The notes under the pieces are model-generated. The model saw only the letters and a list, made by a program, of their open reading frames with translations, had not been told where the DNA came from and did not search any database. From Centipeda periodontii DSM 2778 (GTDB taxonomy: Bacteria; Bacillota; Negativicutes; Selenomonadales; Selenomonadaceae): a stretch of DNA of 47,404 nucleotides. Below, piece after piece: positions 1-47,404 of this stretch; position 1 is the first letter of the stretch, and every line of letters begins with the position of its first letter. The stretch lies in contig NZ_GL892076.1 of the NCBI RefSeq assembly GCF_000213975.1, forward strand, positions 2,168,761-2,216,164, given 5' to 3'. The translations under genes and the position numbers were made by a program.

Positions 1-8
1 AATCCCAG

Positions 9-70
9 CCTCCCCCGTGCGACCACGGGGGAGGGGGACCGCGTAAGCGGTGGAAGGGGCGCTTGTAGCG
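9..70. repeat. Three-hairpin intergenic repeat unit
   Basis: Three short hairpins lie back to back. The first has an 11-bp stem (9-19 with 24-34, loop CGAC). The second is ACCGC-GTAA-GCGGT (38-51). The third is CGCT-TGT-AGCG (60-70). This C/G-run stem followed by a small GTAA-type hairpin resembles the palindromic intergenic repeats scattered through many Firmicute genomes. Whether it is repeated elsewhere cannot be seen here; only one copy lies in this window. No gene overlaps it. Confidence 0.55.
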
Positions 71-90
71 ATACCGCTGACATAATGACA

Positions 91-136
91 AGGGCTGTTG
101 CACGAAGCTGGAAAACTTCGTGCAACAGCCCTTTCT
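91..136. terminator. Perfect 17-bp inverted repeat, likely terminator
   Basis: Positions 91-107 are the exact reverse complement of 116-132, separated by an 8-nt loop. It lies just past the stop codon of the Memo-AMMECR1 gene. The T-rich tract (TTTCTT) follows on the plus strand. On the minus strand the hairpin alone follows the gene, with no U run. It may act bidirectionally, or mainly on rightward transcription arriving from outside the window. Confidence 0.55.
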
Positions 137-142
137 TCTGTG

Positions 143-1540
143 TCATGTATGGCGCTCCACCGTAAATCGCGCGAGTGCAATCGCCTCCTTCGGCTGAATG
201 CGCGCCTTCTCACGCGCGATGGCAATCTGGTCCTCTGCCGTATCGATTCCCGCAAGATCGGGCAGCAGCAGCCCGCGCCGATTGTCCGTCAGGCTCTTCA
301 CGATCACCCCGTAGATTTTCGGATTGAGCTGTGCCGCCGATTCGATTGGCTCGGGCATACTCAGCACGTCCACCGAGTAGACGAGGCGGTTCAGCTCGTG
401 CTCCTCAATCGGCTCAAAGCGTCCGTCATGCGCCGCCGCTGAGACAGCATTGTAGAAAATCTCCTCGGCGAGCGTTTTCTGCGCGGGCAAGAACGTCCCG
501 ATGCATCCGCGCAGCTTTCCGTATTTCTTGATCGAGACAAATGCCCCCGCACGTTTTTCGATGAGTTCCTGCGGCAGATCAGAGGGCAGCGATGCGAATG
601 AATGCGTTCGTACAAAGTGCTCTATACTCATACGCGCAAGCCGCACGTAGTCATCCTCCGCCGCGCGCAGTTCGGCAATCGCCGCATCCTCCGCACGAAC
701 GAGCCGTGCCGCGTAGTCGGTCCCCGCATCCCGCCCCGTCACGGTAAAGGACGCGACGGCATAGCCCACACCGAACGGAGCCTCATAGCTGTGCAGCTTC
801 GCATCCGTCGCCGCGCGGTCAAGCGCACCCGCAAGCACCCACAGCCCGTTCAGCCCGCAGTGTCCCGCCGCCTCGGCAAAGCTGCCGGGAATCTGCAAGA
901 GCGACAGGAAGTCGCCCGTCTTCATGAATGCTGTGCAGAGTTCATCGAACTCCGCGCCCTCGGGCGCAAAGCCGTTTGCACCGCCCTCCATGAGTCGATG
1001 CGAAAGATCTCCGCTTGCGATGCAGATCGTCCGACGTCCGAGCCGCTCCGCCGCCGCCGCAATCGCCTGACCGAGCAGGGCATGTGTATGCGCGGGCAGT
1101 CCCGCGATGCCGATGCGGACGAATTTGGTCGGCGCATCGCCGAGGTATTCACTCAGGAAGAAGAGCGGGATCATTGTGCCGTGATCGAGTGCCGGATTTT
1201 TCTCCCCGAGCGTCCCCGCAGGAATGTTCTTCTCTGACGCAGTAGAGGAGAGCGCGCGTACAAATTCCTCGTCGTATTCAATCCCGATGGATATCTCAGG
1301 ATGCCCGAACGCGGCGAAGTTCCCCTCCGCGCCCGCACCCGGCGAGATGTGAAAGAAATCATCGTACGCCGTCGCGTGTGGGCTGATGATGACGACCGTA
1401 TCGGGGCGCATCTCCGCCGCCGCGCGCATCGTCTCGTGATACGCTCGAACGGTCGCGGCAATCTCCCCCTCCCGTCCCTGCCCGATGGTTGGAATGATGA
1501 GCGGCGGATGCGGAACGGCATAGGCGGCAAGGATGGACAT
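143..1540 (-). CDS. Memo-like / AMMECR1 fusion protein (AmmeMemoRadiSam A+B)
   Basis: A 465-residue two-domain protein. Residues about 5-265 are a Memo/class III extradiol dioxygenase-like domain (AmrB type), starting with a PHPPL histidine motif and containing the ASGDLSH segment. Residues about 297-465 are an AMMECR1 domain (AmrA type) with the hallmark LRGCIGT. In many anaerobes these occur as separate genes beside a radical SAM protein (AmrS). Here A and B are fused and no radical SAM partner is visible; it could lie beyond the left edge. The biochemical role of the family is not settled. I chose ATG at 1540 because AGGGAG lies 8 nt upstream; the GTG at 1549 is too close to it. The gene is preceded by the tRNA-Leu terminator, so it probably has its own short promoter. 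Confidence 0.88.
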   Translation of the reverse strand: MSILAAYAVPHPPLIIPTIGQGREGEIAATVRAYHETMRAAAEMRPDTVVIISPHATAYDDFFHISPGAGAEGNFAAFGHPEISIGIEYDEEFVRALSSTASEKNIPAGTLGEKNPALDHGTMIPLFFLSEYLGDAPTKFVRIGIAGLPAHTHALLGQAIAAAAERLGRRTICIASGDLSHRLMEGGANGFAPEGAEFDELCTAFMKTGDFLSLLQIPGSFAEAAGHCGLNGLWVLAGALDRAATDAKLHSYEAPFGVGYAVASFTVTGRDAGTDYAARLVRAEDAAIAELRAAEDDYVRLARMSIEHFVRTHSFASLPSDLPQELIEKRAGAFVSIKKYGKLRGCIGTFLPAQKTLAEEIFYNAVSAAAHDGRFEPIEEHELNRLVYSVDVLSMPEPIESAAQLNPKIYGVIVKSLTDNRRGLLLPDLAGIDTAEDQIAIAREKARIQPKEAIALARFTVERHT

Positions 1541-1554
1541 AATGCTCACTCCCT

Positions 1555-1588
1555 CATAGAAAAAAAGCCGACTGCAAAACAGTCGGAT
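1555..1588 (-). terminator. Rho-independent terminator after tRNA-Leu
   Basis: A 7-bp stem, CCGACTG (1568-1574) with CAGTCGG (1580-1586), is followed on the minus strand by a run of seven T residues (1560-1566). It sits 20 nt past the 3' end of tRNA-Leu and just ahead of the Memo-AMMECR1 start, so it separates the two transcripts. Confidence 0.8.
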
Positions 1589-1607
1589 CTATAAAAATAT
1601 ACCAAGA

Positions 1608-1692
1608 TGGTGCGGATGAAGGGGGTCGAACCCATACGCCTTGCGGCACTGGATCCTAAGTCCAGCGCGTCTGCCAGTTCCGCCACATCCGC
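1608..1692 (-). tRNA. tRNA-Leu (anticodon TAG)
   Basis: The minus strand folds as an 85-nt class II tRNA with encoded CCA (1608-1610). The acceptor stem is GCGGATG pairing with CATCCGC. The anticodon stem is CTGGA/TCCAG with loop CTTAGGA, giving anticodon TAG. A long variable arm (around TGCCGCAAGGCGT) and a TTCGA T-loop agree with leucine. It lies only 27 nt from the end of the Shango helicase gene, which enters the tRNA from its 5' side. Confidence 0.95.
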
Positions 1693-1719
1693 ATGTGAAA
1701 ACTCAGCAAGCGTATTCTA

Positions 1720-3975
1720 TCATGACGACGCGGGGCTGTCAATCCGTGCATTTGACCACGCGAGCACCGCCGCACGCATCTGCTTCACATCCAGAACACC
1801 ATACGCGAATCCGCGCCGCACAAGCTCTGTCGGGAGAAATTCATCGTATTTGTCAAAGATCGGCACCTCATCGGGATAGAGCAGTTCCATCGCATCGAGT
1901 TTCTCAGCCGCTTCCTCCGCGAGAATGTAAAAGAACTCTGCGGACGACACCTTCATCGTGAACTGCATAAAGTACGGGCGCATCGACGCAAAGCCGCGCA
2001 GTCCGAGACGCGCGCCGCAGCGAATCCGAAGAAACCGCTCAAGCGCGAGAAAGGCATAGCTGCCGAGCCACGGCAGAAGCGCGTACATCTCGCCGCCGAG
2101 CGGGATGAGCACATCCTCCGCCGCGCGTGAGTGCCGCGCCGTATCGCGCGCCTGCGTGAGGCGTGCCACAGCATTTTTCAGCAGATAGGGTGGGATCAGT
2201 TCCTCGCGCAAGACCTGCCGCATACGGCGCAGGATACGCGTGTGGATATCGCCGGGGCACTCGCCGAAGTAGGCGGGCACATTCCCCTTCACCATCTCGC
2301 AGTAGACGAGGTGACGCTTACGGTCAACCTCGAGGACGCGCCAGACATGCCCCGCGATGGCGATTTTCTCCCCGACGGGCGGTGGCGTGACAATCGTTCC
2401 GATCTCCTGCGACGCGCTGCGAACGGTGTACTCCTCGTTCTCCTGAAACACGCCGTAGAAGCGGAAGGACTGCACGATGCGCTCCCCCGCAAGCCCGACG
2501 ATGAGCCCGCCGCGCTCCGTCGTCTGCAAATGTTCCTGTGCAATCAGATGCCGCAGGAGGATTCGGTAGTCCTCCTGTGTAATGCGATGAAAGACGTGCA
2601 GGGAGAGCACACGATCCGCAAGCGCACGCGGGGACAGTTCCCCGCAGGATGCGGCGACGCTCATGGTCTGATGGTAGAGCAGACTGAACGGCAGGCGGTC
2701 AAGGCGCGGCGGCTCAACCCAGCGTTCCTCAAGATAGAGCTGGATGAGGGCAATTCCCTGCAGCAGTTTCCACGGAATTGTCGCAGGCAGGAGGGCACGC
2801 GCCTCGGGCGCGTCCTCGCGCACGACGAAGTGCATTTCCTGCGGCTGTCCGCGCCGCCCCGTCCGTCCCATGCGCTGAAGGAACGACGAGACCGTCCACG
2901 GCGCATCGATCTGAAAGGCACGCTCAAGACGCCCGATGTCGATGCCAAGTTCGAGTGTCGCCGTCGTGCACGTTGTAAAGAGGCTGTCTTCGTCCTTCAT
3001 GCGCACCTCTGCCGTCTCGCGGAATGCGGCGGAGAGATTTCCGTGATGGATGAGGAAGCGGTCGGGCTCATGCTGTTTCTCGCAATAGGAGCGCAGGGTT
3101 GTCGTCACCGCCTCGCACTCCTCGCGCGAGTTGACGAAGATCAGGCATTTCTTCCCGCGTGTATGGGCAAAGATATAGCCAAGCCCGGGGTCTGCATGTT
3201 CCGGCGGCGTATCCGTCGGCGCGCCGATGACATTCTCCACCGCAAGGTCATCGCGCCCCTCCCCCGCCTGCGTGTCGCGCACATAGAAATGCTCAAGGGA
3301 AAGCCGCCATCTGCTCCCCTTTGCCTCGATCTGCGGCACAAGCGTCCTGCGCCCCGTCCCCGCCGCAAGGAAATCCCCCGCACGCCGCGCATCGCCGATG
3401 GTCGCCGAGAGTCCGATGCGGCGCGGCTGCACGCCCGCAATGCGTGAGAGGCGTTCGATCAGACAGAGCGTCTGCCCGCCGCGGTCCCCGCGCAGGAGCG
3501 AATGCAGCTCGTCAATCACGACGAAGCGCAGATCGCCAAAGAGCCTTGGGATCGCCATGTGACGATGCAGGAGCAGCGCCTCAAGCGACTCCGGCGTGAT
3601 CTGCAGGATGCCCGACGGTCGCTTCATCAACCGCGCCTTATGCGTCTGCCCCACATCCCCGTGCCAGTGCCAAACGGGGATGTCCGCCCTGTGGCAAAGC
3701 TCTGTCAGACGCTCGAACTGATCGTTGATGAGGGCTTTCAGAGGTCCAATGTAGATACAGCCGACGGAGGTCGGCGGGTTCTCGTGAAAGAGCGTGATAA
3801 TCGGAAAAAACGCCGCCTCGGTCTTGCCGGATGCGGTCGATGCCGTCAGGAGCACATGATCGTCCGTCCCAAAGATCGCCTCCGCCGCCGCAATCTGGAT
3901 GCCGCGCAGACTCTGCCACTCCTGCCCGTATATATAGTCGCGCACAAAGGGTGCATAGCGGTCGAATACGCTCAT
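1720..3975 (-). CDS. sngC: Shango helicase (Lhr-like DEAD/DEAH-box, SngC)
   Basis: A 751-residue superfamily 2 helicase and third gene of the defence operon. Visible motifs are Walker A ASTASGKT (45-52), GPLKALINDQ (motif Ia), DELH (155-158), SAT (190-192) and QRMGRTGRRGQ (motif VI). A long C-terminal Lhr-like extension follows. It resembles BrxHI of type 2 BREX, but the pairing with a BrxD-like ATPase and a TerB protein matches Shango. The ATG overlaps the stop codon of the ATPase gene as ATGA, so translation is probably coupled. Likely role: ATP-driven work on phage nucleic acid; the mechanism is not known to me. The frame is intact with no missing motif, so the system looks functional. The gene ends 27 nt before tRNA-Leu, with no terminator of its own between them. 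Confidence 0.9.
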   Translation of the reverse strand: MSVFDRYAPFVRDYIYGQEWQSLRGIQIAAAEAIFGTDDHVLLTASTASGKTEAAFFPIITLFHENPPTSVGCIYIGPLKALINDQFERLTELCHRADIPVWHWHGDVGQTHKARLMKRPSGILQITPESLEALLLHRHMAIPRLFGDLRFVVIDELHSLLRGDRGGQTLCLIERLSRIAGVQPRRIGLSATIGDARRAGDFLAAGTGRRTLVPQIEAKGSRWRLSLEHFYVRDTQAGEGRDDLAVENVIGAPTDTPPEHADPGLGYIFAHTRGKKCLIFVNSREECEAVTTTLRSYCEKQHEPDRFLIHHGNLSAAFRETAEVRMKDEDSLFTTCTTATLELGIDIGRLERAFQIDAPWTVSSFLQRMGRTGRRGQPQEMHFVVREDAPEARALLPATIPWKLLQGIALIQLYLEERWVEPPRLDRLPFSLLYHQTMSVAASCGELSPRALADRVLSLHVFHRITQEDYRILLRHLIAQEHLQTTERGGLIVGLAGERIVQSFRFYGVFQENEEYTVRSASQEIGTIVTPPPVGEKIAIAGHVWRVLEVDRKRHLVYCEMVKGNVPAYFGECPGDIHTRILRRMRQVLREELIPPYLLKNAVARLTQARDTARHSRAAEDVLIPLGGEMYALLPWLGSYAFLALERFLRIRCGARLGLRGFASMRPYFMQFTMKVSSAEFFYILAEEAAEKLDAMELLYPDEVPIFDKYDEFLPTELVRRGFAYGVLDVKQMRAAVLAWSNARIDSPASS

Positions 3976-5303
3976 AGCTCGAACTCCGCGAACTGCGCGC
4001 TGATCTCCGCCCCCTCCACCTCATTTTGCGCGTAGGAAAATTCATCCGAGCCGAGCAGATCAGCGAGTTTTAATGTCGGGTTCTGGTAGATAATGTCGAG
4101 CACCTGAATGAAGTCGCGGATGACCTCGCGCGGCGTGATGTGTGTATCCGCACCGATGCGCCCAAACTCGATGCGGATGAAGTCCGCAAGATCATCCTGC
4201 GTGACAATCTGCGCGTATCCGTAAAGGTCCGCATGAATCGCAGCCAGTTTTTCGATCAGCACAAGCATTTCCTCATGCGTGAGCGGTGAGAGCCGTATCA
4301 CGGGCGAGAGCAGGTCGCGGTGCGCCCCCGCAAAGCGCCCCTCGGCGAGGCGAGAGCGCAGAGCCTCGTAGCTGTAGACGCCGCGCCGTGTATCCTCCAT
4401 ACACGCGGGCGTGCCGCAGAGGATCATGCCGAGGTACTGCGCGCGCCCCTGCATCGCATCGTTATACATCGTGAGGATCTTCTCGTAGTTGTACTGGCGC
4501 GTGACCGCGTGCGGGATCTTGTAGATGTTCACCAGCTCGTCGATGAGGATGAGCATGCCCGCATAGCCTGCCTGCCGCAGGAACGCGGCGAAGAGTTTCA
4601 GATACTCGTACCAGTCGTCGTCCGTGATGATGATGTTCACGCCGAGATCATGCCGCGCCTCGGTCTTCGTCGTATACTCCCCGCGGAACCAGCGCGCGAT
4701 CTGCGCCCGCTTTTCATCATCGCCGTCGCGGTAGGCATGGTAGTAGAGGGTCAGCAGACGCGTAAAATCAAAGCCGTGCACGAGATCGTTCAGCCCATAG
4801 ATAATCGCGGCAATGCGCCGATCGACGGCAGCGGGAAAATCGGGATGCTCCGGCGCGATGCCGTCCTCCGTCACGATCTCCTGCTGCACACGGCTGATCC
4901 AGCGATCGAGGATGAGCGTCAGTGCACCGCCCTCGGGCGTCGTCTTTGTCGCCATATTGCGGATGAGCTCACGATATGTCGCAAGCCCCTGCCCGCGCGT
5001 CCCCTGCAGGCGGCGTTCGGGCGAGAGGTCGGCGTCCACGACGACGAAGTTCTTCGCCATAACATAGCTGCGGATCGTCTGCAGCAGGAAGCTCTTGCCG
5101 CTGCCGTAGCGTCCGACAATGAAGCGGAAGGATGCCCCGCCGCCCTCGATCATCTCCACATCGGAGAGCAGCGCCTCGATCTCGCTGCGCCGCCCGACGG
5201 TAATATATGGGAGACCGATGCGCGGCACAACACCGCCCTTGAGCGCATTTACGAGCGTCTGCGCAATGCGGCGCGGAATTTTCTTCGGTTCATTCGCTGC
5301 CAT
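3972..5303 (-). CDS. sngB: Shango P-loop ATPase (BrxD/DUF2791-like, SngB)
   Basis: A 443-residue ATP-binding protein of the DUF2791 family, called BREX-system ATP-binding protein (BrxD) in annotation pipelines. Walker A is GRYGSGKS (64-71). A Walker B-like LILIDELV lies near the middle, followed by a sensor-like ILCGTPA segment. The start overlaps the TerB gene by 14 nt and the end overlaps the helicase by 4 nt, so the three proteins are very likely made together. None of the BREX core genes (pglX methylase, pglZ, brxC) are nearby, so I do not call this BREX. By domain it is an AAA-like motor or switch, probably working with the helicase; that is inference. Confidence 0.88.
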   Translation of the reverse strand: MAANEPKKIPRRIAQTLVNALKGGVVPRIGLPYITVGRRSEIEALLSDVEMIEGGGASFRFIVGRYGSGKSFLLQTIRSYVMAKNFVVVDADLSPERRLQGTRGQGLATYRELIRNMATKTTPEGGALTLILDRWISRVQQEIVTEDGIAPEHPDFPAAVDRRIAAIIYGLNDLVHGFDFTRLLTLYYHAYRDGDDEKRAQIARWFRGEYTTKTEARHDLGVNIIITDDDWYEYLKLFAAFLRQAGYAGMLILIDELVNIYKIPHAVTRQYNYEKILTMYNDAMQGRAQYLGMILCGTPACMEDTRRGVYSYEALRSRLAEGRFAGAHRDLLSPVIRLSPLTHEEMLVLIEKLAAIHADLYGYAQIVTQDDLADFIRIEFGRIGADTHITPREVIRDFIQVLDIIYQNPTLKLADLLGSDEFSYAQNEVEGAEISAQFAEFEL

Positions 5304-6792
5304 GCAGATACCTTTCTATTAGTTCGTCCCGATAATCGGGAACAACGGCGGGCGGATCGCCCTCGATCACCGTGTCCTCGAAGTCATCATACAGTTTTTC
5401 GTTGATTCCGTCGACGAGGACAGAGAGCATATGCCCCTCTGAGCGCACCCATACGATGCTTTCAGCGGCGAGGAGTGCACGCAGAAGCCGCAGCTCCACC
5501 GCATCCAAAACCTCGGATACGTCTGCTCCCTCATCAACAAGCCTCTCATCAGCGGGTGCGGGAGGAACAGAGGGCTCTGCCGCAGAGACGGGCAATATCA
5601 GTTCCTCTCCCTCCTCCACAACCAGCCGCTCCTGCGTTACATCGGCATCCGCACGAATCCGTGCAAGCTTCGAAAAGTCCAGCCGCACGCGCCGCGCTTC
5701 TGCCGCTTTCTGCTCCCTAAAAAAGGTTTCGATCTCCTCTTGTATGATTTTCTCCTGCCACTTCTTCAGCTTCGGCGGCTGAATCGCCGCAAGATCAAAA
5801 CGTGCACGCAATGCGGCATCAATCCCGCGCAGGATTGCCCCGAGACGTTGAGGAGCACGGTCTGCACGCTCATACGAGTGCAGCGCCCAATAGCCGCTCA
5901 CGCACTCGTAGCGGCGCAGCGGATGAATCTCATAGACACGATCCGGCTCCTCCTTGGGCGGCTGAAATACCGCCGATGAAAAGAGGCGCATGGGAACGGT
6001 CTGCTCCACGGCAATGAGATCGGCAAACGCGCTGATTTGACGGTGTTTCTCGTAGTATTCCGTCACGCGATCGAGTACGCGAAGCGTGACCGCATTCACC
6101 TCATCTGTATGCGCACGGTAGAGCTTCGACCGCTCAAGCCGATAGGAGGAGAGCACACAGACCGCTGCCATGACTTCCGCCGCCGTATGCTCCGCGCGAT
6201 GAAGCATCACATCGATCGCTTCATCCTGTTTCTGACGCGCAAGCGCATCCCCGCGCCATGTCATCAACTTGGGATCAAGCCCATAGTAGATAACGAACTC
6301 GTCTTCCCACTCCGCGATATAGCGTCCAATCTGCGGGTCAAGCACACGATAGCTCTCGCAGAATGCGTGCAGCTTCTCATAGGCATCCTGCGCGTCCCTG
6401 CATCCGATGAGATGCAGCAGTTCGTAGACGTAGAGGGATGCGTATGACATCCCCTTCTTTTCTACAATTCCGCGCCGCAGAGCCGTTCGCCATGTGAAGT
6501 AGCCGCGCAGCTGTGCATTCGAGAGCGAATCATACGTCGGAAAATATTGATTGACCACGCCTTTATAAACATAGTCATCCTCATAGTTCACCATCAGCCG
6601 CGCTTGTTTCAGAAAAAGTTCCGCACGCGACTGCCAAGAGTCATGTGATGTCGTGACGAGTGAGCGCATAGCTCGCAGCAGCTTCGGTGTCGGTTGCTTT
6701 GGCGTCGGCGTGGGAGCCTTCGGAATTGCTTCATCGCGATAAAGATGTGCTGCTAAGCGCCGCAAGATCTCTGCCGCCCATCCGTTCCCCAT
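5290..6792 (-). CDS. sngA: Shango TerB-domain protein (TerB_N/TerB_C, SngA)
   Basis: A 500-residue protein with a TerB N-terminal-type domain (about 45-210, including YFTWRTALRRG). A helical middle region follows, then a TerB_C-type domain near the end (VWVRSEGHMLSVLVDG and following residues). An acidic, proline-containing linker (about 405-440) separates the last two parts. TerB-like modules are linked to stress and phage responses as well as tellurite. The ATPase and helicase neighbours point to Shango rather than metal resistance. The reading frame stays open to 6981, but I chose ATG 6792. It has GGAGG 6 nt upstream, and a promoter and terminator occupy the sequence above it. First gene of the operon. 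Confidence 0.87.
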   Translation of the reverse strand: MGNGWAAEILRRLAAHLYRDEAIPKAPTPTPKQPTPKLLRAMRSLVTTSHDSWQSRAELFLKQARLMVNYEDDYVYKGVVNQYFPTYDSLSNAQLRGYFTWRTALRRGIVEKKGMSYASLYVYELLHLIGCRDAQDAYEKLHAFCESYRVLDPQIGRYIAEWEDEFVIYYGLDPKLMTWRGDALARQKQDEAIDVMLHRAEHTAAEVMAAVCVLSSYRLERSKLYRAHTDEVNAVTLRVLDRVTEYYEKHRQISAFADLIAVEQTVPMRLFSSAVFQPPKEEPDRVYEIHPLRRYECVSGYWALHSYERADRAPQRLGAILRGIDAALRARFDLAAIQPPKLKKWQEKIIQEEIETFFREQKAAEARRVRLDFSKLARIRADADVTQERLVVEEGEELILPVSAAEPSVPPAPADERLVDEGADVSEVLDAVELRLLRALLAAESIVWVRSEGHMLSVLVDGINEKLYDDFEDTVIEGDPPAVVPDYRDELIERYLHGSE

Positions 6793-6829
6793 CACACACC
6801 TCCGTCTGTCTGTTCGATTTACTTTCCCT

Positions 6830-6857
6830 ATTTTACTACGAATCGCGAAAATAGCAA
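6830..6857 (-). promoter_or_regulatory. Promoter of the Shango operon
   Basis: Minus strand: TTGCTA (6852-6857), a 16-nt spacer, then TAAAAT (6830-6835). It lies about 40 nt ahead of the sngA start and just downstream of the terminator hairpin at 6875-6914, so the defence operon appears to be an independent transcription unit. Predicted by eye. Confidence 0.55.
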
Positions 6858-6874
6858 GCGTACGAAATGTACAA

Positions 6875-6914
6875 GAAAATACGCCTCCTGCCGGGCAGCA
6901 GGAGGCGTATTTTC
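6875..6914 (-). terminator. Strong terminator between nagZ and Shango
   Basis: A perfect 17-bp stem (6875-6891 with 6898-6914) around a 6-nt loop ends in A4/T4, so it can act on both strands. On the minus strand it ends leftward transcripts from nagZ before the Shango promoter. The rest of the 6793-7114 gap (322 nt) holds the promoter and otherwise nothing I recognise. Confidence 0.8.
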
Positions 6915-7114
6915 GATAGAGAGAAAGAAATGTAGGGAATGTATGTGAATTCCGCGGAAGGGAAGGCCGCAGAATACGCACCGAAAGTCATAGAGTTTCG
7001 AGCACATTCGCGCTCTTGTTCTCTCGCTTTCATGGATAATATAACGGAGTGGTTTTAGAACGTCTTGTGAACGGCGTTAATGTTCGATTATATTGGATTG
7101 TATTTTTCTGTTAT

Positions 7115-8302
7115 TTACGGGGTCAGGCCATGCGTCAGTTTTGCTTTTATGATCCTTCTTACCGATTCGTTGATTCTTTCTTCACTGATTTGTCCATTCT
7201 GCAAAGCGTTGTATATCCCCATATAAGCATCTTCAGCATGCGCAAGTTCGTGACAGACCAACACGATATCCGCGCCAGCTTGAACCGCTTTCAATCCCGC
7301 TTCGCGGAATGTGAGATGATTCGCTACCGCGCCCATTTCCAGATCATCCGTAATGACAATACCTTGATAGCCCAAATCATTTCGCAGGAGATCGGTAATG
7401 ATGGTACGCGACAGGCTGGCAGCATTTTCTGCATCAAAGGCAGGATATTTGAGATGTCCCACCATGACCATATAATCGAGATCTTTTCCCTTGCCCGTGT
7501 TATGGATCATTTCTCTAAAGGGCATGATGTCCGCTTTTTGCAGTTCTTCTTCACTGGCTTCTATCGAGGAAATTTCTTTGTGAGAATCCACAGTTCCCCT
7601 GCCTATGCCTGGAAAATGTTTCAGGGCATAGATAATCCCTGCGGAATGATACCCATTCCCTATGGATTTGATAAAAGCAAGGACTTCATAGGGATCTGTG
7701 CTGTAAGATCGCCCCTCCGATGCTCCCACATCAGCAACAGGAGCAAAATTCACGTTGATCCCCAAGGACATCAACTCCTCAGCCAAGGAGACAGCAAGCC
7801 CTTCGGCAAACTCCGGGCTTTCCTTCCCGACGTCTTCCGCCGCAGGTGGGGCAGGGATAAAGCTTTCCCCCCGCACCACTGCCCCACCTTCCTCATCAAT
7901 GGCGATAAAGAGAGGCAGTTTTTCATTTGCACCCGATTGAAGATCCGCGATAAGCTTCTTGGTCTGATCCTTTGATTCCAAATTCCGATCAAAGAGAATG
8001 ATTCCGCCGTAGTGGAATTGTCCCAGAACATAGCGTGAGTCATTATCAAACGCCTTCCCCGGAACACCGACCATCACCATCTGTCCGATTCTCTCTGTGA
8101 TGGACATGTCGGACAGAATCTCCTCCACTTGTTCGTCCACTGTAAGTTGACGCCCATCGTGCTGTGCATCTCTCCCCCTCTCCATCGCAGGTTTATGATT
8201 GATTACATTTGCTTTCAAGACATATAGCGAACCGCCCAGTATAGCCAGCAAAAAAACGACTGCCCCCAATAAGCCTACAGCAATTTTATATTTTTTTCTC
8301 AT
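7115..8302 (-). CDS. nagZ: Membrane-anchored GH3 beta-N-acetylhexosaminidase (NagZ type)
   Basis: A 395-residue glycoside hydrolase family 3 protein. One N-terminal hydrophobic helix (about residues 6-26) follows MRKK and acts as a signal anchor or uncleaved signal. The GH3 fold carries the NagZ signature KHFPGIGRGTVDSH, with the family's catalytic His/Asp region. ITDDLEMGAV supplies the expected nucleophile Asp. It should remove N-acetylglucosamine from muropeptides outside the cytoplasmic membrane. I chose ATG 8302 with GGGAG about 5 nt ahead; upstream codons to 8371 run through a hairpin and are not conserved in type. The base composition is lower in GC than the genes to either side, as for the lipoprotein gene upstream. 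The gene ends 200 nt before the strong terminator at 6875. Confidence 0.87.
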   Translation of the reverse strand: MRKKYKIAVGLLGAVVFLLAILGGSLYVLKANVINHKPAMERGRDAQHDGRQLTVDEQVEEILSDMSITERIGQMVMVGVPGKAFDNDSRYVLGQFHYGGIILFDRNLESKDQTKKLIADLQSGANEKLPLFIAIDEEGGAVVRGESFIPAPPAAEDVGKESPEFAEGLAVSLAEELMSLGINVNFAPVADVGASEGRSYSTDPYEVLAFIKSIGNGYHSAGIIYALKHFPGIGRGTVDSHKEISSIEASEEELQKADIMPFREMIHNTGKGKDLDYMVMVGHLKYPAFDAENAASLSRTIITDLLRNDLGYQGIVITDDLEMGAVANHLTFREAGLKAVQAGADIVLVCHELAHAEDAYMGIYNALQNGQISEERINESVRRIIKAKLTHGLTP

Positions 8303-8332
8303 AAAAACTCCCATATACATCTGGAAAGCTAA

Positions 8333-8364
8333 GGCAGCGCTGAATTTATCAGCGCTGCCTTCTC
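8333..8364. terminator. Hairpin between lipoprotein gene and nagZ
   Basis: AAGGCAGCGCTGA pairs exactly with TCAGCGCTGCCTT around a short ATTTA loop. It may terminate the lipoprotein transcript, though no good T run follows on the minus strand. The TAAGG...CTGA start and the following TTCTCGACA resemble the ends of the repeat family described at 11362-11528, so it may be a derivative of that repeat. Confidence 0.5.
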
Positions 8365-8378
8365 GACACACTCTATCA

Positions 8379-9014
8379 CTACTTCACTTTCACTTCGAAT
8401 TCCCCGATCAGCCAACGACCTTCGCTCTTAGACAAGGTAGCCTTGCCTAAAAAAACTTGATTCGAAATGCGCCCGTTGATCTTGTCTTGAGAGTTCAGCT
8501 GATAGCTTAGAACTACTTGGGAAGGCGTTTCGGAAATAATCTTTATATTGCTCACGTCATTGGAAACGGTGGTGTTATAACTCTGTGAGAAAGATTCGTA
8601 AGTCCCCAGCTGGTTCTGCATCTCCCATGTCAGGGAGTTATAGGCCGCCGACATTTTGCCGGCAGCGATGTTATGATAATAGCCCACCAAGGTGTTGACA
8701 GCCTCCTTGGTTCCTTGATTAGAATTTGCCGCTTCACTGGCGGCAGCGACTCCGGCTGCCGCGCCGCCTGCGACCATTGCTCCACCGGCCTTGGCAAGGT
8801 TGCTTTTGCCCGCAGATGGTGCAGCGCTGCGGGAGGATTTTGCTTGATTGTCGCCGACGGCGGCTCCGGCGGCATGTTTTACTCCCTCTTCCACAACCTC
8901 TTGTGCCACTTCTTTCTTGGCAGCATTGAAAATCTTAGAGACGACTTTGCAGCCGGTGAGCGGGAAAACGAGCATGACTGCCAATATACAGGCAGCCGGG
9001 CGTAAGAACTTCAT
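8379..9014 (-). CDS. Putative lipoprotein, function unknown
   Basis: A 211-residue protein with a clear lipoprotein signal: a basic start, a hydrophobic stretch and the lipobox LTGC (Cys at about residue 22). The mature part begins with a Lys/Glu-rich helix and continues into an Ala/Gly/Ser-rich low-complexity linker (about 45-100). The C-terminal 105 residues (from about NTLVGYYHNI) look like a small alpha+beta NTF2-like domain ending in a run of beta strands (RWLIGEFEVKVK). Such folds often bind ligands or stabilise surface proteins; no function can be assigned. ATG 9014 has GGAGG 8 nt upstream. The stop is followed by the 8333-8364 hairpin and then nagZ, so the two could be co-expressed. 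Confidence 0.75.
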   Translation of the reverse strand: MKFLRPAACILAVMLVFPLTGCKVVSKIFNAAKKEVAQEVVEEGVKHAAGAAVGDNQAKSSRSAAPSAGKSNLAKAGGAMVAGGAAAGVAAASEAANSNQGTKEAVNTLVGYYHNIAAGKMSAAYNSLTWEMQNQLGTYESFSQSYNTTVSNDVSNIKIISETPSQVVLSYQLNSQDKINGRISNQVFLGKATLSKSEGRWLIGEFEVKVK

Positions 9015-9031
9015 TTCTGTTCCCTCCTATA

Positions 9032-9059
9032 CGGACTTCATTTTATCAGTGCTTCCTTA
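9032..9059. repeat. Dispersed repeat end, copy 1
   Basis: A 27-28 bp unit (GGACTTCATTTTATCAGTGC and then TTCCTTA), nearly identical to copies at 9471-9497 and 11502-11528, all in the same orientation. This copy sits between the Rpn remnant and the RBS of the lipoprotein gene. It appears to be the terminal sequence of the MITE-like family. Confidence 0.75.
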
Positions 9060-9092
9060 GCGACTCAACATACAGAGCACCATTTTCTCTCC

Positions 9093-9422
9093 TTATGCCC
9101 CAGTCGTTCCCGCCAGTCGTTCGACCTCTTCCTGCGATAGCTGTGTTGCTTCCGCAATCTGGGAAAGCGTGAGTTTTCCCAAAGCGAGCAATGCCGTCGC
9201 CGTCCGGCGAGCCGACTCGATACGACCTTCGACACGACCTTCCATGCGCCCCTCAACACGGCCTTCAGCACGCCCCTCAATAAGTCCTGCCTCACGCCCC
9301 TCCATACGCCCCTCTTCCATTTTCTTCTCTCCGAATTTTTCCATCAGTTCGCACATGGCATTTACCCCCTCTGCTTCTGCCTTAAAGTAATCGGCTCGTT
9401 TGGCAAGTTCTTTGTAATTCAT
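9093..9422 (-). pseudogene. Rpn-type nuclease/transposase remnant (C-terminal part)
   Basis: A 109-residue frame whose sequence matches the C-terminal tail typical of Rpn (PD-(D/E)XK, recombination-promoting nuclease) proteins. It has YFKAEAEGVNAMCELMEKFG, then a run of EGR-x repeats (GRMEGREAGLIEGRAEGRVE and following). It closes with a helix like LTLSQIAEATQLSQEEVERL. The catalytic PD-(D/E)XK domain, which normally precedes this by about 200 residues, is absent. Upstream of the ATG the frame stays open only to 9455, still with Rpn-like residues (CETPEQ). It then hits a TAG inside the flanking repeat. It is therefore a truncated copy joined to the repeat end at 9471-9497. The ATG may still be translated, but I see no convincing RBS. 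Confidence 0.75.
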
Positions 9423-9470
9423 CTGCTCCGGAGTCTCGCAAACGAACGAAAAAATCTATGCCAATCGGAT

Positions 9471-9497
9471 GGACTTCATTTTATCAGCGATTCCTTA
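9471..9497. repeat. Dispersed repeat end, copy 2
   Basis: Same 27-bp unit as at 9032-9059 and 11502-11528. Here the similarity to the 11362-11528 element extends inward over about 30 more bases (CGAAAAAATCTATGCCAA at about 9446-9463 against 11480-11497). The Rpn remnant begins directly after it, so the two copies flank the remnant as direct repeats. Confidence 0.75.
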
Positions 9498-9617
9498 TAT
9501 CATATTTTCGTAGCAAATCATCAAGGTAAGATAGTGTAAGCGAATCGCAAGGATGTATTTTACCGGATTTCCTTGCTCGATCCAAGCGTTCCTGTCTCTC
9601 ACAAAGCCATTGCTCAA

Positions 9618-10415
9618 TCAGCTTAGAAGAAGACTGTCATTCGCGAGTTCGCTGCCCGCTGCCTGCTCGAACATCGAGAGAAGGTCGCGCGTTGTGAGCC
9701 CCTGCTTTTTCTCCTGCGGCACATCGAAGAGGATGCGTCCCTCGTGCAGCATAATGAGGCGGTTGCCGTAGCGCAGTGCATCTTTCATGTTGTGGGTGAT
9801 CATGAGCGTTGTGAGCTGATCCTCCTCGACAATCTGCTGCGTCAGCTCAAGCACCTTCGCCGCCGTCTTCGGATCGAGCGCCGCCGTATGCTCATCGAGG
9901 AGCAGGAGATTCGGCTTCACGAGCGTCGCCATGAGGAGTGTCAGTGCCTGCCGCTGACCACCCGAGAGCAGCCCCACACGGGAGGAGAGGCGCTCCTCAA
10001 GACCGAGCTTGAGACGTGCGAGCTTTTCACGGAACACATCGCGCATCTCGCCCGTCGAGCCCCAGCGCAGCGTCGGCGTCTGCCCCCGACGCGCTGCGAT
10101 CGCAAGGTTCTCCTCAATCATCATGCGCGCCGCCGTCCCCATCATCGGGTCTTGGAAGACGCGCCCAATGAACTTCGCCCGGCGGTGCTCCGGCCACTTC
10201 GTAATGTCCTCGCCCGCAATCGAGATCTTCCCCGTATCCACGGAGATCGCGCCTGCAATCGCGTTCATCAGCGTGGACTTGCCCGCGCCGTTGCCGCCAA
10301 TGACGGTCACGAAATCACCGGGATTCAGGTGAAGCGTAATGCCGGTGAGCGCCTTTTTCTCCGTAATCGTGCCGGGATTGAATGTCTTTTTGATGTCCTC
10401 AATGCGCAGCATCAC
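9618..10415 (-). CDS. ABC transporter ATPase (TrpZ-like importer)
   Basis: A 265-residue ABC ATPase with Walker A GGNGAGKST, the Q-loop region VFQDPMMGT, signature LSGGQRQ, Walker B LLLLDEHTAALD and switch His in THNM. It is the energising subunit of the importer formed with the upstream permease and binding proteins. This organisation matches the TrpXYZ-like (PF04392 binding protein) systems of Firmicutes, some of which take up tryptophan or related aromatic compounds. The substrate here is not known. The ATG at 10415 overlaps the permease stop (TGATG); ATG 10412 is an alternative. Last gene of this operon; the 118 nt after it up to the repeat at 9471-9497 hold nothing I recognise. Confidence 0.9.
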   Translation of the reverse strand: MMLRIEDIKKTFNPGTITEKKALTGITLHLNPGDFVTVIGGNGAGKSTLMNAIAGAISVDTGKISIAGEDITKWPEHRRAKFIGRVFQDPMMGTAARMMIEENLAIAARRGQTPTLRWGSTGEMRDVFREKLARLKLGLEERLSSRVGLLSGGQRQALTLLMATLVKPNLLLLDEHTAALDPKTAAKVLELTQQIVEEDQLTTLMITHNMKDALRYGNRLIMLHEGRILFDVPQEKKQGLTTRDLLSMFEQAAGSELANDSLLLS

Positions 10416-11293
10416 TCTGCCCCCTTCTTCATCGCGTGGTATTTCGACTGGATGAGTGGCAGTGAGAGCGCGATGGCAACAAGGATTGCCGTAAAGAGTT
10501 TGAGGTCATTCGGCGGCATGCCGAGCTGCAGTACGATTGCGATGACCGCACGGTAGACGACGGAGCCGAGCACGACGGAGATCAGCCAGTTCTTAAAGCT
10601 GCGCGTGCCGAACAGCACCTCGCCGATGATGACGGAGGCGAGACCGATGACAATCGTACCCGTGCCCATGCCGACATCCGCAAAGCCGTTGCTCTGCGCC
10701 ACGAGCGCACCGCAGATCGCGACCATGCCGTTCGAAAGGAGCAGACCGAGCACGATCATCACATCCGTATTGACACCGTTCGCGCGGATCATGTGCGGAT
10801 TCGCGCCCGTCGCACGGATGGCAGTGCCCAGTTCCGTGCCAAAGAACCAATACGTGAGCAGAATCGCAAGCACAACAACGACCGTACCGATGAGCAGGAT
10901 GTTCGTCGCCGTGTCGAGCCCCCAGAGATTCCACTCGGTAAAGAGCGTCTCCTGCTGCAGGAGCGGCAGATTTGCCTTGCCCATGACGCGCAGATTGATG
11001 GAGTAGAGACCGATCATCGTCAAAATTCCTGCCAGCAGCGCGGGAATCTTGAGTTTTGTGCAAAAAAAGCCCGTGATAACCCCCGAGATGCAGCCCGCCA
11101 CGCAGGCAGCGAAGATCGCCGTCAGCGGCGTATAGCCTGCTATGAGCATCGCGGCGGAAACGGCGGCACCAAGAGGAAAACTGCCCTCGACCGTCAGATC
11201 GGCAATGTCCAAAACGCGATAGGTCAGATAGACGCCAAGCGCATAGAGTCCCCAAAGAACTCCCTGTGCCGCCGTCGCAACGACGAGATCCAT
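10412..11293 (-). CDS. ABC transporter permease (TrpY-like)
   Basis: A 293-residue integral membrane protein with about eight or nine hydrophobic segments. It is of the branched-chain/BMP-type permease superfamily that partners with PF04392 binding proteins. Glycine-rich cytoplasmic loop residues (SNGFADVGMGTGTIVIGLAS) lie before a GEVLFGTRSFK segment expected to contact the ATPase. ATG 11293 has AGGGAG 7 nt upstream; the longer frame to 11329 would start within a terminator hairpin. It overlaps the ATPase start. It lies downstream of two tandem binding-protein genes, but a terminator and a MITE-like element stand between, so permease and ATPase are probably made at lower level than the binding proteins. 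Confidence 0.9.
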   Translation of the reverse strand: MDLVVATAAQGVLWGLYALGVYLTYRVLDIADLTVEGSFPLGAAVSAAMLIAGYTPLTAIFAACVAGCISGVITGFFCTKLKIPALLAGILTMIGLYSINLRVMGKANLPLLQQETLFTEWNLWGLDTATNILLIGTVVVVLAILLTYWFFGTELGTAIRATGANPHMIRANGVNTDVMIVLGLLLSNGMVAICGALVAQSNGFADVGMGTGTIVIGLASVIIGEVLFGTRSFKNWLISVVLGSVVYRAVIAIVLQLGMPPNDLKLFTAILVAIALSLPLIQSKYHAMKKGAE

Positions 11294-11314
11294 AACGTCA
11301 CTCCCTAGTTTCAG

Positions 11315-11343
11315 AAAAAAAGCGGACACGCTGCGTGCCCGCT
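11315..11343 (-). terminator. Intra-operon terminator/attenuator
   Basis: A 9-bp stem with one mismatch (11321-11329 with 11335-11343) is followed on the minus strand by seven T residues (11315-11321). It lies between the binding-protein gene and the permease start. Partial termination here would favour abundant binding protein over membrane components, a common design in ABC importers. Confidence 0.7.
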
Positions 11344-11361
11344 CCGCTGTGTTCGTCTTAC

Positions 11362-11528
11362 TTAGGAAGCACTGATAAATTCAGCCACGCCATCTTGACG
11401 CATCTTTTTTGCCCGTACTGTGTCGGCAAATCCTCCACATAGCCCCTGCTATGCGTCCGGTTTGCCTCCTTGTTCGGACGAAAAAATCTACGCCAATTGA
11501 CGGACTTCATTTTATCAGCGATTCCTTA
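11362..11528. mobile_element. MITE-like element, 167 bp, with ~20-bp terminal inverted repeats
   Basis: The left end TTAGGAAGCACTGATAAAT (from 11362) matches the reverse complement of the right end, TAAGGAATCGCTGATAAAAT (11509-11528). The inside is non-coding and contains a T6 tract and GCATAG/CTATGC-type inverted sequence (about 11442-11454). Related ends occur at 9032-9059, 9471-9497, 18405-18422 and 18593-18650. The right end supplies the TAA stop codon of the adjoining binding-protein gene (11526-11528). No transposase is encoded. I saw no certain target-site duplication. Confidence 0.7.
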
Positions 11529-12521
11529 CGGCACAATCGTCGCGCCGTCCATGACATCGGCAGGAATCGTTAGACCGATTTTCTCCGCATTCTTCTTGTT
11601 GATTACGACCACAAGATCGTGCGCCGTTTCGATCTTCATATCGGCAGGCTTCGCCTTGCCCTCGAGAATGTCTGCCGCCATATCGCCCGTCTGGACACCG
11701 AGCTTGTAGTAGTCAATCCCCTTGGTCGCAAGAGCACCCGCCGTGACGCCGCCGACATAGCCGCAGATCACACCTTTGCCCGCCGGATCTGTGACGCTCG
11801 TAAGCGTCGGCATCGCCGATGCGATTACATTGTCTGTCGGTTCATAGAACACATCCACATCATTGATGATACTCTGCGCCGCCTGCTGGATATCGTTGAC
11901 CGTCGAAATGGTCGCAACGCGCACGGTCAGCCCCTTCGACTCGGCGTATTCCTTCATCGCCTTGACCTGAATCTCGGAGTTGACCTCACTGGAGGAGTAG
12001 ATCGTGCCGATCGTCTTGGCATTCGGGTAGAGCTTCCGAAGAAGGTCAATCTGCTCGGCAATCGGCGTGAGGTCACTTGTACCCGTGACATTGCCGCCCG
12101 GCGCTTCGTTCGACTTTACCACCTTCGCACTCACATAGTCCGTCACCGCCGTACCGACGATGGGGATATCCTTCGTCGCGTTCGCTGCCGACTGCACTGC
12201 AGGCGTTGCAATCGCACAGATGAGATCCACCTTGTCGCTGATAAATCGCTGTACAATATTCTGGAGGTTCGACTGATCCGCCTGTGCATTCTGGCGGTCG
12301 ATTGTGAGGTTTTTCCCCTCCTCATAGCCGCGTGCCTTGAGACCGTCCACGAACCCACGATTCGCATCATCGAGTGAGCTGTGCTCCACGAGCTGAACAA
12401 TCCCGACCTTGTAGGTCTTGTTGTCCCCCTTCGCCGCCTGCTCGCCGCATCCTGCTGCCGCCAAAACTCCGAGGGCAGCGATGCCAAGAGCGACACATTT
12501 TACGAATTTTGTCATCCGCAT
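11526..12521 (-). CDS. ABC substrate-binding lipoprotein (TrpX-like), copy 2
   Basis: A 331-residue periplasmic-type binding protein of the PF04392 family. The signal peptide has the lipobox LAAAGC (Cys near residue 25). The mature part starts YKVGIVQLVEH and contains the family hallmarks LICAIATPAVQS, GTIYSSSEVNSE and DVFYEPTDN. It should be lipid-anchored and deliver ligand to the permease. It is a tandem paralogue of the gene at 12549-13544, about three quarters identical by eye, with local divergence in the ligand-lobe segment ICGYVGGVTAGALATKG. The ATG has AAGGTGGGG about 5 nt ahead. Its stop codon is contributed by the terminal TTCCTTA of the adjacent MITE-like element, so the last codons may have been altered by that insertion (it ends ATIVP versus ATLVD in the paralogue). 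Confidence 0.9.
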   Translation of the reverse strand: MRMTKFVKCVALGIAALGVLAAAGCGEQAAKGDNKTYKVGIVQLVEHSSLDDANRGFVDGLKARGYEEGKNLTIDRQNAQADQSNLQNIVQRFISDKVDLICAIATPAVQSAANATKDIPIVGTAVTDYVSAKVVKSNEAPGGNVTGTSDLTPIAEQIDLLRKLYPNAKTIGTIYSSSEVNSEIQVKAMKEYAESKGLTVRVATISTVNDIQQAAQSIINDVDVFYEPTDNVIASAMPTLTSVTDPAGKGVICGYVGGVTAGALATKGIDYYKLGVQTGDMAADILEGKAKPADMKIETAHDLVVVINKKNAEKIGLTIPADVMDGATIVP

Positions 12522-12548
12522 CGAATCCCCACCTTTTCTATGTCCACA

Positions 12549-13544
12549 TTAGTCCACCAGAGTTGCATCTTTCAGCACATCCTCCGGAATCGTCAGTCCG
12601 AGCTTTGCCGCGTTGCTCTTGCTGATGACAAGCGTCAGGTCGCGCGCTGTCTCGATCGGCATATCCGCAGGCTTCTTCTTCCCCTCGAGGATGTCTGCCG
12701 CCATATCGCCGGTCTGAACACCGAGCTTATAGTAGTCAATGCCGTAGGTCGCAAGGCAGCCGCCCGTCACCATAAACGGCTCGGCGCAGATGACCGCCTT
12801 CCCCGCCGCGTCCGTCACGCCCACAAGCGTCGGGATCGAGGATGAGATGACATTGTCCGTCGGCTCATAGAATACGTCCACATCATTGACGAGACTCTGC
12901 GCCGCCTGCGGGATATCGTTCACCGTTGAAACGGTAGCCGCTCGCACCTTGAGCCCCTTTGACTCGGCGTACTCCGTCATCGCCTTGATCTGGATCTCGG
13001 AGTTGACCTCGCTCGAGGAGTAGATCGTACCAATGGTCTTCGCGTTTGGATAGAGCTTGATGAGCAGATCGATCTGTTCCTTGATCGGGTTGAGGTCGCT
13101 CGTTCCGGTGATATTGCCGCCCGGCTTCTCGTTTGACTGCGCCAGCTTCGCGCTCACATAGTCCGTAATTGCCGTGCCGACAACGGGAATGTCCTTCGTC
13201 GCGTTCGCCACCGACTGCGCCGCCGGCGTCGCGATCGCACAGATGAGATCCACCTTGTCACTGACGAACCGCTGCGCGATGTTCTGCAGGTTCGACTGAT
13301 CCGCCTGCGCGTTCTGGCGGTCGATCGTGAGATTCTTGCCCTCCTCGTAGCCGCGCGCCTTGAGTCCATCCACGAACCCGCGATTCGCCGCATCGAGCGC
13401 ATTGTGCTCCACGAGCTGGACAATGCCGATCTTATAGGACTTCTCACCACCTGCCTGTCGGTCGCCGCCGCAGCCCGCCATCATGCCGAGCCCGAGCACT
13501 GCGATGCCAAGAGCGATGCCTTTCATTGCCGTTGTCATCCGCAT
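12549..13544 (-). CDS. ABC substrate-binding lipoprotein (TrpX-like), copy 1
   Basis: A 331-residue lipoprotein, first gene of the importer operon. The lipobox is MMAGC. The mature protein is collinear with the paralogue downstream, with the same conserved segments (GLKARGYEEGKNLTIDRQNA, LICAIATPAAQS, YSSSEVNSEIQ). The main difference is the segment ICAEPFMVTGGCLATYG, which replaces the paralogue's glycine-rich segment, so the two probably differ in ligand preference. The start has AAGGTGGGA ahead of ATG. Tandem duplication is evident, since only 27 nt separate the genes. A role in tryptophan or another small-molecule uptake is family inference. No T-box or other leader fits in the 144 nt upstream. 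Confidence 0.9.
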   Translation of the reverse strand: MRMTTAMKGIALGIAVLGLGMMAGCGGDRQAGGEKSYKIGIVQLVEHNALDAANRGFVDGLKARGYEEGKNLTIDRQNAQADQSNLQNIAQRFVSDKVDLICAIATPAAQSVANATKDIPVVGTAITDYVSAKLAQSNEKPGGNITGTSDLNPIKEQIDLLIKLYPNAKTIGTIYSSSEVNSEIQIKAMTEYAESKGLKVRAATVSTVNDIPQAAQSLVNDVDVFYEPTDNVISSSIPTLVGVTDAAGKAVICAEPFMVTGGCLATYGIDYYKLGVQTGDMAADILEGKKKPADMPIETARDLTLVISKSNAAKLGLTIPEDVLKDATLVD

Positions 13545-13589
13545 CGAGATCCCACCTTTACTATTGTTTCATTTTTACAATACTGATTT

Positions 13590-13595
13590 ATTATA
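13590..13595 (-). promoter_or_regulatory. Candidate -10 of the importer operon
   Basis: TATAAT on the minus strand, about 45 nt ahead of the first binding-protein gene and downstream of the suf terminator. The hexamer 17 nt upstream (TAGCTT) is a poor -35, so the assignment is tentative. Confidence 0.4.
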
Positions 13596-13631
13596 CATGG
13601 ACATCATCAAAAAAGCTAGTATTCATACAAT

Positions 13632-13683
13632 GAAAAATGTGAAGGGACTGCTCTGAGAAACGAAAACTTCCCAAAGCAGTCCC
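13632..13683 (-). terminator. Terminator of the suf operon
   Basis: GGGACTGCT (13644-13652) pairs with AGCAGTCCC (13675-13683) around a 22-nt loop, followed on the minus strand by TTCACATTTTTC. It begins 6 nt past the sufU stop codon. Confidence 0.75.
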
Positions 13684-13688
13684 ACAGT

Positions 13689-14141
13689 TTATGACGTTTG
13701 TCCTTCTTTTAAGAGATCCTCGAGCGTATGCCATGCGAGCACCGCACATTTTACGCGCGCCGGCATATTTGAGATATTCTTCAGTGCCACTGCCTCATCC
13801 AGTTCCTCAAGTGCAGCATCATCCGTCACCTCACGCTTGATCATCGCGGTGAAGAGCTGCGCAAGGCGATGTGCCTCCTCGACCGTCTTACCACGCATCA
13901 GGTCGATCATGATATCCGTGCTCGCCTGCGAGATCGCGCATCCGACACCTGTAAAGGCGCCGTCTTTGATGATGCCGTCCGCGATCTCAAGCTCGAGCGT
14001 GATCTCATCGCCGCAGCTCGGATTATGCCCGCGCTCGCGTACCGTTGCCGACGCGAGCGCTCCCTTGTTCTCCGGCGAGCGGCTGTGCTCGCCGATGACC
14101 TCCGTATAGAGATCGCCGAGCGCCGCTGTCTCAGTCGCCAT
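13689..14141 (-). CDS. sufU: Fe-S assembly sulfur-acceptor protein SufU
   Basis: A 150-residue SufU-type protein. Three cysteine positions and the conserved Asp are present: PSCGDE, GVGCAISQAS and ARVKCAVLAWHT. The extra segment before the last Cys (DDAALEELDEAVAL region) is the insertion that separates SufU from IscU. SufU binds zinc and accepts persulfide sulfur from SufS for the SufBCD scaffold. The start ATG overlaps the end of sufS by 11 nt. Last gene of the operon, directly before the terminator at 13632-13683. Confidence 0.95.
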   Translation of the reverse strand: MATETAALGDLYTEVIGEHSRSPENKGALASATVRERGHNPSCGDEITLELEIADGIIKDGAFTGVGCAISQASTDIMIDLMRGKTVEEAHRLAQLFTAMIKREVTDDAALEELDEAVALKNISNMPARVKCAVLAWHTLEDLLKEGQTS

Positions 14142-15369
14142 AGCCGAGTACCCCCCGTACCTTTTTCAGAGCCGCGATAAACTGGTCGACATCCTCGTGC
14201 GTGTTGTAGAGATAGAAGCTCGCGCGGCACGTCGCATTCTGTCCGAGATAACGCATGAGCGGCTGCGCACAGTGGTGCCCTGCGCGGATTGCAACACCGT
14301 GGCTGTCGAGAATTGTCGCAACGTCATGTGGGTGAACATCCTTCACATTGAACGTGATGATGCCCGTCTTGTTATCGCGCGTCGTGTCACAGCCGTAAAG
14401 CTCCACAAACGGCAGTTCACGCAGCTTCGGCAGCGCATACGAGAGGAGATCCCGCTCAATTCGCTCGATGCGGTCAAATCCCACCTTTTCAAGATAGTCA
14501 ATCGCCGCAATCAGCCCCGACGCACCGCTGACGTTCTGCGTGCCCGCCTCGAACTTCGCGGGAAGTTCGGCATACGTTGTTTCCTGCTCGCCCACATAGT
14601 CGATCATATCCCCGCCGAAGAGGAACGGCGGCATCGCATCGAGTATGTCATATTTGCCGTAGAGGACACCGATCCCCATCGGCGAAAGCATCTTGTGTCC
14701 CGAGAATGCGAAGAAGTCCGCGTCCATCGCCTGCACATCCACCGCAATGTGCGGCACGCTCTGCGAGCCGTCCACGACGATGACCGCCCCGACCGCATGG
14801 GCGCGGTCGGCAATCGTACGTACATCGTTGACGAGACCGAGCACATTCGATACATGTGTCACGGCGACAATCTTCGTCTTTTCCGTGATCTTCTCCGCGA
14901 TATCCGCCGCCGAGAGGTTCCCGTCCTCCGCAAGGTAGATGTACTTCAGCACCGCACCGCGCGCCTTTGCAACGAACTGCCACGGCACGATGTCGCTGTG
15001 ATGCTCCGAGATCGTGATGACGATCTCATCGCCCTCGCGGATATTCGCACGCCCATAGCTGTACGCGACGAGGTTCAGTGCCTCCGTCGCATTCTTCGTG
15101 AAGATGATCTCCTCGGGACGCGCCGCGCCGATGAACTGCTGCGTCCGTACACGCGCCGTCTCATAGATATCCGTCGCCTTTACAGAAAGCTCGTACGCCC
15201 CCCGATGCGGATTCGCATTGCAGTAGGTGCAGTAGTCGGCGACCGCCTTGATGACCGCCTCCGGTTTCTGCGTCGTGGCACCGTTATCAAGATAGACGAT
15301 GGGACGACCGTTCATCTTCGTCTGCAGGATCGGGAAATCCTGTAAATACTCGTTATTCCTGCGTTCCAC
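14131..15369 (-). CDS. sufS: Cysteine desulfurase SufS
   Basis: A 412-residue class V aminotransferase-fold, PLP-dependent desulfurase. The N-terminal motif is YLDNGATTQKP and the PLP lysine is in FSGHKMLSP. The catalytic persulfide Cys is in ATCRASFYLYNT, and GHHCAQPLM lies near the end. It removes sulfur from cysteine and passes it to SufU. I chose GTG 15369, which has AGGAG 8 nt upstream and lies inside the end of sufD (17-nt overlap). The longer ATG frame (15387) has no RBS. Order sufC-B-D-S-U is the standard Firmicute suf operon. Confidence 0.95.
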   Translation of the reverse strand: MERRNNEYLQDFPILQTKMNGRPIVYLDNGATTQKPEAVIKAVADYCTYCNANPHRGAYELSVKATDIYETARVRTQQFIGAARPEEIIFTKNATEALNLVAYSYGRANIREGDEIVITISEHHSDIVPWQFVAKARGAVLKYIYLAEDGNLSAADIAEKITEKTKIVAVTHVSNVLGLVNDVRTIADRAHAVGAVIVVDGSQSVPHIAVDVQAMDADFFAFSGHKMLSPMGIGVLYGKYDILDAMPPFLFGGDMIDYVGEQETTYAELPAKFEAGTQNVSGASGLIAAIDYLEKVGFDRIERIERDLLSYALPKLRELPFVELYGCDTTRDNKTGIITFNVKDVHPHDVATILDSHGVAIRAGHHCAQPLMRYLGQNATCRASFYLYNTHEDVDQFIAALKKVRGVLGYGD

Positions 15370-16201
15370 CCAAAAGTCTCCTCTCAAGGTAGCCGGCGAT
15401 CTCAGCGCGCAGCTCTTCGCTCTCGATGCGTGCCATCACCGGCTCAAAGGATGCCTCCACAATCAGCTGCTGCGCTGCACGGTCGTCGAGACCCCGGCTC
15501 ATCAGATAGAAGAGCTTTTCCGCGTCCATACGACCGATACTGACGGCATGGTGCCCGTCCACATCGCCCTCATGCGAGAGCATGAGCGGCACACTTCGGT
15601 TGCGCACATGGGGCGAGAAAAGCATTACCTCCTCATCCTCCTTGCCGACCGAGCCGCGCGCGCCCTGAATGAAGTCCAGCGTCCCGCGAAACGTCTTGAC
15701 GCTGCGGTCCAGCAGAGCGCCGCGCACCTGCATATTTGCATCTGTGCGCCGCCCCTCCTGACGGATTACATAGTTGAGGTCGATCTTGCGCGCCTCATCG
15801 CCGAAGTACAGCCCCCAGACATCTGCGCGTGCCTCATCACCCGCGAGCGTTACACGCAGCTCCGATGCCGTATGCGCAGCGCCCGCCTCGACGAGCGTGC
15901 AGGAGAACAGTCCTCCGCGCGCCACATTTGCATGAATGCGGCTCGCTGCAGGTACATCCGCCGGCGCAAACTGAATATAGGTCAGTGCAAACTCTGCGCC
16001 CTCCGCGACATCCACATAGATCTCCTGCGCTCCATTCTCGCGCAGCTCCACCGTATATTTTGCATGCTCACCCGCTGCGGCGGAGAGCCTGATTTCATCC
16101 TTTGCATCCGCAAGCCCCGCAGGCACGGGCAGATCATTCACCCCGAGCCAGCGCCATGTCGGCATGGGGATACGGCTGAATACGTCCTGCATTGCCATCA
16201 C
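15353..16201 (-). CDS. sufD: Fe-S scaffold subunit SufD
   Basis: A 282-residue member of the SufB/SufD beta-helix family. It is shorter than typical SufD (about 400 residues), because the N-terminal helical region is reduced. The C-terminal core carries SVGKEDEEVMLFSPHVRNRS, the SHEGDVDGHHAVSIG strand set and FYLMSRGLDDRAAQQLIVEA. It pairs with SufB in the SufBC2D scaffold. The start overlaps the sufB stop (ATGA). Its shortness is seen in the sequence; I find no sign of a frameshift, so it looks like the short SufD variant found in some anaerobes. Confidence 0.9.
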   Translation of the reverse strand: MMAMQDVFSRIPMPTWRWLGVNDLPVPAGLADAKDEIRLSAAAGEHAKYTVELRENGAQEIYVDVAEGAEFALTYIQFAPADVPAASRIHANVARGGLFSCTLVEAGAAHTASELRVTLAGDEARADVWGLYFGDEARKIDLNYVIRQEGRRTDANMQVRGALLDRSVKTFRGTLDFIQGARGSVGKEDEEVMLFSPHVRNRSVPLMLSHEGDVDGHHAVSIGRMDAEKLFYLMSRGLDDRAAQQLIVEASFEPVMARIESEELRAEIAGYLERRLLGGTQE

Positions 16202-17616
16202 CCCATCGTTCCTTCTAGTTCGATATTGACCAAATTGTTCATCTCGACTGCGTACTCCAGCGGCAGTTCCTTCGCAATCGGCTCGACAAAGCCGCGCACA
16301 ATCATCGCGCGCGCCTCCTCCTCGTCAATGCCTCGGCTCATCAGATAGAAGATCGCCTCGTCGCTGATGCGCCCGATCTTCGCCTCGTGCCCGATATCCA
16401 CTGCGTCGCACGCGACATCCATCACGGGCAGCGTATCACTGCGCGACTCCGAGTCCAGCATGAGCGACTCGCAGTTGACCGAGCACTTTGCCCCGACCGC
16501 GCGCGGCGTCACCTTGACCCCGCTGCGGTAGATCGCAACACCGCCCGACTTCGAGATCGAGCGCGTGCTGATATTCGCCGATGTATTCGGCGCGTCAAAG
16601 ATCACCGTCGCGCCCGTGTCCAGCTCCTGCCCCTTCGAAGCGAACGTAATGCCCGTGAACTCACAGCTCGCGTTCTCCCCATGCAGAATACTTGTCGGAT
16701 AGAGCATCGAAACGTGCGAGCCGAACGAGCCGGAGACCCACTCGACTGCGCCGTCCTTCTCCACCTTCACGCGCTTCGTGTTGAGATTCATCATATTGCG
16801 CGACCAGTTCTCGATCGTCGAGTAGCGCAGACGCGCGCCCTCCTTCACGAACAGCTCGACGCAGCCCGCATGGAGATTCGTCACATTGTACTTTGGCGCG
16901 GAACAGCCCTCAATGAAATGCAGGCTTGCGCCCTTCTCCACGATGATGAGCGTGTGCTCGAACTGTCCTGCCCCCGCCGCATTCAGACGGAAGTAGGACT
17001 GCAATGGGATGTCCACCTTGATCCCCTCGGGCACGTAGACGAACGAGCCGCCCGACCAGACCGCGCCGTGCAGAGCGGCAAATTTATGCGCCTTCGGCGG
17101 CACAAGCGTCATGAAGTACTGCTGTACGATGTCACCGTACTCCTGCAATGCCGTCTCCATATCCGTATAGACGACGCCCTGCTCCACGAGCGACTCCTGA
17201 ATCGAGTGATAGACCACCTCGGAGTCATACTGTGCGCCGACGCCCGCGAGCGAGGTCTTCTCCGCCTCGGGAATCCCCAGACGGTCGAACGTATCCTTGA
17301 TGTCCTCGGGCACCTCGTTCCAGTCCCCGACCATCTTTGCATCAGGGCGCACATAGGTCACAATTTCATCCATATTCAGATCGGAGAGATCCGGTCCCCA
17401 TGCGGGCATTGGCATCGCATGGTAAACATCCAATGATTTCAGACGAAAATTCAGCATCCACTCCGGATCGTTCTTGCGTGCCGAGATGTCGCGGATGATC
17501 TCCTCTGTCAGCCCCGACTGCGACTTGTACGCCGAGCGATCCTCATTTGTAATATCGTAGATCGTCCGCTCAATGTCGGCGACCTGCGTCTTTTTCCTTG
17601 ACGTGAAGTCCTCCAT
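16198..17616 (-). CDS. sufB: Fe-S scaffold subunit SufB
   Basis: A 472-residue SufB, the scaffold subunit on which clusters are built. Visible hallmarks are GVGAQYDSEVVYHSIQE, the beta-helix region with EGCSAPKYNVTNLHAG, and the C-terminal HEAKIGRISDEAIFYLMSRG, including the conserved Glu. Length is normal for the family. I prefer ATG 17616 (GGGGTGA 5 nt ahead). GTG 17625, overlapping the sufC stop, is an alternative adding three residues. It sits between sufC and sufD with overlapping ends, so expression is coupled. Confidence 0.95.
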   Translation of the reverse strand: MEDFTSRKKTQVADIERTIYDITNEDRSAYKSQSGLTEEIIRDISARKNDPEWMLNFRLKSLDVYHAMPMPAWGPDLSDLNMDEIVTYVRPDAKMVGDWNEVPEDIKDTFDRLGIPEAEKTSLAGVGAQYDSEVVYHSIQESLVEQGVVYTDMETALQEYGDIVQQYFMTLVPPKAHKFAALHGAVWSGGSFVYVPEGIKVDIPLQSYFRLNAAGAGQFEHTLIIVEKGASLHFIEGCSAPKYNVTNLHAGCVELFVKEGARLRYSTIENWSRNMMNLNTKRVKVEKDGAVEWVSGSFGSHVSMLYPTSILHGENASCEFTGITFASKGQELDTGATVIFDAPNTSANISTRSISKSGGVAIYRSGVKVTPRAVGAKCSVNCESLMLDSESRSDTLPVMDVACDAVDIGHEAKIGRISDEAIFYLMSRGIDEEEARAMIVRGFVEPIAKELPLEYAVEMNNLVNIELEGTMG

Positions 17617-17621
17617 TCGGC

Positions 17622-18380
17622 TCACCCCACTTTATCCTGATCCGCAAGGATACGGGCAAACCCCTCGTCATTGATCTGCTGAACGAGTTCCGCACCACCC
17701 TCGCGCACGATCTTGCCCTGCGCAACGACATGCACACGGTCTACCTTGAGCTTATCGAGGATCTTCGCATTGTGCGTGATGATGATACAGGAGTTCTCCG
17801 CCGTGTGGAATTTCGCCACACCCTCGGACACAATCTGCACCGCATCCACATCCAGACCTGAGTCCGTCTCGTCGAGCAATGCCAGCTTCGGCTGTAGCAT
17901 GAGCAGCTGCAGCACCTCGCTGCGCTTCTTCTCACCGCCCGAGAATCCGACATTCAGATAGCGCTGTGCATAGCTCGGATCGATCTTCAGCTCCGCCATC
18001 ATCGCGTTCAGTTCCTTGCGGAACGGCATGAGTTTCACACGCTCGCCCGTAATCATCTGGCGCGCCGTGCGGATCATATTCTCCACCGTGATCCCCGGAA
18101 TCTCCTCCGGCGACTGAAATGCAAGGAAAAGTCCACGACGCGCACGCTCAAATGCGCGCAGCTCGCCGATATCCTCCCCTTCGAGGACAAGACTTCCACC
18201 CGTCACCTCATACTTCGGATGCCCCATGATGACATTCATCAGCGTCGACTTCCCGGAGCCGTTCGGCCCGAGAATGACATGCACCTCACCCTTACAAACG
18301 GTGAGATTCAGCCCCTTTAGAATCTCCTTGCCCTCTACGCCCGCGTGAAGATCCTTTATTTGCAGCAATACCTCTGCCAT
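17622..18380 (-). CDS. sufC: Fe-S assembly ATPase SufC
   Basis: A 252-residue ABC-type ATPase of the Suf scaffold. Walker A is GPNGSGKST, the Q-loop FQSPEEIPG, the signature FSGGEKKRSE and Walker B LALLDETDSGLD. The LDETDSGLD form and the EKKR signature are diagnostic of SufC rather than a transporter ATPase. First gene of the suf operon. ATG 18380 follows AAGGAG by 8 nt. A tandem 10-bp repeat (CCTTATATAT twice, 18391-18410) immediately upstream duplicates part of the Shine-Dalgarno region. Confidence 0.95.
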   Translation of the reverse strand: MAEVLLQIKDLHAGVEGKEILKGLNLTVCKGEVHVILGPNGSGKSTLMNVIMGHPKYEVTGGSLVLEGEDIGELRAFERARRGLFLAFQSPEEIPGITVENMIRTARQMITGERVKLMPFRKELNAMMAELKIDPSYAQRYLNVGFSGGEKKRSEVLQLLMLQPKLALLDETDSGLDVDAVQIVSEGVAKFHTAENSCIIITHNAKILDKLKVDRVHVVAQGKIVREGGAELVQQINDEGFARILADQDKVG

Positions 18381-18390
18381 ACTAAACTCT

Positions 18391-18422
18391 CCTTATATAT
18401 CCTTATATATCAGTGATTCCTT
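18391..18422. repeat. Tandem 10-mer and dispersed repeat end in the suf leader
   Basis: Two exact copies of CCTTATATAT (18391-18410) run into TATATCAGTGATTCCTTA (18405-18422), which matches the right end of the MITE-like element at 11509-11528. It lies in the untranslated leader of sufC. Confidence 0.6.
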
Positions 18423-18448
18423 AATCCTTACAAAAATACTCAGGATTA
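18422..18448. promoter_or_regulatory. Inverted repeat near the suf transcription start, possible operator
   Basis: TAATCCT (18422-18428) and AGGATTA (18442-18448) form a 7-bp inverted repeat spaced by 13 nt. It lies just past the predicted start of transcription (about 18452), where a repressor would block the suf promoter. An Fe-S or iron regulator is a reasonable guess. The sequence does not closely match a Fur or IscR box that I know. Confidence 0.4.
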
Positions 18449-18458
18449 CGTTTTCATC

Positions 18459-18487
18459 ATTGTATTTGCTTTCATATAAAAAGTCAA
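18459..18487 (-). promoter_or_regulatory. Promoter of the suf operon
   Basis: Minus strand TTGACT (18482-18487), 17-nt spacer, TACAAT (18459-18464): a near-consensus housekeeping promoter about 80 nt ahead of sufC and downstream of the terminator at 18541-18590. Confidence 0.75.
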
Positions 18488-18540
18488 TAACCTTAAGCAC
18501 GATCTATAAACAAAACAAATAATTGAGATTCCTTTTCACA

Positions 18541-18590
18541 AAAAGAGGAGACCATTGTAGGAGGATCAACCTCCGTACAACAGTCCCCGT
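18541..18590 (-). terminator. Terminator of the rpe-queC-folE2-flippase run
   Basis: A long imperfect stem on the minus strand (GGGGACTGTTGTACGGAGG against the reverse complement of GGAGACCATTGTAGGAGG) closes with a TTGAT loop. It is followed by TCTTTTTGTG. It ends leftward transcription about 60 nt past the flippase gene. Confidence 0.7.
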
Positions 18591-18592
18591 TC

Positions 18593-18650
18593 TTAAGGAA
18601 CCACCGATATATTCAGCGCCATCATCTCGACGCATGTTTTTTCGCATCTC
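18593..18650. repeat. Dispersed repeat end, partial copy
   Basis: TTAAGGAACCACCGATATAT and the following CGACGCATGTTTTTT match the left end of the MITE-like element (11362-11410). The copy stops at the end of the flippase gene (18652), so again a repeat end abuts a stop codon. Confidence 0.55.
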
Positions 18651-18651
18651 A

Positions 18652-19632
18652 TCAATACCGCCGCAAGAATTCACGTCCAAAGACGGTGACGGTGTAGTAA
18701 AAGCCAATGAGGAACGGGAGATATTCGGCGATGAGGCGCCAGCAGACGGCGACAATGCCGACCGTGCCGGCGGGAACGGTCGCCGCAAAGAGGAGGACGA
18801 AGCCGCCCTCGGCGATGCCGGAGCCGCCCGGCGTTGGGCTGAAGTAGAGGAGCATGTTGAGGAAGATCATGCGCCCCATGACGGTGTACCAGTCCGCATC
18901 CGTGACGCCGAGACCGAGCAGGAGGCATGGGACGACAGCGTAGATGCAGAGGAGGTTCAGCCCCGACTCGACAAAGACGACGAGCATCTGACGCGGCGCA
19001 CCGAGGAGGAGCGAGATGGCACTCTTCGTATCGCGGTAGAGTCCGAATAGTTGGTGTCGCCTCTTGTCGCGCAGCCGGCGTGCAATCCAGACGACGATAT
19101 AGTCGAGAAAGCCGCGCCGTGCGCCTACGACAATGAATACGATCCCCAAAAATGCCGCAAGCGTAATCGCCATCAGAATGTCATTCGATACGCCGGGCAC
19201 GATGCCCTCGTCGTGCAGAAAGATAAACGGCATGCAGAGTGCGAGGAAGAAGATCGAAAGCAGCGTACGCACGATGACAAGCACTGCCGCCTTGCCCGTA
19301 GGCACCCCCGCGTGACGCAGGAACATGACCTGCGCCACCGCGCCGCCCGTCGCCCCCGGTGTGAGGAGCGCAAGGAAATAATTGCCGAAGATTACCTGTA
19401 CTGCTTGGTACAAGGTGATTTTTTCGTTGGAGATCTTAACGAGGTGCATGAGGCGGCTGCCGTCAAAGAACATGCCCAGCCCGACGGCAAGGAGTGCGAG
19501 GAGAAGCGACCACGAGTGAAAGCGCGTCAGATTGTGCAGTGTATTGATGTCCACCGTCGTGTAGATAACGGCGGCAGAGATACCGACAACGAGCGTAAGG
19601 AGTAGGAGAAAACGCCGTGCAAATTTACTCAT
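18652..19632 (-). CDS. LPG synthase TM-like / UPF0104 membrane protein
   Basis: A 326-residue polytopic membrane protein with about eight hydrophobic segments, of the lysylphosphatidylglycerol synthase transmembrane (AglD/UPF0104) family. Conserved pieces are LTPGATGGAVAQVMFL and SPTPGGSGIAEGGF, both typical of this fold. It lacks the cytosolic aminoacyl-transferase domain of MprF, so it is not a complete MprF. A lipid flippase or lipid-linked transport role is family inference. The start is 22 nt beyond the folE2 stop; it is the last gene of the long run that begins at fhaA or earlier. Confidence 0.85.
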   Translation of the reverse strand: MSKFARRFLLLLTLVVGISAAVIYTTVDINTLHNLTRFHSWSLLLALLAVGLGMFFDGSRLMHLVKISNEKITLYQAVQVIFGNYFLALLTPGATGGAVAQVMFLRHAGVPTGKAAVLVIVRTLLSIFFLALCMPFIFLHDEGIVPGVSNDILMAITLAAFLGIVFIVVGARRGFLDYIVVWIARRLRDKRRHQLFGLYRDTKSAISLLLGAPRQMLVVFVESGLNLLCIYAVVPCLLLGLGVTDADWYTVMGRMIFLNMLLYFSPTPGGSGIAEGGFVLLFAATVPAGTVGIVAVCWRLIAEYLPFLIGFYYTVTVFGREFLRRY

Positions 19633-19654
19633 GCCCTACGCGCTCCCCCTTCCC

Positions 19655-20446
19655 TTACTTGGATATGTATTCTTCATGCGCCGCAAAGGCGTTGTGGTTA
19701 TGAATGGACTCCTCATTCTCGCATTCGAGCGAGAAATAGGCAAGTCCCGGCTGTGCGCGCAGGGCGAGAACTGTGTCGCGCAGGATGTCCTCAACGAATT
19801 TCGGATTCTCGTACGCCGCCTCGGTGACGTATTTCTCATCCGCACGCTTGAGCAGCGAATAGATAGGCGCAGACCCCTGCTGCTCAAGGAGTGCTGCCAG
19901 TTCCTCGATGTAGATGCAGGGCACACCCTCGTGATAGCGGAGCCGCACGCGCGCTATAGAGCGCTGATTGTGCGCTCCGTACGCAGAGATCTCCTTGCTG
20001 CACGGGCAGAGCGAGGTAAATGGCATCGTAAGCCCAAGCTCGAACTGCATCGGCTCATTGCGCCGCTTTCGCCCCGTAAAGGAGGCATCCACGTCGAGCA
20101 GCGACATACGACCGCTGACGGGAGCACATTTCTCGATAAAATACGTAAATGCGAGCGAAACTTCGGCCTCCTCGGCATGGAGACGGTCAAGTGCCTCCGT
20201 GAGCATCGCGTCCATCTCCTCCTCCGCAAGCGGTTTCTCGCTCCACGGCAGGAGGATTTCGAGGAAGCGGCTCATATGCGTGCCCTTGAACTCCATCGGC
20301 AGAGAAACGGTGAATGCGATGCGTGCGAGCACCTGCTGATAGCCTCCCGCCTGCTTCTTGATGAGGAAGGGCAGGCGCACCTCCTTGACGCCGACGCGTT
20401 GAATGGCGATGCCGCGGCTGTCCTCTCGATTCTGTACGTCCAGCAT
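19655..20446 (-). CDS. folE2: GTP cyclohydrolase FolE2 (type IB)
   Basis: A 263-residue GTP cyclohydrolase of the metal-flexible IB family, unrelated in sequence to classic FolE. The active-site Cys/Glu segment SLCPCSKEISAYGAHNQRS and the C-terminal ESIHNHNAFA are clear. It converts GTP to dihydroneopterin triphosphate, the first step of folate and queuosine synthesis. Its place beside queC, with queD and queE 14 kb away on the same strand, suggests it feeds both pathways. FolE2 works with metals other than zinc, useful under zinc limitation. ATG overlaps the queC stop (TAATG). Confidence 0.95.
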   Translation of the reverse strand: MLDVQNREDSRGIAIQRVGVKEVRLPFLIKKQAGGYQQVLARIAFTVSLPMEFKGTHMSRFLEILLPWSEKPLAEEEMDAMLTEALDRLHAEEAEVSLAFTYFIEKCAPVSGRMSLLDVDASFTGRKRRNEPMQFELGLTMPFTSLCPCSKEISAYGAHNQRSIARVRLRYHEGVPCIYIEELAALLEQQGSAPIYSLLKRADEKYVTEAAYENPKFVEDILRDTVLALRAQPGLAYFSLECENEESIHNHNAFAAHEEYISK

Positions 20447-21132
20447 TATCGCACTCCTGCTGCGTACGGAATCGGGTCGCGCCGCCCCGCCTCGGCAAAC
20501 CCGCGCAGACGCAGAACGCAGCTGTCACAGACACCGCAAGCCTCTGCTCCACCGCGATAGCAGCTCGTCGTCAGCTCGTAGGGCGCGCCAAGCTTCGTAC
20601 CGAGCTGCACAATCGCTCCCTTCGAGAGATGCTGCAGCGGCGTTTCGACGATGATACGCCGCCCGCGCTCGGTTGCGGCAGCCGTCGCGGCGTCCGCCGC
20701 CGCCTGAAATGCCGCAATAAATTCGGGACGGCAGTCAGGATAGCCCGAGTAGTCTACGGAGTTGACGCCGATGTAGAGATGTGCCGCACCGACGCGCTCT
20801 GCGTAGCCGAGCGCATAGCTCAGAAAGATGAGGTTGCGCGCAGGCACATAGGTCACGGGAATGTCCGTCCGTTCCGCATCCCCCTCCGGCACCGCAATCG
20901 CATCATCCGTCAATGCAGAACCGCCGACCGCGTTCATATTCGTTTCAATGATAAGATGCTCTACTGCATGATAGTGCTCTGCAATACGCTTGGCACAATC
21001 GAGCTCGCGGTCATGCCGCTGATGGTAGTCGAAGCTGATGGGATAGAGTTCATAGCCCGCCGCGCAGGCAACCGCCATACAGGTACAGCTGTCGAGCCCT
21101 CCCGAGAGGAGGATTACCGCTTTTTCACCCAT
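20446..21132 (-). CDS. queC: 7-cyano-7-deazaguanine synthase QueC
   Basis: A 228-residue ATP-pyrophosphatase with PP-loop LLSGGLDSCT near the N-terminus. A C-terminal zinc knuckle (CYRGGAEACGVCDSC) is present. It makes preQ0 from 7-carboxy-7-deazaguanine. I chose ATG 21132 (MGEKAVIL) with AGAGGG 5 nt ahead; the longer frame to 21294 overlaps rpe and lacks family similarity. It is 10 nt past rpe and overlaps folE2 by one base, so it is co-transcribed with both. Confidence 0.95.
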   Translation of the reverse strand: MGEKAVILLSGGLDSCTCMAVACAAGYELYPISFDYHQRHDRELDCAKRIAEHYHAVEHLIIETNMNAVGGSALTDDAIAVPEGDAERTDIPVTYVPARNLIFLSYALGYAERVGAAHLYIGVNSVDYSGYPDCRPEFIAAFQAAADAATAAATERGRRIIVETPLQHLSKGAIVQLGTKLGAPYELTTSCYRGGAEACGVCDSCVLRLRGFAEAGRRDPIPYAAGVR

Positions 21133-21142
21133 GTTTTCCCTC

Positions 21143-21850
21143 TCACCCGCGCAGAGAAGCGACAGCGGCGGCAATGTCCTTCGCACCGTAGATGTACGAG
21201 CCCGCGACGAGCACGTTCGCACCTGCCGATCGCACGGACTCTGCCGTCTCTGCATTGATTCCGCCGTCCACCTCGATATCGACGTCCAGTTCATTGTCCA
21301 TGACCGTATGATAGAGCGCGTGAATCTTGCCGAGTGTATTCTCTATGAATTTCTGCCCGCCAAAGCCGGGGTTGACCGTCATGAGGAGCACCATATCCAC
21401 ATCGTCGATCAACTCCTCCAGACTGTAGATCGACGTGCCGGGGTTGAGCGCAATGCCCGCCTTGCATCCTGCCGCTTTGATCTGCTGGATGACGCGATGC
21501 GCGTGACGCGTCGCCTCGACGTGGAACGTGATGATGTCCGCCCCCGCCTTTGCAAAGGACTCGATGTGCGTCTCCGGATGTTCGACCATAAGGTGCACGT
21601 CAAAGACCGCCTTGGACACCTTGCGCAGGCTCTCGACCACGCAGGGGCCGAGCGTGATGTTCGGCACAAACGTCCCATCCATCACATCAATGTGGATGTA
21701 CTCCGCACCCGCTTCCTCCACACGGCGCACATCCGCGCCAAGATTGGCAAAGTCTGCCGAGAGAATGGACGGTGCGATGATCGTCGGACGCTCAATGTGA
21801 ACGTGCTCTTCTTCCATCATTTCTTCTTCGTGTTCATGTTCGTGTGCCAT
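21143..21850 (-). CDS. rpe: Ribulose-phosphate 3-epimerase with His/Glu-rich N-terminus
   Basis: A 235-residue TIM-barrel epimerase of the pentose phosphate pathway. APSILSADFANLG, HIDVMDGTFVPNI, MTVNPGFGGQKF and VDGGINAET supply the metal-binding His/Asp and phosphate-binding residues. The first 20 residues are unusual: HEHEHEEE, MM, then EEEHVHIE, giving five His and many Glu. Normal Rpe begins about two residues before APSIL. The extension is supported by AGGAG 6 nt before ATG 21850. Rpe is a metalloenzyme (Fe2+/Zn2+/Mn2+), so the tail could hold or deliver metal, but that is inference. It follows rsgA as in other Firmicutes. Confidence 0.95.
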   Translation of the reverse strand: MAHEHEHEEEMMEEEHVHIERPTIIAPSILSADFANLGADVRRVEEAGAEYIHIDVMDGTFVPNITLGPCVVESLRKVSKAVFDVHLMVEHPETHIESFAKAGADIITFHVEATRHAHRVIQQIKAAGCKAGIALNPGTSIYSLEELIDDVDMVLLMTVNPGFGGQKFIENTLGKIHALYHTVMDNELDVDIEVDGGINAETAESVRSAGANVLVAGSYIYGAKDIAAAVASLRG

Positions 21851-21859
21851 TGTATTCTC

Positions 21860-22735
21860 CTATTTCCTTTTCATGCGAAGTTCATTCAAGAGCGCGAGAT
21901 ATGCCTCATACCGCTCGCGCGAAATTTCCTCGGCCGCAACTGCTGCCTTGACGGCACAGTCCGGCTCGTGGCTGTGGCTGCACGGGGCGAAGCGACAACC
22001 TGTATGGTGGGAAAACTCGGGAAAGCAGTCCGAAAGTTCTTCCGGCGCAGTGTCCGTGATTTCCTGCTGCGTAAAGCCCGGCGTATCAACCACATACCCG
22101 CCCATAAACGGGAGCAGTTCGGCGCGCCGCGTCGTGTGACGTCCACGCCCGATCTTCTCGCTGACCACCCCTGTTGCGAGGGCAAGCGTCGGATCAAGCG
22201 CGTTGAGCAGCGAGGATTTCCCCGCACCCGATGGTCCTGCGAGCACGCTGATCTCCCCCGCAAGGTGCGCGCGCAGATCATCGAGTCCCGTACCACCCGC
22301 TGCCGAAACGCGCAGAACGGAATAGCCCGCCGCCTCGTATTCCGCAAGATACGACGCAGGATCACCTGTGCAGAGATCCATCTTGTTCACGCAGAGCACA
22401 ATTTTTTTCACGCCCGAGAGCTCCGCAAGCACAAGGAAGCGGCTCACAACGAGGGGATGTGGGTCGGGCGATGCCGCCGCGACCGTAATGACAATCTGTG
22501 TGAGATTTGCCACACGCGGACGCTGCAGGAGATTCGTGCGCGCTTCGATGCGCTCGATCACGCCTTCCCCCGCTGAAATGCGTTCAAATGTGACGATATC
22601 GCCGGGGACGAGCCCCATATCGCTGCGCCCCTTCTTCACCCTGCCGCGCAGCTTGCAGAACAGGACACCATCCTCTGCAGCGACGTGAAGTACATTGTTG
22701 TAGACCTTCAGGATACGTCCGCGCTCTGCCACCAT
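21860..22735 (-). CDS. rsgA: Ribosome small-subunit GTPase RsgA
   Basis: A 291-residue circularly permuted GTPase with an OB domain at the N-terminus, then G4 (NKMD), G1 (GPSGAGKSSLLN) and G3 (DTPGF). The zinc module CRFAPCSHSHEPDC follows near the C-terminus. It matures the 30S subunit. It lies 7 nt after the kinase gene prkC; RsgA (CpgA) is a known substrate of PrkC in Bacillus, so the pairing is functional as well as positional. ATG 22735 is close to AGGGAG (3 nt); GTG 22732 (6 nt) is an equally good start. Confidence 0.95.
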   Translation of the reverse strand: MVAERGRILKVYNNVLHVAAEDGVLFCKLRGRVKKGRSDMGLVPGDIVTFERISAGEGVIERIEARTNLLQRPRVANLTQIVITVAAASPDPHPLVVSRFLVLAELSGVKKIVLCVNKMDLCTGDPASYLAEYEAAGYSVLRVSAAGGTGLDDLRAHLAGEISVLAGPSGAGKSSLLNALDPTLALATGVVSEKIGRGRHTTRRAELLPFMGGYVVDTPGFTQQEITDTAPEELSDCFPEFSHHTGCRFAPCSHSHEPDCAVKAAVAAEEISRERYEAYLALLNELRMKRK

Positions 22736-22742
22736 GCACTCC

Positions 22743-24491
22743 CTATTCTGTCTTTTCCGTCTGGATACGGCGTCCGGCGGGATCCTTGTCGTTCTTCTTG
22801 CTGTTGCCCTTCGTATCTTCCTTTGTACCGGAGGACTTTCCGCCGCTCGAAATGACTAGGCTCACGGCGCTGCCGCTGTCCGCTTCCACCCCTGCCGCCG
22901 GCGACTGGCTGACGACGGTGCCTGCTGCCTGCGTGCTCGCCTCTTCCGAAACGCTGCCAACCTTCAATCCGCTTCCCTCGATCATTGTATGTGCACGATC
23001 CGAGGGCACGCCCTTCACATTGGGAACGCTGACTTTCTTGATCTTCTGCCCCTTGCTGACCGTGATATCCACGGACTGCCCCTTGCTGATGCGCGTTCCA
23101 CTGCGCGGATCCTGCGAGATGACGGTGCCGGCGTCCTCATCGGAGAATGTCTCATAGGCAGAGCCGAGGCGCAGCCCCATCTGCTGCAGCCTGTCAATCG
23201 CCTCCGATTGCTTCAGTCCGCGCAGATTCGGCATCTCCATCTCCTCGCCGCCCTTGCTGACGTAGATCGTGATCGTGCGCTCCTCCTTGACTGTCGACCC
23301 TGCCTCCGGCGTCTGCGAGACAACAACGCCCACGGGCACGGAAGCGTCAAATGTCTCCGCAACCGTGACGCGCAGATGCTGATCCTCGAGAATCTGCCGC
23401 GCAAGCGTGAGCTGCTTGCCCGTCACATCGGGTACCGTGATCTCCACAGAGCTCCAGAATTTGCCAAAGCTCAGGAAGAATCCGGTAAAGAACCCCAGCA
23501 GGAGGATGAAAACAAGCCCAAACTTGAATTTCTTCGTGCGGAAGAAGGATTTCTCCTCCGCCGCCGCAGCCTCCTCCTCCGCCTCGGCAATGGCACCGAT
23601 CTCCTGCGCCTCGACAGGCGAGAGAACGCGCGTCGCGTCGGGGTCGAATACGGGCATCGCAGACGTATCGCCGCGCATCATCTGTTCCGCACGTGTGATG
23701 TCCTGAACGAGCAGACGACTGTCCGGACGCAGTGCCGGGTCCTTTGCCATCATGCGTGTCACGAGCGCCTCCACGACGGGCGGTATATTCGGGACGAGGG
23801 AGCGGAGCGGCTGCGGTTCCTCCTCGAGATGCTTGCGCGCAATGCTCACAGCCGTGTTGCCGTCAAACGGGATGCGTCCCGTCAGCATTTCATAGAGCAC
23901 GACGCCGAGCGAGTAAACATCGGACTTCGGCGTGATGATCGTCCCGCGCGCCTGCTCGGGCGAGAAGTAGTGCACCGAGCCCATAATGTTGTCGTTGTAG
24001 GTCATTGTGGACTCCGTGACCGCGCGTGCAATGCCGAAGTCCGCGACCTTTACGTTGCCGTCGGGCATGACGAGGATGTTGTGCGGCTTGATATCACAGT
24101 GAACAAGGTTGTTTATGTGTGCCTGTGCGAGCGCCCCTGCGATCTGGCGTGCAATGTGCAGAGCCTCTGCGGCGGGCACGGGTCCCTCCTCCTTGATGCG
24201 TTCCTTCAGCGTGCGTCCCGGAACATATTCCATGACGATGTAGTGCCGTCCCTCGGCAATGCCGACGTCGTACACATTGACGATGTTCGGATGCGTGATG
24301 CGCGCTGCTGCCTTCGCCTCGCGCTGAAAGCGCTCGATGAATTCCTTGTCATTCTCGTACTGCTGGTGGAGAATCTTGACGGCGACGGTGCGCTCCAAGA
24401 GCTGATCCTTTGCCCGATAGACATCTGCCATGCCGCCGCTGCCCACAAGCACCTCCAGCGCGTAGCGTCCATCCAAGACGCGCTCAACCAT
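22743..24491 (-). CDS. prkC: PASTA-domain Ser/Thr kinase PrkC
   Basis: A 582-residue membrane kinase. The cytosolic kinase domain (about 10-265) has glycine loop GSGGMADVY (17-25), ATP Lys 39, catalytic HCDIKPHN (131-138) and DFG (151-153). A juxtamembrane Glu/Ala-rich linker and one membrane helix (about 325-347) follow. Three extracellular PASTA repeats come next, each with the PxVxG pattern. The tail is Lys/Asp/Thr-rich. It senses peptidoglycan and phosphorylates wall and translation factors. The catalytic loop is HCD rather than HRD, so it is a non-RD kinase at that position. Start: ATG 24491 with AGGAGG 7 nt upstream, in preference to ATG 24518. The opposing phosphatase is two genes upstream. 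Confidence 0.95.
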   Translation of the reverse strand: MVERVLDGRYALEVLVGSGGMADVYRAKDQLLERTVAVKILHQQYENDKEFIERFQREAKAAARITHPNIVNVYDVGIAEGRHYIVMEYVPGRTLKERIKEEGPVPAAEALHIARQIAGALAQAHINNLVHCDIKPHNILVMPDGNVKVADFGIARAVTESTMTYNDNIMGSVHYFSPEQARGTIITPKSDVYSLGVVLYEMLTGRIPFDGNTAVSIARKHLEEEPQPLRSLVPNIPPVVEALVTRMMAKDPALRPDSRLLVQDITRAEQMMRGDTSAMPVFDPDATRVLSPVEAQEIGAIAEAEEEAAAAEEKSFFRTKKFKFGLVFILLLGFFTGFFLSFGKFWSSVEITVPDVTGKQLTLARQILEDQHLRVTVAETFDASVPVGVVVSQTPEAGSTVKEERTITIYVSKGGEEMEMPNLRGLKQSEAIDRLQQMGLRLGSAYETFSDEDAGTVISQDPRSGTRISKGQSVDITVSKGQKIKKVSVPNVKGVPSDRAHTMIEGSGLKVGSVSEEASTQAAGTVVSQSPAAGVEADSGSAVSLVISSGGKSSGTKEDTKGNSKKNDKDPAGRRIQTEKTE

Positions 24492-24563
24492 GTTCCTTCC
24501 TCCTAACACTTCTGCCATGCATTGCCGAGGTCTCTATCTCAAGAAAGGGTATCTGATGAAAAC

Positions 24564-25973
24564 TCATTGCAGCCCTTCAAAATATTGCTGTATGATCGTA
24601 CGCGCAATTCCTGCCGCCGCTCTGCCGCCAAAGCCGCCCTCCTCAACGAGAACCGCCATGACAATCTTGTGTCCGCCGCGCTCCGCCGAGCCGATGAACC
24701 ACGCATGATCCGTACCGCTCGCATTCTCTGCCGTGCCGGTCTTGCCCGTAACGCGCACGCCCGCAACATCCGCTGCCGTGCCCGTGCCCGCCGCAACGAC
24801 ATCCGCCATCCAGCCGTCGATGACTGCGGCACGCTGCGCCGTTGTAGCCGTCCGCCAAACAGTGGGGCTTGCCTCGTAAAGGGGTGTCCCCTGCGCTGTC
24901 AAAACCTGCTCGACGAGATATGGCTGCATGATACGCCCGCCGTTTGCAAACGCGTCCGCAACGAGTGCCATCTGCATGGGCGTTACGAGAAGCGCGCCCT
25001 GCCCAATGCCGATCTGTGCGATCTCTCCATCCGCGAGCTGTTTCAACTCCGGCACATGCGCTACCGCCATCGAAATTTCCGTGTCAGCGAGTTCTGTGCC
25101 GATGCCGAACCGCTCAAACGCCGACGCGAGCCCTTTTCCGCCGAGGCGCAGGGCAAGTGTCGCAAAGGTGACATTGCAGGACTCACGCAGCGCGTCCGCA
25201 AGGCGCAGCCTGCCATGCACCTCACCGTGACTCTCGTGCAGAACATAGTCCGAGCCAATGGCGAGCTCGCCCGTACAGGTGAACACCTCGTCGGGATTCG
25301 TCACCCCCGCCGTGAGCGCCGCATCCGCGATCAGTGTCTTGAACGTCGAGCCGGGCGGGTAGAGCCCCTGCGTCACGCGGTTCAGCAACGGGCTGTCTGC
25401 ACGTGTCGAAAGTTCATCCCAGTGCCGCTCTGCCGAGGCAGGATCGAACGAGGGTGCACTCACCATAGTAAGGACTGCGCCCGTCGACGCATCCATAACG
25501 ACAACAGCGCCGTGCCGCGATCCGAGTGCATTCCATGCCGCTTCCGACAGTTTCGCGTCCACAGTCAGCCGCACATCATAGCCCGCATCCGCACGCAGGA
25601 GTGTGCGCAGAGGCCCCATATGTGCCACATCTGCCGTGACGCCGCTGAGTGCCTGTCCCTCCACCTGCTCCACACCCGTAGCGCCATAGCGTTCGGTTTG
25701 ATAGCCTGTCACGGGGGCGAGTATTCTGCCATACGGATAGGAGCGGGAACCATCTGCCGAGCTCTCCGCAAGCACGCGTCCCTCATGATCGACAATACGC
25801 CCCCGCACAATGTCCTTCTCCATGAGCGCCGTCCTCGTATTGAGCGGATGCGCCGCGAGTTCATCACCGTCCCAAACACTGACTTTTGCCAAATAGAGTA
25901 TTTGAACCGCGATCAGTGCCAGCAGGAACGCAGCGACGACCGCGATATGTTTACGGATTTTCCGATCAGCCAT
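24564..25973 (-). CDS. pbpA: Class B penicillin-binding protein (PbpA-like)
   Basis: A 469-residue transpeptidase. One N-terminal membrane anchor (about 9-30) is followed by a short non-catalytic domain. The transpeptidase domain carries SxxK in PGSTFKTL, SxN in ESCNVTFA and KTG in KTGTAENASG. It resembles actinobacterial PbpA in length and in being linked to a RodA/FtsW glycosyltransferase, FHA proteins and a PASTA kinase. It should act with the RodA/FtsW gene upstream as a synthase pair for septal or elongation wall. ATG overlaps the rodA stop by 8 nt and has GGAGG 6 nt ahead. The 72 nt to prkC are short; the two are probably co-transcribed. Confidence 0.93.
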   Translation of the reverse strand: MADRKIRKHIAVVAAFLLALIAVQILYLAKVSVWDGDELAAHPLNTRTALMEKDIVRGRIVDHEGRVLAESSADGSRSYPYGRILAPVTGYQTERYGATGVEQVEGQALSGVTADVAHMGPLRTLLRADAGYDVRLTVDAKLSEAAWNALGSRHGAVVVMDASTGAVLTMVSAPSFDPASAERHWDELSTRADSPLLNRVTQGLYPPGSTFKTLIADAALTAGVTNPDEVFTCTGELAIGSDYVLHESHGEVHGRLRLADALRESCNVTFATLALRLGGKGLASAFERFGIGTELADTEISMAVAHVPELKQLADGEIAQIGIGQGALLVTPMQMALVADAFANGGRIMQPYLVEQVLTAQGTPLYEASPTVWRTATTAQRAAVIDGWMADVVAAGTGTAADVAGVRVTGKTGTAENASGTDHAWFIGSAERGGHKIVMAVLVEEGGFGGRAAAGIARTIIQQYFEGLQ

Positions 25974-27240
25974 CCGCCGCCTCCTTGACCTCCCCGGACA
26001 GCGCCGTCAGAATGCCGATAAGGATGAAGCTCGCCGCCATCGAACTGCCGCCGTAGCTGACGAACGGCAGCGTGATCCCTGTGAGCGGCAGGAGTTTCGT
26101 CACGCCCGCCGTGATGATGAATGCCTGCAGAAGGAGGCTCGCAGCGCAGCCCGCTGCAAGCAGGGACTCCGACACATGCGGCAGTCTCATCGCGATCCGA
26201 CTGCCCCGCCAGAAGAGGAGCGCGTAAACGAGGAGGACGAGAACAGCACCGAAGAGTCCGAACTCCTCGGCAATCGCCGCAAAGATGAAGTCCGTATGCA
26301 CCTCCGGAATGAGGAGCGGATGCCCCTCGGCAAAGCCGGTACCCCAGATTCCGCCCGAGCCGATGGCAAAGAGCGACTGCACGACCTGATAAGACATGCC
26401 GTTTGGATCCGCCCACGGATGCAGCCAGATATCGAAGCGCACGCGGACGTGTCCGAAGAGTGCATAGCTGAGTGCCGCTGCGACAAGGATGAATCCCCCT
26501 GCGAGGAATACGTAGGATTTGCGCCCTGTTCCCATGTAGGTCATGAGCACCGCCATCCCGAAGAAGAGCAGTGCTGAGCCAAGGTCGCGGGCGATCACAA
26601 ACATCAGCACGGCGAGCCCCCAGAGCACAATAAGAGGTGCGATGAAACGCACGGGCGGCAGATGGAGAAAGAGGAAACGGCGCGCCGGAAGCGTCAGCAC
26701 GGCAAGATGGTCGGCAAGATACGCCGCGAGGAAAAAGATGAGCAAGATCTTGCCAAACTCAGACGGCTGCACGGAAAACGAGCCGAATGTGAGCCAGTTC
26801 TTATTGCCGCCGATGCTTACGCCGAAGATCAGCGGCAGGAGCAGCACAAGTGTCGTTGCAATCCCGAGCACATACGGATAGTCGAGCATGCGTCGCACGC
26901 GCTCCCAAAGAAGAATGACAATTCCCCAGAGCACGATGCCGACGCATGCCCAGCGCAGCTGTGCCTCAAAAAGATCCGGTTTCAGCCGCGCAATTTCAGC
27001 AAGCCCGACGGCGAGGAGCACGTAGGCAAGCGCGAGCGGGACGCAGTCCAGATTGCAGCGTGCTGCAAGCACATAGCTTGCCGCCCCCGCACAGAGGAGG
27101 AGCGCAAGCCACGGCAGATATGCGAGCTGCACGTGCCAGTCAAACACCCAGCCCGGTGCGCCTGCTCCCTGTTTCAGGAACAGGACAGCGAGTGCACAGA
27201 GGAGCATCCCCACGGGCGCAAATTTCAGCCCCTTCGTCAT
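25966..27240 (-). CDS. rodA: SEDS glycosyltransferase RodA/FtsW
   Basis: A 424-residue membrane protein with about ten to twelve hydrophobic segments of the shape, elongation, division and sporulation family. Conserved pieces are NWLTFGSFSVQPSEFGKI (with the QPSE loop), the ARDLGSALLFF segment with the catalytic-type Asp, and GGSSMAASFI near the end. It polymerises lipid II with its PBP partner, encoded next. ATG overlaps the PP2C stop (ATGA). Whether it serves elongation or division cannot be decided from sequence; the actinobacterial-style context favours RodA. Confidence 0.93.
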   Translation of the reverse strand: MTKGLKFAPVGMLLCALAVLFLKQGAGAPGWVFDWHVQLAYLPWLALLLCAGAASYVLAARCNLDCVPLALAYVLLAVGLAEIARLKPDLFEAQLRWACVGIVLWGIVILLWERVRRMLDYPYVLGIATTLVLLLPLIFGVSIGGNKNWLTFGSFSVQPSEFGKILLIFFLAAYLADHLAVLTLPARRFLFLHLPPVRFIAPLIVLWGLAVLMFVIARDLGSALLFFGMAVLMTYMGTGRKSYVFLAGGFILVAAALSYALFGHVRVRFDIWLHPWADPNGMSYQVVQSLFAIGSGGIWGTGFAEGHPLLIPEVHTDFIFAAIAEEFGLFGAVLVLLVYALLFWRGSRIAMRLPHVSESLLAAGCAASLLLQAFIITAGVTKLLPLTGITLPFVSYGGSSMAASFILIGILTALSGEVKEAADG

Positions 27241-27950
27241 GACGGCTCATAGGCGAGTGCAATCGCCGTGATATTGTCACTGCCTCCTCCCGCGAGCGCT
27301 TGCGCCACCATGCGGTCTGCGAGCCCCGTGAATTCCCCTCCGAGGATCGCTGCAAGCTCATCGTCCCCGACCATATTGGTCAATCCGTCCGTCGCGAGGA
27401 GAAGCCGGTCACCCGCCTCAAGCGGAAAGGAATCCCCATCCACATGGAGGCGCTCCTCAATGCCGACGGCACGCAGGAGAAGGTTCTTGCGTGGGTGGTG
27501 CTGCGCCTCTGCCTCGCTGAGTTCCCCGCGCGCGACAAGTTCCTCCACATAGGAGTGGTCACGCGAAACCTGACGAAAGATCCCGCGCCGCAGAAGATAG
27601 AGACGGCTGTCCCCGACGTGCGCATAGTACGCCATCCCCGCATGTTCATCCACATGGAGCACGGTCGCCGTCGACCCCATGCCCTCATATGAGGAGTTTC
27701 CCGCAGAGGCGTCCAACACTTGCTGATTGGCACGCAAAATGGCACTCTGAAGCGCCGCCGTGTCAATCTCCTGCCCCTCGTTCGCCATGTCGTGCACGGC
27801 AGCGACCACCATGCGGCTCGCAACCTCACCCGCCGCATGCCCGCCGAGCCCGTCGGCAACGACATAGACGGCGGGTGAAAACACGCCGTAGCTGTCCTCG
27901 TTCGATGTTCGCACGCGTCCGATATCCGATGCACTCGAAATCTCTATCAT
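27237..27950 (-). CDS. prpC: PP2C-type protein phosphatase (PrpC/PstP-like)
   Basis: A 237-residue PPM phosphatase. Metal-binding and catalytic motifs are complete: SDIGRVRTSNEDSYG, VADGLGGHAAGEVAS, VGDSRLYLLR, ATDGLTNMV and GGSDNITAIAL. No membrane segment follows, unlike mycobacterial PstP, so it is the soluble PrpC type. It removes phosphates added by PrkC. ATG 27950 has AGAGGT 6 nt upstream, with the fhaB stop just before it. The neighbouring FHA proteins are likely phospho-readers of the same kinase. Confidence 0.95.
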   Translation of the reverse strand: MIEISSASDIGRVRTSNEDSYGVFSPAVYVVADGLGGHAAGEVASRMVVAAVHDMANEGQEIDTAALQSAILRANQQVLDASAGNSSYEGMGSTATVLHVDEHAGMAYYAHVGDSRLYLLRRGIFRQVSRDHSYVEELVARGELSEAEAQHHPRKNLLLRAVGIEERLHVDGDSFPLEAGDRLLLATDGLTNMVGDDELAAILGGEFTGLADRMVAQALAGGGSDNITAIALAYEPS

Positions 27951-27954
27951 GTGT

Positions 27955-28398
27955 TTACCTCTCAAAACGCAGGGCAACGGCACCGATCCGCAGGACATCG
28001 CCCACGCGCAGATACGCCCGCCCCGTCAAGATCCCATCGTTCAGATAGGTGTGGTTGCGGCTGCCCAGATCCTCCACGATGTACGCATTTTCTCTCTGAT
28101 AGACACAGACATGATGATGGGACACAAAATTATCCGCAAGCACGATATCGTTGTCCGCACTGCGTCCGATCGTGAGCTCATGCACCACGGGAAAGCGCTG
28201 CCCGATCAGTCCCTCGCCAGCGATTGCGACAAAGGAAGCCGCTCCGGCAGATTGCTGCGGCAGGCGTGCTGCTTCCCTGAGATCTGTATGCAGCGATGAA
28301 AACATCACATGCCCAAGCCGAACGACGACATAGGCGAGCCAGAGGAGCGCGCCGTACTCAAGCAGCACGCGCAGGACTTTAAGTGCGAGCGCCGGCAT
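27955..28398 (-). CDS. Membrane-anchored FHA protein (FhaB-like)
   Basis: A 147-residue protein with one N-terminal membrane segment (about 4-30) and a C-terminal FHA domain (about 70-145) marked by IGRSADNDIVL, SHHHV and LGSRNHTYLN. FHA domains bind phosphothreonine, so it probably recruits kinase substrates to the membrane. The architecture and position match FhaB/FipA of actinobacteria, which sits beside RodA/PbpA. ATG overlaps the fhaA stop (ATGA). Five bases separate it from prpC. Confidence 0.9.
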   Translation of the reverse strand: MPALALKVLRVLLEYGALLWLAYVVVRLGHVMFSSLHTDLREAARLPQQSAGAASFVAIAGEGLIGQRFPVVHELTIGRSADNDIVLADNFVSHHHVCVYQRENAYIVEDLGSRNHTYLNDGILTGRAYLRVGDVLRIGAVALRFER

Positions 28399-29144
28399 CA
28401 GAGCACCCCATAGCGCAGTGCCGTCGTACCGAGCCGGATCTCATCACCGTCACGAAGGCGCTGTATCTCGACACGTGTCCCGTTTACAAAGCTGCCGTTG
28501 CGGCTCCCGGCATCGTAGAGGACGTGGCGGTGCGACTCGTACGCAATCCACGCATGGACGCGCGAAACATTCGTGTCCGTCAGGATGAACTCGCTCTGCG
28601 CCATACGCCCCATATAGATCTTGCGCTCACCGAGGCGTACGGCAATCCCCTCATCGGCACCGCTGAGCACAGTGAGTGTCGCAATCTCATGCACAGGCGG
28701 GAGATTCAGGCAACGCGCCTCCATCAACGAGGGGCGCTCGAGCACAATGGTCTGCGCCATCGTGTCATCAGAAACATTTGCCTCCTGCACGGGAACACAC
28801 GCCTGCTGCGTCCGTGCCACAAGATGATAAGAACCCGTACGGAGACTTTCATCCAGTGCAAAACAGATGCTGAGTTTGCCATCCATGGTAAGATCGGCGC
28901 GGATGATGTACTTCTTGAGTGCAACGCCCAGCTCATCCGCCACACGGTGTGAACAAAGGCGCTGATAATCCTCTGTCCCAAGAGAGATGACATACGCATT
29001 CGCGAGCACGCCGCCCGCGCCCTGCTTCTTTGCCTCCTTCTCAAGGCCCTTGATGAGTTCGACCGGCTCGAGATGACTGCTGAACTTGCGATTGAAGAAA
29101 CCTTCGATATGATCTTCCAGAAAAGATTCCACGCGTTCGATCAT
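28398..29144 (-). CDS. FHA protein with DUF3662 N-terminus (FhaA-like)
   Basis: A 248-residue soluble protein. The N-terminal DUF3662/FhaA_N domain (about 1-120; starts MIERVESFLEDHIEGFFNRK) is joined by a linker to a C-terminal FHA domain (about 160-248). Its landmarks are KIYMGRMAQSEFIL, NVSRVHAWI and AGSRNGSFVNG. In actinobacteria FhaA binds phosphorylated MviN and wall regulators. First gene of the signalling block, with its own promoter, and 77 nt past rlmN. AAAGGAG lies 11 nt ahead of the ATG, a slightly long spacing. Confidence 0.9.
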   Translation of the reverse strand: MIERVESFLEDHIEGFFNRKFSSHLEPVELIKGLEKEAKKQGAGGVLANAYVISLGTEDYQRLCSHRVADELGVALKKYIIRADLTMDGKLSICFALDESLRTGSYHLVARTQQACVPVQEANVSDDTMAQTIVLERPSLMEARCLNLPPVHEIATLTVLSGADEGIAVRLGERKIYMGRMAQSEFILTDTNVSRVHAWIAYESHRHVLYDAGSRNGSFVNGTRVEIQRLRDGDEIRLGTTALRYGVL

Positions 29145-29197
29145 CGTGCAATACTCTCCTTTGGCTAATGAACGAAATTGTTTTTATGAACTTTTAT

Positions 29198-29206
29198 ATC
29201 ATACCA
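29198..29206 (-). promoter_or_regulatory. Extended -10 promoter for the FHA/PrkC block
   Basis: Minus strand TGGTATGAT (29198-29206), an extended -10 about 55 nt ahead of fhaA, in the 77-nt gap after rlmN. No good -35 is seen, as expected for this class. Confidence 0.45.
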
Positions 29207-29221
29207 TAAAAACACAAGAAT

Positions 29222-30262
29222 TTACAGTCCCGCTTCCATCAGACGATTGCGAAGCTGTCCGCACGCCGCCTGTATATCCGTCCCCATCTCACGCCGCAGG
29301 GTTGCTGTGATGTGCCGCTCCTCAAGAATTTTTTGAAAGCGCCGGATCGCCGCCTTGTCGGGGCGGAAGAGATTGCGCTCCGACACGGGATTGATGGGGA
29401 TGAGATTGACACTCGCCAGCTGCCCTTTGAGGAGATTTGCCAGCTGCTCCGCCTCGTGCACGCCGTCATTCAGATCACGAATCAGGATATACTCGTAGGT
29501 GACGCGTCGCTTCGTCCGCTGTGCATACATACGCGCTGCACGCAGCACATCCGCGAGTGGGTACATGCGGTTGACAGGCATGATCTGACTCCGTAGCTCC
29601 TCCGTCGGCGCGTGCAGCGAGATCGAGAGCGAGATCGGAATCCCCTCCTCCGCCAGTCGCTCGATGCCGGGTACAATCCCCGAGGTCGAGAGCGTCACGC
29701 CGCGATAGCCGAGCCCAATCGTATATTCCTCGTGCAGCAGGCGCAGCGCTGCGATCACATTGTCATAGTTTTCGAGCGGCTCGCCCGAACCCATGACGAC
29801 AATCGTATCGACGCGTGCCCCCTCCGTACGCAGAAAGTCCGAGATGCCGATCACCTGCGCCGCGATCTCCCCCGCCGTCAGATTGCGCTGCAAACCGTGG
29901 AGTGTCGACGCGCAGAATGCACAGCCCATACGGCAGCCCGCCTGCGTCGAAATACAGACGCTGTTGCCGTACGGATGACGCATCAATACGGTCTCCGCCG
30001 TCTGCCCGTCCGCAAACTCGTAGAGCAGCTTGAGCGTCGCGCCGTCCGCAGAGTGCAGACGCGAGACGACCTTCGGGCGCTCGATGGAGAAGTATTCCGC
30101 AAGCTGCGCGCGCAGCGGCTTTGCGAGATTGTCCATGACATCAAAAGAAACCGCACCGCGCCGATACATCCAGCGGATGATCTGATCTGCGCGGAAGCGG
30201 GGAATGTCATGTTCTTTGAGCGCAGCGGCAAGCTGCTCCTTCGTCCGTCCAAAGATGTTCAT
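29222..30262 (-). CDS. rlmN: rRNA/tRNA adenine-C2 methyltransferase RlmN
   Basis: A 346-residue radical SAM enzyme that methylates A2503 of 23S rRNA and A37 of some tRNAs. The cluster motif is CRMGCAFCAST. GSGEPLENYDNV and the C-terminal QAACGQ, with the resolving Cys, are present. Start ATG 30262 (MNIFGRTK) has GAGG 5 nt ahead and overlaps the rsmB stop (ATGA); the longer frame is a shadow of rsmB. The rsmB-rlmN order is as in Bacillus. Confidence 0.96.
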   Translation of the reverse strand: MNIFGRTKEQLAAALKEHDIPRFRADQIIRWMYRRGAVSFDVMDNLAKPLRAQLAEYFSIERPKVVSRLHSADGATLKLLYEFADGQTAETVLMRHPYGNSVCISTQAGCRMGCAFCASTLHGLQRNLTAGEIAAQVIGISDFLRTEGARVDTIVVMGSGEPLENYDNVIAALRLLHEEYTIGLGYRGVTLSTSGIVPGIERLAEEGIPISLSISLHAPTEELRSQIMPVNRMYPLADVLRAARMYAQRTKRRVTYEYILIRDLNDGVHEAEQLANLLKGQLASVNLIPINPVSERNLFRPDKAAIRRFQKILEERHITATLRREMGTDIQAACGQLRNRLMEAGL

Positions 30263-31605
30263 AGACGCCTCATGCGCGCGATAAAGAAGCCGTCGGGACC
30301 ATCCGTCTCCGGCATGATCTGAACCATGCACTCCGTCGTTTTCTGCACAGGAAGAAAGCCTCCCGTCTCCTCAAGCACAAAATCGGTATGCGTCCGCAGA
30401 AAGTTCGCGACGATGGCGGCATTTTCACACTCCTCCATCGTACACGTGCTGTAGACAAGTATACCGCCCTTCTTCACCGCCTCTGCGGCGCTTGCAAGAA
30501 TGGCGCGTTGGAGCGGCGGCAGGGTCTTCACGTCTTCTGGACTCTTTTTCCAACGCGCGTCGGGCTTGCGGCGCAGCACACCAAGTCCCGAGCAGGGCGC
30601 ATCCACAAGCACGCGATCTGCCTGTCCCGCATACGCGGCACCGATCGCGCGCGCATCGCACATCTGCGCTTCCATGATAGAGATGCCGAGACGCTGTGCA
30701 TTGCGCTCGATGCGTCGGATCTTCTCCTCATAGATGTCAAATGCGAGGATGCGCCCTCGATTCTCCATGCGCTGTGCGATGTGGGTCGTCTTGCCGCCCG
30801 GTGCGGCACAGGCATCGATCACCGTCATGCCCGGCTCCGGTGCAAGCACATGCGCAACGAGCATCGAGCTCTCATCCTGCACCTGTGCCAGTCCCATACG
30901 CAGGGGCGTAAGTTCATCCAGTGCGCCGTGCGCGTCAAGCACAACCCCCTCGGGTGCATAGAGCGAGGCACGCACCTGCGCACCTGCTGCCGTGAACTGC
31001 TCCATCAGCGCGGGACGATTGGTGCGCAGCGTATTCACGCGCATGGAGAGCGGCGCACTCGTATTGTTGCAGTGGCAGAGCTCCTCCGTCCGCTCGTATC
31101 CGTAGGCACGCATCCATCGCTCCACCATCCACACGGGATGTCCCGTACGAAGTGCAAGAGAGCTCGCATCCCTTCCGGTTGGATACGCCGCACGCTCGGG
31201 TTCGCGCAGAGCCGCACGCAGAACACCGTTGACGAAGGAATCCGCACCCCTGCGCCCGTGTTTTTTCGCGAGTTCCACCGCCGTATCGCATGCGGCAGAG
31301 GGCGGCACGCGATCCATCTCGAAGATCTGATAGAAACCGAGACGCAGCAGCTCACGAATGGCAGGCTGTGCCTTTCGAATGTCGGCGACGTATTTCCCGA
31401 TGCGGTAGTCGAGCGACTCTCCCGCCTTGACGACGCCGTAGACAAGCTCCGTCAGAAAGCGGCGGTCGCGCTCCGTCAGCTTGATCTCGCGCAGCGTCTC
31501 TGCAAGTGCGACATTCGCGTATGCACCCTCGACGTGCACCTTTTGGAGCACCTGCATCGCAAGCTCCCGCACGCGGTCGATTTTTTCCTCACGGTATCTC
31601 TGCAT
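30259..31605 (-). CDS. rsmB: 16S rRNA m5C967 methyltransferase RsmB
   Basis: A 448-residue enzyme with an N-terminal NusB-like RNA-binding domain (about 10-150) and a C-terminal Rossmann methyltransferase. The SAM motif is DACAAPGGKTTHIA. The two catalytic Cys loops are VDAPCSGLGVLRRKPD and YSTCTMEECEN. It modifies C967 of 16S rRNA. TAATG overlap with the DUF116 gene upstream indicates coupling. Confidence 0.96.
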   Translation of the reverse strand: MQRYREEKIDRVRELAMQVLQKVHVEGAYANVALAETLREIKLTERDRRFLTELVYGVVKAGESLDYRIGKYVADIRKAQPAIRELLRLGFYQIFEMDRVPPSAACDTAVELAKKHGRRGADSFVNGVLRAALREPERAAYPTGRDASSLALRTGHPVWMVERWMRAYGYERTEELCHCNNTSAPLSMRVNTLRTNRPALMEQFTAAGAQVRASLYAPEGVVLDAHGALDELTPLRMGLAQVQDESSMLVAHVLAPEPGMTVIDACAAPGGKTTHIAQRMENRGRILAFDIYEEKIRRIERNAQRLGISIMEAQMCDARAIGAAYAGQADRVLVDAPCSGLGVLRRKPDARWKKSPEDVKTLPPLQRAILASAAEAVKKGGILVYSTCTMEECENAAIVANFLRTHTDFVLEETGGFLPVQKTTECMVQIMPETDGPDGFFIARMRRL

Positions 31606-32447
31606 TACGCGCCCTTCCTCGTATCGTCCGATGACGGCTCAATGATCTCCTCAAGCTGACGGCGCACCTCGCTCATATCCACGCTCGTGTTGTAACACGG
31701 ACCGTTCGGGCGGATGTTGAGCACACCGACTGCGGGCAGAGGAAACACGTCCTGTATGCCGCTCATCAGGTCGCGCTCACACGCAATCGCAAGCACCGCC
31801 TTCGGTCGCATATTGTAGATGATCTGGCGCGCGAGCGTGCCGCCTGTCGCAACAAAGAAGTGAAAGCCCATCTCGTCGGCAAGTGCGACGAGATCGCCGA
31901 TGTTGCAGCCGCCGCAGCGCTTGCAGTTGTTCGGATCGCGCGTCACCTTATGTGGGCAGCTCGCGAGCTGCAGACAGTGCGGTGTCACGACGAGGAGACG
32001 CTCTGCGGGCACACGGATGTGCATACGGTGAAAGAGCAAATTGCTCACGGCAATAAACGAGCCCTCAAGTTTCCTGCGTTTTACACCGAATACTGCACCA
32101 AGGCGCACAGCGGCGGGAAAGAGCAGGTTGATCAGCTCATACGTCTGCCGCTTCATCCACGGCAGATACGGCAGTCCCGCAATCGCGAGCACCATATTGA
32201 AGATGCCGAAAAAGGAGAGCAGGACGAGGAGTGTGAGCATACCTCCAATGATCCACGGCAATGCGGGCTGAATGCGCTCAAGCCCCGGCACGCCGATGTA
32301 CCAGATCCCAAAGAGGAGCATCGCCGCAAGCCCTGTCACAAGGAGCAGCATACCGATGAAGAGTCGCTTTTTCGGACGTGACGGCAGTGCAATCTTCTTT
32401 TTCTCCCCCGCCGTCCTGCCGTTCACGGTCAATGTCTGTTCACTCAT
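31605..32447 (-). CDS. DUF116 protein, membrane-anchored and Cys-rich
   Basis: A 280-residue member of the DUF116 family. Two hydrophobic helices (about residues 25-50 and 60-95) precede a soluble domain with clustered cysteines: ASCPHK, NCKRCGGCNIGD and, later, NGPCYNT. The four-Cys cluster could bind an Fe-S centre or zinc; the family function is unknown. It overlaps fmt upstream (ATGA) and rsmB downstream, so it is locked into the formyl-Met and rRNA modification operon. Start ATG 32447 (MSEQTLTV); RBS weak (AAGG). Confidence 0.8.
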   Translation of the reverse strand: MSEQTLTVNGRTAGEKKKIALPSRPKKRLFIGMLLLVTGLAAMLLFGIWYIGVPGLERIQPALPWIIGGMLTLLVLLSFFGIFNMVLAIAGLPYLPWMKRQTYELINLLFPAAVRLGAVFGVKRRKLEGSFIAVSNLLFHRMHIRVPAERLLVVTPHCLQLASCPHKVTRDPNNCKRCGGCNIGDLVALADEMGFHFFVATGGTLARQIIYNMRPKAVLAIACERDLMSGIQDVFPLPAVGVLNIRPNGPCYNTSVDMSEVRRQLEEIIEPSSDDTRKGA

Positions 32448-33382
32448 GGCGAAAACCTTCCGCCGACAGGAAGTGCACAACCGTTCAAAAAGGATCGTGC
32501 CGCCATCATCTTCTTGCCGGGTGCCTGAATCTCTGTGATCTCCACGTCCTCATCGCCCGCCGCAACGATCAGTCCAGCCCTGCGGTCGGCGGCAACAATC
32601 GTGCCCGCAGGTGCGCTCGTCGCATGCCCCGTGGAGTGCAGTGCGCCGATCTTATAGACAGCACCGTCAAGGCTCGTCTGCGCGTACGGCGTCGGGTTCA
32701 GCCCACGCACAAAGGCATCCAGTTCCCGCGCCGTTTTCGACCAGTCGATCACAGCCGTCTCGCGCGTGATGCGCCCCGCGTAGCAGGATTCACCCGTCTG
32801 CGGTGTCCGCACGAGCGTCCCTGCCGCAAGCTGTTCAAGCGTCTCAACGAGAAGGTTCGCGCCCGTTTCCATCAGCGTATCATGCAATGCTCCGTATGTT
32901 GTATCTGCATGGATCGGTACTTCACGCCACAGGAGCATATCGCCCGTATCGAGGCCCGCATCCATCTGCATCGTCGTGATTCCCGTCACCGTTTCACCCG
33001 CCATGATGGCGTGCTGAATCGGAGCAGCGCCGCGGTACTTCGGCAGGAGTGAGGCGTGCACATTGATGCAGCCATACACGGGGATGTCCAACACCTCCTG
33101 CGAGAGGATCTGACCGAACGCTACCACGACCGCCACATCAGGTTTGAACGCCTGCAGCTGCGCGACAAACGCCGCATCACGCGCACGCACGGGCTGCAGT
33201 ACGGGGATATTATGCTCTGACGCCCACGCCTTCACGGGTGACGGCACGAGCTTCTGTCCGCGTCCACGCGGACGGTCGGGCTGCGTTATGGCGGCGACGA
33301 CCTCTGTGAGATCGGGGCGTGCCACAATCGCCGCAAGCGTCGGAACGGCAAAATCCGGCGTTCCCATAAAGATGACACGCAT
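32444..33382 (-). CDS. fmt: Methionyl-tRNA formyltransferase Fmt
   Basis: A 312-residue formyltransferase. N-terminal IFMGTPDFAVPTLAA; catalytic Asn/His/Asp in CINVHASLLPKYRGAAPIQ and AGLDTGDML; C-terminal OB-type domain to the end. It formylates initiator tRNA and is paired with def. I give ATG 33382. GTG 33391 (three residues longer, with GGAGG 7 nt ahead) is just as good and overlaps the def stop. Overlaps the DUF116 gene by 4 nt. Confidence 0.95.
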   Translation of the reverse strand: MRVIFMGTPDFAVPTLAAIVARPDLTEVVAAITQPDRPRGRGQKLVPSPVKAWASEHNIPVLQPVRARDAAFVAQLQAFKPDVAVVVAFGQILSQEVLDIPVYGCINVHASLLPKYRGAAPIQHAIMAGETVTGITTMQMDAGLDTGDMLLWREVPIHADTTYGALHDTLMETGANLLVETLEQLAAGTLVRTPQTGESCYAGRITRETAVIDWSKTARELDAFVRGLNPTPYAQTSLDGAVYKIGALHSTGHATSAPAGTIVAADRRAGLIVAAGDEDVEITEIQAPGKKMMAARSFLNGCALPVGGRFSP

Positions 33383-33387
33383 CTTCG

Positions 33388-33858
33388 TCACCCCTTTTCC
33401 TCCTCCTTGCGCAGATTGATCGCAATGTCGATAAAAAGTCTGCCGTCGAGATGGTCGCACTCGTGCTGAATGCAGCGCGCGAGAAGCCCCTCCGCCGTCA
33501 GGCTGCGCCTGCGGCTGCGCCGATCCGTATACTCCACCGTCACGCGCTCGGCGCGCTCCACATCGCCGTAGACCTGCGGCACGGAGAGGCACCCCTCCGA
33601 GTCCACCACCGTACCCTCGCGCGTCGTGATAACGGGATTCACAAGTTCGAGCAGACCATGCTCGTCCTGCACATCGATCACCACGATGCGCAGGGATTTC
33701 CCCACCTGCGGAGCGGCAAGCCCAACGCCATCGGCGGAGTACATCGTCTCCGCCATATCATCAAGCAGCTGCCGATGCCGCTTCGTGAGGCGGTCAATCG
33801 GCGCAGCTATCTGTTTCAGTACGGGATCGCCCGCCTTTTTTATTTCCAAGATTGCCAT
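33388..33858 (-). CDS. def: Peptide deformylase Def
   Basis: A 156-residue deformylase with all three motifs: GVGLAAPQVG, EGCLSVP (metal Cys) and QHECDHLDG (two metal His and catalytic Glu). It removes the formyl group added through Fmt. GAGG lies 7 nt ahead of ATG. 13 nt after the amidohydrolase, so they are probably in one transcript. priA, often found ahead of def, is not in this window. Confidence 0.97.
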   Translation of the reverse strand: MAILEIKKAGDPVLKQIAAPIDRLTKRHRQLLDDMAETMYSADGVGLAAPQVGKSLRIVVIDVQDEHGLLELVNPVITTREGTVVDSEGCLSVPQVYGDVERAERVTVEYTDRRSRRRSLTAEGLLARCIQHECDHLDGRLFIDIAINLRKEEEKG

Positions 33859-33871
33859 AGAATTTCCTCAT

Positions 33872-34693
33872 TTACAAGTGCAAGTTATAGATTTGCACGG
33901 CATTGTCATAGAACACCGCATTCCAATACTCCTTGGGGATGAGCAGCTTCGTGAATGCGATGTAGTCGTCAAAATTCGCGAGCGGCCAGTCCGTCCCAAA
34001 CATCAGGCGATCGTACGCATTCAAATACGCGAGCCAGCCGTGCAGCTGCTCGATATAGAACTTCTTACGCGCACAGAATAGCTCAAAATCCTTAATTTTA
34101 CCCGCAAGCATCCCCGAGAGATCGGCACTCACATTTGGATTCTTCTCCATCACGGCGACTGCATCCGTGAAATACGGCTCGCCAAAATGACACATGACGA
34201 AATGCACCGCACGGAACTTTGTCGCTGCCTCGTCCATCACATTCGGGTGCGCGTATTTCAGCAGTGCCTTCTCCGTCGCCGTCAGCCCCGTGTGCACGGC
34301 AACGGGCTTCTTGTACTGCGCCGCGAGCTCGTATATAGGCGCAAGCATATCATCATAGATATAGAAATAATGATAGCCCGGATAGAGCTTGATGCCGACG
34401 CACCGCTCGCTTTTTAGATGCTGTTCGAGTGCGGGCAGGAGCTTTTCGATGCGCCCCGCCGCGATCTCCGTCACACCGTCGCCCCCGATGCCCACACAGT
34501 AATGAAAGATATCAGGATAGTTCGGACTCGTCTCCTCTACGGGCAGATTGCCCATGATGATGCCGTGGACAATGCCCGCCGCACGGAAATCACGGCGCAG
34601 CGCCTCCTCCGTATTCTCATGCCCCGCAGCCCGCGCCACCGTATCAAAATACTCCCCTCTGCCAAAGTGCAGATGAGCATCAATGATCTTCAT
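33872..34693 (-). CDS. Amidohydrolase-family (Amidohydro_2-type) protein
   Basis: A 273-residue TIM-barrel metal-dependent hydrolase of the amidohydrolase 2 type. The N-terminal metal motif is DAHLHFG. VGIKLYPGYH, PVAVHTG, VMCHFGEP and FGTDWPL supply the remaining expected ligands. Relatives include decarboxylases and lactone hydrolases; the substrate is unknown. It stands at the head of the def-fmt operon, after an 88-nt gap that contains TTGACG with a weak -10 (GATAGT, 18-nt spacer). The RBS is weak. Operon placement does not reveal the function. Confidence 0.85.
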   Translation of the reverse strand: MKIIDAHLHFGRGEYFDTVARAAGHENTEEALRRDFRAAGIVHGIIMGNLPVEETSPNYPDIFHYCVGIGGDGVTEIAAGRIEKLLPALEQHLKSERCVGIKLYPGYHYFYIYDDMLAPIYELAAQYKKPVAVHTGLTATEKALLKYAHPNVMDEAATKFRAVHFVMCHFGEPYFTDAVAVMEKNPNVSADLSGMLAGKIKDFELFCARKKFYIEQLHGWLAYLNAYDRLMFGTDWPLANFDDYIAFTKLLIPKEYWNAVFYDNAVQIYNLHL

Positions 34694-34781
34694 GTATATT
34701 CACTTTCTAAAATAACTAAGAAATCACTATCCGTTTAGTTTAACATATCCGTCAATAGTTTTTCGTGATAGATGAGCCATT

Positions 34782-35513
34782 TTACAACAAATCCATCATC
34801 CTATGTGTCTGCGGGATGACGCGGACATCGGTGAGATGGTGCAGGGCGATGCGCTGGAGTTCGAGGAGGCGCGCGGGAGACGGCACAGTACAGCCGCCGT
34901 AAGGCGTGACGGGTTGGAGGATGAGGAGCGTCGCGGGTGCGATCTCGGCGACGAGGTGCGCCGCACGCTCCACATCATCCGCGCATGTATCTGCGGCGAC
35001 GACGACCTTGACATAGACATCCTTGGCTCGTGCAACTTCGAGAAAGCGTGCGTGCGCATCCCAGACAGGCGCGGACAGGACATCGGGCAGTTTCAGATCC
35101 ATACTGATGTGCGAAATGCAGTCGATGCACTCTGCAAGAGCCCTGTCGAGCGTTCCATTTGTTTCAAGGAAAACGGGCAGGTCGATATGCGTGGCAAGTT
35201 CCTTGATAAACGGCACATGGAGCAGCGGCTCACCGCCCGTGATGCTGAGGGAGTGATGTGGGACATCGGCCACAAGACGCGCGACAATCTCCGCCGCCTG
35301 TTCCACCGAAAGAGGATTTTCGTATGGAACGAGCTCATGCGTACCCGCCCGTTCCTCCACCATGCAGACGGGATGGCGTCCGATCTCGTTCTCCGTGTCG
35401 CAGTAGGTACAGTCGAGATTGCAGCCCTCAAGGCGCACGAAGATCTGACGGCAGCCGACGTACTTCCCCTCCCCCTGTATGGAGGAAAAGATTTCGATGA
35501 TGTTCTCGCGCAT
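34782..35513 (-). CDS. queE: 7-carboxy-7-deazaguanine synthase QueE
   Basis: A 243-residue radical SAM enzyme. N-terminal FSSIQGEGKYVGCRQIF, cluster motif CNLDCTYCD, SAM-binding SITGGEPLLH. It converts 6-carboxytetrahydropterin to 7-carboxy-7-deazaguanine, the substrate of QueC. It starts 1 nt after queD. Together with folE2 and queC the window encodes the full route from GTP to preQ0. Confidence 0.95.
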   Translation of the reverse strand: MRENIIEIFSSIQGEGKYVGCRQIFVRLEGCNLDCTYCDTENEIGRHPVCMVEERAGTHELVPYENPLSVEQAAEIVARLVADVPHHSLSITGGEPLLHVPFIKELATHIDLPVFLETNGTLDRALAECIDCISHISMDLKLPDVLSAPVWDAHARFLEVARAKDVYVKVVVAADTCADDVERAAHLVAEIAPATLLILQPVTPYGGCTVPSPARLLELQRIALHHLTDVRVIPQTHRMMDLL

Positions 35514-35514
35514 A

Positions 35515-35895
35515 TCAGTCCTTCGTATAGGTGACGGAGGACTTCGGCGACTCCCAGACGGTCAGCGCGGTCAGCTCCGCAGGGGATGCCGCGACTTCTT
35601 CGCGTGCAGCGAGGCGCTCGAAGATGATGCGCGCAAGGTTCTCCGCCGTCGGGTTCACGCCCTCATTGAACGGTGGGAAGTCATTCAGATAGTAGTGATC
35701 GAAGTCGTCCAATACTGCGGCGAGTGCCTTTTTCGCAATCTTGAAGTCAATGAGCATACCGAGCTCATCGAGCTGTGTACCCTGAAAGGTCGCCTCGACG
35801 ACCCAGTTGTGCCCATGCAGACGGTCGCATTTGCCGGGGTAGTTCACGACGCGGTGCGCCGCCTCGAACGCGCCCTCGACGCGTAATGTATACAT
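35515..35895 (-). CDS. queD: 6-carboxytetrahydropterin synthase QueD
   Basis: A 126-residue pterin synthase. Zinc His residues are in FEAAHR and LHGHNW, with the catalytic Cys in GKCDRLHGH and a Glu near WESPKSS. It makes the QueE substrate from dihydroneopterin triphosphate. RBS AGGAG lies 6 nt ahead of ATG. Only 52 nt separate it from the glycosyltransferase gene, and these hold a terminator; no preQ1 riboswitch pseudoknot was recognised there. Confidence 0.95.
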   Translation of the reverse strand: MYTLRVEGAFEAAHRVVNYPGKCDRLHGHNWVVEATFQGTQLDELGMLIDFKIAKKALAAVLDDFDHYYLNDFPPFNEGVNPTAENLARIIFERLAAREEVAASPAELTALTVWESPKSSVTYTKD

Positions 35896-35913
35896 ATTGT
35901 TCTCCTTTTATGG

Positions 35914-35945
35914 AAAAGGCTGCCGCACTTATGCAGCAGCCTCTT
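35914..35945 (-). terminator. Terminator after the psd-pssA-GT operon
   Basis: An 11-bp stem with one mismatch (35917-35927 with 35932-35942), followed on the minus strand by TTTT (35914-35917). It sits just past the glycosyltransferase stop and before queD. The A/T flanks on both sides make it possibly bidirectional. Confidence 0.75.
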
Positions 35946-35947
35946 TT

Positions 35948-37222
35948 TCACTTCACATCGCTCATGACCTCATCCATGCTCATGGCGCGCGTATGTTTCG
36001 TATGACTCCACTCGTGCTCGTTGCGGTGGATGAATCCGAGGAAGATGATCGGAATCCACGAGTAGATGAACACGGGATAGAGCAGCAGATAGAACCATGC
36101 CTTGAGCTTCGCGCGTACCTTGATAAGGATGATCATGGGCAGAACATACTGCCCGATCATGATGGCGGTCATCAGCTGCGACGGCAGGAACTTATAAATG
36201 CTCGTATAGAACGGCGGGAAGGCAAGCTGCACATAGCTGATGATGATGAAAAACGTCGACATCATGAGGAAGTGCGGCTGCAGCAGATAGATGCAGCCAT
36301 CCCAGATGCGGATGTCGCGCCGCCTCCACCCCTCGCGGATCATCGTCGGAATAAAGCGGTGCGCCACATCGAACTGCCCCTGTGCCCAGCGGCGACGCTG
36401 ATTCCACGCCTGCTTGAACGTCAGCGGTTTCTCATCGTAGACGATGGCATCATGCGCCCACGTCGTCTTGATGCCCTCGGCGAGCAGCTTCATCGTAAAC
36501 TCCATGTCCTCCGTGAGGCAGGTCGCGCGCCAACCGTGGCGCTTGAGTACGTCCGTCGTAATGCACATACCCGTGCCGCCGAGACATGCGGAGAGCCCGA
36601 TGTTTGTCTTCGCAAGATGCGAGATGTGATCAATGACCCAAAACGCGATGGCAAATGTGCCCGCAACCCACGTATCATAGGGATTTTTCGCATCGAGAAA
36701 GCCCTGAATGACCTTATCCCCCTTAAGGAGGCGATTGTTCATCTCCTTGAGGAAGTTCGGATGGACGAGGTTGTCCGCATCGAAGATTGCGATCGCGTCA
36801 TATTCCTTGTCCATCTCGAAGAGACGTTCAAACATCCACTCAAGCGCGAAGCCCTTGCTCTTCTTCGTCGGATGCGTGCGTTCACAGACGATTGCGCCCG
36901 CGTCCCCCGCGATCTGTGCCGTCTCGTCCGTGCAGTTGTCTGCAATAACATAGATGTCGTACAACTCCTCGGGGTAGTCGAGGCGTTTCAGGTTCTCGAT
37001 CAGCTGCCCGATGACCGCCGCCTCATTGTGCGCGGCAACCACGACGGCAAATGTCTTTTCCGGCGTCAGGATCTTTTTCTCCTTGCGCCGCCAGAGGCAG
37101 CAGAAGCCAATGAAAAAGAAATAGAGCGTAAAGAGCAGAAGAATGATCTGCATCGGAACCATCACAATATCAAAGATATGTGCCGGAAGATAGTGCGAAA
37201 CAAATTGAAAGAACTCAGTCAT
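35948..37222 (-). CDS. Membrane family 2 glycosyltransferase
   Basis: A 424-residue processive-type glycosyltransferase. One N-terminal membrane segment (about 15-40). The GT2 catalytic domain has VVVAAHNEAAVIG, IFDADN (DxD), TEDMEF and the processive QRRRWAQGQ motif. Three or more C-terminal membrane segments follow. This layout is that of lipid or polysaccharide glycosyltransferases such as cellulose or hyaluronan synthase relatives. It shares an operon with psd and pssA, so a membrane-lipid acceptor is plausible, but that is inference. It starts 6 nt after pssA and is followed by a terminator. Confidence 0.85.
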   Translation of the reverse strand: MTEFFQFVSHYLPAHIFDIVMVPMQIILLLFTLYFFFIGFCCLWRRKEKKILTPEKTFAVVVAAHNEAAVIGQLIENLKRLDYPEELYDIYVIADNCTDETAQIAGDAGAIVCERTHPTKKSKGFALEWMFERLFEMDKEYDAIAIFDADNLVHPNFLKEMNNRLLKGDKVIQGFLDAKNPYDTWVAGTFAIAFWVIDHISHLAKTNIGLSACLGGTGMCITTDVLKRHGWRATCLTEDMEFTMKLLAEGIKTTWAHDAIVYDEKPLTFKQAWNQRRRWAQGQFDVAHRFIPTMIREGWRRRDIRIWDGCIYLLQPHFLMMSTFFIIISYVQLAFPPFYTSIYKFLPSQLMTAIMIGQYVLPMIILIKVRAKLKAWFYLLLYPVFIYSWIPIIFLGFIHRNEHEWSHTKHTRAMSMDEVMSDVK

Positions 37223-37228
37223 GCGGGC

Positions 37229-37942
37229 TCAGCCTTCCTTTGCGCGCGTCATAACGGCAATCGTATGATTGACAATCCCAAAGAGTGCGTAGGTCGCAAA
37301 GATCCCCGCAAAGACGGCGGGCAGAATCGCCGCGCTGCCGAAATACAGGATTGCGGCGAAGATAACGAGCGCAAAGATTTTGGACGCCATATAAATCTTC
37401 TCCCCACCGCCCTTGAAGTCGGGATAGTGGACATGACTGACCATGAGATACGCCGTAACGGCAACGGCGATCGGATAGATCATTCCGAACGAAGTCGGGT
37501 CAACGCCAAGTTCCAAAAAGAGCCATGTCGACATGGCGACGAGGTTGCCGCCCGCCGGAATTGCAAGCCCCATGAAATAGCCGTGCACAACACTCGCATT
37601 CACATTGAAGCGCGTGAGACGCCACATGCCGCAGACGGCAAAGAAGATCGTCACAAGGGCGCCGAGAACGCCATAGTGGTGCAGGGCGAGCGTCCACGCG
37701 AGCAGCGCGGGCGCGACGCCGAACGAGCCGAGGTCACAGAGCGAGTCCATCTCCTTGCCGAACTCGCTCGACACGCCGAACGCGCGCGCAATGCGTCCGT
37801 CCAGACCATCGGCAATGAGTGCGCAGAAGATAAAGAGCGCGCCCCAGTCGAGATGCCCCTCGACCGTCGAAAGGATGGAACACATACCAAAGACAAGATT
37901 CATCGCCGTACAGAGATTCGGCAGAAACCGTCTGTAATTCAT
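37229..37942 (-). CDS. pssA: Phosphatidylserine synthase PssA
   Basis: A 237-residue CDP-alcohol phosphatidyltransferase, integral to the membrane. The signature D-G-x2-A-R-x8-G-x3-D-x3-D is met from DGLDGRIARAFG through GKEMDSLCD. It makes phosphatidylserine from CDP-diacylglycerol and serine. It overlaps psd (4 nt), the next enzyme of the pathway. The residues after the catalytic region form about four more membrane helices. Confidence 0.95.
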   Translation of the reverse strand: MNYRRFLPNLCTAMNLVFGMCSILSTVEGHLDWGALFIFCALIADGLDGRIARAFGVSSEFGKEMDSLCDLGSFGVAPALLAWTLALHHYGVLGALVTIFFAVCGMWRLTRFNVNASVVHGYFMGLAIPAGGNLVAMSTWLFLELGVDPTSFGMIYPIAVAVTAYLMVSHVHYPDFKGGGEKIYMASKIFALVIFAAILYFGSAAILPAVFAGIFATYALFGIVNHTIAVMTRAKEG

Positions 37943-38571
37943 TCGCCTTCGAGCCTCCCCAGAACGGTTTTGCCGCCCTGCACCTTTTCGCCCTTCTGCA
38001 CAAGGATTTGCGCCCGCTCGGGCATCACGATCTCAAGGCACGAGCCGAAGCGGATCATGCCGTAGATATCCCCCTGCCGCAGCTTGTCGTCAAGCGTCAC
38101 CCACGAGACGATGCGGCGCGCGAGGATACCCGCGATCTGCTTCACCGTGATGCGCAGATCGCCGCGATCGATGCCGATGAGGTGGTGTTCGTTCTCAAAG
38201 CCAACCTCATCCTTATAGGCAGGGCGAAAGCGCCCACAGTAGTATTTTTGCAGCTTGATCTCACCGTGGATCGGACTGCGGTTGACGTGCACGTTGAACA
38301 CCGACATGAAGATGACGATCTTGTTGCACTTCTCGCCCACGAAGTCATCCATACCGACGGGTGAGATCTCCGTAACGGTTCCGTCTGCAGGCGAGAGAAT
38401 ATGATTTGCGTCCTGCACAATCTCGCGTGCGGGACTGCGGAAGAAATACGCGAAGTAGCACGCAAGTACGACGAACGGAATTGCCGCGTACGGATGTGCA
38501 AAGAATCCGAGAATAACAGCCAGTATAAGCGCCGCGCCGATAAATTTATAGCCCTCGCTTACAATGACCAT
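37939..38571 (-). CDS. psd: Phosphatidylserine decarboxylase Psd (short form)
   Basis: A 210-residue pyruvoyl-dependent decarboxylase of the short, archaeal/Firmicute type. Two N-terminal hydrophobic stretches, then SPADGTVTE, FNVHVNRSPIHG and, near the end, the self-cleavage site in RFGSCLE (Gly-Ser). It turns phosphatidylserine into phosphatidylethanolamine. I prefer ATG 38571, with GGAGG 9 nt ahead; ATG 38577 would be only 3 nt from it. First gene of the operon, preceded by a 200-nt leader with a large inverted repeat. Confidence 0.94.
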   Translation of the reverse strand: MVIVSEGYKFIGAALILAVILGFFAHPYAAIPFVVLACYFAYFFRSPAREIVQDANHILSPADGTVTEISPVGMDDFVGEKCNKIVIFMSVFNVHVNRSPIHGEIKLQKYYCGRFRPAYKDEVGFENEHHLIGIDRGDLRITVKQIAGILARRIVSWVTLDDKLRQGDIYGMIRFGSCLEIVMPERAQILVQKGEKVQGGKTVLGRLEGE

Positions 38572-38589
38572 GCGCATCCGCCTCCTTAT

Positions 38590-38762
38590 AAAAAAGTCTG
38601 AGCCAGCTTGTGCTCCTAAGCAAACCCTAGTGAAGCAAACGGGAAAAGTACACGTTCTGCCCCCTGCGGATTTTATTCGTTCAAGCGAAGCGCGTTTGGA
38701 ATCCGCAGGTATTTAGGCAGATAAGTGTACGACCGTTTGCGTAACGAGGTGTTTGCGAGGAG
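38590..38762 (-). ncRNA. Large structured 5' leader of the psd operon (candidate RNA element)
   Basis: A nested, nearly symmetrical inverted repeat of about 150 nt. From outside in the pairs are 38613-38617/38758-38762, 38620-38628/38747-38756 (one bulge), 38635-38642/38733-38740, 38648-38653/38725-38730, 38657-38661/38716-38720 and 38663-38672/38700-38709 (10 bp perfect). That gives about 43 base pairs and a 27-nt apical loop. It starts about 20 nt after the predicted transcription start. It ends ahead of a T6 run (38590-38595) and the RBS of psd. GAGC (38600-38603) can pair with GCTC (38612-38615), which competes with the outermost stem, as in an attenuator. It could also be a palindromic mobile repeat. 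No known riboswitch family is recognised. Confidence 0.5.
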
Positions 38763-38789
38763 TACATACGGCGTGTTACACTTCCCTCA

Positions 38790-38818
38790 ATTATAATGGA
38801 AAGCCTATTCTTTGTCCA
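38790..38818 (-). promoter_or_regulatory. Promoter of the psd-pssA-GT operon
   Basis: Minus strand TGGACA (38813-38818), 17-nt spacer, TATAAT (38790-38795). The -35 matches five of six consensus bases and the -10 is perfect. It sits just downstream of tagA and about 220 nt ahead of psd, so the structured element lies in the transcribed leader. Confidence 0.75.
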
Positions 38819-38830
38819 CAGATACGATTT

Positions 38831-39556
38831 TTATTTTCGCGAAGAATGCACCTTCAGCACGAATTTCGGCAGAGCGAGCAGACGCCCCGCGCGCTTCGGC
38901 TGAAGCATCCCGCGAAAGAGCCATTCGAGCTTTGCCTTCTGCATCCAACGCGGCGCGCGCTTCATCACACCCGCCATCACGTCGAGCGTCCCGCCGACAC
39001 CGATCGCAACAGGCACATGCAGTTCCTCCAGATGCGCAGCGATCCACTTCTCCTGTTTCGGCACGCCGAGCGCAACGAGCAGCAAGTCCGGACGCGCTGC
39101 CTTAATCTCCGCGATAATTGCCGGATTGTCCGCCTCTTTGAAGAAGCCGTCACGCACGCCGACGATTTCAATGCCGGGATAGAGTTTCTCTGCCTTCGCC
39201 TTTGCCTTCTCCGCAACGCCGGGCGCAGAGCCGAAGAAATAGACACGCCGATGTTCTGCGGGTGCGCGACGCAGAAGTTCCTGCGCGAGATCGTAGCCCG
39301 CCACGCGCTCAGGCATCGCGTGCCCCAGATGGCGTGCCGCCCAGACCGTCCCCGCGCCGTCGGGCACGACGAGTGCCGCGGCATTGAGAATATCACCGAG
39401 TTCCTGATCGTGCGTCGCGCGCATGATCATTTCCGCGTTCGCCGTGGCGATCATCACGCCCGCGCGCTCATCCATATAGGAGGAAACAGCGGCAACAGCC
39501 TCTGCCATCGTAACTGCATCGACATGGACACCAAGTATATTGACCCGTTTTGACAA
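38831..39556 (-). CDS. tagA: WecG/TagA/CpsF-family glycosyltransferase
   Basis: A 241-residue GT26 enzyme. Hallmarks are ATANAEMI, VPDGAGTVWAAR, GVPKQEKWI and the C-terminal PRWMQKAKLEWLFR. Relatives add N-acetylmannosamine(uronate) to lipid-linked sugar in teichoic acid or enterobacterial antigen synthesis; the acceptor here is unknown. The start is TTG 39556, with GGGGAG 6 nt ahead. The conserved N-terminus (VNILGVHVDAVTM) begins three codons later, and the first ATG lies inside it. It is 66 nt after aspS. The psd promoter begins just past its stop. Confidence 0.88.
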   Translation of the reverse strand: MSKRVNILGVHVDAVTMAEAVAAVSSYMDERAGVMIATANAEMIMRATHDQELGDILNAAALVVPDGAGTVWAARHLGHAMPERVAGYDLAQELLRRAPAEHRRVYFFGSAPGVAEKAKAKAEKLYPGIEIVGVRDGFFKEADNPAIIAEIKAARPDLLLVALGVPKQEKWIAAHLEELHVPVAIGVGGTLDVMAGVMKRAPRWMQKAKLEWLFRGMLQPKRAGRLLALPKFVLKVHSSRK

Positions 39557-39622
39557 GGAGAACTCCCCTCCCGTATCACGAAAAGAGAGCGCCTAGAGCG
39601 ACGCCCTCCCCATTAATTCGTA

Positions 39623-41434
39623 TCACTGCTGTGCAGCGCCATCCGTCTTCTTCTTCGGCACAGCCGTACGGATGTAAAGTTCACGCAGCTGCTTCTCATC
39701 GACGGGCGACGGCGCTTCGCACATGACATCCGACGCACTCTGCGTCTTCGGGAACGGGATAACATCGCGAATGCTACGGCGCTTTGCCATCAGCATAACG
39801 AGGCGATCCAGACCGAACGCGATTCCGCCATGCGGCGGCGTGCCGTACTCGAACGCATTCATCATGAAGCCGAAGCGCTCACGCGCCTCCTCGGGTGCAA
39901 AGCCGAGCGTCTCAAAGACCTGCTCCTGCAGATCGCTGTGGTAGATACGCAGACTGCCGCCGCCGATCTCGACACCGTTCAGCACCATGTCATAGGCGTT
40001 CGCCTTAACGCGGCCGGGATCGCTCGTGAGCAGCGGAATATCCTCCTCGCGCGGCGCGGTGAACGGATGGTGCATCGCCTTGTAGCGCTTCTCCTCCGCA
40101 CTGTACTCGAACATCGGGAAGTCCACGACCCAGAGGAAGGACAGCTCGTCGGGATTCATCAGATTGCGGCGGCGCCCCATCTCAAGGCGCAACTCACCGA
40201 GAGCCTGCGCCACGACGGCGGGCTGGTCGGCAACGACAAGCAGGAGGTCGCCCGTCTTTGCTCCGACGGCGTTCTTGATCGTCTCGAACGTCTCATCCGA
40301 ATAGAATTTCTTGAAGGGCGACTTTACGCCCTCCTCCGTATACTGAATCCATGCAAGCCCCTTTGCCCCGTAGTTCTGGACATACAGCACGAGATCGTCA
40401 AGCTCACGGCGCGGGATGTTTGCGTAGCCCTCGACGTTGATGACCTTGACGCGACCGCCCGCCTCCATGACGGCGTTAAACACCTTGAACTCCGAGCCAC
40501 CGACGTAGTCCGTGATATCCTGCAGCTCCATGCCGAAGCGCAGATCGGGCTTGTCCGAGCCGAAGCGCTCCATCGCCTCGTCCCACGACATGCGGCGGAA
40601 CGGCGTTTCAACCTTGATTCCCATGCTCTTGTCGAAGAGCTCCTTCACCATCTCCTCCATCAGCGTGAGGATGGAGTCCTGATCCATAAAGGACATCTCG
40701 ATATCGAGCTGTGTGAATTCGGGCTGACGGTCGGCGCGCAGATCCTCATCGCGGAAGCAGCGCACGATCTGGAAGTATTTCTCGAAGCCCGAGACCATGA
40801 GCAGCTGCTTGAAGATCTGCGGCGACTGCGGCAGGGCGTAGAACTCGCCCGCATTGAGACGGCTCGGCACGAGGAAGTCGCGCGCCCCCTCGGGCGTGCT
40901 CTTGCAGAGCATCGGCGTCTCGATCTCAAGGAAGCCGTTCTTGTCAAAGAAATCGCGCATGATTTTCGTCACGCGGTGGCGCAGCATAATATTCGCCTGC
41001 ATCTCCGGACGGCGCAGATCGAGATAGCGATAGCGCAGACGAATCATCTCATCCACGTCAATGCCGTCCTGAATGTAGAACGGCGGCGTCTTCGCCTTGT
41101 TCAGGATACGCAGTTCATTGACAACGATCTCAATCTCGCCCGTCGCCATGTTCGGGTTCACCGTCTCCGCGCTGCGCGCACGTACAGAACCGCGCACAGA
41201 GATCACAAACTCCGAGCGCAGCGTCTCCGCCTCGTGGAACGTCCCATCTGCCATCGCCGCCTCATCAAAGACGATCTGCACGAGTCCCGAGCGGTCGCGC
41301 ATATCCACGAAGATCAGCCCGCCGTGGTCGCGGCGGCGCGATACCCAGCCGCACAGCGTTACTTCCCCGCCGACCTGCTCCCTGCGGAGCGTGCCGCAGT
41401 CATGTGTCCGTTTAAGTCCCTGCATCGTTTCCAT
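39623..41434 (-). CDS. aspS: Aspartyl-tRNA synthetase AspS
   Basis: A 603-residue bacterial-type class II synthetase. An N-terminal OB anticodon-binding domain precedes the catalytic domain, which has FRDEDLRADRQPEFTQLDIE (motif 2 region). The GAD insertion domain follows, and motif 3 is GIAFGLDRLVM. The C-terminus is Lys/Thr-rich. Full length. It starts 1 nt beyond the hisS stop; the hisS-aspS pair is standard in Firmicutes. A weak hairpin with TCTTTT lies in the 66-nt gap to tagA. Confidence 0.97.
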   Translation of the reverse strand: METMQGLKRTHDCGTLRREQVGGEVTLCGWVSRRRDHGGLIFVDMRDRSGLVQIVFDEAAMADGTFHEAETLRSEFVISVRGSVRARSAETVNPNMATGEIEIVVNELRILNKAKTPPFYIQDGIDVDEMIRLRYRYLDLRRPEMQANIMLRHRVTKIMRDFFDKNGFLEIETPMLCKSTPEGARDFLVPSRLNAGEFYALPQSPQIFKQLLMVSGFEKYFQIVRCFRDEDLRADRQPEFTQLDIEMSFMDQDSILTLMEEMVKELFDKSMGIKVETPFRRMSWDEAMERFGSDKPDLRFGMELQDITDYVGGSEFKVFNAVMEAGGRVKVINVEGYANIPRRELDDLVLYVQNYGAKGLAWIQYTEEGVKSPFKKFYSDETFETIKNAVGAKTGDLLLVVADQPAVVAQALGELRLEMGRRRNLMNPDELSFLWVVDFPMFEYSAEEKRYKAMHHPFTAPREEDIPLLTSDPGRVKANAYDMVLNGVEIGGGSLRIYHSDLQEQVFETLGFAPEEARERFGFMMNAFEYGTPPHGGIAFGLDRLVMLMAKRRSIRDVIPFPKTQSASDVMCEAPSPVDEKQLRELYIRTAVPKKKTDGAAQQ

Positions 41435-41435
41435 C

Positions 41436-42701
41436 TCAGCCCTTCACCTCAAAAACCAATCGTTTTACCATATCGTCAAGAGACCAAGTCTCCTGCGTGC
41501 TCTGTACCATATCGCGCACAACCGCTGTCCCCTGTGCCAGTTCGTCCTCGCCGAGAATGACGGCATAGCGCGCGCCGGATTTGTTCGCCTGTTTCATCTG
41601 TGCCTTCATGCTGCGCCCCGCATAGTCCATCAGAGCGCGTACGCCGCCCTGCCGCAGATCGTGCAGCAGAGGGAACGCCGCTGTAGCAGCCGCATCGCCG
41701 AGCACGATGAAGAAGACATCTGCCGCAGGGGGGCTCTCGGGCAGAAGATTCTGCTGCTCGAGAGCGAGGAGGACACGCTCAAGCCCCGCCGCAAATCCCA
41801 CGGCAGGCGTTGGATTCCCACCGAGCTCCTCGACAAGACCGTCATAGCGTCCACCGCCCGCAACGGCGCTCTGTGCGCCGAGGGGCGGATAGGCGATCTC
41901 GAACGCCGTTCGCGTGTAGTAATCGAGCCCGCGCACAAGACGCGTATCAAGTTCATACGTCACGCCCGCATTCGTCAGATGCGACTGCACCGCCGAAAAG
42001 TGCTCTGCGCACTCTGCGCAGAGACAGTCCGTAATCGCGGGCGCACCCGTCATAAACGGCTTGTCCGCATCCACCTTGCAGTCGAGAATACGCATCGGGC
42101 GCTCGGTATAACGACTTTGACAGTCATCGCAAAGCGTGGACAGATACTCCTTGAAATATGCCTGCAGGCGCTCCCGATAGACGGGGCGGCAGGTCGGACA
42201 GCCCACGGAGTTGAGTTTCAATGTCAGCCCCTTCAGTCCGAGTGCCGTGAGAAAATCGTACGCGAGCAGAATTGCCTCGGCATCCACCGCAGGGCTCTCC
42301 CCACCGATCGCCTCCACACCGAACTGATGGAACTCACGCATACGCCCTGCCTGTGGGCGGTCATAGCGGAACATCGAGCCGACGTAGAAGAGCTTTTGCA
42401 GTCCCCCCTCCGCATAGAGCTTGTTCTGCAGATAGGCGCGCACGGCGGATGCCGTATTCTCCGGACGCAGCGTCAGGCTGCGGTCGCCGCGGTCGGTAAA
42501 GGTATACATCTCCTTGTCCACGACATCCGTGCCGTCACCAATCCCGCGCTGAAAGAGCTCCGTATGCTCAAAGATCGGCGTGCGAATCTCATGATAGCCA
42601 TAGCGGGCGCAGATATCGCGGATAACATTCTCCACATACGTCCACGCACCCACCGCATCGGGCAGGATATCCTTCGTTCCCCGTGGCGCATTCGTCAGCA
42701 T
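41436..42701 (-). CDS. hisS: Histidyl-tRNA synthetase HisS
   Basis: A 421-residue class II synthetase. PRGTKDILP at the N-terminus, RPENTASAVRA, FRYDRPQAGRMREFHQFG (motif 2), GGGRYDGLV (histidine motif) and a C-terminal anticodon-binding domain (from about 330). It starts on the last base of the hemZ stop codon (TGATG). Confidence 0.97.
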   Translation of the reverse strand: MLTNAPRGTKDILPDAVGAWTYVENVIRDICARYGYHEIRTPIFEHTELFQRGIGDGTDVVDKEMYTFTDRGDRSLTLRPENTASAVRAYLQNKLYAEGGLQKLFYVGSMFRYDRPQAGRMREFHQFGVEAIGGESPAVDAEAILLAYDFLTALGLKGLTLKLNSVGCPTCRPVYRERLQAYFKEYLSTLCDDCQSRYTERPMRILDCKVDADKPFMTGAPAITDCLCAECAEHFSAVQSHLTNAGVTYELDTRLVRGLDYYTRTAFEIAYPPLGAQSAVAGGGRYDGLVEELGGNPTPAVGFAAGLERVLLALEQQNLLPESPPAADVFFIVLGDAAATAAFPLLHDLRQGGVRALMDYAGRSMKAQMKQANKSGARYAVILGEDELAQGTAVVRDMVQSTQETWSLDDMVKRLVFEVKG

Positions 42702-44206
42702 CAGGGTGTTTCCTCCTCGTATTCCGCGCGCAGGAGCGCACGGCGTTTTTCAATGTAGATGTCAATATCGCGCAGATATGTCACGAGATCCTTCGCGTTG
42801 AACACCGAGCGCATACGATCCCCGCGAATGCCGAGCACCTTCGTCGTGGCAGCGCCGCCAATGCCGATGATCGTCTGGCGCTCCTCCATAATCTGAATGT
42901 TGTAGATACTCTCAGCATTCGCGCGGGCATAGCCGACGTTCTCGAGATCGCCGCTCATATAGCCCTGTCGGTAGAGATAGTACGGACGGTAGCCTACCTC
43001 CTCCACCGCGCGCACAGCGACCGTGCTCATGCGCTGCGTCTCCGCATCCGACGGCAGTTCGACATGCTCCGTCTCCATCTTGAGGCGCAGATTCGAGCCA
43101 CGCTTGAGGGCGAGGGCATGGAGCGTGATATCGTCGGGCGCGAGCGCCGTCACCGCTGCCATCGTCCGCGCCACATCCTCTGCCGTCTCACCGGGAAGCC
43201 CCAGAATCACGTCCATATTGATGTGCACGTCGAATGCTGCGCGAATCTCATGCACCATGCGCACGATGTCATCGGGGGTATGGCGGCGTCCGATGCGTTC
43301 GAGCGTCTTCGCCTGCATGGATTGCGGATTAACGCTCACGCGCGTCACGGCGTGTTCTCGCATGGCGGCGATCTTCTCCGCCGTCATGCTGTCGGGGCGT
43401 CCTGCCTCCACCGTGAACTCCACAATATTTGACCCATAAAAGGCATTATATACCATTTTGAGCATTTCGGCAAAAAAATCATTCGGCAAGCTTGTCGGCG
43501 TGCCCCCACCGATGTAAATACTCTGCACCGTAAGCCCCAAAGAGCGCACATCCTCCGCCGCTGCAGAAAGATCCCGCGCGAGCACATTCATAAAGGTGCG
43601 CAGCTTCTTCTCCGAGGGAAGGAGGTTCGACGGGAAGGAGCAATAGAGACAGCGCGAGAGACAGAACGGAATGCCGACATAGACACTGACCGAACGCACA
43701 TCGCTGCGCGCAAGGAACGGCAGCTGGCGCACGGCAACCTCCGTGATGAGCTTTGCCTTTTCATTGCTACAGTCATAGTCATCCGCGAGGCGCGCAATGA
43801 TCGCCTCGGGCGATATCCCTGCGCGCAGCCATCGGTGCACGATCTTTGTCGGGCGGACACCGTGGAGGATTCCCCACGGCGCGGGCGGCAGAGCGAAGCG
43901 CATACGAAAGAATTCATAAACATTTCGCTTCACCATGCGGTGTACGGCAGCGCGTGGAATTTCATCTTCCTTGCCATCCGCAGAAAAAATAATTTTCTCA
44001 CACGATCCGTCATTGGTAAAAAGAAAGACCTCGGTCATGACAGAAGGCGGCTCACAGCCCGACTGCCGGTTTACCACCGACAGCTGGGCGTAATCCGCCT
44101 CCCCTATCTGCCCGACGATCTCCACCTTGAAAAGCGTCAATACCTCGCGGACGATTTTGACAATGACCTCGGCTCTGCTGTTTATCGTAAACGACCGAAT
44201 TTTCAC
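42701..44206 (-). CDS. hemZ: Radical SAM coproporphyrinogen oxidase-like HemZ
   Basis: A 501-residue radical SAM protein of the HemZ group, the same length as Bacillus HemZ. The cluster motif is CLSRCLYCSFPSN, followed by YIGGGTPTSLP and VNPQSMQAKTL, which are typical of HemN/HemZ/HemW. The N-terminal 150 residues are the HemZ-specific extension. A role in anaerobic porphyrin oxidation is assumed from family; no other haem gene is in the window. I chose GTG 44206, which overlaps the fur stop (GTGA). The ATG at 44230 lies inside fur without an RBS. Coupling to an iron or peroxide regulator upstream fits this role. Confidence 0.9.
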   Translation of the reverse strand: MKIRSFTINSRAEVIVKIVREVLTLFKVEIVGQIGEADYAQLSVVNRQSGCEPPSVMTEVFLFTNDGSCEKIIFSADGKEDEIPRAAVHRMVKRNVYEFFRMRFALPPAPWGILHGVRPTKIVHRWLRAGISPEAIIARLADDYDCSNEKAKLITEVAVRQLPFLARSDVRSVSVYVGIPFCLSRCLYCSFPSNLLPSEKKLRTFMNVLARDLSAAAEDVRSLGLTVQSIYIGGGTPTSLPNDFFAEMLKMVYNAFYGSNIVEFTVEAGRPDSMTAEKIAAMREHAVTRVSVNPQSMQAKTLERIGRRHTPDDIVRMVHEIRAAFDVHINMDVILGLPGETAEDVARTMAAVTALAPDDITLHALALKRGSNLRLKMETEHVELPSDAETQRMSTVAVRAVEEVGYRPYYLYRQGYMSGDLENVGYARANAESIYNIQIMEERQTIIGIGGAATTKVLGIRGDRMRSVFNAKDLVTYLRDIDIYIEKRRALLRAEYEEETP

Positions 44207-44685
44207 GCCTTTTTCTGCTTCTCCTGACATTTTTTGCAGATGCCGAAAAACTTCGCCTGATGGTTCTCAACCTTGAAGCCCGTCTTCTTAAAGATGTCCT
44301 CTTCGAGATGATCGAGCATATCCTCCTCGAACTCCGAGATCTCCTTGCACTCCGTGCAGATGAGATGATGATGGAAGTGCTGATTCGGATCGATTGGGTT
44401 CAGTTCGTAGGAGTACGATCCCTTATTGCGCTTGTCGAATTCCTTGCCGAACTCGATCTTCTGCAAAATCCCAAGCGACACCAAAATCTCAAGACTGCGG
44501 TAAACCGTCGCAAGCCCGATCTCCGACTCCGTGCCGCGCAGGATGTCATAGATTTTCTCCGCACTCAGATGCTCGCTCGGATGGTCGAGGATCACCTGCA
44601 GAACGATCTGGCGCTGTGGTGTCATCTTGCGCTGCGTCGCCTGCAAACGTTTTTTCAGATCCTCCATTGTATAGGTCTCTGCCAT
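44203..44685 (-). CDS. fur: Fur-family regulator (Fur/PerR)
   Basis: A 160-residue winged-helix repressor. The recognition-helix region is LATVYRSLEILVSLG. The metal-sensing His cluster is FHHHLICTECKEI, and the structural zinc site is two CxxC motifs (CTEC and CKKC). Both Fur and PerR share this layout; the residues that separate them cannot be judged safely by eye. ATG 44685 has GGAGGG 7 nt upstream. It heads the hemZ-hisS-aspS run. PerR beside haem genes is common, so PerR is as likely as Fur. Confidence 0.9.
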   Translation of the reverse strand: MAETYTMEDLKKRLQATQRKMTPQRQIVLQVILDHPSEHLSAEKIYDILRGTESEIGLATVYRSLEILVSLGILQKIEFGKEFDKRNKGSYSYELNPIDPNQHFHHHLICTECKEISEFEEDMLDHLEEDIFKKTGFKVENHQAKFFGICKKCQEKQKKA

Positions 44686-44704
44686 ACTATTTCCCTCCAT
44701 GTGC

Positions 44705-44724
44705 GTTAGTAGTTATATGCTAAC
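44705..44724. promoter_or_regulatory. Possible operator ahead of fur
   Basis: GTTAG (44705-44709) and CTAAC (44720-44724) form a short inverted repeat, AT-rich between, just upstream of the fur RBS. Autoregulation is usual in this family, but the sequence does not clearly match a Fur or PerR box. Confidence 0.25.
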
Positions 44725-44850
44725 TCTCCAATATATAATCACAATCAATGAGAATAGTATAGCACACATGACAAGTTTTTTCTATAGAGAGGAACAACGA
44801 ATTGAGAATATCCATTTCGGCGTTGTCCGAATATCCTCTGCGGCAACTGC

Positions 44851-46305
44851 TCACGCCTTTTCCTGTCCAATGCGGCGCAGCGTCTCCATCATCAACTTTG
44901 CCTCGGGCACGATCGTCGTGACATCGACGCGCTCTGCCGGCGTGTGAATGCCCGTCGTCGTCACACCGATGGACACCATGTCGAGCTCCGGATTCTTCGC
45001 CGCGTGCCAGCTCGTCTCAAGCCCCGCATGGATGCTCTCGATCGTCATCTGCGCGCCGCCGTTCTGCGCAGCATACACCTCGCCCATGATCTTCGCAAGT
45101 GTGCTGTTCTCGCGCTCGCGCCATGCGGGCGACTGCGCTCCCAGTGTGAGGTTGAAGTTCATGCGCTCCGCCATCGTCCGCCCCATCACGACGATCTCAT
45201 CCAGACGCTCATTCACCGAGGAGCGCGGGAAATACTGAACGCGCACATCATTTTCGTCCATACTGAGCACGCCGAGGTTCGCCGAGGTCTCCACCTTGCC
45301 CGCATGAAGGCGCGACATATCGTGCACGCCCGTACGCAGGAGTGTGAGCATGTCGATGAGGTCACGCTCCTCTGCTTCGCCGATCACGCGCCCCGCATTC
45401 TCCACGGTGTTAAATGCAAACTTCATTGAGGGGTCAGCCGCTCCGTAGAGCGCGTGGAAACGCTTTTCTTCCTCCACAAGCACGTTCACGATTTCACGCT
45501 CACCGATGCCCGTGCGGATGATTGCCTCTGCCGTCGGCGGGATGGCGTTGCGCGCCGTGCCGCCCGTGAACGTGACAATCTCAATTTTACCATGTGCCTC
45601 AAGTGCCTGCAGTGCAAGTGCAAGCGTGCGAATCGCATTGCCGCGCCCGTCGCCGATGCGCTCCCCCGAATGCCCACCAAGCAAGCCCTCCACCGCGATG
45701 CGATAGGCGGGCAGCTCCGACTCCCTGCGCGAGAGCGTACGCGAAAAGTCAAGGTTGACACTGCCCGCGCTGCCGACCGTCATGATGTGATAGTCCTCGG
45801 AGTCACAGTTGATGAGGAAGCGTGCGTCCTTCAAATGATCCGCCGAAAGATGACGTGCGCCCGACATTCCCTGCTCCTCATCGACCGTAACAATCGCACG
45901 CAGCGGTCCGTGTTCCTCCGCATGCTGCATCGCGGTCAAAATCTCCGCAACGCCGATGCCGTCGTCACCGCCGAGACTCGTGCCGTCCGCCGTCAGAGAC
46001 TCCTCCGTCCGAATCATCTTGATTGGATCGTTCAGCGGATCGTAGATCACGCCCGGCTTTGCAACGCAGACCATGTCCATGTGCCCCTGCAGGATCGTGC
46101 GCGGCGCAGCCTCGCAGCCCTTCGTCGCGGGCATCTCCGCGATGATGTTCAGCGCCTCGTCCTGCGTCACCGTGCAGCCGATCTCCTCGAAACGCTTCTT
46201 GAGGTAGTCGCTGACGGCTTTCTCATGTCCCGAGGGACGCGGTATGCGCGTCAGTGCCTCAAATTCTTTAACGACCGTCTCCAATAATTTTGCATCGTCT
46301 ATCAT
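44851..46305 (-). CDS. pepD: Aminoacyl-histidine dipeptidase PepD (M20C)
   Basis: A 484-residue metallopeptidase of the carnosinase/PepD type. Metal-binding segments are LQGHMDMVC, LGGDDGIGVA and VDEEQGMSGA; NCDSED supplies the next acidic ligand and GGHSGERIG lies in the lid domain. Cytosolic; it cleaves Xaa-His and other dipeptides for amino acid use. GAGGAGG lies 8 nt ahead of ATG. It is a monocistronic unit between the promoter at 46337 and the 165-nt gap before fur. No clear terminator was found after it; the gap holds a direct repeat of GAATATCC (around 44811-44841). Confidence 0.95.
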   Translation of the reverse strand: MIDDAKLLETVVKEFEALTRIPRPSGHEKAVSDYLKKRFEEIGCTVTQDEALNIIAEMPATKGCEAAPRTILQGHMDMVCVAKPGVIYDPLNDPIKMIRTEESLTADGTSLGGDDGIGVAEILTAMQHAEEHGPLRAIVTVDEEQGMSGARHLSADHLKDARFLINCDSEDYHIMTVGSAGSVNLDFSRTLSRRESELPAYRIAVEGLLGGHSGERIGDGRGNAIRTLALALQALEAHGKIEIVTFTGGTARNAIPPTAEAIIRTGIGEREIVNVLVEEEKRFHALYGAADPSMKFAFNTVENAGRVIGEAEERDLIDMLTLLRTGVHDMSRLHAGKVETSANLGVLSMDENDVRVQYFPRSSVNERLDEIVVMGRTMAERMNFNLTLGAQSPAWRERENSTLAKIMGEVYAAQNGGAQMTIESIHAGLETSWHAAKNPELDMVSIGVTTTGIHTPAERVDVTTIVPEAKLMMETLRRIGQEKA

Positions 46306-46336
46306 AATTCTTCCTCCTCACTGTATCATACTCCAT

Positions 46337-46345
46337 ATTATAGCA
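46337..46345 (-). promoter_or_regulatory. Extended -10 promoter of pepD
   Basis: Minus strand TGCTATAAT (46337-46345), a perfect extended -10 about 30 nt ahead of the pepD start and just past the upstream terminator. The -35 position is inside the terminator and is poor. Confidence 0.6.
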
Positions 46346-46351
46346 CAGACA

Positions 46352-46400
46352 GAAAAAATTTGGGACTGCTCCACGAAATTCATCCTCGCGGAGCAGTCCC
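46352..46400 (-). terminator. Terminator between the partial gene and pepD
   Basis: GGGACTGCTCC (46362-46372) pairs with GGAGCAGTCCC (46390-46400) around a 17-nt loop, and on the minus strand is followed by AAATTTTTTCTG. It starts 15 nt past the stop of the partial gene. The GGGACTGCT stem is also used in the suf terminator (13644-13683). Confidence 0.8.
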
Positions 46401-46415
46401 ATTTAGTTTGTATGC

Positions 46416-47404
46416 TTATTTTACAAGCGTGAGCGTTGCATATACCCCATCATATTTCACTGTTGTAGTGCTTGTAGCACCATAGTTGTCACGATGATCA
46501 GATGTCATATAATATACAAGTTTATATTTTCCAGCTTCGTCAGTCTTTTCAATACCAACGGAAACAATTCCACCATTGAAAAAGCCATCGACTAGATTTG
46601 ACTGGCCAATAACAGAACCAAAGGAATTAAAAGAACCTGTTTTATGGAACACCTCATTAGTTAAACCACGATAAAATCCGTATTCTGCATGATACGCCTT
46701 AAAGTCTCTGATGAGAGGTTTCTTGTTGATATTCTCTTTCCCAACAAAGTCACCAGTATCGTCCATAAGTGCGATTTGGTAACTATCTTTATCTCTGGGA
46801 AGGATTGTGAAATGAACCAAGGCAGAACGGCGACGATCTATTTTTAAATAAGGGGTTTTATTATCATCCTTTGTAAATGCTTGGAATCCATGCGTGTCAG
46901 ACAACTGGAAAACATGACCAATAAGCTCTGATAGCTGTGGTGTTTTAGTGTAATCAACAGGATCTTGTGTAAACTCCGCCCAATCAATCTGTTTTCCGTA
47001 ATCAGCAAAAACATAAGGTGTGTTTTGAGCGAAATCAGTTGCCGTTGTAAGTTGTTTTTCAAGGCGTTCACGCTCTGCAGCAATTTCTTTTTCTTCCGCA
47101 AGCCGCCCAGATTCCATTACATCCTTGTAAATATCTGGATTGTTTGTTTTTACATAATTAATAACAGCAAGCGCGAAGTTTTTAAAATCAGAATTCCAAC
47201 ATTCGCTTATTTTATCTACAGGACAATATTCGATATCATGGGTAGTATCTATCCAATCATAGTCATACTCATCACGATACATAGAATTATAAAGATCTAT
47301 TTCCGCCCACCAAGTCCCCTCGTTTTCTAATTTTTTATCAAATAAAAAATAAGATCTAAAATAGACATATTTTTTATCGTTTTTTTCAATAATTTTTATA
47401 GGTT
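46416..47404 (-). CDS. Unknown protein, 5'-partial, AT-rich
   Basis: The frame is open from the right edge to the stop at 46416, so at least 328 residues are encoded and the start lies outside. The first in-frame ATG (47282) is internal: upstream codons read on as coding (KKYVYFRSYFLF and GTWWAEIDLYNSM). No family is recognised. An aromatic- and Asp-rich N-terminal part (MYRDEYDYDWIDTTHDIEYC) precedes a charged helix (around EKEIAAERERLEKQL) and a mainly beta-strand C-terminal half of short alternating strands ending in YATLTLVK. The YVYFRSYFLF and WWAEIDLYNS segments suggest a small extracellular beta domain in the part that enters the window. Base composition is clearly lower in GC than in its neighbours, suggesting transfer. 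Confidence 0.7.
   Translation of the reverse strand, partial: PIKIIEKNDKKYVYFRSYFLFDKKLENEGTWWAEIDLYNSMYRDEYDYDWIDTTHDIEYCPVDKISECWNSDFKNFALAVINYVKTNNPDIYKDVMESGRLAEEKEIAAERERLEKQLTTATDFAQNTPYVFADYGKQIDWAEFTQDPVDYTKTPQLSELIGHVFQLSDTHGFQAFTKDDNKTPYLKIDRRRSALVHFTILPRDKDSYQIALMDDTGDFVGKENINKKPLIRDFKAYHAEYGFYRGLTNEVFHKTGSFNSFGSVIGQSNLVDGFFNGGIVSVGIEKTDEAGKYKLVYYMTSDHRDNYGATSTTTVKYDGVYATLTLVK

What the first reader, a model, noticed from the sequence alone, without database searches (positions are those of the whole stretch)
1720..6792. Complete Shango anti-phage operon
Three overlapping genes encode TerB_N/TerB_C, BrxD-like ATPase (GRYGSGKS) and Lhr-like helicase (DELH, QRMGRTGRRG). This is the published Shango architecture, so the system is described. 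What may be new is its occurrence in a Negativicute-like genome and its mechanism: the ATPase/helicase pair is shared with BREX type 2 (BrxD-BrxHI), while a TerB protein takes the place of the PglX/PglZ modules. All catalytic motifs are intact and it has its own promoter and an upstream terminator.
Basis: partly seen in the sequence, partly recalled or inferred. Interest (0 to 1): 0.7.

Follow-up and report, generated by a model that had tools for sequence, protein, structure and literature searches.

The report
Genus-wide Shango defence operon in Selenomonas
The three genes are a complete copy of Shango, a published bacterial anti-phage system of unknown mechanism; by sequence it is an ordinary member, but in this group of oral Selenomonas it sits at one fixed chromosomal site in 13 of 14 species and is inherited like a core gene set rather than a mobile defence island.

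Summary
Three overlapping minus-strand genes (sngA 5290-6792, sngB 3972-5303, sngC 1720-3975) match PADLOC SngA, SngB and SngC (2.5e-73, 3.2e-188, 1.1e-272) with catalytic motifs intact. Shango is already described: a new member of a known kind.

New is how the locus behaves. SngB is in 13 of 14 species of the genus but 2 of 175 other genomes of the family. All 13 copies lie beside the same tRNA-Leu and MEMO gene, and their trees track rpoB. The species without it has an empty site and is nested among the carriers (AU p 0.0035): one old gain and one loss. In 12 of 13, sngC ends inside the promoter of that tRNA. In 12 species pairs dN/dS is 0.013-0.098 for sngB, 0.042-0.157 for sngC and 0.141-0.262 for sngA.

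Proposed mechanism (inferred): SngA recognises, SngB loads, and the Lhr-like helicase SngC blocks phage DNA; no nuclease or methylase domain was detected. BREX is not supported: PglZ is absent. Caveat: Cas1 is equally widespread here.

The parts
5290..6792 (-). sngA: TerB_N/TerB_C protein, 500 aa; predicted mostly helical, C-terminal part (426-500) resembling a winged helix
   Evidence: PADLOC SngA 2.5e-73; Pfam TerB_N, TerB_C; model pLDDT 88.4; winged-helix-like matches at Z 4-5 only
3972..5303 (-). sngB: AAA+ ATPase related to BrxC/BrxD, 443 aa; Walker A GRYGSGKS (K70), LILIDE at 251
   Evidence: PADLOC SngB 3.2e-188; Pfam BrxC_BrxD 2e-169; motif positions
1720..3975 (-). sngC: Lhr-like superfamily 2 helicase, 751 aa; GKT K51, DELH at 155, QRMGRTGRRG at 367
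   Evidence: PADLOC SngC 1.1e-272; PDB sequence matches Lhr 5v9x and MrfA 6znp; Foldseek Lhr 1.5e-18
6799..6803 (-). ribosome-binding site of sngA (GGAGG)
   Evidence: read directly from the sequence
6830..6857 (-). probable sngA promoter TTGCTA-16-TAAAAT
   Evidence: scan, 9 of 12; 8 promoter-like sites in the region against 2.7 (sd 1.8) in shuffles
6875..6914 (-). 18-pair palindromic hairpin upstream of the operon, probable terminator; homology of the empty site ends next to it
   Evidence: -32.4 kcal/mol, z -10.4; conserved in the genus, also in the species without Shango; not listed by the terminator scan
1714..1742 (-). tRNA-Leu promoter TTGACA-17-TAGAAT; the last codons and the stop (1722-1720) of sngC lie inside it
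   Evidence: best promoter match of the region, 11 of 12; present with spacer 17-18 in 14 of 14 genus genomes
1608..1692 (-). tRNA-Leu, fixed downstream neighbour
   Evidence: ARAGORN, Rfam 1e-08; a tRNA-Leu in 14 of 14 genus loci
143..1549 (-). MEMO/AMMECR1 two-domain protein (LigB + AMMECR1), fixed neighbour, not part of Shango
   Evidence: Pfam; found in 14 of 14 genus genomes

Best explanation
This is a complete, intact Shango operon (SngA-SngB-SngC). It entered the ancestor of this oral Selenomonas genus once, between a hairpin and a tRNA-Leu promoter, and has been kept there by vertical descent under strong purifying selection, with one loss. Most likely mode of action (inferred, not shown): SngA, a TerB-type protein with a DNA-binding-like C-terminus, is the faster-evolving recognition part. 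SngB, an AAA+ ATPase of the BrxD kind, is the loader or switch. SngC, an Lhr-like helicase, is the motor that translocates on or unwinds phage DNA and stops its replication. No nuclease or methylase domain was detected in the three proteins, so direct cutting or marking of DNA is not expected.
For: Identity: PADLOC and Pfam; architecture; intact motifs. Core, vertical: SngB in 13 of 14 genus species against 2 of 175 other family genomes (Fisher 3.5e-17). SngA in the same 13 of 14; SngC in 13 of 13 fetched loci. tRNA-Leu and MEMO beside it in 13 of 13. Distances correlate with rpoB: sngA 0.90, sngB 0.87, sngC 0.88, memo 0.89 (11 species; at most 1 of 2000 permutations as high). One clade in the SngB tree (support 100). 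Empty site in G004, which is nested when five outgroups root the rpoB tree; the 13 carriers as one clade are rejected (AU p 0.0035). Mechanism: SngC model matches Lhr with ssDNA (1.5e-18) and MrfA; SngA 426-500 aligns with winged-helix domains. The PA14 Shango lowers plaquing 10-100 fold in PAO1 (PMC10250203, passages).
Against: No activity was measured in Selenomonas. The winged-helix matches are weak (Z at most 5.0; no Foldseek hit at E <= 0.001), and the top row is another fold, SAMHD1 (Z 5.1, residues 194-369). SngA has no domain with dN/dS above 0.39, so its speed may be relaxed constraint and not an arms race. The SngC model is only moderate (pLDDT 72.3). Cas1 is also in 13 of 14 genus genomes, so near-universality is not unique to Shango here. 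The upstream neighbour differs in G010, and the G003 contig ends there. With codon positions 1 and 2 only, the place of G004 relative to G010/G011 is open, though it stays inside G003/G013 (95/94).
Confidence: 0.85

Rival explanations
1. Part of a BREX type 2 (Pgl) locus or a degenerate BREX that kept BrxD and BrxHI.
For: SngB and SngC are homologous to BrxD and BrxHI (PADLOC 164.9 and 390 bits).
Against: Shango models score far higher (624.3 and 905.1 bits); SngB is below NCBIfam's BrxD cut-off (165.1 of 350); PglZ PF08665 is absent from the own genome, while the control search finds it in 2 of 14 control genomes; the operon begins with a TerB protein.
Confidence: 0.02
2. A domesticated operon: Shango genes now serve the cell's own DNA maintenance (replication or repair) in this genus, which is why they are core and constrained.
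For: Fixed site in 13 of 14 species and rpoB-like distances; for G000-G012 sngB is as constrained as a transporter permease (dN/dS 0.013 against 0.028); SngC resembles Lhr and MrfA, which are DNA repair helicases (recalled).
Against: One species lost it, so it is not essential; all three subunits are kept with the sequence of a tested defence system; no repair gene among the ten neighbouring proteins scanned.
Confidence: 0.15
3. Abortive infection: SngA is a toxin or effector set free when SngB-SngC senses phage DNA, as HamA is in Hachiman.
For: A helicase sensor with a separate effector is known from Hachiman (PMC12278908, start of abstract in the listing; passages); SngA is the least conserved subunit in 12 of 12 pairs. 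SAMHD1, a dNTPase, tops the VIA list for SngA (Z 5.1).
Against: No enzyme domain in SngA by Pfam or PDB sequence search. The SAMHD1 match is weak, and no histidine in that stretch is conserved (best 34% of 58 rows; only D325 reaches 98%), so its HD active site is not there. None of this excludes an unknown activity.
Confidence: 0.25
4. A mobile defence island inserted at the tRNA-Leu gene, like the P. aeruginosa hotspot copies.
For: It lies beside a tRNA gene; the empty site shows it was an insertion.
Against: It lies at the 5' side of the tRNA, not at the 3' end usually used by integrases (recalled); no integrase domain in the ten neighbouring proteins scanned; same site in 13 species with rpoB-like distances.
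Confidence: 0.05

Closest known systems
Shango (SngABC) of Pseudomonas aeruginosa PA14 (also reported from E. coli)
   Same: Three genes: TerB-like protein, ATPase, DEAD/DEAH helicase (PMC10250203, passages); strong PADLOC matches to all three.
   Different: There it sits in a hypervariable defence hotspot among many systems; here it keeps one site through a whole genus. Activity of this copy is untested.
BREX type 2 BrxD-BrxHI pair
   Same: Homologous ATPase and helicase.
   Different: Separate subfamilies by score; no PglZ in the genome; a TerB protein instead. That the pair belongs to BREX type 2 is recalled.
Lhr and MrfA (YprA) superfamily 2 helicases
   Same: Best solved relatives of SngC by sequence and by model.
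   Different: A published tree puts SngC with BrxHI, DruE and DpdJ in a potentially distinct antiphage clade (PMC12278908, passage).
Other TerB-containing defence systems (Bunzi, Dionysus)
   Same: A TerB-type domain (PMC10952713, passage; PMC12926258, passages).
   Different: Not compared by sequence here.

Membership tests
Shango | SngA with TerB_N/TerB_C | tested here: met
   PADLOC SngA 2.5e-73, model positions 54-525 of 528; TerB_N 95.8 bits (cut-off 25), TerB_C 76.4 bits (cut-off 26.3)
Shango | SngB ATPase with intact Walker A | tested here: met
   PADLOC SngB 3.2e-188; K70 invariant in 81 of 81 rows
Shango | SngC DEAD/DEAH helicase with intact motifs | tested here: met
   PADLOC SngC 1.1e-272; motif positions
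Shango | three genes in one operon | tested here: met
   same strand, overlaps of 14 and 4 nt; transcription as one unit inferred
Shango | anti-phage activity | not testable with these tools
   reported in PAO1 for the PA14 copy (PMC10250203), not for this copy
BREX type 2 | PglZ phosphatase present | tested here: not met
   PF08665: 0 matches in the own genome; control search finds it in 2 of 14 control genomes
BREX type 2 | BrxD above its curated cut-off | tested here: not met
   NF033438 165.1 bits, cut-off 350
BREX type 2 | PglX methyltransferase present | not tested
   not searched genome-wide; no methylase among the ten neighbouring proteins scanned
Mobile island integrated at a tRNA 3' end | position at the tRNA 3' end | tested here: not met
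   the operon lies on the 5' side of the tRNA
Mobile island integrated at a tRNA 3' end | integrase gene in the element | tested here: inconclusive
   none in the ten neighbouring proteins scanned; other genes were not scanned
Winged-helix DNA-binding domain (SngA 426-500) | fold match to winged-helix structures | tested here: inconclusive
   OxyR, BenM, AceR, YhaJ, MetR, ModE, ORC1 and ORC2 rows at Z 4.0-4.9, rmsd 2.9-6.7 over 64-78 residues
HD-domain dNTPase (SAMHD1-like, SngA 194-369) | conserved His-Asp active site | tested here: not met
   VIA row Z 5.1, but no conserved His in the stretch over 58 rows

The most novel reading that the evidence does not exclude
In oral Selenomonas, Shango has stopped being an exchangeable defence cassette. 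It has become a genus-core chromosomal function, physically fused to a tRNA-Leu promoter, with a strongly constrained ATPase/helicase engine and a faster-changing SngA recognition subunit; it may serve both phage exclusion and the cell's own DNA maintenance.
Probability: 0.2. Interest if true: 0.6.

Novelty: new member of a known kind. Interest (0 to 1): 0.38.

Why it matters
Shango's mechanism is unknown in the papers seen. A set of 13 orthologous operons that diverged together at one site is a clean natural series: an engine (SngB, SngC) that changes little and a partner (SngA) whose amino-acid-changing rate is 2-23 times that of SngB (dN ratios of the 12 pairs; 6-17 for the six nearest pairs with the window's species). 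Subunit swaps between these species would show directly which protein sets phage specificity. It is also an example of a defence operon inherited like a core gene, with one natural loss (G004) for comparison.

Tried and rejected
BREX was tested and rejected. Recombination as the cause of SngA's divergence: for G000-G012 dS is alike in sngA 0.63, sngB 0.67 and sngC 0.59, which speaks against it. Other pairs are less clean: sngA against sngB dS is 1.05 and 0.61 (G000-G006), 1.85 and 0.95 (G000-G010), 1.67 and 0.84 (G000-G013), 0.19 and 0.43 (G009-G001), so exchange of sngA alleles in some lineages is not excluded. Positive selection in a part of SngA: no domain exceeds dN/dS 0.39; no codon-model test was available. 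A gain after G004 branched off, without loss: rejected with outgroups. A SAMHD1-like SngA: rejected for lack of conserved His.

Rows dropped: memo lacks G008 (wrong start called) and G011 (another ORF was picked), leaving 12 rows; abcPerm has 11 rows. The distance correlations use the 11 species common to all genes. The rpoB tree is wrong because antisense ORFs were picked in some genomes; redone. The models used the window protein with 57 of 70 (SngA) and 45 of 62 (SngC) usable relatives.

No result: PDB sequence searches with SngA alone, as a profile, and with SngB; Foldseek with SngA at E <= 0.001; SngB in phage records at E 1e-20. The plasmid search (685 records, all under 60% identity) was not split into Shango and BREX copies and is not used. 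Literature: 'Shango' with 'Selenomonas' gave 3 papers, whose titles in the listing concern colorectal cancer or streptococci (not opened). A wider search gave 96 papers, 15 listed, none of those 15 with Selenomonas. A search on vertical inheritance of defence systems was only looked at as a listing. So no report of this locus was found in that library, which lacks most subscription journals.
Full report
WHAT IS THERE. Three minus-strand genes overlap by 14 and 4 nt: sngA 5290-6792, sngB 3972-5303, sngC 1720-3975. PADLOC names them SngA (2.5e-73, model positions 54-525 of 528), SngB (3.2e-188, 4-438 of 439) and SngC (1.1e-272, 5-715 of 720). Pfam finds TerB_N and TerB_C in SngA, BrxC_BrxD in SngB, DEAD and Helicase_C in SngC. 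The operon has a ribosome-binding site, a weak promoter match and an 18-pair hairpin upstream, which the terminator scan did not list.

NOT BREX. Shango models outscore BREX models by 624 to 165 bits (SngB) and 905 to 390 bits (SngC). SngB misses NCBIfam's BrxD cut-off (165 of 350 bits), and PglZ is absent from the own genome. PglX was not searched.

DISTRIBUTION. SngB is present in 13 of 14 species of the genus (the twelve others 85-98% identical to the window's) and in 2 of 175 other genomes of the family, both of one genus, g13 (Fisher 3.5e-17). SngA is in the same 13 of 14. Outside the family the best SngB relatives kept come mainly from Oscillospiraceae and other Clostridia (78% identical and below). 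Of the 80 loci kept of 290, sngA was found in 77 and sngC in 75; in several the contig ends first. In the SngB tree the 13 Selenomonas rows form one clade (support 100), apart from the g13 copy G025, which sits near a Lachnospiraceae row on a long branch. So the genus gained it once, probably from outside its family (inference).

CONTROLS ON 'CORE'. Type I HsdM is in 7 of 14 genus genomes, which is patchy. Cas1 is in 13 of 14, so a nearly universal defence gene is not unique to Shango here; whether Cas1 keeps one site was not tested.

SITE. In 13 of 13 the operon ends beside the same tRNA-Leu and MEMO/AMMECR1 gene; G003 has about 1.3 kb with one extra ORF between sngC and the tRNA. On the other side the ABC-transporter genes follow in 11 of 13; in G010 the neighbours differ, and the G003 contig ends about 700 bases on, where the sequence still matches the common site. 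G004 lacks Shango: homology with the other species runs through the upstream hairpin and stops; about 190 bases of other sequence follow, then the tRNA-Leu promoter. tblastn of sng proteins against this stretch gave two clear hits (1.2e-16 and 1.4e-18), both to the untranslated upstream part that over-long ORF calls of G000 and G006 include, not to sngA proper; the rest shown had E of 0.002 or more (output cut at 3000 characters).

GAIN AND LOSS. With five outgroup genomes rooting the rpoB tree, G003/G013 branch first (87/91 for the other twelve), then G010/G011, then G004 (92/91). With codon positions 1 and 2 only, G004 still lies inside G003/G013 (95/94), its place relative to G010/G011 being open. 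A tree with the 13 carriers as one clade is rejected (AU p 0.0035). One gain and one loss is therefore the simplest history; some outgroup rows are long or of odd composition, as the program warned.

A GENE END INSIDE A PROMOTER. The best promoter match of the region, TTGACA-17-TAGAAT, lies at 1742-1714 (minus) and by position belongs to tRNA-Leu. The promoter is present with a spacer of 17-18 in 14 of 14 genus genomes, with or without Shango. In 11 of 13 carriers the sngC stop codon abuts its -10 box, in G013 the stop falls in the -35 box, and in G003 sngC ends 1.3 kb away. So the operon was set directly against an existing promoter, and the end of sngC was fitted to it (inference).

RATES. 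For G000-G012 (dN, dS, ratio): sngA 0.134, 0.63, 0.21; sngB 0.008, 0.67, 0.013; sngC 0.025, 0.59, 0.042; transporter permease 0.017, 0.60, 0.028; memo 0.021, 0.14, 0.155. Over the 12 pairs computed the ratio is 0.141-0.262 for sngA, 0.013-0.098 for sngB and 0.042-0.157 for sngC, and SngA is the least conserved of the three in 12 of 12. Its ratio is about 1.2-2.3 times that of memo in the ten pairs where both exist, so it is fast mainly in comparison with its own partners. Within SngA the rate is spread out; the N-terminal tail and the linker 373-425 are fastest and nothing exceeds 0.39. Outside Selenomonas SngB is 69-78%, SngC 60-78% and SngA 27-52% identical to the window's, partial genes included. 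Distances in sngA, sngB and sngC correlate with rpoB at 0.90, 0.87 and 0.88, as the neighbour memo does at 0.89 (11 species).

STRUCTURE. SngA is predicted with pLDDT 88.4, mostly helical with a small strand region at 262-308 and a low-confidence linker at 394-423. No PDB sequence relative was found at E <= 1. Residues 426-500, which hold several invariant positions, align with winged-helix domains of LysR regulators, ModE and the origin proteins ORC1 and ORC2 at Z 4.0-4.9. The top row of that list is SAMHD1 over residues 194-369 (Z 5.1), without a conserved histidine to support it. Both are suggestive at most. SngC (pLDDT 72.3) matches Lhr bound to ssDNA (1.5e-18) and MrfA bound to DNA. A published tree places SngC with BrxHI, DruE and DpdJ in a potentially distinct antiphage clade (PMC12278908, passage).

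MECHANISM. Shown: identity, intact motifs, relatedness, conservation. Inferred: SngA recognises; SngB loads or switches; SngC moves on DNA and blocks phage replication. No nuclease or methylase domain was detected, so restriction is unlikely unless host nucleases help. I put about 0.4 on this order of roles and 0.25 on an abortive design with SngA as effector. The 0.85 given for the best explanation refers to identity and inheritance. The PA14 copy lowers plaquing 10-100 fold for many phages in PAO1 (PMC10250203, passages); the papers seen give no mechanism (passages).

VERDICT. A confirmed, ordinary member of Shango by sequence, with an unusual history: a genus-core, single-site, vertically kept operon.

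Noticed in passing
L087:5599-8172 (Oscillibacter MAG); also L071, L073, L080, L082, L089, L108: In relatives from Clostridia the junction between sngB and sngC is often opened by extra DNA (gap over 150 bp in 18 of 65 loci), with different passenger ORFs (they look like GNAT, NUDIX and GIY-YIG proteins by eye; no profile search was run). In L087 four passengers are separated by two scars, each the first 27-29 nt of sngC followed within 4-7 nt by the last 24-25 nt of sngB (81-90% identical, E 5e-6 to 0.03), as if circularised cassettes had been inserted one after another. One MAG only; an assembly artefact is not excluded.
   Followed up: partly
window 1714-1742: The sngC stop codon lies inside a near-consensus tRNA-Leu promoter, abutting the -10 box in 11 of 13 species; in G013 the stop falls in the -35 box.
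   Followed up: yes
window 143-1549: The MEMO/AMMECR1 genes of G000 and G012 have dS 0.14 while sng and permease genes have about 0.6: a likely recent exchange. 12 of 14 genus genomes hold a second, 47-54% identical paralogue elsewhere.
   Followed up: no
window 7115-9422: A glycoside hydrolase family 3 gene, a 211-aa protein without a Pfam match and a small gene lie between sngA and the ABC transporter; the first two had no counterpart in the other loci compared.
   Followed up: no
L139, L129, L138: Gene order varies in a few relatives: sngA-sngC-sngB in L139; sngC about 6 kb from sngB in L129 (opposite strand) and L138, with a similar block of genes between.
   Followed up: no
G000:C1:2002932 and G000:C1:291916: The genome has two Cas1 genes; Cas1 occurs in 13 of 14 genus genomes.
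   Followed up: no
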